Shown here: piece after piece, positions 1 to 32,855 of the stretch
Layout: each line of letters begins with the position of its first letter
Numbering within the stretch: the stretch's first letter is position 1
Assembly: GCA_016235555.1 (NCBI GenBank)
Contig: JACRKC010000046.1
Span: 1 to 32,855 of the forward strand
Reading direction: 5' to 3'
DNA length: 32,855 nucleotides
From: Verrucomicrobiota bacterium
GTDB taxonomy: Bacteria; Verrucomicrobiota; Verrucomicrobiia; Opitutales; Opitutaceae
Program-made: the position numbers and the translations under genes
Notes under the pieces: generated by a model
Seen by the model: only the letters and a program-made list of their open reading frames with translations
Database searches by the model: none
What the model was told of the DNA's origin: nothing

Positions 1-103
1 GCGCCCGCGTCCCGCGGGCCGTCCTCGGCGTCCCGCCGAGGACTTCGGAGGTGTCGGCGAGACGCCGACACGAGCACCCGAGACGGGTGCGCTCCCCGAA
101 CCG
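1..103 (+). repeat. Family A multi-hairpin repeat, copy A1 (cut by window edge)
   Basis: Four consecutive perfect hairpins are visible, each with a 3-nt loop. GCCCGCG/CGCGGGC (3-9/13-19) has loop TCC. GTCCTCGGCG/CGCCGAGGAC (21-30/34-43) has loop TCC. GTGTCGGCG/CGCCGACAC (51-59/63-71) has loop AGA. GCACCCG/CGGGTGC (74-80/84-90) has loop AGA. The right terminal inverted repeat GCGCTCCCCGAACCGC follows at 89-104; the matching left one lies outside the window. Other copies are at 20205-20322 and 32751-32855 (inverted). It is non-coding, with no transposase nearby. Confidence 0.9.
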
Positions 104-113
104 CTGAACTTTT

Positions 114-139
114 GTCACTCTATTTCGCGAGACTCAGTA
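114..139 (-). repeat. Box D, copy 1
   Basis: A conserved 26-nt motif, on this strand GTCACTCTATTTCGCGAG followed by ACTCAGTA. It recurs beside family A copies at 20332-20356 and 32716-32741. It also occurs at 3302-3328 without any family A hairpin, so it is a separate or modular unit. Function unknown. Confidence 0.65.
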
Positions 140-156
140 AGCCATGATCGGCCGCA

Positions 157-177
157 CCTGGGGCAACTTCCCCCAGG
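157..177. repeat. Small palindrome CCTGGGG/CCCCAGG
   Basis: CCTGGGG (157-163) and CCCCAGG (171-177) can pair around a 7-nt loop. It resembles the CCCAGGGCAACGCCCTGGG-type hairpins at 29365-29550. No T-tract follows, so it is more likely an interspersed palindrome than a terminator. Confidence 0.5.
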
Positions 178-262
178 CTATTCCATTGCACGGAATTTCG
201 GCCGCAAGGTAAGCGGACGATTCGAGGGCCACCGATCAAGGGTCGAGGGAACGTCGGGGCGC

Positions 263-291
263 AAAAAAAGCGGGATGCCGGAGCATCCCGC
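263..291 (-). terminator. Rho-independent terminator of the RRM gene
   Basis: Read on the minus strand, a 9-bp perfect stem (GCGGGATGC/GCATCCCGC, 283-291 with 270-278) with a 4-nt loop is followed at once by seven T residues (269-263). It lies 38 bp after the stop codon of the RRM gene and is the clearest intrinsic terminator in the window. Confidence 0.9.
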
Positions 292-328
292 CTGAGAGTG
301 ATCGTTCGACGATCCGGCCGGGGCCGGA

Positions 329-652
329 TCAGTAACGGTTGTTGAACGCGCCGGCGCGGCGGTTCGGGCTGTTGAAGCTGCGGCCGCCACCGCCACCCAT
401 TTCTTCCTTGGGTTTGGCCTCGTTCACGTTGAGCGCGCGGCCGTCGAGGTCGGCGCCATTCATTTTTTCCGCGGCGACCTTGGCCTCCTCGGCGGTGCTG
501 AAGGTCACGAAGGCGAAGCCGCGCGGGCGGCCGGTCTCACGATCGTTGGCGATGTAGACGTCGGTCACGGAGCCGAATTGGCCGAAGGCGTCGCGGAGTT
601 CCGCTTCGCTGGTCTTGAACGACATATTGCCGACATAGAGTTTGGAGTTCAT
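329..652 (-). CDS. RRM-domain RNA-binding protein
   Basis: A 107-residue protein made of one RNA recognition motif plus a short tail. RNP2 is LYVGNM (residues 5-10) and RNP1 is RGFAFVTF (44-51), with the aromatic residues that stack on RNA bases present in both. After residue 85 comes a Gly run and a basic Arg/Asn-rich tail, as in the small glycine-rich RNA-binding proteins of cyanobacteria and many other bacteria. Such proteins are cytosolic, bind single-stranded RNA and are often induced by cold, but the target is not predictable from sequence. The gene is monocistronic: an intrinsic terminator follows and the next upstream gene on the strand is more than 200 bp away. The ATG at 652 has no obvious Shine-Dalgarno sequence. 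Family assignment is certain; physiological role is inference. Confidence 0.95.
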   Translation of the reverse strand: MNSKLYVGNMSFKTSEAELRDAFGQFGSVTDVYIANDRETGRPRGFAFVTFSTAEEAKVAAEKMNGADLDGRALNVNEAKPKEEMGGGGGRSFNSPNRRAGAFNNRY

Positions 653-863
653 GGATGATGTTTTCGTAGCCTGCGTCTGCTGTCAGCATGTTCCCGGGAA
701 TCGGGTTTCGAATCATCACCTGAACCTGAAGCTCACCTGAAGACTCACCAACTACTGCCACCTAACGTAAATACGAGCCGCCACCGTCGCTGGCCGCGGG
801 GGAAACGCAAGCGGCATCGCGCCGGAGCGCGAAGATTGTTTCCACCCGGGGCGGCGCGGGCGA

Positions 864-962
864 CTAACGTGCCTGCTTGGCGCGTTTGGCGGCCTTCTTC
901 TGCTGAGGCGATTTGGCCGGCGCTTTTTTGGTCTGCTTTTTCGAGTTATGGCTCTTGGACAT
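864..962 (-). CDS. Small lysine-rich basic protein (32 aa)
   Basis: A 32-residue peptide beginning MSKSHNSKKQTKKAPAKS and ending KRAKQAR, with about a third Lys/Arg and no hydrophobic segment. An in-frame upstream extension exists, but the ATG at 962 is preceded by AAGGA at 7-nt spacing, one of the few good ribosome binding sites in the window, so this start is preferred. Similar very short basic proteins with the pattern MxKSHxxKKxxKKxPAK are found in many bacteria, generally annotated as hypothetical. The charge suggests nucleic-acid or ribosome binding, but that is inference. No operon partner is evident. It is easily missed by gene finders because of its length. Confidence 0.65.
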   Translation of the reverse strand: MSKSHNSKKQTKKAPAKSPQQKKAAKRAKQAR

Positions 963-1310
963 GTGCTTCCTTGGTTTGGGTTGTGACTGACGAGAGGAGG
1001 AGCGGACGGCGCAACGGCCGCGGCGGCTCACGACGCGCGGCGGTGTTGCGGGCGCAAGGGCAGCGCGTGCACGAGGAACGTCCGGAGCCGCAGGGCGCGG
1101 CGCGTCCACGGGGCGTCGGACCGGTGCTCGCGCACGGTGACCGCGGCGGTGCGCCCGCTATCTGTCTTGCGATCGCCGCGGGGAGCCTTCGATTTCATGG
1201 AGGGTCAACGTCGCGCAGTTCCGGCGCGAACGCGACCTCGCAGCTCGGGCGGCGCGTCCGAAGTGGGCAAACGGTGGCTGGGCCACGCGCTTCGGGCGGT
1301 TATTTCCCGT
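963..1310. other. Intergenic stretch without a recognised gene
   Basis: 348 bp between the small basic protein and the dapF-like gene. A 56-codon minus-strand ORF (1028-1198, beginning MKSKAPRGDRKTD) is present but has no ribosome binding site and no recognisable motif, so it is not called. No strong palindromic repeat or promoter was seen. Confidence 0.5.
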
Positions 1311-2165
1311 TCACACCTTCACCGCGAACAACTCCGGGTGCATCGTGCCTTCGGCGACTTTGTTCACGGTGCCGGTCATGTTGATCGCGAAGCTGTCGCC
1401 GATCTCGATGCCGATCTGGCCGCCGGGCATGTGCACGGTGAGGCTGCGATCGACGAGGCCGAGGCGGTGGGCGACGGCGGCCGACGCGCTCGAGCTGCTG
1501 CCCGACGCGAGAGTGTAGCCGGCGCCGCGCTCCCAGATTTCGATGCGGATGTTGGCGCGGTCGAGGACTTGCAGGAACTGCACGTTGGTCTTGCGCGGGA
1601 AATTCGGGTGGGTTTCGAGGTGCGGGCCGTAGCGGTGCGCCAACTCGGGGGAGACTGCGGGCAGCGGGATCACGCAGTGGGGGTTGCCGATGGTCGCGGC
1701 GTGGTAGGTGAACTCGCGGTCGAGGATCGTGATTTTTTCGTTGAGCACTTCGCGGGGTGGGCCGGCGACGGGGATTTTTTCGGCGGAGAAACTCACGCTG
1801 CCCATCGCGATGGTGAGGAGTTTGCCGCCGTCCTTGATCGCAACCTGCACGTGGCCGCCGGGCGTCTCGACGGTGAAGTCCGGGTTTTTCACGAGCTGCT
1901 GGTCCCAGAGGTAGCGCGAGAAGATGCGCAGGCCGTTGCCGGATTTCTCGGCCTCGGAGCCGTCGGGATTGAAAATGCGCAGGCCGAATTCGCTCTGCTG
2001 CGACGGCAGCGGACCCCAAAGAATGCCATCGGAGCCGACGCCGAAGTTGCGGTGGCACACGACGCGGATCTGCTCGACGGTCGGCGCGGGTGCCCACGAG
2101 GGGAAATCGCGCGGATCGAGGACGATGTAGTCGTTGCCGAGGGCGTGGTATTTGTGGAAGCGCAT
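1311..2165 (-). CDS. DapF-like epimerase family protein with both catalytic Cys replaced by Ser
   Basis: A 284-residue member of the diaminopimelate epimerase family (PF01678, two pseudo-symmetric halves). DapF interconverts LL- and meso-diaminopimelate for peptidoglycan and lysine using two cysteine thiolates. Family hallmarks are intact: HALGNDYIVLD at residues 7-17, FNPDGSEAEKSGNG at 65-78, GNPHCV at 160-165 and ERGAGYTLASGS at 212-223. The two positions that carry catalytic Cys in DapF (Cys73 and Cys217 in Haemophilus influenzae) are both serine here, Ser75 and Ser221; the codons read TCC and TCG. The start at 2165 is chosen because the homologous region begins MRFHKYHALG; an upstream in-frame ATG adds 15 unrelated residues. 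The protein may be an inactive or re-purposed paralogue rather than the biosynthetic DapF. Family membership is firm; activity is unknown. Confidence 0.85.
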   Translation of the reverse strand: MRFHKYHALGNDYIVLDPRDFPSWAPAPTVEQIRVVCHRNFGVGSDGILWGPLPSQQSEFGLRIFNPDGSEAEKSGNGLRIFSRYLWDQQLVKNPDFTVETPGGHVQVAIKDGGKLLTIAMGSVSFSAEKIPVAGPPREVLNEKITILDREFTYHAATIGNPHCVIPLPAVSPELAHRYGPHLETHPNFPRKTNVQFLQVLDRANIRIEIWERGAGYTLASGSSSSASAAVAHRLGLVDRSLTVHMPGGQIGIEIGDSFAINMTGTVNKVAEGTMHPELFAVKV

Positions 2166-2313
2166 GGGAAAAGAACGGAGAGGAGAAACCACGAAACACC
2201 CGAAACACACGAAAAAAGTGGTGCGGTGCTTCAGCCCGGGTGTGACTCAAACTGATGTCAGGAGACGGCAAAAAAGCCTGCCCAAGGCACGCGCTCACCG
2301 GCGCCGGCTCGGC

Positions 2314-2389
2314 GTAGCGGTGGGCGTCCCTGCCCGCCGGTTCAGGACTTTCGCCCGATCCGTCGGCGGGCAGGGAGGCCCGCCGCTAC
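2314..2389. repeat. Palindrome GTAGCGG(T/C)GGGC type
   Basis: An imperfect palindrome of 76 bp. The left arm begins GTAGCGGTGGGCGTCCCTGC; the complement of the right arm begins GTAGCGGCGGGCCTCCCTGC. Arms of about 26 nt flank a short centre. It is the core of the nested cluster 2225-2620. Confidence 0.75.
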
Positions 2390-2519
2390 CACCGAGGCCT
2401 TCGAGCACTGACATCTGTTTGAGTTGCGCCGCTCCAGCCCGCACTGGTGATGGAGCGCGCGGTTCGAAGCGCGGGCTGATACCAATGGCTGCTGAAGAAT
2501 GGACTATTGGGTCGCGTGG

Positions 2520-2582
2520 GTAGGTCGGGGTTTATCGCCGACGCCTGCGGTCGGACGATGTCGGGCGTAAAGCCCGACCTAC
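2520..2582. repeat. Family C palindrome, copy C1
   Basis: Begins GTAGGTCGGGGTTTATCGCC and ends in CGTAAAGCCCGACCTAC, so the ends are inverted repeats. Related copies are at 3339-3400 and 20390-20435. Upstream lies an ATACCAATGGC leader (2480-2490) that is also present upstream of copy C3. Confidence 0.8.
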
Positions 2583-2623
2583 GATCATCCAAATCTCAAC
2601 AGCCGTTGGGCTGAAGCACCACG

Positions 2624-3298
2624 CTACAGAAAGGCGAGGGCGGTGCGCAGCGTGTCCTTCGCGCCGGATTCGAGATTCGCGCCATGGCTGAGCACGAGGC
2701 GATCGAAGTCCCACGCGAAGAGGTGAGCGAGCGACCCGCGGAGCGCGGCCCGGTCCTTGATCGTGGTCTGCAGCAGGCGCGAGACGGCGAACCGGCAGTA
2801 GCAGCCGTTGAGGCGCAGGAGGACGCGACTCAAGAGCGGCATGTCGGGTCCGAGGTTGAAGACCAGGTCTGTGAGGATGAGCGTGCGACTCGGGCGGTGG
2901 AGGAACGCGACTTCGTTGAGCCGCGGCATCCCGCGCAGCAGGTGCTGGTCGAGCAGGCCGGCCCAGGCGGGGTGGGGCGTGTCGCCGAGCGCGTCGGTGA
3001 ATTTCAGGTCGGGCCGGAATCTCGCGAAGCCGCGGGCGCCATGAAAGCGCGCCTCCGGATAAGCGGTGAACCACGCCTCGAGATAGGTGTCGTGCACGCA
3101 GTTCGGCGCGACGACGTGGCCGACCGGCCCGAATTGCGCGAGCGTCGCCCCGAGTTCCGTGGAGTAGGCGACGGGCGAGTGCACCCAGAGCGAACCGTCA
3201 GCGAGTCGCGCGACGGTCATGCGGTGCCCGAGCGACATGCCGAGCACGGTGAGCGGCGCGTCGAGTTCCCAGAGGTCAGGGGCGAGGGGAGCGAGCAT
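2624..3298 (-). CDS. DUF4336 domain protein
   Basis: A 224-residue soluble protein matching the DUF4336 family by its pattern: LWELDAPLTVLGMSLGHRMT near the N-terminus, a central TLILTDLVFNL segment, and a C-terminal LVLSHGANLESGAKDTLRTA. The family is distantly related to metallo-beta-lactamase-fold proteins (the PNCVHDTYLEAW and LSHG segments occupy positions of metal-binding motifs), but the complete HxHxDH motif is absent, so hydrolase activity cannot be asserted. No signal peptide. The ATG at 3298 is preferred over a TTG two codons upstream; neither has a clear Shine-Dalgarno. Box D lies immediately upstream, so it occupies the 5' leader. The product of the family has no established role. 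Confidence 0.8.
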   Translation of the reverse strand: MLAPLAPDLWELDAPLTVLGMSLGHRMTVARLADGSLWVHSPVAYSTELGATLAQFGPVGHVVAPNCVHDTYLEAWFTAYPEARFHGARGFARFRPDLKFTDALGDTPHPAWAGLLDQHLLRGMPRLNEVAFLHRPSRTLILTDLVFNLGPDMPLLSRVLLRLNGCYCRFAVSRLLQTTIKDRAALRGSLAHLFAWDFDRLVLSHGANLESGAKDTLRTALAFL

Positions 3299-3301
3299 GG
3301 T

Positions 3302-3328
3302 CAACTGAGGTTCGCAAAATAAGGTGAC
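3302..3328 (+). repeat. Box D, isolated copy
   Basis: AACTGAGGTTCGCAAAATAA followed by GGTGAC matches CTACTGAGCCTCGCGAAATA plus GGGTGAC at 32716-32741. Here it stands without family A hairpins, directly upstream of the DUF4336 start codon and 11 bp from palindrome C2. It could be regulatory or a repeat fragment. Confidence 0.6.
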
Positions 3329-3338
3329 GACGGCGGCG

Positions 3339-3400
3339 GTAGGTCGGGGTTTATCCCCGACAGGTATTTCGCAGGATGTCGGGCGTAAAGCCCGCCCTAC
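3339..3400. repeat. Family C palindrome, copy C2
   Basis: Begins GTAGGTCGGGGTTTATCCCC and ends with CGTAAAGCCCGCCCTAC. Its last bases (3397-3399, CTA on plus, TAG on minus) form the stop codon of the 499-residue gene, so the repeat abuts or has replaced the natural gene end. Confidence 0.85.
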
Positions 3401-4896
3401 TGGGCAGCGGCGACAGGCGGCGGCGCGTAACCGAAGAGCCGGCGTTTCTTGATCGCGGAGACGACGACGTCGGGGACCATTTTTTCCCAGGAGGCGTCGC
3501 CTTCCTTGATGCGGCGCAGCACGTCGCGCGAGAAGATGCCGAGGTAGGCCGCGTCAAAACCGACGATGCACTCGATGTAGTGATTTTCGAGCAGGTGGCT
3601 GTAGAGGTTGCGCAGGTGGTCGGCGACGTGGACGTTTTTCGCGTTGATGAGCACGTTAGACGCGAACGCGTGGGTGATCACCGAGGCGTGGGTCGTCGAG
3701 CTCGTGCCGCCGACGAGGTATTTGTCGTAGGCCTCCTGCCGCATCGGATAGATGTAGAGGCGCACGGCATGGCGGAACATCCGCCCGAACGATTCGAGAA
3801 TGCCACCGTCGAGGTGCTCGTAGTATTTCTCGTTGAAGATCTCGAGGAGGTTGTTGATGCCGAGCGCGACGCCGATCATCTCCTTCGTGAAGCGGCGGAA
3901 ATACGAGGTGAGGCGGTAGTATTCCGAGTAGTTCGAGATCAGCACGGTGAACCCGATGTCGCCGAGCAGGTCGACGCGGGCGAGGAAGTCGCGGGCATCG
4001 AGTTCGCCGTCGGAGAGTAGGTTGTTCATCGTGATCTCCATCAGCACGACGACCTCCTTGCCTTTGACCGGCGGCTCCTGGACGAACTGCGCGGTGGCGC
4101 AGTTGAGCATGTCGACGTTGACGTGGGTGACCGGCCGGAAGCTGCCGCGCTCGACGAGGATCGCCTTGTTGTAGAGCACCTCGGACGGCTGGAGCACCTC
4201 GCCGCCGGGGCCGAACATCACGGCGTTGGTGAGGCCGAGCTGCACGAGGTAGAGCGACATCAGGCGGTTGTCGATGTGCGCAAACGCCGGGCCGCTGAAC
4301 TTCAACATGTCCACTTCGAGGCGGCTGGCGCCGACATTGTCGACGAGCGACTCGATGAGGCTGCGCGGGTTCTCGCGCAGGTGAAACGCCCCGTAGATCA
4401 GATTCACGCCGACGATGCCGAGCGCCTCCTGTTGCTGGACGACGTCCTTGTCCCACATGCGCACGTGGGCGACGATCTCGCTCGGCTCGGCGCCGGGTTG
4501 GTCCTGAAAGCGGATGCCCATCCAGCCGTGGGCCTCGCTGGCCGCGCGTTTCTGGCTGCGGGTGGTGACGGTGTCGGCGAACACGAAAAACGTCGTGCGG
4601 TCGCCGCGCTTGGCCGCGAGGCGTTCGAGCAGCAGGCGGTATTCGTGCTCGAGCATCAGGCTGAGCCGCTCGCGCGAGACGTAGCGCGGGGCCTTGCCGT
4701 AGATGGCGTCGCTGAACGTCATGTCGTAGGCCGAGATCGTCTTGGCGATCGTGCCCGAGGCGCTGCCGGCCTGGAAAAACTGGCGCGCGACCTCCTGCCC
4801 GGCGCCGATCTCGGCGAACGTGCCATAGATGGGCTCGGTCAGATTGATCGTGAGCGCTTTGCGGTTGGTGGTGAGCAGTTCTTTTTGCTCGCTCAT
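3397..4896 (-). CDS. Conserved protein of unknown function (499 aa)
   Basis: I recognise this as a conserved bacterial family but not its function. Similar sequences, as I recall, carry conflicting names in databases (TonB-dependent receptor, nicotinate-nucleotide adenylyltransferase). The sequence has no signal peptide, no membrane segment and no beta-barrel character, so a cytosolic protein is expected and the receptor name looks wrong. The N-terminal block LTEPIYGTFAEIGAGQEVAR and following AYDMTFSDAIYG are the most motif-like parts. Later blocks include EAHGWMGIRFQ, LVDNVGASRLEVDMLKFSGP and a Tyr-rich ISNYSEYYRL region. The ATG at 4896 is used because the upstream extension (MRRAGARLAS) is not conserved-looking. 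The stop codon lies in repeat C2, and the last residues (PPPVAAAQ) are low complexity. The gene is divergent from sppA across 162 bp. Confidence 0.85.
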   Translation of the reverse strand: MSEQKELLTTNRKALTINLTEPIYGTFAEIGAGQEVARQFFQAGSASGTIAKTISAYDMTFSDAIYGKAPRYVSRERLSLMLEHEYRLLLERLAAKRGDRTTFFVFADTVTTRSQKRAASEAHGWMGIRFQDQPGAEPSEIVAHVRMWDKDVVQQQEALGIVGVNLIYGAFHLRENPRSLIESLVDNVGASRLEVDMLKFSGPAFAHIDNRLMSLYLVQLGLTNAVMFGPGGEVLQPSEVLYNKAILVERGSFRPVTHVNVDMLNCATAQFVQEPPVKGKEVVVLMEITMNNLLSDGELDARDFLARVDLLGDIGFTVLISNYSEYYRLTSYFRRFTKEMIGVALGINNLLEIFNEKYYEHLDGGILESFGRMFRHAVRLYIYPMRQEAYDKYLVGGTSSTTHASVITHAFASNVLINAKNVHVADHLRNLYSHLLENHYIECIVGFDAAYLGIFSRDVLRRIKEGDASWEKMVPDVVVSAIKKRRLFGYAPPPVAAAQ

Positions 4897-5006
4897 GGTG
4901 ACGGACGCTAGCCGCGCGCCGGCCCGACGCAACAGGTGAGTGGCGCCGGACGTGACGGATAAGCGAAACTATCGGCACCGGCGTCCACCACTTGAGGTGC
5001 TAATGA

Positions 5007-5038
5007 CCGCTTTCGACTGGAGGAACCGGGGAAAGCGG
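5007..5038 (+). promoter_or_regulatory. Hairpin in the sppA leader
   Basis: CCGCTTTC (5007-5014) and GAAAGCGG (5031-5038) are perfect 8-bp complements ending 20 bp before the sppA start codon. If transcribed, the hairpin would lie in the 5' leader and could influence translation. It may also be chance; no T-tract follows. Confidence 0.3.
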
Positions 5039-5058
5039 CTACGGTCCGCGCCACACTC

Positions 5059-6879
5059 ATGCGGAATTTCCTGACCTCCCTGCTTGGCGCGCTGGTGGCT
5101 TTGATCGTGTTCAGCGGCGGCGCGCTGCTGTTGTTCATCCTCCTCATCGCCGGCATCGCGGCGATGAGCGGCGACAAGGGGCCGCCGTCCATCGAGAAGG
5201 GGTCGTATCTGGTCTTCGATCTCTCGACCAACCTCACCGATGCGCCGCCGCCGATCGACTTCGGCGCGATGGGCGGGCACGACGACACGTTGCAGGTGCG
5301 CACTGCGACGCGCGCGCTTCACGCCGCCGCCAAGGATGACCGCATCGCGGGCGTCTTCATCGCCGGCGATTTGCGGCCGGCGCAGTTCGGCTCGGGTTAC
5401 GCCGCGTTGAAAGAGGTGCGTGCGGCACTCGAGGCGTTCAAGGCCTCGGGCAAACCCATCCGCGCCTACCTCACGCAGTCGACGACGAAGGGCTACTACC
5501 TCGCGTCGACTGCCACCGAACTCGCGATGGACCCCTACGGACTCCTGCTCATGCCCGGGCTTGCGAGCGAGCCGATGTATTATGCGGGCGCGTTCGAGAA
5601 ATATGGCGTCGGTGTGCAGGTGACGCGCGTCGGCAAATACAAGTCCGCGATCGAGCCATTTACGCGCAAGGAGATGAGCCCCGAGAGCCGCGAGCAGATG
5701 CAGAAACTGCTCGACGACGTGTGGGCGGGCGTCGTCGGTGACATTGCGGCCAGCCGCAAGCTCGCGCCGAACGACGTGCAGGCGGTCGTCGATGCCGAGG
5801 GGCTGATTCGCGCTGAGGCGGCGAAGACGGCCAGACTCGTTGACCGCGTGGCGTATCGCGACGAAATCTTCGACGAGCTCAAGGCCAAGACCGGCCGCGC
5901 CGGCTCGAAACAGCCGTTCAAGCAGATCGCCATCGCGGACTACGCCCGGCAGGCGAAGGACGATTCCGGCGTGGCGTCGGTCGGCGGCAAGACGCCCGTG
6001 TTCGGCGGTGGCGGCAAGATCGCGGTCGTTTACGCCGAGGGTGAGATCGTCGATGGCGAAGGGGATTTTGGTGAAGTGGGCGGTTCGAAATTCTCCCGCG
6101 AGCTGCGGAAGCTCCGGCAGGATGGCGACGTGAAGGCCGTCGTGCTCCGCGTCAACAGTCCCGGTGGCAGCGCCACCGCGGCCGAGACGATCCAGCGGGA
6201 GATCCGGCTCATGAAAAAGGTGAAGCCGATCGTCGTGTCGATGGGCACCTACGCGGCGTCGGGCGGTTACTGGATCGCCGCCTACGGCGACAAAATCTTC
6301 GCCGAGCCGACGACGATCACGGGATCGATCGGGGTGTTCGGCGTGCAGTTCGACGTGAAGAAGCTGGCGAACAATTTCGGACTGACGTTCGACAGCGTGA
6401 AGACCGGGAAATTCGCCGACGCCGTGACCATCTCCCGGCCGAAGACCGAGGACGAGATGGCGGTGTTCCAGCGGTTGGTGGATTGGATTTACGGCGAGTT
6501 CATCGGCAAAGTCGCGGAGGGACGAAAGCTCGAGAAGGACGAGGTGGAGCGCATCGCGCAGGGGCGCGTGTGGTCGGGCGCCGAGGCGAAGAAACTCGGC
6601 CTCGTCGACGAAATCGGCGGCCTCGAAGCCGCGATCGCGCATGCCGCGCAGAAAGCGAATCTGGGCTCCAGCTACCGGGTGATCGAGATCCCACGTTCGA
6701 AGGAACTGGTCGAAGCCATCCAGGAAATCCTGGAAAAGGTCCGGCCCGGCAACGCGCGCGTGCGCGGCCTCACCCAGCAGGTGGCCGAGCGCGTCGAGGC
6801 GGAATTGAAAATGCTCCGCTCCTTCAACGATCCGCAGGGCCTCTATGCCCGGTTGCCGCTCAACCTCTCGATTCGATGA
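5059..6879 (+). CDS. sppA: Signal peptide peptidase SppA, 67K type
   Basis: A 606-residue inner-membrane serine protease that degrades cleaved signal peptides. An N-terminal hydrophobic anchor spans about residues 5-36, followed by two tandem ClpP-like S49 domains, the duplicated 67K architecture of Escherichia coli SppA. The catalytic lysine is Lys195 in YKSAIEP of the first domain. The nucleophile is Ser401 in TYAASGGYWIAA of the second domain, followed by the typical TGSIGVFG. The signature RVNSPGGSATAAE (364-376) is also present. The length is normal for the family. No Shine-Dalgarno is seen before the ATG. The stop codon overlaps the ATG of sufT (ATGA), so the two are probably translated together. 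Assignment is secure. Confidence 0.96.
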   Translation: MRNFLTSLLGALVALIVFSGGALLLFILLIAGIAAMSGDKGPPSIEKGSYLVFDLSTNLTDAPPPIDFGAMGGHDDTLQVRTATRALHAAAKDDRIAGVFIAGDLRPAQFGSGYAALKEVRAALEAFKASGKPIRAYLTQSTTKGYYLASTATELAMDPYGLLLMPGLASEPMYYAGAFEKYGVGVQVTRVGKYKSAIEPFTRKEMSPESREQMQKLLDDVWAGVVGDIAASRKLAPNDVQAVVDAEGLIRAEAAKTARLVDRVAYRDEIFDELKAKTGRAGSKQPFKQIAIADYARQAKDDSGVASVGGKTPVFGGGGKIAVVYAEGEIVDGEGDFGEVGGSKFSRELRKLRQDGDVKAVVLRVNSPGGSATAAETIQREIRLMKKVKPIVVSMGTYAASGGYWIAAYGDKIFAEPTTITGSIGVFGVQFDVKKLANNFGLTFDSVKTGKFADAVTISRPKTEDEMAVFQRLVDWIYGEFIGKVAEGRKLEKDEVERIAQGRVWSGAEAKKLGLVDEIGGLEAAIAHAAQKANLGSSYRVIEIPRSKELVEAIQEILEKVRPGNARVRGLTQQVAERVEAELKMLRSFNDPQGLYARLPLNLSIR

Positions 6880-7406
6880 CCCATACACTCACCCACGACT
6901 GCCCCGCCACCGCCATTCCCGCCGGACACCCGGTCACGCTGGCGGCCGGCACGGAAGTGTTCGTCACGCAGACCCTCGGCGGGAACATCACCGTGCGGAC
7001 GGATCAGGGTCTTTTTCGCATCGCGCGGGAGCAGGCCGGGGCGATCGGCGGGTATGCAACCGCGGCCCCGGCGGCGACGGTGGTGGCGGGCGAGTTTTCC
7101 GAGCAGGCGGTGTGGGATGCGCTGAAGACCTGTTTCGATCCGGAGATTCCGGTGAATATCGTCGACCTCGGTCTGATCTACGATCTGGCCATCGAGCGTT
7201 CCGCGGCGGGGACGCACCGGATCGACGTGAAGATGACGCTGACGGCGCCAGGGTGCGGGATGGGGCCCGTGATCGCGGAAGACGCGCGGCAGAAAATTGC
7301 AGCGCTGCCGAGTGTCGAGTCCGCCAAGGTGCACATTGTGTGGGACCCGCAGTGGGTGCCACAGATGATTTCACCGGAAGGAAAACGAATCCTGGGATTG
7401 GATTGA
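6876..7406 (+). CDS. sufT: SufT-like Fe-S cluster assembly protein
   Basis: A 176-residue protein with a C-terminal MIP18/DUF59 domain (about residues 70-165) containing CFDPEIPVNIVDLGLIYDL and the conserved LTAPGCGMGPVI, whose Cys is the hallmark of the family. The N-terminal 65 residues form the extra domain typical of SufT, with the GTEVFVTQTLGGNITV segment. SufT assists maturation of iron-sulfur proteins under high demand. The ATG at 6876 overlaps the sppA stop codon, which fixes the start and indicates translational coupling. No suf operon genes are nearby. A G+C-rich hairpin follows at 7414-7432. Confidence 0.92.
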   Translation: MTHTLTHDCPATAIPAGHPVTLAAGTEVFVTQTLGGNITVRTDQGLFRIAREQAGAIGGYATAAPAATVVAGEFSEQAVWDALKTCFDPEIPVNIVDLGLIYDLAIERSAAGTHRIDVKMTLTAPGCGMGPVIAEDARQKIAALPSVESAKVHIVWDPQWVPQMISPEGKRILGLD

Positions 7407-7413
7407 GCGGGCA

Positions 7414-7432
7414 GCCCGGCCATCGGCCGGGC
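7414..7432 (+). terminator. G+C-rich hairpin after sufT
   Basis: GCCCGGCC (7414-7421) and GGCCGGGC (7425-7432) form a perfect 8-bp stem with a 3-nt ATC loop, 8 bp after the sufT stop codon. No T-tract follows, so it may slow polymerase or protect the mRNA end rather than act as a classical terminator. Confidence 0.4.
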
Positions 7433-7516
7433 CTGGAAGTCCAAACTGCTACGACATCAGACGCCCTCGGTCTCCGGCGTTCGATGCGGGGAGGTTTGCA
7501 GGGTGGCGCCCGTGGC

Positions 7517-7538
7517 GGCGGGGTTCAGCGACCCCGCC
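7517..7538. repeat. Palindrome GGCGGGGT/ACCCCGCC
   Basis: An 8-bp perfect stem with a 6-nt loop in the gap between sufT and dus. The gap of 308 bp (7407-7714) holds this, the hairpin at 7414-7432 and the palindrome at 7631-7686; no gene was recognised in it. Confidence 0.5.
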
Positions 7539-7630
7539 CTCCATCGGAAGGTCCGCTTCGGAGAGGCGCATCGGGTGCGTTGCGGCCGCTGGTGCAGCGC
7601 CCCGGAAGAAACGTGACAGCGCAACGCCGG

Positions 7631-7686
7631 GTAGCTGCGTGAGCGAGTGGCTCGCCCGGAAAACCACTCGCTCACGCTCGCGGCTA
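7631..7686. repeat. Palindrome GTAGC.GCGTGAGCGAGTGG type
   Basis: GTAGCTGCGTGAGCGAGTGG (7631-7650) is mirrored by CCACTCGCTCACGC and then GGCTAC ending at 7686. It is a long imperfect inverted repeat with a 13-nt centre, located just after the dus gene (minus strand). It is a different sequence family from A, B and C. Confidence 0.75.
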
Positions 7687-7714
7687 CACCCCACGAAATC
7701 CCGGTGTGGCTGCG

Positions 7715-8800
7715 CTAGGCCGTGATCGTTTCGAGCGAGCAACCGTCGGCGACGCCGGCGGGCGTTTCGCAGTTGGGCCGCGCGATCACGCCCGGATAGG
7801 GTTCGGGCGAAAACTCCCGTTCCGCCGCATCGCCGTCGAGGAGGTGGCGGTCGCAGGCCCGGAACAGTTCACCTTCGCTTTCCGCCCGGCGCATCTCGTG
7901 CAGGAAGGCGCCCGTGGGATCGACGCTCTGGCCGACGAAATTGAGATACTTCTTCATCTTGGTCACATGGGCGCGTTCGGGAAATTCCGCGCTCTGCGTG
8001 GCGCGGTAGAGGCGCTCGACGTAGTCCCGGACATCGGCGAGCGTCACGCGGGCCGGCGTGCCGCCGGCGAACTGTTCGCGACACTGGCGGAAAATCCACG
8101 GGTTGCGGATCGCGTGGCGGCCGATCATCACGCCGGCCGCGCCGGTCTCGGCGACAACGGCGGCGGCCCGGGTGGCGGAGGTCACGTTGCCGTTGGCCAG
8201 CAGCGGACAGCGCACACGGCGCGCAGCGTGCGCGATGAAATCGTAGTGCACCGCGCTGCGATACATTTCCTTCACGGTGCGACCGTGCACCGTCAGGAGG
8301 TCGACCCGGTGCTCGTTGACGAGATCGAGGATGCGATCGAAGTGCGCGGTGTCGTCGAAGCCGATGCGCATCTTGACCGTGAGGAGGCCGGGCACGGCGG
8401 GGCGGAGCGTGGCGAGCAGTCGGGCGATTTTTTCGGGTTCGCGCAGGAGGCCGCCGCCGACGTTTTTCTTGTAAACCTTGGGGGCCGGGCAGCCGAGGTT
8501 GAGGTCGATGCCGGCGACCGGATGGCGCAGCAGCGCCGCCACGGTCCGCACCAGGTGGCCGAGGTCCTCACCGATGAGCTGGGCGAAGACCGGGCGGCCG
8601 GTGGTGTTCTCGTCGATCGAGCGGAGGATGTGCTTCTCCGGCCGCGACTGGCTGTGGACCCGAAAGAACTCGGTGAAAAAATAATCCGGCGCGCCGTAGT
8701 GGGCGATCACGCGCATGAACGCGAGGTCGGTCACGTCCTGCATCGGCGCCAGCGCCGTGAGCGGCTGGCCGGGAACGAGCGGAGAGGGCAGGGCAGTCAC
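7715..8800 (-). CDS. dus: tRNA-dihydrouridine synthase
   Basis: A 361-residue FMN-dependent TIM-barrel enzyme that reduces uridines in tRNA to dihydrouridine with NADPH. Visible signatures are LAPMQDVTD (residues 17-25), IDLNLGCPAPKV (98-109) with the catalytic Cys104, TVKMRIGFDD (141-150) with the FMN-binding Lys143, VHGRT (171-175) with His172, and NGNV plus GVMIGRHAIRNPW near the phosphate-binding end. A C-terminal helical domain of about 110 residues follows, as usual. The subtype (DusA/B/C) cannot be fixed by eye. The start is GTG at 8800, overlapping the stop of the upstream nuclease gene (GTGA), which implies coupling. Confidence 0.93.
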   Translation of the reverse strand: MTALPSPLVPGQPLTALAPMQDVTDLAFMRVIAHYGAPDYFFTEFFRVHSQSRPEKHILRSIDENTTGRPVFAQLIGEDLGHLVRTVAALLRHPVAGIDLNLGCPAPKVYKKNVGGGLLREPEKIARLLATLRPAVPGLLTVKMRIGFDDTAHFDRILDLVNEHRVDLLTVHGRTVKEMYRSAVHYDFIAHAARRVRCPLLANGNVTSATRAAAVVAETGAAGVMIGRHAIRNPWIFRQCREQFAGGTPARVTLADVRDYVERLYRATQSAEFPERAHVTKMKKYLNFVGQSVDPTGAFLHEMRRAESEGELFRACDRHLLDGDAAEREFSPEPYPGVIARPNCETPAGVADGCSLETITA

Positions 8801-9273
8801 TTGTTGTCGTCGTCGCCCGGTTCGTCTTCCTCGGCTTGCTGCTTGAGCACGCGTTCGAAGACCTCGGTCATGTCCTGCACCGCCTCAAACACGTGGCGGG
8901 CGACGTAAATCGGGCGCTTTTGCTGGAGGGCGAGCACGATCGAATCGCTCGGCCGCGCATCGAGTTCGAGGATCTTCCGGCCGATCTCGTTCTCCATGCG
9001 GAGCAGAATCCGGGCGAAGAACGTGCCTTCGCGCTCGTCGTTGACGACGATGTGCTCCAGCCGCACGCCGAGGCCGAGGAGCAGGCTGCCGATGAGGTCG
9101 TGAGTGAGGGGGCGCTCTTTTTTCACGCCGTTGAGCGACTTCTGGATCGCATCACCGACAAAGTGGTCGACGTAGATCACAAACGTCTTGGCATCGTCCC
9201 CGAGAAAAACGGCGCAGCCGTTGGCGGTGGGCATGACGCCCTTGATGGAGACGGCAACAACGTCGGATTGCAT
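8797..9273 (-). CDS. Bifunctional nuclease (DUF151) family protein
   Basis: A 158-residue protein of the BFN/DUF151 family (PF02577), named after plant and bacterial members with DNase and RNase activity. Typical elements are VMPTANGCAVFLGDDAKTFV (about residues 13-32), the central LTHDLIGSLLLGLG motif and LDARPSDSIVLALQQKRPIYV. The C-terminal tail is acidic (EEDEPGDDDNK). The ATG at 9273 begins the homologous region; a longer in-frame extension to 9312 lacks similarity. The gene lies between thrC (72 bp upstream) and dus (4-bp overlap), probably in one transcript. Its biological substrate is unknown. Confidence 0.9.
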   Translation of the reverse strand: MQSDVVAVSIKGVMPTANGCAVFLGDDAKTFVIYVDHFVGDAIQKSLNGVKKERPLTHDLIGSLLLGLGVRLEHIVVNDEREGTFFARILLRMENEIGRKILELDARPSDSIVLALQQKRPIYVARHVFEAVQDMTEVFERVLKQQAEEDEPGDDDNK

Positions 9274-9345
9274 GTGGTGGCCTACGTTGGAGGTGTTCCC
9301 GGCGCCGCGCAAGTGCGGGGCTGGGGCCGGCCGTGAAATCGGGCG

Positions 9346-10521
9346 TCAGCCGCCGTAGCATTCCAGATATTTCAAGCCGGTGCTGGTGTTGAAGAGAACG
9401 ACGGTCTCGTGGGCGGCGATTTTCCCCTCGGCCAGGAGTCGTTTCATGGCGGCATAGCACGCGGCGCCCTCCGGGGCGGGGAACACCCCCTCGGCCGCGC
9501 CGAATTCCCTGGTCGAGGCGATCATCTCCTCATCCGTGACCGCGATCGCGCCGCCGCCGGAGGCGCGCAGCGCGTCGAGCATGATGAAGTCGCCGATCGC
9601 CTTCGGCACGCGCAGTCCGGACGCCTTCGTCTGGGCCTGGAGGTGCTCGGCGGCAAACTTGTCCCCCTGCTGGTAGGCGCGGACGATCGGCTGACAGCCG
9701 GCGGCCTGGACGGTGAACAGGCGGGGCCGATGCCCCGGATGGGCGTCAAGCCATCCGAGCTGCGCCATTTCCTGAAAGGCTTTCCACATCCCGATCAGGC
9801 CGGTGCCGCCGCCCGTGGGGTAAAGGATCACGTCGGGCAGTTTCCAGTCGAGTTGCTCGGCGAGTTCGTAGCCGAGCGTTTTTTTGCCTTCCACGCGATA
9901 GGGTTCCTTGAGGGTCGAGACATCGAACCAGCCCCCGGCGGTTTTCCGCCGGGCGACTTCCGCGCCGCAATCGGTGATCAAACCGTCGATCAGCGTGACG
10001 TGCGCGCCCATCTGCTCGCACTCGATGACATTGGCCCGGGGCGTGTCGCGGGGCATGAAGATGTGCGCCTCCAGGCCGGCGCGCGCGGCGTAGGCGGCCA
10101 GCGCGCCCGCGGCGTTGCCCGCCGATGGCACCGCGAGTTTCCGCAGTCCGAATTGCCGGGCCATCGAGACCGCGGTCGTCATCCCGCGCGCCTTGAAGCT
10201 GCCCGTGGGGTTTTGCGCCTCATCCTTGATCAAAAGCGATCGCAGTCCGTGTCTGGCGCCGAGCCGCGGCGCGGGCAGCAGCGGCGTGAAACCCTCGCCC
10301 AGGGTCACGATGTCGGTGTCGTCGCGCACGGGGAGCACCTCGCGGTAGCGCCAGAGCGACTTGGCGCGCGTGCGCAGCGACTCCTTGGTCATTGTTCGTC
10401 CGGCGGCGGCGAGATCGTAGTGGGCAAACAGGGGTTTGCCGCAGCAGGCGCTGACGTTCTGCGGGACGTTCGCCTCGTGGCGCGTCCCGCAGAGCGTGCA
10501 GGTGAGGTGGGTGAGGTGCAT
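9346..10521 (-). CDS. thrC: Threonine synthase
   Basis: A 391-residue PLP enzyme converting O-phosphohomoserine to threonine. The PLP lysine is Lys110 in NPTGSFKARG, and the phosphate-binding glycine loop is PTGGGTGLIGMW. An N-terminal rubredoxin-like knuckle CTLCG...ACCGKP (Cys8, Cys11, Cys26, Cys27) is typical of the shorter bacterial/archaeal class of ThrC. Other family blocks are VTLGEGFTPLLP and PSAGNAAGALAAYAARAG. A related fold-type II enzyme such as threonine deaminase or cysteate synthase is possible but less likely given the knuckle. The ATG at 10521 is used because the homologous region starts there. It is 50 bp downstream of the isomerase-like gene on the same strand. Confidence 0.9.
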   Translation of the reverse strand: MHLTHLTCTLCGTRHEANVPQNVSACCGKPLFAHYDLAAAGRTMTKESLRTRAKSLWRYREVLPVRDDTDIVTLGEGFTPLLPAPRLGARHGLRSLLIKDEAQNPTGSFKARGMTTAVSMARQFGLRKLAVPSAGNAAGALAAYAARAGLEAHIFMPRDTPRANVIECEQMGAHVTLIDGLITDCGAEVARRKTAGGWFDVSTLKEPYRVEGKKTLGYELAEQLDWKLPDVILYPTGGGTGLIGMWKAFQEMAQLGWLDAHPGHRPRLFTVQAAGCQPIVRAYQQGDKFAAEHLQAQTKASGLRVPKAIGDFIMLDALRASGGGAIAVTDEEMIASTREFGAAEGVFPAPEGAACYAAMKRLLAEGKIAAHETVVLFNTSTGLKYLECYGG

Positions 10522-10571
10522 GTCGTGGAGTGGTGGACCCGGGCCCAACGGCCGGTTGCCGAAGGCGGGAC

Positions 10572-11459
10572 TCAGACGTCGCAGATCTGGACGGCGCGCC
10601 GCAGGGAGGCCACGGCGTCGGGCTCCGGCCGGGCGGGGGAGTATTCGTAGGCGACATGGCCGTTGTAGCCGGTCGCGACGATCGCCCGCATGATCGCGGG
10701 GTAATTCAGCTCCTGGGTTTCATCCGGTTCGTGGCGCCCGGGCACGCCGGCGAGATGGTAGTGCGCGATGTGCTGATGGATCGCGTTGATCGTTGCGATG
10801 ACATCACCCTCCATTATCTGCATGTGATAAATGTCGAAGAGCAGCTTGAAGCGCTCCGAGCCGACGCGCCGGACCAACTCGACCCCAAAGGCCGTCGAGT
10901 CGGCCATGTAATCCTTGTGGTTCACTTTGCTGTTCAGGAGTTCGAGGCAGATGGTGACCCGGTGTTTCTCGGCGAGCGGCATGATGCGCCTGAGTCCGAG
11001 GGCGCAGTTTTCGAGCCCTTGCTCCTTGCTCAGGCCGCGGGCGTTGCCCGAGAGGCAGATCAGGTTCGGCAGGCCGGCGTTGGCCACCTGCGGGATGACC
11101 TCGGTGAAATAGCCGACGAGTTTGTCGTGTTCCGCGGGGCGGACCCAGCTTTCGGGATGGTTGGGCTCGTGGACTTTCGCCATGGCGCACGTGAGGCCGT
11201 GTTTCTTCAGCGTCGGCCACGCGGGCGGCGGCATGAGATCGATGGACGTGATGCCGATCGCCTTCGCGGCCCGGCACAAATCGTCGAGGCTGGCTTTGGG
11301 GTAACACGATTTGCACACGGAGTGGTTGATGCGGCCCTTGAGGCGGGCGACGGCATCGGCGGCGGTGACGCGGGCGGCGAGCGAGGCGGCGAGGCCGGCG
11401 ACCGTCGCTCCGCCGACCAGGGTGCGCAGGGCCGAACGGCGGCTGATGGGCGCGGTCAT
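10572..11459 (-). CDS. Tat-exported AP-endonuclease-2-fold sugar isomerase/epimerase-like protein
   Basis: A 295-residue protein with an N-terminal twin-arginine signal (SRRSALRTLVGG followed by a hydrophobic Ala-rich stretch to about residue 35), then a TIM barrel of the xylose-isomerase-like/AP_endonuc_2 superfamily (PF01261). Metal-site positions expected in this superfamily are visible as ICLELLNSK (Glu), KLLFDIYHMQ (Asp/His), AHYHLAG and HVAYEYSP (Glu). It resembles hydroxypyruvate isomerase-like proteins. Export is unusual for a metabolic isomerase and suggests periplasmic sugar chemistry. The start overlaps the stop of the upstream Gfo/Idh gene (TGATG), so the two are coupled and probably act on the same substrate. 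Confidence 0.87.
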   Translation of the reverse strand: MTAPISRRSALRTLVGGATVAGLAASLAARVTAADAVARLKGRINHSVCKSCYPKASLDDLCRAAKAIGITSIDLMPPPAWPTLKKHGLTCAMAKVHEPNHPESWVRPAEHDKLVGYFTEVIPQVANAGLPNLICLSGNARGLSKEQGLENCALGLRRIMPLAEKHRVTICLELLNSKVNHKDYMADSTAFGVELVRRVGSERFKLLFDIYHMQIMEGDVIATINAIHQHIAHYHLAGVPGRHEPDETQELNYPAIMRAIVATGYNGHVAYEYSPARPEPDAVASLRRAVQICDV

Positions 11460-12838
11460 CAGAGGTTGGCGGCGAGGTTGGCCGCGTTGAGCGACCAGCC
11501 GGCGCGATACTCGCGACGGAGGAGGGCGTTGGCCGCGGAGTCGTTGGTGATGCGGCCGGTGGCGCCGTCGTAGTCGAGTTTTTTGCCCGCGCGGTAGGCG
11601 ACGAGGCCGAGCGCCATCTGTTCGGTCATGGTGCCGTTGTAGTCGAAGTTGCAGCAGGTCTTCAGGCTGCCCTTGCAGGCGTTGAACCACTCCTGCTGGA
11701 AATCGCCGATGGGCGGAGTGACGGGCTCCTGGGCGCGCGGTTTGTAGTAGGTGAGGTCGGCGGTGTCGCCGAACGGCAGGAGGAGGCGCGAGGCGAAGTC
11801 GGCGACGAGGTGGCCCTTGGTGCCCTTGAACATCACGCCGTGATCGATCTTGTTCAAATCGATGAACGGTTTCGGCGAGGCCGGCATCGCACCGCCTTGA
11901 TACCAGCTCACGCGAATCGCGGGGCGCCAGCTGTTGGCCGGGTGATCGAAGTGGGCCTCCATTTTCACCGGCGTGACGTCGGGGTTGAACGGATCGCCCC
12001 GGGCCTCGATCGCGGTGGGCAGGCCGGCGTCGATCGCGTTCCAGGCGAGATCCATCGTGTGCGCGCCCATGTCGCCGACCTGGCCGCAGCCGAAGTCCCA
12101 AAACATATTCCACTGCAGGCAATTTCCGTTGGGTTTCTTTTTGAAATTTTCGAAGTAGCCGGGATTGAACGGATGCTCCCGCGAGGGGCCGAGCCAGAGA
12201 TCCCAGTTGAGAAACGCGGGCGCTGGACCGGCGGACGGGTAATAACCGGGCTTGGGCAACTGGCGGTTGCCCCAGACGAAGACATTGCGCAGTTCGCCGA
12301 TGGCGCCGTCGCGGATGATTTCGCGCACGCGGGCGAAATTGGGGTTGGCGTGGCGCTGCGTGCCCGCCTGGGTGGCGAGCTTGGTTTTGTTCTTGAGGTA
12401 GGTCGCGCGCACGAGGCGGGCCTCCTCGACGGTGAGCGCGATCGGCTTCTCCATGTAGACGTGGAGGCCGCGGTTCATGGCGGCGATTGCGATCAACGCG
12501 TGATGGTGGTCCGGCGTGCAACAGAGCACGGCCTCGAGGTCCTTTTGTTCGAGGCATTTTCGCCAGTCGGCGTAGGTCTTGGCGGCGGGGAACTTCGCCC
12601 TGGCCTCGGCGAGGTTGTTTTCGTCGACATCGCAGATCGCGACGACGTTCTCGCTGGCGAGGCCAAGGTAATGAGCGCGGGCGCGGCCGGCGGCGCCGAT
12701 CAGCGCGAGGTTGAGCTTGTTGCCGGGGCGCGCCGCACCAAACAACGAAGTCCGCGGCAGGATGAGGAGACCGGCGCCGGTGGCGAGAGTGGCTTGGAGG
12801 AAATGACGGCGATGCAGGGGGCGTTTTTCGGGGTGCAT
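11459..12838 (-). CDS. Tat-exported Gfo/Idh/MocA family oxidoreductase
   Basis: A 459-residue protein. The N-terminus carries a Tat signal (HRRHFLQATLATGAG, residues 9-23). The Rossmann fold follows (LALIGAAGRARAH, about 44-56) and the family signature YMEKPIAL has Glu-Lys-Pro at 130-132. Later features include GDMGAHTMDL with the likely catalytic His and a substrate domain to the C-terminus. The ending NDSAANALLRREYRAGW matches that of the protein at 18350-19741, so both belong to the same exported subfamily common in Verrucomicrobiota and Planctomycetota. Such enzymes oxidise or reduce sugars with tightly bound NAD(P). It heads a likely unit with the exported isomerase, thrC, the DUF151 gene and dus. 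Confidence 0.93.
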   Translation of the reverse strand: MHPEKRPLHRRHFLQATLATGAGLLILPRTSLFGAARPGNKLNLALIGAAGRARAHYLGLASENVVAICDVDENNLAEARAKFPAAKTYADWRKCLEQKDLEAVLCCTPDHHHALIAIAAMNRGLHVYMEKPIALTVEEARLVRATYLKNKTKLATQAGTQRHANPNFARVREIIRDGAIGELRNVFVWGNRQLPKPGYYPSAGPAPAFLNWDLWLGPSREHPFNPGYFENFKKKPNGNCLQWNMFWDFGCGQVGDMGAHTMDLAWNAIDAGLPTAIEARGDPFNPDVTPVKMEAHFDHPANSWRPAIRVSWYQGGAMPASPKPFIDLNKIDHGVMFKGTKGHLVADFASRLLLPFGDTADLTYYKPRAQEPVTPPIGDFQQEWFNACKGSLKTCCNFDYNGTMTEQMALGLVAYRAGKKLDYDGATGRITNDSAANALLRREYRAGWSLNAANLAANL

Positions 12839-12936
12839 GAGGAGGAAATTGGTTCAACCTGGTGCGTGAGGGACAAGCCTGGAGCATTCGATGCGGCGGG
12901 CGGATCGGCGGTGGCGATGAGCGGGCGCGGGCGGGT

Positions 12937-13041
12937 TCATCGCATGCCTCCGAGGGTGAAGGCGCTCTCGACCACGGTGCCCGGTTCCACGCTGAAGTAA
13001 AGATCGGGCACGGGGCCGGTGAGCCACCGGTTTCCGCGGCG
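12937..13041 (-). pseudogene. Possible 3' remnant of an unidentified gene
   Basis: A 34-codon open stretch ending in TGA with strongly coding-like third positions. Its central part reads PDLYFSVEPGTVVESAFTLG. It has no start codon and is blocked upstream by an in-frame stop, so only the end of a former gene would remain. It sits tail to tail with the transaldolase-like remnant at 13156-13278, and together they suggest a deletion scar. I do not recognise the family, and chance cannot be excluded. Confidence 0.3.
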
Positions 13042-13155
13042 TCATTTTTCAATCGGAACCGCTCCCGACTTCGCCCTGCCCCGGCCCCGGGCTCGAAATT
13101 TGTCGCCGCCCGGACGGGAGACGCCCAACTTTCTCACCGCGCCGCTCGCCCCGCC

Positions 13156-13278
13156 GGCTCCGATGTCTGCACAATGTTCTTCGACTTCCTGCAAATGCTC
13201 CACGATCATCCGCTGACCGACATCGGGCTGGAAATTTTCCTGAAGGACCGGGCGAAGGCGACCGGCCAGCACAAATGA
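13156..13278 (+). pseudogene. 3' remnant of a transaldolase/fructose-6-phosphate aldolase-like gene
   Basis: The last 40 codons read GSDVCTMFFDFLQMLHDHPL followed by TDIGLEIFLKDRAKATG, matching the C-terminal segment of the short transaldolase/FSA family (compare the common HPLTDIGxxxFLKDW ending). The catalytic barrel upstream, including the Schiff-base lysine region, is missing. The in-frame sequence before 13156 has no family similarity. The remnant still ends with TGA overlapping the ATG of the aldehyde dehydrogenase gene (ATGA), so an old operon junction survives. A 34-codon peptide from the ATG at 13174 could in principle be made. Confidence 0.6.
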
Positions 13279-14696
13279 AACCGCATCCCCTCTTCCTCAA
13301 CGGCCAGTGGCGCGCGACCGAAACCTCGCTGACGGTCCATAACCCGGCCACGGGCGAGGCCTTCGATGCGGTCTGCACGCTCGACCGCGCCGGCGTCGCC
13401 CAGGCGATCGCGGACGCGCACGCGGCCTTCGCCGGCTGGCGCAAGCTCACCGCGCGCGCGCGCGGCGATTTTCTCCGCCGGATCGCCGATCATCTCGAGG
13501 CCCGCAGCGCCGAGATCGCGAAGCTCATCACGCTCGAGAACGGCAAGCCCCTCGCCCAGAGCACCGGCGAAGTCGCGATGTCGGTCGATCATCTCCGCTG
13601 GTTCGCCGAGGAAGGGCGGCGCGTTTACGGCCGCACGGTGCCGCACCAGACCGACGGCAAGCGGCATGTGATCGTCAAGACGCCCATCGGGGTCGTCGGC
13701 GCGATCAGCCCGTGGAATTTTCCGCTCATGCTCGCCGTGCGCAAGATCGCTCCTGCGCTCGCGGCGGGCTGCCCCGTTGTGCTGAAGCCCGCCAGCGCCA
13801 CGCCGCTGTGCGCGCTCGCGTTTGCGGAGGCCGTCGAAAAGGCCGGGCTGCCCGCCGGCGTTTTCCAGATCGTGCTCGGCCGTGCGTCGGAAATGGCGGC
13901 CGAGTTTCTGGCCAACCCGCTCTGCCGCAAAATCACCTTCACCGGCTCGACCGAAGTCGGCCAGGCGCTCATCACCGGCGCGGCCAGGACCATCAAGCCG
14001 CTCTCCCTCGAGCTCGGCGGCCACGCACCGGCCATCGTCTTCGCCGACGCCGAACTCGACCGCGCGGTCGAGGGGGTGATGATCGCGAAGTTTCGCAACA
14101 CGGGCCAGTCGTGCATCGCGGCCAACCGCGTTTACGTGCAGCGCCCGGTCTACGCCGAGTTTCTCCGGCGGTTCGCCGCACAGGCCGGCGCGATGAAGGT
14201 CGGCCCCGGCCTCGAGCCCGGCGTGCAAATCGGGCCGCTCATCAACGAAGCCGGCCTCCAGCAGGCGCTCGCCCAGATCGACGATGCGGTGCGCCGCGGC
14301 GCGCGCCTTGTCGCCGGTGGCAAGCGCGCGGGCCCGAGCGGGTGGTTCCTCGAGCCCACGATTCTCGCCGATGTGCCCGACGACGCCGTGTGCATGAACG
14401 AGGAAACGTTCGCGCCGATTGCGCCGGTCTGTGTCTTTGACGACGAGGAGGAAGTCGTGCGCCGCGCCAACGCCTCGCGCTACGGGCTGAGCGCGTATGC
14501 GTTCACCACCAATCTCAGCCGCGCGTTCCGCCTCATGGAGTCGCTCGAAGCGGGATCGCTCGGCCTCAACGACGGCGTGCCCACCACGAGCAACTGCCCC
14601 TTCGGCGGCTTCAAGCAAAGCGGCTGGGGGCGCGAACTCGGCAGCGAAGGCCTCGAGGCCTTCGTCGAAACGAAACACGTCTCGATCGCGCTATGA
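13275..14696 (+). CDS. NAD(P)-dependent aldehyde dehydrogenase, succinate-semialdehyde dehydrogenase type
   Basis: A 473-residue ALDH superfamily enzyme oxidising an aldehyde to the acid. The cofactor motif SPWNFPLML (145-153) and VLKPASATP (169-177) are present. The general base is Glu246 in LELGGHAP and the nucleophile Cys280 in NTGQSCIAANR. The length and the PFGGFKQSGWGRELGSEGLEAF ending match the GabD/succinate-semialdehyde branch. Glycolaldehyde or lactaldehyde are equally possible substrates, so gabD is not assigned. The start overlaps the stop of the transaldolase-like remnant. The stop overlaps the next ORF (ATGA). A former partner role with a sugar aldolase is suggested by the remnant. 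Confidence 0.92.
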   Translation: MKPHPLFLNGQWRATETSLTVHNPATGEAFDAVCTLDRAGVAQAIADAHAAFAGWRKLTARARGDFLRRIADHLEARSAEIAKLITLENGKPLAQSTGEVAMSVDHLRWFAEEGRRVYGRTVPHQTDGKRHVIVKTPIGVVGAISPWNFPLMLAVRKIAPALAAGCPVVLKPASATPLCALAFAEAVEKAGLPAGVFQIVLGRASEMAAEFLANPLCRKITFTGSTEVGQALITGAARTIKPLSLELGGHAPAIVFADAELDRAVEGVMIAKFRNTGQSCIAANRVYVQRPVYAEFLRRFAAQAGAMKVGPGLEPGVQIGPLINEAGLQQALAQIDDAVRRGARLVAGGKRAGPSGWFLEPTILADVPDDAVCMNEETFAPIAPVCVFDDEEEVVRRANASRYGLSAYAFTTNLSRAFRLMESLEAGSLGLNDGVPTTSNCPFGGFKQSGWGRELGSEGLEAFVETKHVSIAL

Positions 14697-14992
14697 TCGA
14701 GATCGTCGCCCGCCACGGCTGGTCGAGAAATCTCCGCCTGTCCAACGGCACGGCGGAGGTGCTCGTCACGCTGGAGGTCGGCCCGCGCATTCTCGCCTGC
14801 ACGCGGCACGGCGGTGTCAATTCCCTCAACCTCTGCACCGATCAGGCCGGCCCATCGGGCGAACTGGGATGGAAAAACCCCGACGGCCACCGCCTGTGGC
14901 TCGCGCCGGAAAACCGCGAGATCACTTACTGCCCGGACAACCCGCCGGTTTCCGCTCGTTACCCGCCGGCTGAACCCACGCCCAACCCATGA
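14693..14992 (+). CDS. Truncated aldose-epimerase-like (DUF4380-type) protein
   Basis: A 99-residue ORF beginning MIEIVARHGWSRNLRLSNGT and continuing with VTLEVGPRILACTRHGG and HRLWLAPENREITYCPDN. These resemble the first third of galactose-mutarotase-fold proteins of the DUF4380 kind, which are usually nearly three times as long. After PDNPP the sequence turns into a Pro-rich tail (PPAEPTPNP) and stops. It is linked by ATGA overlaps to the aldehyde dehydrogenase in front and to the exporter gene behind, so the frame is preserved as a coupling element even if the product is not functional. Family assignment is from memory of the motif and is moderately sure. Confidence 0.5.
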   Translation: MIEIVARHGWSRNLRLSNGTAEVLVTLEVGPRILACTRHGGVNSLNLCTDQAGPSGELGWKNPDGHRLWLAPENREITYCPDNPPVSARYPPAEPTPNP

Positions 14993-16212
14993 ATGCCGCC
15001 ATCACCCCCGAGAGTGCGCAGAGCTGGAGCAGCATGGAAGGCGTGCCCGACTGGGCGGATCTGCCGGCGTCGTTGCGCGCCCCGGCGCCGTCGCGCGCCG
15101 CCACGGGCAATGCCGGGCACCGCGCGCTCGACTGGCTCGGCCAGATGGCGCCGGGCATCGTGCTCGCCGCCGCGCTCGCGTGGCTCGCGGAAGCAGCCGC
15201 GCGCTGGGTCGGCACGAGTCTCCTCGGCTACGCGAAGAGCCCGATCAGCGGTGTGCCGGTCGCCATCATCCTCGGTCTGCTCGTGTGCAACACCGCCGGC
15301 CTGCCCGTGAGTTTCAAATCCGGCCTGCGGCTCTGCGCGACCACGCTGCTGCGCACCGCGATCGTGCTGCTTGGCCTGCGGCTGAGCCTCGGCGTGGCGG
15401 CCGGCATCGGCTGGCAGGCGCTGCCGATCGTCGGGGTCTGTGTGGCCGGCGCATTGATCTTCGTGCCGCTGATCGGGCGCTGGGCCGGCGTGCCCGCGCG
15501 GCTGGCGGCGCTCATCTCCGTCGGCACCGGGATCTGCGGGGTCACCGCGATCGTCGCGACGGCCCCGGCGCTCAAGGCCGAGGAGGATGAGGTCAGCTAC
15601 GCCGTCGCTTGCGTGGCCATTTTCGGCATGACCGCGATGCTGCTGCACCCGTGGCTCGCGCACCTGATCTTCGCGGCCGACGCGCGCGCCGCGGGCATTT
15701 TCCTCGGCACCGCGATTCACGACACCTCGCAGGTCGCGGGCGCGGCGCTCACGTTCGCCGGCCGCTACTCGGCGCCGGACGCGCTCAACGTCGCCACCGT
15801 CACCAAGCTCATGCGCAACCTCTGCCTCGCCGGCGCGATTCCGTTCGTCGCGTGGTTTTACCTGCGCAATGGCGGCGCCGCGGGTGCGCGCAAGACCTCG
15901 TGGTCCACCGTGTTTCCGCTGTTCGTGCTCGGCTTCGTGGCGATGACCGTCGTGCGCACCGTCGGCGACAGCTCGGCGCGGGCCTTTGGCGTGCTGGAGC
16001 CGGCGCAGTGGCGGCAGCTCCTCGGTCACGCGGAGGAATTCACCACCATCGCGATCGCCGTCGTCATGGCGTCGGTGGGCCTGCAGACGGATTTCTCGCG
16101 TTTTCGCCGGCTCGGTCTGCGGCCGTTGTTCGTCGGCTTCGTGGCGGCGCTGGCGGTGGGCGCCTTGAGCGTCGCGGCGCTGTTGCTCGCGCGAAAAATA
16201 TTTTCCACCTGA
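14989..16212 (+). CDS. YeiH/UPF0324 family putative sulfate exporter
   Basis: A 407-residue integral membrane protein of the Cons_hypoth698 family (PF03601, YeiH/YadS-type). About ten hydrophobic segments are visible from residue 52 on. Conserved blocks include KSPISGVPVAIILGLLVCNT, the FKSGLRLCATTLLRTAIVLLGLRLS region (quoted in part: LRTAIVLLGLRLSLG), VGTGICGVTAIVATAPALKA with Gly-rich turns, and HDTSQVAGAAL. The first 45 residues are a soluble extension. Members next to sulfite or sulfonate genes are annotated as putative sulfate exporters; transport has little direct proof. Here it precedes sorA directly (stop codon adjacent to the next start), which supports export of sulfate or sulfite. 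Confidence 0.9.
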   Translation: MNAAITPESAQSWSSMEGVPDWADLPASLRAPAPSRAATGNAGHRALDWLGQMAPGIVLAAALAWLAEAAARWVGTSLLGYAKSPISGVPVAIILGLLVCNTAGLPVSFKSGLRLCATTLLRTAIVLLGLRLSLGVAAGIGWQALPIVGVCVAGALIFVPLIGRWAGVPARLAALISVGTGICGVTAIVATAPALKAEEDEVSYAVACVAIFGMTAMLLHPWLAHLIFAADARAAGIFLGTAIHDTSQVAGAALTFAGRYSAPDALNVATVTKLMRNLCLAGAIPFVAWFYLRNGGAAGARKTSWSTVFPLFVLGFVAMTVVRTVGDSSARAFGVLEPAQWRQLLGHAEEFTTIAIAVVMASVGLQTDFSRFRRLGLRPLFVGFVAALAVGALSVAALLLARKIFST

Positions 16213-17457
16213 TTGCCCGTGAATCCCACCCCCAAAATCCACCCAACCGATCCCGACCGCCGCCGCTTCCTCAAGGCGGCCGGCCTTCTCACCGCGGCGT
16301 CCGTCGCGTGGCCCCGGCTTCGCGCCGCCGGGGACAGCGTGACGCTGCCCTTCGACAACGGCCTGCGCGACCTCGTCGCCTATCCCGGCAAACGCCCGCT
16401 CATCCGCCACACCACGCGCCCGCCGCAGCTCGAAACGCCCTTTGCCGTCTTCAACGAAGGCGTGGTCACGCCGAACGACGCGTTTTTCGTCCGCTACCAC
16501 CTCGCCGACATCCCGACGAGAATCGATCCGGCGACGTATCGCCTCAACGTGAAGGGCGCCGTCAGCACCCCGCTCGCGCTCTCGCTCGCCGACCTCAAGG
16601 CCCTGGGCGATCCCGTCGAGATCGTCGCGGTCAACCAATGCTCCGGCAACAGCCGCGGCTTCTCCACACCGCGCGTCCTCGGCGGCCAGCTCGGCCACGG
16701 CGCGATGGGCAACGCGAAGTGGACCGGCCTCCCCCTCAAACGCGTGCTTGAGAAAGCCGGCGTGGCCGCGAGCGCGAAGCAGGTCACGTTCGACGGCCTC
16801 GACAAACCCGTGGTCCCCGCAACCCCCGACTACGTGAAGGCGCTCGATGTCGATCAGGCGCTCGATGGCGAGGTCATGCTCGCGTGGGGCATGAACGGCG
16901 AGGATCTGCCGATGCTCAACGGCTACCCGCTACGCCTCGTCGTGCCCGGCTACTACGGCACCTACTGGGTCAAGCACGTCAGCGAGATCACCGTGATCGA
17001 TTCCGTGTTCACGGGCTTCTGGATGGCGCCCGCCTACCGTCTCCCGGACAACGCCACGCACTCCGTCGCCCCCGGCGAAACGCCGAAAAAAACCGCGCCG
17101 ATCGCGCGCTTCACGATCCGCTCGTTCATCACGAGCGTGACCGACGGCGCGAAGCTGCCCGCAGGCCGCGCCACCGTGGTGCGCGGTATCGCGTTCGACA
17201 GCGGCCAGGGCCTCAGCGAAGTGCAGTTCTCCGCCGACGGCGGCCGCACCTGGGGCGGCACGCAGCTCGGCCGCGATCTCGGCAGATATTCGTTCCGCGA
17301 GTGGACGACCGCGTTCACGCCGCCGCGCGCCGGAGCGTTCGAACTCATGGCGCGGGCCTTCAACCGCAACGGCGAGACGCAGCCGCTCGAGTCGCTGTGG
17401 AACCCCTCCGGCTACCTGCGCAACGTCGTCGAGAAAGTGCACGTCACCGCCGTCTGA
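16213..17457 (+). CDS. sorA: Sulfite dehydrogenase, molybdopterin subunit (SorA-like)
   Basis: A 414-residue Tat-exported molybdoenzyme of the sulfite oxidase family. The signal DRRRFLKAAGLLTAASVAW spans residues 15-33. The oxidoreductase molybdopterin domain (PF00174) follows with FFVRYHLADIP (Arg94 and His96 at the expected substrate site) and NQCSGNSRGF (Mo-ligand Cys143). NGYPLRLVVPGYYGTYWVKH supplies the substrate-site Tyr region. A C-terminal Mo-co dimerisation domain (PF03404) covers about residues 295-410. There is no cytochrome b5 domain, as in bacterial SorA/SorT. Start is TTG at 16213 or, equally plausible, GTG at 16219; neither has a Shine-Dalgarno. The cytochrome gene follows after 14 bp, so a SorAB arrangement is likely. 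Confidence 0.92.
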   Translation: MPVNPTPKIHPTDPDRRRFLKAAGLLTAASVAWPRLRAAGDSVTLPFDNGLRDLVAYPGKRPLIRHTTRPPQLETPFAVFNEGVVTPNDAFFVRYHLADIPTRIDPATYRLNVKGAVSTPLALSLADLKALGDPVEIVAVNQCSGNSRGFSTPRVLGGQLGHGAMGNAKWTGLPLKRVLEKAGVAASAKQVTFDGLDKPVVPATPDYVKALDVDQALDGEVMLAWGMNGEDLPMLNGYPLRLVVPGYYGTYWVKHVSEITVIDSVFTGFWMAPAYRLPDNATHSVAPGETPKKTAPIARFTIRSFITSVTDGAKLPAGRATVVRGIAFDSGQGLSEVQFSADGGRTWGGTQLGRDLGRYSFREWTTAFTPPRAGAFELMARAFNRNGETQPLESLWNPSGYLRNVVEKVHVTAV

Positions 17458-17471
17458 ACTCCCCGCCACCC

Positions 17472-17837
17472 ATGCCCTCCTTTCTTCATCTCCTTCGCAG
17501 CCTGCCGTTCCTCGCGCTGCCCGCCGGCGCCCTGGCCGCTGAAATCACCCTTCCGCCCGAGACCGCCCGCTACGTCGAGTCGCCGCTGCCCGGCTACGCA
17601 ACGGCGGTGGCGATGTGCTCGACCTGCCACTCGGCCGACTACGCGCGGATCCAGCCGCCCACGATGGCGCGCGCCGCATGGAAAGCCAATGTCACCAAAA
17701 TGCAGAAAACCTTCGGCGCGCCGATCGCTGACGATGCGATCGATCCCATCGTCGACTACCTCGTGAAAACTTACGGCGCCGAGCGCGCGCCGGCGCCCGC
17801 CAAATCCGAGCGCCCCGCCGCGGTCCCGGCGCGCTGA
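17472..17837 (+). CDS. sorB: Monohaem cytochrome c, SorB-like electron acceptor
   Basis: A 121-residue secreted cytochrome. A Sec signal peptide (LLRSLPFLALPAGALAAE) ends near residue 23. The haem-binding CSTCH is at residues 49-53, and a Met in QPPTMARAAW or in VTKMQKTFG may be the axial ligand. The tail IDPIVDYLVKTYGAERAP is typical of SorB-type and related subunits. It is 14 bp downstream of the molybdopterin subunit and would pass electrons from sulfite to the respiratory chain. The C-terminus is a Pro/Ala-rich extension. Confidence 0.87.
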   Translation: MPSFLHLLRSLPFLALPAGALAAEITLPPETARYVESPLPGYATAVAMCSTCHSADYARIQPPTMARAAWKANVTKMQKTFGAPIADDAIDPIVDYLVKTYGAERAPAPAKSERPAAVPAR

Positions 17838-18349
17838 CCCCGGCGGTGCGCACCTCACCCCGCCATGATCCGCCGTGCTCGCACTTCGGCCCGCCCTGCT
17901 GGCCCTCGGTGCCGCGGCAGGTGGGGCACCGCATCGAACTCGTCATCGGTGCACCCAAAGACGCGGCTGCCCAGCGGCGCGTTCGCGCGGCGCTCGTGTT
18001 CGCCGTCACCATTCGCCGGCTCCGCACTGTGCGGCCCGGCGTGCAGCGGCCGACCCACCGCCTGAGCGGCCGGGCCGCCGGGTGGGGCGGGGAGGCCCGG
18101 CGCTGCGGCCAGATGCCCTTTTGCAGAAATCGCTTTCTCCAGCTCGACTGCCACCGCACCATGGAGCGCTCCGACCTCCGCCTCGTCCCCGGCAACCGCG
18201 GGACATCACCGTCAACGACCCCACCGGCGACACCGCCATCACTGTGCCCCACTCACCCCCCTGGCCCTTGCGCCGCCAAGTCGGCCGGCCGAGCGCCGGC
18301 GTAAAGAACGATCGCTGATCCCCCCGGCGCACCCGCCCACTTTCCACTT
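17838..18349. other. Intergenic stretch with a possible decayed gene segment
   Basis: 512 bp between sorB and the next Gfo/Idh gene. From 18128 to 18199 the plus-strand frame has almost only C or G in third positions and reads RFLQLDCHRTMERSDLRLVP. After a shift of two bases it resumes at 18202 as DITVNDPTGDTAITVPH to about 18252. This looks like a frameshifted gene fragment, but no start, no domain and no family can be named. The first 280 bp show no convincing gene on either strand. Confidence 0.4.
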
Positions 18350-19741
18350 ATGAGCACTCCGTCCGTCGACACCACCCGGCGCACCTTCCTCAAGCAGGCG
18401 GCCGTCGCTGGCGCCGTCATCGGCTTCCCCGCCGTGGTCCGCGCCGCCCATCCCAACAGCCGCGTCCAACTCGCCACCGTCGGCGTCAGCGGACAGGGCT
18501 TCACCGACGTCCACAACTTCTCGTCGCACGCCAAGGTGAAATATGTCGGCTTCTGCGACATCGACACCTCCTGTTTCGCCAAAGCCGATGCGGCCGTCCC
18601 GGGCGTCCCGCATTTTTCGGATTTCCGGGTGATGTTCGACCAGCTCGGCGACACCGTGGACGCGATCAGCGTCTCCGTGCCCGACCACATGCACGCCCTC
18701 ATCGGCATCGAGGCGATGAAGCGCGGCAAACACCTCTATTGCCAGAAGCCCCTCGCGCACACCGTCTGGGAGTGCCGGCAAATGACCCTCTGGGCCCGGA
18801 AAAAGGGCGTGATCACCCAGATGGGCCAGCAGGCCCACTCCTCGCTCGAATACCGCCTCGCCACGCGCCTCATCCGCGAAGGCGCCATCGGCAGGGTGAA
18901 GGAGGTGCACTCGTGGTGCAACCTCACCGGCAACGAACGCACGCGCATGATCGAGCCGCCCGCGCCCGATCCCGTGCCGTCCGGCGTGAATTGGGAGGTG
19001 TGGATCGGCTCCGCGCCGATGCGGCCGTTCTCGCTCGGGGTGTATCATCCGTTCGCCTGGCGCGACTGGCAGGATTTCGGTGGCGGCTGCGCCCTCGGCG
19101 ATTTCGGCTGCCATGTGCTCGATCCGGTTTTCACCGCGCTCGGCCTTGTGGCGCCGCTCACGATCGCGGCCGACAACAGCGGCATCAACCGCCACGTGTG
19201 GCCGGTGATCGAAACCATCCGCTACGAATTCCCCGGCACCGAATTCACCGCCGGTCCGAAGGTCACCGTCACGTGGACGGATGGCGGGCTGCGCCCCTCG
19301 CGCAAGCTCGCGCAACTGCCGCCCGAACTCGAACTGCCGGCCACCGGCTCGTTGTTCATCGGCGAGCAGGGCAACCTGGTGCTCCCGCACCCCAACGCGC
19401 CGCGCCTCTACCCGGCGGAAAAATTCAAGGGCTTCGCCTACCCGAAGGACCTCAAGGGCCAGAACCACTGGCACCGCTGGATCGACGCCGTCCTCGACGG
19501 CAGGAACACCACCGCGAGCTTCGACTACTCCGGCCCGCTCGCCGAGACCATTCAACTCGGCAACGTCGCCACCCGCGCCTGTCTCCCGCCGAAGCCCAAA
19601 CGCGGGAACAACGCGCAGGGCGCGCGCGAGGTCAACGTGCTCAAGTGGGACGCCGCCAATCTCCGCTTCACGAACAACGACGCGGCGAACGCGCTCCTCA
19701 CGAAGACTTATCGCGCGGGCTGGGCCGTGCCGGCGGCGTGA
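18350..19741 (+). CDS. Tat-exported Gfo/Idh/MocA family oxidoreductase
   Basis: A 463-residue protein with a twin-arginine signal (TTRRTFLKQAAVAGAVIG, residues 8-25), a Rossmann fold (LATVGVSGQGFTDV) and the family lysine in YCQKPLAHTV; the usual Glu-Lys-Pro is Gln-Lys-Pro at 132-134. The segment GDFGCHVLDPVF carries the likely catalytic His. The C-terminus NDAANALLTKTYRAGWAVP is like that of the paralogue at 11459-12838. Such exported members are abundant in Verrucomicrobiota and Planctomycetota and probably act on glycans or polyols in the periplasm. It stands alone, flanked by non-coding DNA on both sides. A long repeat-rich gap follows. Confidence 0.93.
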   Translation: MSTPSVDTTRRTFLKQAAVAGAVIGFPAVVRAAHPNSRVQLATVGVSGQGFTDVHNFSSHAKVKYVGFCDIDTSCFAKADAAVPGVPHFSDFRVMFDQLGDTVDAISVSVPDHMHALIGIEAMKRGKHLYCQKPLAHTVWECRQMTLWARKKGVITQMGQQAHSSLEYRLATRLIREGAIGRVKEVHSWCNLTGNERTRMIEPPAPDPVPSGVNWEVWIGSAPMRPFSLGVYHPFAWRDWQDFGGGCALGDFGCHVLDPVFTALGLVAPLTIAADNSGINRHVWPVIETIRYEFPGTEFTAGPKVTVTWTDGGLRPSRKLAQLPPELELPATGSLFIGEQGNLVLPHPNAPRLYPAEKFKGFAYPKDLKGQNHWHRWIDAVLDGRNTTASFDYSGPLAETIQLGNVATRACLPPKPKRGNNAQGAREVNVLKWDAANLRFTNNDAANALLTKTYRAGWAVPAA

Positions 19742-19928
19742 CGGACGAGTCGTCGAGTTGGGCGCAGGCGCACGGCGACGCCGGGAAAACTCCGGGCTCG
19801 TTCAGTAAAGATCCTCGGGGCGAGCCCCGGGGCATTGGACCACTCCCACGATGCAGCCTTCGACCACTCATCGTGGCGGCGAGCACCAGAGGGCCGACGC
19901 GCTTCGACTCGCCGGCGCTCGTCGCTAC

Positions 19929-20022
19929 CCAACCAAGGCGAAGCAAGTCTACCCGCCTGTGGCGGCGCCGCAGGCGACCAGGGCTTCGCGGTATCGGACC
20001 CAACGAGAATGAACTGCTCGGC
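19929..20022 (+). repeat. Dispersed repeat, related to 32410-32466
   Basis: TTCGCGGTATCGGACCCAAC followed by GAGAATGAACTGCTCGGC (19985-20022) aligns with TTCGCGGTATCGGCCCCACC followed by GTGAATGAATAATTCGCC (32428-32465). Upstream, ACCAAGGCGAAGCAAG aligns with ACCAAAGTGAAGCGAG. The copy here has about 37 extra bases that form a 3-nt-loop hairpin. An ATG is at the same position in both. Confidence 0.6.
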
Positions 20023-20116
20023 ACGCGCCCGTGGGCGCGCGGGCGATCGGCGGCATGTTGCTCGCACTCGCCGGGCTCGGCGCCTGCTGATACCAATGTC
20101 ACCTTGCTGGTGGACG

Positions 20117-20163
20117 GTAGGCCCGGCCGGGGGGCGGGCTGCCCGCCCAGCGGGCGGGCCTAC
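20117..20163. repeat. Palindrome GTAGGCCCG type
   Basis: GTAGGCCCG at 20117-20125 is mirrored by CGGGCGGGCCTAC ending at 20163, with a G+C-only centre. A TGATACCAATG motif precedes it (20088-20098), as such motifs precede palindromes C1 and C3. Confidence 0.6.
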
Positions 20164-20204
20164 AAACGGAAAATCTGAAAACCACGGGACGTTGTATGAC
20201 ACCC

Positions 20205-20322
20205 GGTGGTTCGGGGAGCGCCCGCGTCCCGCGGGCTGTCCTCGGCGTCTCGCCGAGGACTTCCGAGGTGCCGGCGAGACGCCGACACCAGCACCCGAGA
20301 CGGGTGCGCTCCCCGAACCGCC
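20205..20322 (+). repeat. Family A multi-hairpin repeat, complete copy A2
   Basis: The only full copy. The left terminal repeat GGTGGTTCGGGGAGCGC (20205-20221) and the complement of the right one (20306-20322) agree at 16 of 17 bases. Four 3-nt-loop hairpins lie between: 20220-20236 (loop TCC), 20238-20260 (loop TCT), 20267-20289 (loop AGA, one mismatch) and 20291-20307 (loop AGA). The left and right pairs of hairpins are themselves related by inversion, so the whole unit is pseudo-symmetric. No obvious target-site duplication was found by eye. Confidence 0.9.
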
Positions 20323-20331
20323 GAGCGTTTG

Positions 20332-20356
20332 GTCACCTGTTTCACGAGCTCCAGTA
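20332..20356 (-). repeat. Box D, copy 3
   Basis: GTCACCTGTTTCACGAG followed by CTCCAGTA corresponds to 114-139, at the same distance from the family A right terminus. It is the most diverged copy. An ATACCAATGGC motif follows immediately (20358-20368). Confidence 0.55.
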
Positions 20357-20389
20357 ATACCAATGGCTTTTGATATTTGGGGTTAGCCT

Positions 20390-20435
20390 GTAGGTCGGGC
20401 TTTACGCCCGACACTCGTCCTAAACCCCGACGACC
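20390..20435. repeat. Family C palindrome, copy C3 (diverged)
   Basis: GTAGGTCGGGCTTTACGCCC starts the element, and TAAACCCCGACGACC closes it as a degraded complement of the GGTCGGGGTTTA arm seen in C1 and C2. It lies between family A copy A2 and family B copy B1. Confidence 0.65.
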
Positions 20436-20476
20436 CTCGCAGGGGTCAAATCCAAAATTCCTCTGAAGTTGGCATC

Positions 20477-20620
20477 GGGTGTGACAGGAAGTGAGTTCAG
20501 TAAACAGAGACCTTGGTTGTAGCAGCGGCGGTCTGCGACCGCCGAACGAGAACCCTTGGCGCATCGCCGGCGGTCGCAGACCGCCGCTACAGCTGGCTGA
20601 CCTCACTTCCGGTTGCACCC
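20477..20620. repeat. Family B MITE-like element, copy B1
   Basis: A 144-bp element. The left end GGGTGTGACAGGAAGTGAG and the complement of the right end GGGTGCAACCGGAAGTGAG form terminal inverted repeats of about 25 bp. Internally TAGCAGCGGCGGTCTGCGAC is mirrored by the CCGCCGCTAC arm, with the centre GAACGAGAACCCTTGGCGCA. Copy B2 at 23771-23910 is nearly identical in the centre. It has no coding capacity and is probably mobilised in trans, if at all. Confidence 0.88.
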
Positions 20621-20627
20621 GTTGGTA

Positions 20628-21386
20628 TCAGAGCTCGCGGGCGCGGATGTTGCGATACCGGACGAGGCCCTTCGAGCGGGCGCCGCCGTGGATTTGCAGG
20701 CCGATGTGGCCGCGCGCGGGATGCACGGACGTCGGTTCGGTGTGCTGCAGGATTTGCACGCCATTGACCCAGGTCGTGACCGTCGGCGGATCGCCGACGA
20801 TGCGCACGCGGACTTCGTTCCAGTCGTTGACGTGCCAGAAAAATTTCCACGCGTCCGGCAGCACGGGGCAGCGCTGCGGATGGTCGTTGAGCGTGATGAT
20901 GTCGGGCGTGGGACCGAAGGAGTAGTTGCGCACACCGCGGACCTTCCAGATGCGCTCGCCGAGGATGCCACCGATGGTGCCGTTTTCGTAGTAGTCGATC
21001 AGGCACTGGTAGGCGGCGCCTTCGACGGTGCAGCGCGTGAAGATGCCGCTGTCCATGCCGAAGTCGTTGCGCGTCTCGAGCGCGATCTCGACGTCGCCGA
21101 ACTCCGCCCCGGTGAGCAGCAGCCCGCCGTTGTTCGGCGTATCCTGGCTGCCGACGATCATGCCATCCTCGACGCGCCAGTGACCGGCCGTCGTGTGGTT
21201 GCTGGCCGTGCTGTGTCCGCTCTTCGCCGTGGGTTTCCAGCCGGCGAGGGAGCGGCCGTCGAAGAGGGACTGCCAGCGGCCGGCCGGAGTCGGGGAGGAG
21301 CCCGGCGCGCCGGCGGCGCGGGCGACAAACGTGGGCGCGACAACCGCCGCGGTGAGGCAGCGCAGGGCGTGACGACGGGTGATCAT
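20628..21386 (-). CDS. Exported DUF1080 (3-keto-glycoside lyase/hydrolase-like) protein
   Basis: A 252-residue protein with a Tat-like signal (TRRHALRCLTAAVVAPTFVARA, in part) and one concanavalin-like DUF1080 domain (PF06439) from residue 38: SLFDGRSLAGWKP, WRVEDGMIVGSQ, FGDVEIALETRNDFGMDSGI, WNEVRVRIVGDPPTVTTWVNG and GHIGLQIHGG. In Bacteroides thetaiotaomicron a DUF1080 enzyme cleaves 3-keto-glucosides made by a Gfo/Idh dehydrogenase. The upstream genes here are an AP-endonuclease-2-fold protein and a Gfo/Idh dehydrogenase, so the same pathway is plausible. The stop codon is the TGA of a TGATACCAAC motif (20621-20630, minus), adjoining repeat B1. There is no Shine-Dalgarno before the ATG at 21386. 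Confidence 0.9.
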   Translation of the reverse strand: MITRRHALRCLTAAVVAPTFVARAAGAPGSSPTPAGRWQSLFDGRSLAGWKPTAKSGHSTASNHTTAGHWRVEDGMIVGSQDTPNNGGLLLTGAEFGDVEIALETRNDFGMDSGIFTRCTVEGAAYQCLIDYYENGTIGGILGERIWKVRGVRNYSFGPTPDIITLNDHPQRCPVLPDAWKFFWHVNDWNEVRVRIVGDPPTVTTWVNGVQILQHTEPTSVHPARGHIGLQIHGGARSKGLVRYRNIRAREL

Positions 21387-21489
21387 GGTGGCGTTTCGGT
21401 GTGATGAAGGGGCGGGCGTCAGGCTTTCAGCGGCCGGCCGGGGTGGGAACGAGCCCGGAGGAGGGTGGCGTCGATGCGCAGCATGGCGA

Positions 21490-22551
21490 TCAATCGAGGC
21501 CGAGGATGCGGCGATTGATCGCGGGGGCGGGCCGGCCGCCCGCGAAATCGTCGAACGCGACCGGGGTCGCTTCGATGATATGCCGCGCGATGAACGGCGC
21601 GCCTTCGCGCGCGCCCTGCTCGGGCGACTTCACCGCGCACTCCCATTCCATGACGGCCCAGCCGCGGTAGCCGGTTTCGGTGAGCAACGTGAACACGCGT
21701 TTGAAATCCACCTGTCCGTCGCCGAGTGAGCGGAAACGACCCGCGCGACCGGCCCATGACTGGTAGCCACCATAGACGCCGCAGCGTCCGTCGGGGCGAA
21801 ACTCGGCGTCCTTCACATGGAACCCCGCGATGCGTGAGCCGTAACGCTTGATGAAATCGCAATAGTCGAGCTGTTGGAGCACGAAGTGGCTCGGGTCGTA
21901 GTTGAGGCCGGCGGCGGGATGGTCACCGACTTCGGCGAGAAAGCGCTCGAACGTGCAGCCGTCGAAAAGATCGGAGCCGGGATGCAACTCGTAGCCGATC
22001 GTGAGACCGAGTTCGCTGGCGAGATCGAGCACGGGGCGCCAGCGATGCGCCAGCTCGCGAAACGCTTCGTCGATCAGGCCGGCGGGACGTTGCGGCCACG
22101 GATAGGCGAGGTGCCACGCGAGGCCGCCGGGAAGCACTGGCACGCACTTCGTGCCGAGCTTGGCGGCGGCACGCAGGGTGAGCTTCAACTGCTCGATCGC
22201 CCACGTCACCCGGCCCCGGTCGTCGAGCCCGGGTGGATAAAACGCCTGGAACGCAGCTTCGTAGGCCGGATGAATGGCGAGCACCTGCCCGGCGAGCGCG
22301 GCGTTGAGTTCGGTCAACTGCACACCGCACGCGGCGAGTTGCGCGCGCCAGTCGTCGCAGTAGCTCTGCGACTCGGCGGCGCGCGGCAGGTCGATGAAGC
22401 GCGGCGATTCCCACGCGGGCACCTGCACGCCTTTGTAACCGAGGGAAGCCGCCCAGCGGCAGATCGCGTCGAGGGAGTTGAACGGCGCGTGATCGCGCAC
22501 GAATTGCGCGAGGAAGATGGCGGGACCCTGGATGGAGGATGGGGCGGACAT
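21490..22551 (-). CDS. Sugar phosphate isomerase/epimerase family protein (AP-endonuclease-2 fold)
   Basis: A 353-residue cytosolic TIM-barrel protein (PF01261) with no signal peptide. Likely metal-site blocks are IGYELHPGSDLF (Glu and His), GLNYDPSHFVLQQLD (Asp and His), AGFHVKDAEFRPDG (His and Asp) and AVMEWECAVKSPEQGAREGA (Glu). The last block is typical of members paired with Gfo/Idh dehydrogenases in inositol or 3-keto-sugar catabolism. The ATG at 22551 starts the homologous part (an in-frame upstream extension is not similar). The dehydrogenase gene ends only 11 bp upstream, and DUF1080 lies 103 bp downstream. The substrate is not known. Confidence 0.92.
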   Translation of the reverse strand: MSAPSSIQGPAIFLAQFVRDHAPFNSLDAICRWAASLGYKGVQVPAWESPRFIDLPRAAESQSYCDDWRAQLAACGVQLTELNAALAGQVLAIHPAYEAAFQAFYPPGLDDRGRVTWAIEQLKLTLRAAAKLGTKCVPVLPGGLAWHLAYPWPQRPAGLIDEAFRELAHRWRPVLDLASELGLTIGYELHPGSDLFDGCTFERFLAEVGDHPAAGLNYDPSHFVLQQLDYCDFIKRYGSRIAGFHVKDAEFRPDGRCGVYGGYQSWAGRAGRFRSLGDGQVDFKRVFTLLTETGYRGWAVMEWECAVKSPEQGAREGAPFIARHIIEATPVAFDDFAGGRPAPAINRRILGLD

Positions 22552-22562
22552 CGGTGGTGTGG

Positions 22563-23687
22563 TCACGGTTTTTTCACGGACTGCCACCGCCCGCCGGCTT
22601 TCGCGCTGGCGGCGATGGCATCGGCGATCCGCGCGATGCGCAGGCCGGTCGCGAACGTGGGAAAGGCGATCTCGTCGGCTTCGCGCGGATCGCGGCCCTC
22701 GGCGATGAATCCGAGGATGTTGCGCATGAGATTGCGGAACGCATCGGGCCACGCCTCGGCGTGCCCGCCGGGCAGCGCGGCGTAGTGCCGCACCCCGGGG
22801 TCGAGCAGCGCCGGATCCTTGCGCAGGAGCTGGTTCGGCGCGTCGCGGTGACCGAGCCACAGTTCGTCGGGGCGCTCCTGTTCCCAGCGCAGCGAAGCGT
22901 GTGAGCCGCTGACCTCGATCGTGAGATCGTTCTTGTGCCCGGCGCAGAGGGCGCTGGTGGCGAAGTGGCCGCGCGCGCCGTGGTCGAACTCGCACACGAT
23001 CAACCCGAGGTCGGGCACCTGCACACGGACGGTGCGCCCCCGCGTCGGCCGGCGCACGCGCATCGCGGTCGAGAGATCGGCGAGGACGCGCACGATGCGG
23101 CGGCCCGTGACATGCTGGGCGAGGTCATACCAATGCGCCCCGGCGTCGGCGATCATGCCGAGGGCGCCCGCCCGCTCCGGTTGGAGGCGCCAGTTGAAAT
23201 CGGTGTCCTTGAGCAGCCACTCCTGGAGGTAGTGGCCGCGCACGAGCCGCACCTCGCCAAGATCGCCGCGGGCGATGATGGCGCGGGCGTGCTGGAGCAT
23301 GACGTTGTAGCGGATGTTGAACGTGACGGCGTGCACCACGCGCGCGCGCTGTGCGCCGGCGAGCATCCGCGCCGCTTCGGCGGAGGAGGTCGCCAGCGGC
23401 TTGTCGACGATGACGTGCTTGCCGGCGGCGAGCGCGGCGAGGGCGATGGGGCCGTGCAGGTGCGTGGGCGTGGCGATGTCGATGACATCGATCGCCGGAT
23501 CGGCGGTGAGCGTGCGCCAGTCGCCGGTGGCCCGGGCGACGCCGGATTGCTCCGCCTTCGCGTGCGCGCCGGCCGCATCGCTCGTGGCGATCGCCACGAC
23601 TTCGGCGAGGCCGGTGCGGCGGATGGCTTCGAGGTGGTGGGGGCCGATGAAACCGAAGCCAACCAGTCCGACGCGGATTTTTTTCAT
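22563..23687 (-). CDS. Cytosolic Gfo/Idh/MocA family dehydrogenase
   Basis: A 374-residue NAD(P)-dependent sugar or polyol dehydrogenase. The N-terminal Rossmann motif is VGLVGFGFIGPHH (residues 6-18), the catalytic-lysine motif HVIVDKPLA has Asp-Lys-Pro at 95-97, and ADAGAHWYDLAQH contains the likely catalytic His. No signal peptide, unlike the two exported paralogues in the window. C-terminal block PGGHAEAWPDAFRNLMRNIL is typical of a branch annotated as glucose 6-dehydrogenase-like or inositol dehydrogenase-like. It is transcribed just ahead of the isomerase-like gene and separated from the alcohol dehydrogenase gene by a gap holding repeat B2. Confidence 0.93.
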   Translation of the reverse strand: MKKIRVGLVGFGFIGPHHLEAIRRTGLAEVVAIATSDAAGAHAKAEQSGVARATGDWRTLTADPAIDVIDIATPTHLHGPIALAALAAGKHVIVDKPLATSSAEAARMLAGAQRARVVHAVTFNIRYNVMLQHARAIIARGDLGEVRLVRGHYLQEWLLKDTDFNWRLQPERAGALGMIADAGAHWYDLAQHVTGRRIVRVLADLSTAMRVRRPTRGRTVRVQVPDLGLIVCEFDHGARGHFATSALCAGHKNDLTIEVSGSHASLRWEQERPDELWLGHRDAPNQLLRKDPALLDPGVRHYAALPGGHAEAWPDAFRNLMRNILGFIAEGRDPREADEIAFPTFATGLRIARIADAIAASAKAGGRWQSVKKP

Positions 23688-23770
23688 GGGGCCCGCCCGG
23701 AGGCGTCAGCGGTTTTTCTTCACCGCCCGCTCCTGGTTGGCAACGGGAATATTGCCCGGCACGGTCCGGC

Positions 23771-23910
23771 GGGTGAAACCGGAAGTGAGGTCAGCAAACA
23801 GTGCCTTGGTTGTAGCGGCGGTCTGTGACCGCCGAACGAGAACCCTTGGCGCATCGCCGGCGGTCGCAGACCGCCGCTACAGCTGGCTGACCTCACTTCC
23901 TGCTGCACCC
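23771..23910. repeat. Family B MITE-like element, copy B2
   Basis: A 140-bp element with ends GGGTGAAACCGGAAGTGAGG and GGGTGCAGCAGGAAGTGAGG (complement of the right end). Its internal sequence is almost identical to B1, apart from a 3-nt deletion in the left GCGGCGG arm. It fills most of the gap 23688-24018; the remaining 108 bp to the alcohol dehydrogenase stop codon contain G+C-rich sequence without a recognised feature. Confidence 0.88.
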
Positions 23911-24018
23911 CGGTCCGGCCGCCGCGACGTTGACCGGGCCGGGCGCAATCGAGGGCGGGTGCGCGGCCGGTGCCGGCGCCGGCGAGGAGGAAGACTTGGT
24001 CGAGCCGGCGGGGCATGG

Positions 24019-25047
24019 CTACGGCGTCAGCAGCACTTTGACCGCCTCCTTGCGCTCGAACAGATCGAATCCCTGCCGCCACTCGGCGAGCGGGAGGCGA
24101 TGGGTGACGATGCGCGTGGGCTTCAATCCTTGGGCGAGCAATTTCATGGTGCGCGACCACGTGGCGACGGTGTAGCCGACCGAGCCGGCGACGCGGAGCT
24201 GGCGGAATCCGACGCGGTCAAACGGGACCGTGATGTCGCGGCCGAAGTGACCGACCTGAGTGTAGCTGCCGAGCGGGCGGAGGGCGTCCAGGCACGCGCG
24301 CGCGGAGGCGGCGGCGCCGGCCACCTCGAAAGCGACATCGACGCCAGCGCCGCCGGTTTCGGTGCGGACGATCTCGTCGAGATTTTCCTTTTGGACATCA
24401 ACGACGCGGGCGGCGCCGAGTTGTTGCGCGAGGGCGAGGCGGGTGGCGTCGGCGGTGGTGCCGGCGACAATCGTCTTGATGCCGTGATGCACCAGCACGA
24501 GCAGACAGAGCAGGCCGATGGGGCCGGGGCCGGAAACGAGGGCGACATCGCCGGGACGCACGTCGGTGATCTCGGCGACGGCGTGGACGGCGGCGGCGAG
24601 CGGCTCGACGAGCGCGCCTTCTTCGTCGGGGAGATTGTCGTCGAGCCGGAAAAGCTGGTCGGGCCGCACGCAGGCGTAGCGGGTGAACGCGCCGTTCACG
24701 CCGTGACCCATGCCGCGGCGCTCGGGGCAGAACATGAAATCGCCACTGCGGCACCAGCGGCACCGGCCGCATGTCACGGCGGTCGCGCCCAGCACGGCGT
24801 AGCGGGCGGCGCGGTCGACTGTGCCGCGCACGGCGGCGCCTTCCTCGACGACGCGGCCGACGAATTCGTGGCCGAGGATGACGGGCGGGAAGTTGCGAAA
24901 GGTGTCGTGCAGCACATGCACGTCCGTCCCGCAGAGGCCGCACGCGGCGACCTCGAGTCTGACCTGGTGGTCCGCGGGCCCAGGCTCGGGCACGTCGCGC
25001 AGTTCGACGTGACCGGGGCCGGCCGCATATTTGACGAGCGCCCTCAT
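24019..25047 (-). CDS. Zinc-dependent medium-chain alcohol/polyol dehydrogenase
   Basis: A 342-residue member of the threonine/sorbitol dehydrogenase branch. The catalytic zinc site is Cys39 in CGLCGTDVH with His60-Glu61 in ILGHEFVG. The structural zinc site Cys93, Cys96, Cys99 and Cys107 is complete. The Rossmann glycines are SGPGPIGLLC. It would oxidise a secondary alcohol of a polyol, or reduce a ketose, with NAD(H). The ATG at 25047 starts the conserved part. The transketolase C-subunit gene ends 20 bp upstream, so these form one operon. Substrate is inference only: polyol to ketose feeding the transketolase is plausible. Confidence 0.92.
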   Translation of the reverse strand: MRALVKYAAGPGHVELRDVPEPGPADHQVRLEVAACGLCGTDVHVLHDTFRNFPPVILGHEFVGRVVEEGAAVRGTVDRAARYAVLGATAVTCGRCRWCRSGDFMFCPERRGMGHGVNGAFTRYACVRPDQLFRLDDNLPDEEGALVEPLAAAVHAVAEITDVRPGDVALVSGPGPIGLLCLLVLVHHGIKTIVAGTTADATRLALAQQLGAARVVDVQKENLDEIVRTETGGAGVDVAFEVAGAAASARACLDALRPLGSYTQVGHFGRDITVPFDRVGFRQLRVAGSVGYTVATWSRTMKLLAQGLKPTRIVTHRLPLAEWRQGFDLFERKEAVKVLLTP

Positions 25048-25067
25048 TGCAGAAGGTCCATGCCCGT

Positions 25068-26021
25068 TCACGCTGGCACGGCGGCGGGGCGGAGCAAGGC
25101 TTGGGCGGCCTGCGCAATGTTGGCGGCACGCAGGCCGAACTTGTCGAGCAAGTCCCCGGCCTGGCCCGACTCACCGAACACGTCGCGCACGCCGATGCGA
25201 CGCAGCGGTGTGCCGAGGCCGGCTTCGAGGATCGCGGCGGCGGCGGCCTCGCCGAGGCCGCCGATGATCGAGTGCTCCTCGGCGGTGACGAGGCCGCGCG
25301 TCTGGCGCGCGGCGCGCAACAGCGGTTCCGCATCGAAGGGCTTGATCGTCGGATAGTGCAGCACGCGCGCGCTGATCCCGGCGGCGGCCAGTTGTTCCGC
25401 GGCGCGCAACGCCTCGCCGGCCATGATGCCGGTGGAGACCAGGGTCACGTCGCCGCCGTTGCGCAGGAGTTTCGCGCGGCCGATCACAAACTCGCCGTGC
25501 AGGGCCGGCACGACCGGATAGGTGTCGCGGCCGAAACGCAGATAAACGGGGCCGACGTGCCGCGCCGCGGCCAGCGTGGCGCGGCGCGCCTCCTCGTAGT
25601 CGCCGGGCACGAGCACCGTCATGTTGGGCAGCGCGCGGGCGATGGCGATGTCCTCGCAGGCTTGGTGCGAGGCGCCGTCGCCCCCGGTCGTGATGCCGCC
25701 GTGCGTGGCGGCGACCTTCACGTTGAGCTTCGGGTAGGCGATCGAGTTGCGCAGCTGGTCGCCGGCGCGCGCGGTGGCGAACATGGCGAAGGTCGTGGCG
25801 AACGGCAGGAAGCCCTCGAGAGCGAGGCCGGCGGCGACGGAGAGTTCGTTCTGCTCGGCGGTGCCGCAGTTGATGTGGCGCGACGGAAATTTCTTTTGGA
25901 AATCCGCGGTTTTGGTGGCCTTCGCCACATCGGCGTCGAGCACGAGCAGCTCCGGAATCTCGGTCGCGAGTTCGATGAGGGCGTCGACGTAGCCCTGGCG
26001 GGTCTGCCGGAATTCAGTCAT
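25068..26021 (-). CDS. Transketolase, C-terminal subunit
   Basis: A 317-residue protein comprising the pyrimidine-binding and C-terminal domains of transketolase. The catalytic glutamate that activates thiamine is Glu57 in CGTAEQNELSVAAGLA. ATHGGITTGGDGASHQACED and LRFGRDTYPV follow, with VTAEEHSIIGGLGEAAA in the third domain. It needs the N-terminal subunit, whose gene overlaps by 8 bp upstream. Split transketolases transfer two-carbon units between sugars; those encoded in catabolic clusters often serve unusual sugars rather than the pentose phosphate pathway. Confidence 0.94.
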   Translation of the reverse strand: MTEFRQTRQGYVDALIELATEIPELLVLDADVAKATKTADFQKKFPSRHINCGTAEQNELSVAAGLALEGFLPFATTFAMFATARAGDQLRNSIAYPKLNVKVAATHGGITTGGDGASHQACEDIAIARALPNMTVLVPGDYEEARRATLAAARHVGPVYLRFGRDTYPVVPALHGEFVIGRAKLLRNGGDVTLVSTGIMAGEALRAAEQLAAAGISARVLHYPTIKPFDAEPLLRAARQTRGLVTAEEHSIIGGLGEAAAAAILEAGLGTPLRRIGVRDVFGESGQAGDLLDKFGLRAANIAQAAQALLRPAAVPA

Positions 26022-26862
26022 GGGCCAGCTCCTCCAACGCGAGGGCGAGCTGCGCATCGGACGGCGGGCCGCTGTGCCACGCGGCGGCGCCTTCCATGAA
26101 GGAGACGCCCTTGCCCTTGGTCGTGTTGGCGATGATCATCGTGGGCCGGCCGTCGTGCTCGCGTTTCGCGCGCGCCACGGCGGCGAGGATTTGCGTGAAG
26201 TCGTGGCCGTCGATTTCCCACGAGTGCCAGCCGAACGCGCGCCATTTTTCCGGGAGCGGATCGAGCGGCATCACGTCCTCGGTGTCGCCATCGGTCTGGA
26301 GCCGGTTGCGATCGGTGAAGGCGATGAGGTTCGAGAGATGGTATTTGTTGGCAAACATCGCGGCCTCCCAGATCTGGCCCTCCTGCTGTTCGCCGTCGCC
26401 GCAGAGGGCGTAATAGTAGTGGCTGCCGCCGCGGAGCATTCCGCCGAGCGCCATGCCGCACGCGGTGGAAAGTCCGAGTCCGAGGGTGCCCGTGCTGGCC
26501 TCGATGCCGGGCGTCTTGGCGGAGCACGGGTGTCCCTGGAGATGCGACCCGGGCCGGCGAAAAGTCGCGAGATCGCCGGGCGGAAAATAGCCGCAGTCGG
26601 CGAGCACGGCGTAAATCACCGGCGAGCAATGCCCCTTCGACAGGATGAACCGGTCGCGCTGCGCCCAGCGGGGATTCTGCGGGTCGTGACGCAGCACCGC
26701 GTAATAGAGCGCCGTGACGAGATCGGCCACACCGAGGCTGCCGCCGGGATGGCCGGATTGGCCGGCATGGACCATGCGCAGAATCTCGCGCCGGATCGCG
26801 CGGGCCTTGCCGCGCAGCCGCGCGAGATCGACGGTCGGGGTTGGAGCGAGCAGCGCGGTCAT
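26014..26862 (-). CDS. Transketolase, N-terminal subunit
   Basis: A 282-residue protein with the thiamine diphosphate domain. The motif GDGEQQEGQIWEAAMFANKY (residues 155-174) and its ending NR (186-187) bind the diphosphate through magnesium. SGHPGGSLGVADL (36-48), SKGHCSPVIYAVL (75-87) and TGTLGLGLSTACGMA are further hallmarks. It overlaps the C-subunit gene by 8 bp, ensuring stoichiometric synthesis. The AraC-type regulator gene lies 147 bp upstream on the same strand. Confidence 0.94.
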   Translation of the reverse strand: MTALLAPTPTVDLARLRGKARAIRREILRMVHAGQSGHPGGSLGVADLVTALYYAVLRHDPQNPRWAQRDRFILSKGHCSPVIYAVLADCGYFPPGDLATFRRPGSHLQGHPCSAKTPGIEASTGTLGLGLSTACGMALGGMLRGGSHYYYALCGDGEQQEGQIWEAAMFANKYHLSNLIAFTDRNRLQTDGDTEDVMPLDPLPEKWRAFGWHSWEIDGHDFTQILAAVARAKREHDGRPTMIIANTTKGKGVSFMEGAAAWHSGPPSDAQLALALEELAHD

Positions 26863-26947
26863 GCGGAAGCGGACGGGGGAGGAAAGCCGGGGTGGCGACG
26901 CCCACCGGGGGACGATACCGCGGTGGCTGGGCTGGATCGACGAGTGT

Positions 26948-26963
26948 GGCTCACGGGTGAGCC
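26948..26963 (-). terminator. Hairpin between the AraC and transketolase genes
   Basis: GGCTCAC (26948-26954) and GTGAGCC (26957-26963) are perfect complements with only 2 bases between them (in practice a 4-nt loop). It lies 46 bp after the AraC-type gene. No T-tract follows, so termination is uncertain; it could also be a regulator-binding dyad for the transketolase promoter. Confidence 0.35.
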
Positions 26964-27009
26964 CATCCTAGCGGTCCGCGGGCCGGGCGTCGTTAGCCGC
27001 GGCGGAAAC

Positions 27010-27864
27010 TCATTTCGCGCCGGCGGAAAGCCGCGCCAGCGGTTGCAACCGCCACTCGGTCGGCGCGGCGCCGGTCTGCTGCCGGAAGGCGCGGGCGAAT
27101 TCGTGCTGCCGGTGATAGCCGCAGCGCTGGGCGATTTCCTTGATGCTGAGGGAGGATTCCAGGAGCAGATTCTTCGCGTGCTGGAGGCGGAGGCGCAGCA
27201 TCATGTCGCGCGGCGAGCAGCCAAAGGCCCGTTTGAATCCGTGGCGCAGCGAATCGTAGTTCGGCAGCTCGTGGATGCGCTGCTGGAAATCGCCGGGCTC
27301 GCCCACCGAGGCGTTCACCAGGTGCCAGAGTTTGATGAGGTCGGGGTGGGCGACGGCCGGCGTGAGCGTCTCCGTGGCCAGGCCCTCGGCCCACCGCTGC
27401 ACCGCGATGAGCAGGAGGCTGAGCCAGGCGTTCTCCGCCGCGGGGCGCAGCGTCTGCTCGCGCGTGCGCTCGTTGAGCAGTTGGAGAAAAAGCCAGCGGA
27501 AGGTCTCGGCTTGTTCCGCGCGCAGCGTCCAGGCGCGGCGGGCCGGATCGGGGTTGGCGAGGGCGGGAAAACCCGCGAGCAGGGAGAGTGGCGCCGAGAA
27601 GTGCACCACCCAGAATCGCGGCGACTGCTTCTCGCTGCTCCAGCTCGCGTGGCTTTCGCCCGCGTGATAAAAGAGCAGGGTGTCCCGCGGCGTGGCGAGT
27701 CTGCCCGGCGGGTAGCCGATCGTGGCGGAATCGTCGGAGACGAACGTGAACTCGCAGAACGAGTGGTTGTGCCACGGGTAGTGCTGGCCGGGCGTGGCGG
27801 CGAGGCAGCGCATCGAAATGAGCGCGGGCTCGGGCGAAGGCGCGGGGGTGGTCCGGGAGTTCAC
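27010..27864 (-). CDS. AraC family transcriptional regulator
   Basis: A 284-residue regulator. The N-terminal half is a cupin-like sensing domain (GQHYPWHNHSFCEFTFVSDD, then DTLLFYHAGESHASW). The C-terminal AraC DNA-binding domain spans about residues 180-275 with two helix-turn-helix motifs; the signature is SIKEIAQRCGYHRQHEFARA followed by FRQQTGAAPTEWR. It probably senses a sugar and controls the transketolase/dehydrogenase genes downstream, the divergent secreted-protein genes at 28038 onward, or both. The start is GTG at 27864. The divergent intergenic gap is 173 bp and should hold its operator, though no clear dyad was identified. Confidence 0.92.
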   Translation of the reverse strand: MNSRTTPAPSPEPALISMRCLAATPGQHYPWHNHSFCEFTFVSDDSATIGYPPGRLATPRDTLLFYHAGESHASWSSEKQSPRFWVVHFSAPLSLLAGFPALANPDPARRAWTLRAEQAETFRWLFLQLLNERTREQTLRPAAENAWLSLLLIAVQRWAEGLATETLTPAVAHPDLIKLWHLVNASVGEPGDFQQRIHELPNYDSLRHGFKRAFGCSPRDMMLRLRLQHAKNLLLESSLSIKEIAQRCGYHRQHEFARAFRQQTGAAPTEWRLQPLARLSAGAK

Positions 27865-28037
27865 GCGTGGGGTCAGCAGTAGTTCCGCCCGCCAGGCGGC
27901 GGCAAGCGCCGATTCGCTCCGACCGGCGGGAATTCCGCCGCGGCGAAATCATTTTCCACCGCGGCTGAATGCAACGGCCCCGCCGGTGTCTAGCATGTCG
28001 GCTCCGTCCCCCAACCCGCTTGTTCACTCCCTTGCCC

Positions 28038-29324
28038 ATGACCAGCCACATTCTCCCCACGCTCCGCCATCGGCTCGCTGCAGCGCTGGCGCTCGCGTTG
28101 TCCGGCGCCGGCGGCGCACTCGCGCAGGAGGTGTTCCGCGAAGTCACCTACACCTACGGTGCGCCGGCGACCACGCACTTCGCCGAACTCGATCCCGACA
28201 CCAAGCGCGTCTTCACCGGCGAACACGCGGGCATGGCGACCATGAAACGCCACCAGCCCAAGCCCGTGAAACTCGATGTCGCCGGCGCCACGCGGGCCGA
28301 ACTCAGCGCCGAATACTGGGGCGGCCACATCGGCACGGCCGGCCAGCGGTTCCGCGTCAACGACGGCGGCTGGATCGACCTCCCGACGTTGTCCGGCACA
28401 CCGGCGGAGCCGCAGCGATTCTACCGCACGCTGCTCGGCAACAACGCCGCGCCCATCCCGCTCGCCCAGTTGCGCGACGGCGAAAACATCTTCCGCTTCA
28501 CCGCCGGCAAGCAGGTCGCCTATTTCAACGACTGGGGCTTTTACTGGATCTACGATTTCACGGCGCGCGTTTACTACGACCCCGCGACGAAACCGCACCC
28601 GAAGGGCGAGATGATCCAGCCGAAGGACGGCGCGACGTTTGGCGACGGGCTCCGGTTGGAAGTCGCGGTGGAAGGCGCCGGCGACGCGATCGCCCGGGTC
28701 GAGTTCATCGGCGAATACGACGACTTCGACTGGGACGGCGACGGCGTGTGGCGCGAGTGGCAGTATTCGACGCACCACGGCGTGCTGCAGCACCACCTCG
28801 GCACGGTCACGACGCCGCCGTGGCGGGTGAAATATGATGCGCGCTGGCTGCCCGACCAATCGCAACCGGTCCGCGTGCGCGCGCGCATCACCGATCGCAG
28901 CGGGCTCACCTATCTCACGCCGTCGGTCGGCAACCTCGTGCAGCAACGCGAGCATCGCGGCGTGCGCATGATCAAGTGCGATGTCGTGCCCGAGCGCTGG
29001 GCCTCGCGCGCCGGCCGCGAATCGCCGAAGGGCGGCTTCACGCTCACGGGCGCCGATCTGGCCAACGCGACTTTTGCGCGGCTCGTCGTCTCGACGTGGA
29101 GCGGCGACGTGGAGGACACGAGCGTCCACGAACTGCGGCTGAACGGCCAGCGGCTCGCGAGCCGCTTCGGTGAATTCCACAATTACGATCAGGACGCCCT
29201 TGAAGTGCCGCTCCACCTGCTGAAGCCGGGCCGCAACGAGATCACGCTCTTCTCCACGTTCATGGGCCACATGTTCGAGATCAACTGGCCCGGCCCGGCG
29301 CTCCTGATCGAATACAAGAAATGA
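28038..29324 (+). CDS. Secreted protein of unknown function with Ig-like central region
   Basis: A 428-residue protein with a Sec signal peptide (RLAAALALALSGAGGALAQ) ending near residue 30. I do not recognise a catalytic domain. The N-terminal part (AELSAEYWGGHIGTAGQRFR, then FNDWGFYWIYDFTARVYY) looks like a beta-sandwich, and a central segment (MIQPKDGATFGDGLRLEVAV) resembles an Ig-like fold. An acidic DDFDWDGDGVW loop could bind calcium. The C-terminal part (SWSGDVEDT-like and GRNEITLFST) again suggests a beta-sandwich. The ATG at 28038 is chosen because it precedes the signal peptide closely. It is divergent from the AraC gene, and the next secreted protein follows after a palindromic repeat. 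A carbohydrate-related role is inferred from context only. Confidence 0.75.
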   Translation: MTSHILPTLRHRLAAALALALSGAGGALAQEVFREVTYTYGAPATTHFAELDPDTKRVFTGEHAGMATMKRHQPKPVKLDVAGATRAELSAEYWGGHIGTAGQRFRVNDGGWIDLPTLSGTPAEPQRFYRTLLGNNAAPIPLAQLRDGENIFRFTAGKQVAYFNDWGFYWIYDFTARVYYDPATKPHPKGEMIQPKDGATFGDGLRLEVAVEGAGDAIARVEFIGEYDDFDWDGDGVWREWQYSTHHGVLQHHLGTVTTPPWRVKYDARWLPDQSQPVRVRARITDRSGLTYLTPSVGNLVQQREHRGVRMIKCDVVPERWASRAGRESPKGGFTLTGADLANATFARLVVSTWSGDVEDTSVHELRLNGQRLASRFGEFHNYDQDALEVPLHLLKPGRNEITLFSTFMGHMFEINWPGPALLIEYKK

Positions 29325-29364
29325 TGTTTCTCGATGTTTTCAGTGGAGCGATGGCTCCGTGGCT

Positions 29365-29550
29365 GGAGCCCCGAAGGGGCGGGATTCGAAAGCCCAAGGC
29401 AACGCCCTGGGAATCCGATGAAGAGAATTTTTTTCGCCCTGAAGGGGCGAAACCGGCCGGGTGTTGCGCCCCTTCAGGGCACGGATTTTACCGTGAATTT
29501 TTCCCAGGGCGTTGCCCTGGGCTATCCACTTTTTGCCCCTTCGGGGCTCC
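29365..29550. repeat. Compound palindromic repeat (GCCCCGAAGGGGC / CAACGCCCTGGG type)
   Basis: Nested arms are visible. GGAGCCCCGAAGGGGC starts at 29365 and is mirrored by GCCCCTTCGGGGCTCC ending at 29550. AGCCCAAGGCAACGCCCTGG is mirrored by CCAGGGCGTTGCCCTGGGCT. The central CGCCCTGAAGGGGCG and GCGCCCCTTCAGGGC are also inverted. The unit is a typical mosaic of interspersed palindromes. It separates the two secreted-protein genes and contains no stop codon in the downstream gene's frame. Confidence 0.85.
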
Positions 29551-29593
29551 CAGTCACCGGCAGCCAGCCATTGGCACCAGCGGAGAACCAGCC

Positions 29594-32287
29594 TTGAACC
29601 CAGAGCGGACTGGGCACCGTTTCGGCACCCTCGCGTTTCTCGCTGGACTCGTCCTTGCGACCGCCGCCCGCGCCATCACGATCGCCGACGCCGACCACGA
29701 GGGGAGGGCGCAGTTCAGAATCGAGACGAGGAACGCCACCTATTTCTACGACCGCGCGGGCGGCGGCTTCTCGCGGCTCCTCGATCGCGATGGCCGCGAC
29801 TGGATCGCGTTCAAGCAAGATCCGCTCGGCGGCACACGCGCCGCGGCGGCGGCCGGCTACCGCGGCGTGCCGAATCTCGTCTTCGGTCAAAACAACCCCG
29901 ACGCCGGCGCGGGCCACCCCGGACACGACAAATGCGAGAGCGCGCTCCTCGCCGCCGATGCGATCCGCACCGTGAGCAAGAGCGGACGCTGGGCGTGGAC
30001 GTGGCGCTTCACCGAGGAGCACGCCGTGCTCACGATCGAGCAGGCCGATCCCGCGCACCCGTATTGGTTCCTCTACGAAGGACCGATCGGCGGACGCTGG
30101 TCGCCACGCACGCACTATTGGGGCACGCAGCGCGGCGGCCCGCGACGCGAGATGCCCTTCGGTCGGGAGAAACTCTCCGACCGGTGGCGCTGGGTCTATT
30201 TCGGTGACGACGCGGCGCCGCGCGTGCTGCTCGCGGCGCAGGTCGAGCAGGACACGGCGAACGAGACGCTTTGGTATATGGGCAGCACGCCCGCCGAACT
30301 CGACGCGCCCGATGGCATGGTGGTGTTCGGTTTCGGCCGCGACGCGAACGGCCCGCAACTGCGCGGCCCCGGCCAGCGTTTCGTGCTCGGTTTCATCGAG
30401 GAACCGGTGAAGGACGCCGCGGGGCACGCCCGCGTGGCCGCCGTCGCGCGAACGTGGTTGCAGGAAGCCGAGGCGGCGGTGCGCCTGACCGAAACCACGC
30501 TGCACGGCGACGTGGACTGTTTCCGCATCGAGACAACGGCGGCGACGTATCTCTACGGCAAACGCGGCGCGGGATTTGCGAGCATTCTCGATCCGCAGGG
30601 GCGCGACTGGATCGGCTACCGTCACGGCGGCAAGGCCGAGGGCGAGTTTCGTGGTTTGCCAAAAAGCACCGCGGCCGGCGGATTCTTTCACTGCGACTAT
30701 GGTGCGAGCAAGGAGTCGGCGGGCAATCCGTTCACGTCCGTCGTCACGCGGCGCACACCCGGCCATGTGCGCATCCACTCTCAGACGAAACAGGGCGACG
30801 CCGCGTGCGACTGGGATTTCTTTCCGACGCACGCGACGCTCACGCTGGAAAAAGTGCCCGGCGGCAAGTTCTGGTTCACCTACGAGGGCGCGCCGGGCGG
30901 GCGCTTCGATCCGGCGGACGATTTCACGCTCCGGCCCGATGGCCGGCGCGCCGCGCTCAGTGAGCGGTGGGCTGGAGCCGTGCCGTGGGTGCTCGTCGGC
31001 GCGAAGGAGTCGCCGCACGGCCTGCTGCTCGTGAATCACCAGACGGGCAGTCCCGTGGACAGCGCGACGCCTTATCCCTATCAACTCACGGAGCGACAGC
31101 CGGCGCACCAGATGGCCGTGGTGGCGTTCGGCCGCTCCGACTGGCAGGACGCCGCGCGAAAACATGTGCCGCAGTTCACGCAGTTGCCCGCACGTTTCAG
31201 CGTCGCGGTCACACCGGCGGCGACGGTCCCTGCCGCGGAGACCGCCGTGAAGGCGATCGGCACGCCCGCACCCGGCGCGGCCACCGGCGGCCTGTTCGCG
31301 CCGCCATCGATCGAGGTGTGGTATGGCGACGAGCAACACTTCGGCCGGCTGGGTGTGCCGCAGAAATGGATCAACGTCCTCGGGCGCGTGCTGCCGGGCG
31401 ATGGACTCGCTTCGCTCGAATATGCGCTCAACGGCGCCGCGCCCAAGCGCCTCTCAGTCGGTGCCGATGGCTACCGGCTTGCGCGGGCTGGCGATTTCAA
31501 CGTCGACCTCGAGTTCGACTCGCTGCGCGCGGGCGCCAATCAACTCGTGCTCACCGCCACCGACGCCGTGGGCTGGGTCACGCATCGCACCGTCACCATG
31601 CATGCCCATCGTGGCCACACCTGGCCGCTGCCCTACACCGTCGACTGGAGCAAAGTGCGTGCGATCACCGATGCTGTGCAAGTGGTTGACGGCAATTGGA
31701 AACTCGAGGCCGGCGGCGTGCGGACGGTGGAGCCGTATTACGATCGCATCCTCGCCTTCGGCGACCGCACGTGGACGGACTACTCGGTGACGGTGGAGGT
31801 GACGTTTCACAGCTATGCGCCGCCGCGCGGCGGCGCGCCGACGTATGGGGTGTCGCACGCGGCGATCGCGGCGCGTTATCCGGGGCATTTTGCCGACGAT
31901 CAGCAGCCGCATGTGCAATGGTATCCGGTCGGGGCGGTGGCCGAATTTCGGCTCGGGGAGAAACTCGACCAGAGTTCATGGCGGATTTTCCACGGCGGCT
32001 CGGCGCAGACGCGCCCGGAGATCGTGCTGGAGCCCCAGCCGCGGCGCGTCGAGCTGGGCGTGCGCTACCTGCTGAAGCTGCGCGTCGATTCGCTGCCCGG
32101 CCCGGCCGCGCGGTATCGCGTGAGATCGTGGAAAGCCGGCGCACCCGAGCCCGCCACGTGGGACTTGGACGCAAAGCAGGACCGCCACGTTATCACCGCG
32201 GGCGGCGCACTTGTCGTCGCGCACAACACCGACGTGACCTTCGGCACCATCCGCGCCACGCGGAACGAACCGGACACCGCGCCATGA
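29594..32287 (+). CDS. Large secreted protein with duplicated beta-rich domain
   Basis: 897 residues from the TTG at 29594, which is preceded by GGAG at 8-nt spacing and directly precedes a signal peptide (FGTLAFLAGLVLATAARA). The same frame is open back to the ATG at 29321, but that stretch encodes the palindromic repeat. The protein has two copies of one module. Copy one starts near residue 41 (FRIETRNATYFYDRAGGGF) and copy two near 310 (FRIETTAATYLYGKRGAGF). Each continues with LLDRDGRDWIAF or ILDPQGRDWIGY and later WFLYEGPIGGRWSP or WFTYEGAPGGRFDP. An Ig-like segment follows (about 540-675), then a concanavalin/LamG-like C-terminus with WTDYSVTVEVTF. No enzyme family was recognised; similarity to polysaccharide-lyase-associated proteins is possible. 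Confidence 0.78.
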   Translation: MNPERTGHRFGTLAFLAGLVLATAARAITIADADHEGRAQFRIETRNATYFYDRAGGGFSRLLDRDGRDWIAFKQDPLGGTRAAAAAGYRGVPNLVFGQNNPDAGAGHPGHDKCESALLAADAIRTVSKSGRWAWTWRFTEEHAVLTIEQADPAHPYWFLYEGPIGGRWSPRTHYWGTQRGGPRREMPFGREKLSDRWRWVYFGDDAAPRVLLAAQVEQDTANETLWYMGSTPAELDAPDGMVVFGFGRDANGPQLRGPGQRFVLGFIEEPVKDAAGHARVAAVARTWLQEAEAAVRLTETTLHGDVDCFRIETTAATYLYGKRGAGFASILDPQGRDWIGYRHGGKAEGEFRGLPKSTAAGGFFHCDYGASKESAGNPFTSVVTRRTPGHVRIHSQTKQGDAACDWDFFPTHATLTLEKVPGGKFWFTYEGAPGGRFDPADDFTLRPDGRRAALSERWAGAVPWVLVGAKESPHGLLLVNHQTGSPVDSATPYPYQLTERQPAHQMAVVAFGRSDWQDAARKHVPQFTQLPARFSVAVTPAATVPAAETAVKAIGTPAPGAATGGLFAPPSIEVWYGDEQHFGRLGVPQKWINVLGRVLPGDGLASLEYALNGAAPKRLSVGADGYRLARAGDFNVDLEFDSLRAGANQLVLTATDAVGWVTHRTVTMHAHRGHTWPLPYTVDWSKVRAITDAVQVVDGNWKLEAGGVRTVEPYYDRILAFGDRTWTDYSVTVEVTFHSYAPPRGGAPTYGVSHAAIAARYPGHFADDQQPHVQWYPVGAVAEFRLGEKLDQSSWRIFHGGSAQTRPEIVLEPQPRRVELGVRYLLKLRVDSLPGPAARYRVRSWKAGAPEPATWDLDAKQDRHVITAGGALVVAHNTDVTFGTIRATRNEPDTAP

Positions 32288-32409
32288 CGGCCCGCGCTTG
32301 TGAAGCCACGTTCGTTCTCCACCGCCACGCTCGGTCGGTCGATCGTTCGGCACTCAGGCTATGGCGGACTGCAACTTCGCCACCGGTCAGGAGACCCGTG
32401 CCACCTCCC

Positions 32410-32466
32410 CACCAAAGTGAAGCGAGTTTCGCGGTATCGGCCCCACCGTGAATGAATAATTCGCCA
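32410..32466 (+). repeat. Dispersed repeat, related to 19929-20022
   Basis: ACCAAAGTGAAGCGAG followed by TTCGCGGTATCGGCCCCACC matches the copy near 20 kb without its extra hairpin. The shared sequence includes the ATG used by the short ORF at 32452. It might be a promoter/leader duplicated with a gene start, or a mobile repeat. Confidence 0.55.
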
Positions 32467-32721
32467 CGCCGCACCACCGCCAACCGTGCCTGTCGCCCGA
32501 TTTGGTTGCTGCTGGGAATCCCCGCCTCGCTCGCGGCGCCGGCGACGCGGGCGACCGACGCGGCGCTGACGCTGGAGTGCACGGCGGAGGCGCTGGTCGT
32601 CGAGTTTCACGACCCCGCGGCGGTCGGCGACAGTGGGCGTGCGCAGGGCGGTCTCGTCGCAGTCTCGCCGCACTCCGCGGTGGGCATCCGGTCGTGGTTC
32701 CGCGTCATGTCCACCTACTGA
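32452..32721 (+). CDS. Short secreted-type ORF, probably truncated
   Basis: 89 residues. A basic start (MNNSPRRTTANRACR) precedes a hydrophobic stretch WLLLGIPASLAAPATRA that resembles a Sec signal peptide. The rest (AALTLECTAEALVVEFHDPA onward) has coding-like third positions but no recognised domain. The stop codon TGA (32719-32721) lies inside box D of repeat copy A3, so the original reading frame may have been cut by the repeat. No Shine-Dalgarno is visible. It may be a gene fragment. Confidence 0.4.
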   Translation: MNNSPRRTTANRACRPIWLLLGIPASLAAPATRATDAALTLECTAEALVVEFHDPAAVGDSGRAQGGLVAVSPHSAVGIRSWFRVMSTY

Positions 32722-32741
32722 GCCTCGCGAAATAGGGTGAC
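32716..32741 (+). repeat. Box D, copy 4
   Basis: TACTGAGCCTCGCGAAATAG followed by GGTGAC is nearly the exact complement of 114-139. It flanks family A copy A3 at the same side and distance as in copy A1. Confidence 0.65.
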
Positions 32742-32750
32742 AAAGAGTTC

Positions 32751-32855
32751 GGTGGTTCGGGGAGCGCACCCGTCTCGGGTGCTGGTGCCGGCGTCTCGCC
32801 GACACCTCCGAAATCCTCGGCGAGACGCCGAGGACGGCCCGCGGGACGCGGGCGC
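32751..32855 (-). repeat. Family A multi-hairpin repeat, copy A3 (cut by window edge)
   Basis: An inverted copy. The terminal repeat GGTGGTTCGGGGAGCGC is at 32751-32767, followed by GCACCCG/CGGGTGC with loop TCT (32766-32782) and the other three hairpins. The window ends in the same bases with which it starts on the other strand: the terminal 32 bases are identical in A1 and A3. Base changes in the third hairpin relative to A1 and A2 largely keep pairing through G-T. Confidence 0.9.

Follow-up and report, generated by a model that had tools for sequence, protein, structure and literature searches.

The 32,855 nucleotides of DNA analysed here (the window) make up contig C6 in its entirety; the contig comes from a Verrucomicrobiota bacterium of the family Opitutaceae, whose genome (G000) is an 8.03 Mb draft in 140 contigs. 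Between two convergent genes, a GFO_IDH_MocA gene ending at position 19741 (+) and a 3-keto-disaccharide hydrolase gene at 20628-21386 (-), lies a 118-nt unit bounded by inverted ends, GGTGGTTCGGGGAGCGC and GCGCTCCCCGAACCGCC, that match at 16 of 17 positions and enclose four adjacent triloop hairpins (Table 1). This layout, proposed by a first-pass annotation of the sequence, is borne out. The three copies which that annotation counted in the window are all present, two of them being cut by the contig ends, and both ends of the contig lie inside these further copies. The limits that it gave to the unit delineate a real core but are too narrow, as most copies extend to TA/CTGAG...CTCAG/TA, the slashes marking the borders. 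In the copy at 20205 the left outer arm is decayed or lost, with a remnant at about 20197-20204. As single-stranded DNA, positions 20205-20322 fold with z-scores of -9.3 (+ strand) and -7.8 (- strand), and 0 of 200 shuffles were as stable on either strand. The multi-arm fold that had been anticipated is the minimum of the - strand, which has four arms, but not that of the + strand, in which hairpins 2 and 3 pair together into one long arm; four arms are therefore not the sole fold. As to the suggestion of a tRNA-like or other structured RNA, ARAGORN detected no tRNA in the window and Rfam gave no match there at the gathering score. Two other kinds of repeat were observed in the window: a second palindromic family of about 102 bp adjoining the copy studied (20519-20620 and 23809-23910, 95% identical, with GTAG-like ends), and short GTAG-REP-like repeats made of GTAGGTCGGG... 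palindromes (2514-2582 and 3333-3400).

Table 1. Features of the window (plain positions) and related loci in other genomes (locus handle and positions).
Feature	Position	Detail	Basis
REPIN heart: two inverted 54-nt modules and 17-bp inverted ends	20205..20322	modules 20209-20262 (+), 20265-20318 (-)	covariance model, 79.9 and 76 bits; folds
Left-half hairpins	20226..20262	~20220-20236 (7 bp, loop TCC), ~20238-20260 (10 bp, loop TCT)	sequence, module structure
Right-half hairpins	20265..20307	~20267-20289 (10 bp, one mismatch, loop AGA), ~20291-20307 (7 bp, loop AGA)	sequence, - strand fold
Right outer arm (IS-like terminal repeat)	20323..20354	ends CTCCAG, then TA at 20355-20356	
Second copy, cut by contig start	1..137	most of heart and intact right arm ending CTCAG, TA at 138-139	
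Third copy, cut by contig end	32718..32855	opposite orientation to copy at 20205; intact arm beginning CTGAG, TA at 32716-32717; most of heart	
alaS frames carrying RAYT and modules (five genomes, four genera)	L242:1239-4601, L243:1180-4662, L244:1368-4769, L254 (G040), L133/L263 (G002)		
In-frame RAYTs in non-alaS genes	L245:1403-3751, L247:1280-3436, L248:1480-3672, L251:1514-5236		
Similar arms around different palindromes	L373, L374, L377, L378		

The two inverted 54-nt modules of the core are free of gaps and have the same organization. Each starts with a head, CGGGGAGC (start consensus NNYCGGGGAGC), followed by a 7-bp hairpin, one base and a 10-bp hairpin, both loops being mostly TCY. 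Pairing was assessed in an alignment (A1) of 28 module sequences, picked by hand out of 88 units from a lax script, some of the 88 being chance matches. In this alignment 97.9% of 476 cells are paired, a figure slightly flattered because one real module with two broken pairs lies outside it. Of the 17 pairs, 11 show changes on both sides; cells with both sides altered number 85, compared with a mean of 25 for shuffles and at most 15 for slid structures. A covariance model (R1, E <= 1e-4) gave matches to the module in 34 of the 200 family genomes, spread over 21 of 49 genera; with the strict filters used, and at most 28 candidates scored per genome, the counts per genome are lower bounds. A DNA pattern search of genome contigs returned at least 62 stretches, 61 of them titled as Verrucomicrobiota groups among the matches listed, which include three labelled Akkermansia muciniphila as well as the isolate Chthoniobacter flavus Ellin428. 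Compensatory change, high copy number and a wide, patchy occurrence thus answer two reservations of the first-pass annotation, that the stems might not covary and that the copies might be confined to this contig. The core consists of palindromic units paired in inverted orientation and recurs many times in the genome; with the RAYT that adjoins its module in five relatives (see below), it is a REPIN of the RAYT type, and it has no GTAG tag: the unpaired GTAG tetranucleotide is absent from the module end in A1, where the head is CGGGGAGC.

In the genome under study, the aligned copies begin with TA/CTGAGGCTCGC...GTGACA and end with ...TGTCAC...GCGAGACTCAG/TA. The outer-end pattern, with up to two mismatches, occurs at 145 places (68+77), about 100 of which are among the matches listed, and its reversed control at none. 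The spacing between the two ends is a constant 153-154 bp wherever both were found, which gives an element of about 179 bp. The 118-bp unit, previously taken for the mobile unit, is therefore mostly the heart of this larger element in its own genome, and the reservation that it might be part of a larger known IS end proved partly justified, the arms around the heart resembling insertion-sequence ends. In 68 border rows, where nearly every copy is counted once per strand, the left border reads T in 61 and A in 59 and the right border T in 61 and A in 62; TA is thus present in about nine rows out of ten, and a TA borne by the element would look like a target duplication. Some copies have TA at one border and CA or TG at the other. 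The loci fetched from this genome, a sample biased by the use of arm or core matches to fetch most of them, show the core next to 90 of 91 distinct outer ends and a damaged core at the remaining one; armless REPINs were recognized by eye at two loci, L221 and L223. BLAST scored 40 of 188 candidates, too few for an exact copy number. The contig ends of G000 (C5, C6, C20, C21, C25, C26 and others) often lie inside the repeat, which makes it a main cause of assembly breaks and its copy number hard to give.

The search for empty sites was based on 32 distinct copies with unique DNA on both sides. Their flanks were fused, leaving zero, one or two TA at the join, and matched against masked loci of the same genome. 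For 9 of the 32 copies, the joined flanks match an unoccupied repeat across the junction. Seven of these match best with one TA (L175, L026, L171, L174, L010, L176 and L048), a result that an element-borne TA would score alike, and two with no TA (L167, gapped, and L060). The clearest empty site, that of L175, spans 76 nt at 87% without a gap and scores 93.3 bits versus 89.7 for the other joins, and that of L010 is identical over 23 nt; the L048 match is weak and partly to its own flank, and several of the one-TA matches are short. On sequence grounds, two TA and a single TA carried by the element would have the same appearance. The copies at L010, L174 and L026 sit in the loops of other palindromes.

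The terminal inverted repeats forming the outer shell are 31-39 nt long, CTGAGnCTCGCnnnATnnnGTGACA. The REPINs at the loci fetched from G040, G130 and G092 stop at the head, with unrelated flanks and no arms, which shows that the outer arms belong to the expansion in the genome studied here. The arm pattern (up to two mismatches) was found in 19 of the 200 family genomes, this one included, with seven matches in G201 and four in G016; since the reversed control has one match in each of eight of the 200 genomes, single arm matches may be due to chance. The seven matches of G201 are all at contig ends, lack this core and are all bordered by CTCAG/TA. They are of two kinds, three continuing into the start of an open reading frame and four into the end of one, DLTAVGRELRRGLKRITAHRTLPHSFLRHTGLLL* or its last part, and the two kinds apparently belong to one element that looks like an insertion sequence. 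The C-terminal fragment has weak tblastn matches (E 1-6) to plasmid records, with a transposase feature at the matching place in 9 of the 15 listed, one being of the IS630 family; in both of the records examined, the fragment matches the C-terminus. The 28-aa N-terminal fragment gave no plasmid match, and profile searches with the two fragments gave no IS630 match and nothing relevant. No intact arm-bearing insertion sequence was found in the searches of this genome or G201. A search with the G201 end returned three ends, the C119 remnant and short arm-only matches in G000. Three candidate partners were discarded: the only DDE_3 gene of this genome (C11) has a broken frame and no arms, the locus of the G201 DDE_3 gene on C246 has neither arms nor end sequences, and the G201 C119 sequence is a truncated remnant, beside a gene which we take to be hemA. 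Similar arms enclose other palindromes in three other genera, namely in G016, where C77 and C104 have the same heart, and in G173 and G002. The partner arm has 2-3 mismatches in G016 and 5 in each of the other two. Inspected by eye, these hearts comprise one pair headed GTGG with a TCC triloop, another pair of GTAG type and one long inverted repeat. The REP of the G016 heart was not found near the RAYT of G016 C44.

The module also borders a transposase gene. In G002, a Y1_Tnp gene runs straight into a module, its other side being cut by a contig end. In G066, G105 and G092, the same RAYT sits between two inverted modules spaced by about 480-490 bp, and in G040 it has modules on both sides, so that it is flanked on both sides in four genomes and on the visible side in the fifth. 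Of the 200 family genomes, these five and no others yielded close relatives of this RAYT in a protein search, at 68-77% besides the query itself; the other matches at E <= 1e-15 reach at most 46%, the best of the genome under study being 44%. These proteins of about 160 residues all carry the MPDHVH and Y[IT][VL][DNE]NP motifs, that is, the HUH (HxH) and Y...NP signatures, as given in PMC6006769. The three proteins scanned score 75-78 bits with NCBIfam NF047646, just below its cut-off of 80; Pfam PF01797 is above cut-off in G002, is listed for G092 and is absent for G066 and G105 at E <= 1e-5. On the evidence of dN/dS, which could be computed for nine of ten pairs and ranges from 0.12 to 0.29, with dS of 0.77-1.48, near saturation, the RAYT of the five relatives looks to be under purifying selection. 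The link between a REP/BIME-like palindrome and a RAYT, foreseen in the first-pass annotation, is supported by the half-unit adjoining the gene in five relatives; as to co-distribution, it stops there, no cognate RAYT having been found in the genome studied. None of the ten Y1_Tnp loci of that genome has a module above 21 bits (cmsearch), and the RAYTs inspected as possible mobilisers (C56, C139, C18, C59 and C109) have other hairpins. Near each of two RAYT genes of this genome (L121:1911-2567 and L116:1575-1733) lie REP pairs of a different kind, with GTAG ends and triloops reading TCC. Overall, 34 genomes bear the module, and 29 of them, including the one studied here, show no close RAYT at E <= 1e-15; a reading based on RAYT must account for them by loss, gaps or the action of a diverged enzyme.

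In all five relatives, alanyl-tRNA synthetase and the RAYT share a single open frame, of 1127, 1164, 1147, 1145 and 730 codons, the last being cut by a contig end. The translation runs AlaRS, module, RAYT, module, AlaRS with no stop, and in the three proteins scanned NCBIfam places alaS in two stretches around the RAYT profile. Each of the five carriers has exactly one alaS match. The same loop of alaS holds a short or unrelated stretch with neither REP nor RAYT in 13 of 18 genomes, including the one studied here and G006, of the same genus as G066; among the 18 genomes, whose loops are too diverged, no junction gave a base-exact empty site. In a FastTree tree of AlaRS the carriers occupy three places (G105 with G040, G066, and G092), G002 being outside the tree. 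G092 groups with the non-carrier G063 (0.99), and G066 with non-carriers at a weak support of 0.44. G066 and G105 are 77% identical in RAYT and 75% in AlaRS, a similar divergence that is compatible alike with descent and losses, transfer, or repeated insertion. A search of one literature library found no paper joining alanyl-tRNA synthetase and tyrosine transposase. Several side observations concern the same loci and proteins. In the G040 alaS (L254), a further full REPIN lies in frame behind the RAYT, and the G002 contig ends inside alaS (L133:5500-5638 and L263) enter low-complexity tracts that are probably assembly noise at hairpins. Further RAYTs are embedded in frame in the genes of chorismate-binding enzymes in G005 and G024, in a creatininase-family gene of G002 and in a type I restriction R gene of G031; such in-frame insertion may be common in these genomes. 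In G007, a 791-aa frame (L246:2037-4412) ends in a RAYT domain, the rest having no Pfam match at E <= 1e-5.

Taken together, these data probably describe a nested, two-tier non-autonomous element, a TA-targeting MITE with a REPIN at its heart, dependent on two transposases. Each half of the heart, composed of the unpaired head CGGGGAGC and two triloop hairpins, would act as single-stranded DNA as the substrate bound, and presumably cut, by the cognate RAYT, an HUH tyrosine transposase. The shell would represent the terminal inverted repeats of a TA-targeting insertion sequence, perhaps of the IS630 type, whose transposase, acting in trans, would have spread the composite of about 179 bp, several times into the loops of other palindromes. 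As for the order of events, the REPIN would have entered the MITE rather than the reverse.

A purely RAYT-driven element is an unlikely alternative. The arms would then be part of an enlarged REPIN, a RAYT now lost would have carried all 179 bp as single-stranded DNA, with no duplication of the target, and YTAC and GTAR would be the letters of a cleavage site in or beside the element. The solid link between heart and RAYT fits this proposal, as do the several copies in hairpin loops of other palindromes and those bordered by TA on one side and CA or TG on the other, as if the element brought one TA. The armless REPINs of G040, G130 and G092, which stop at the head, speak against it, together with the heartless arms of G201 from which an open reading frame runs in and the other palindromes found between such arms. 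It is distinctly improbable that the unit is a structured RNA or a regulatory element, such as a terminator or an mRNA stabiliser, kept for its function and spread by chance. The position of the window copy between convergent genes and the compensatory changes in the stems of the module are in keeping with such a role, but a folded single-stranded DNA substrate predicts the same changes, the window has no Rfam match, and the near identity of the copies, their fixed borders and the repaired empty sites indicate mobility. Finally, an assembly artefact or a feature of one contig is barely credible: many outer-end matches do lie near contig ends, but the 32 distinct copies are set in unique DNA, and modules recur across the family and in the Ellin428 isolate.

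The nested reading, a MITE built around a REPIN, shares features with several known systems. TA-duplicating bacterial MITEs of the IS630 or Tc1-mariner type are short, non-coding and high in copy number, with terminal inverted repeats, TA borders and near-identical copies. The present element resembles them in all these respects but has a complete REPIN as its interior, and no autonomous partner with an intact transposase was found in these searches. The biology of REP, REPIN and RAYT, as well as TIRtrons, is described in three papers (PMC3733652, PMC6006769, PMC8266576). Like REPINs or BIMEs with their RAYT (TnpA-REP) and like REPtrons, the heart consists of short GC-rich palindromes in inverted pairs at high copy, with an HUH tyrosine transposase flanked by the same palindromes. 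It differs from them in having no GTAG tag, two hairpins per half-unit and four per REPIN, in its enclosure by IS-like arms in the genome studied, and in the RAYT cassettes lying in frame in alaS. Loops of three nucleotides exist in the REPs of S. maltophilia, according to PMC8266576. TIRtrons, in which a RAYT-like gene (TIRYT) is flanked by untagged inverted repeats, some of them double palindromic and some forming dimeric repeat families, share a GGGGWSAS motif (Di Nocera 2013, PMC3733652). The head GGGGAGCG resembles this motif but departs from it at one of eight positions. Most TIRYTs are assigned in PMC6006769 to the long, HTH-bearing subclass 2.1, whereas the RAYT described here has about 160 residues. 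Palindromes translated inside host proteins are reported in PMC3733652 for the Rickettsia RPE and for intragenic REPs, of which Opitutus terrae has many; in the present case, what is translated within AlaRS is an entire module-RAYT-module cassette.

These results place a REPIN inside what appear to be the ends of a transposon of an unrelated kind and show it spread through one genome, while in three other genera such arms surround other palindromes; a literature search found no paper combining most of the terms for such a nesting. Arms around different palindromes suggest a general travel route for short palindromes. The most surprising by-product is the RAYT lodged in alaS, the gene of an essential tRNA-charging enzyme. 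This bears on why single-copy RAYT genes persist, as the five relatives translate the gene in frame with their alaS, of which just one was detected in each. More tentatively, and with somewhat less than even confidence, the Verrucomicrobiota may harbour modular two-tier elements in which DDE-type terminal repeats enclose exchangeable RAYT-type hearts, so that two unrelated transposases, one for double-stranded and one for single-stranded DNA, would serve each small DNA. The transposase of the heart would be kept as a translated passenger domain of the sole alaS detected, at three places in the AlaRS tree, a safe harbour against deletion.
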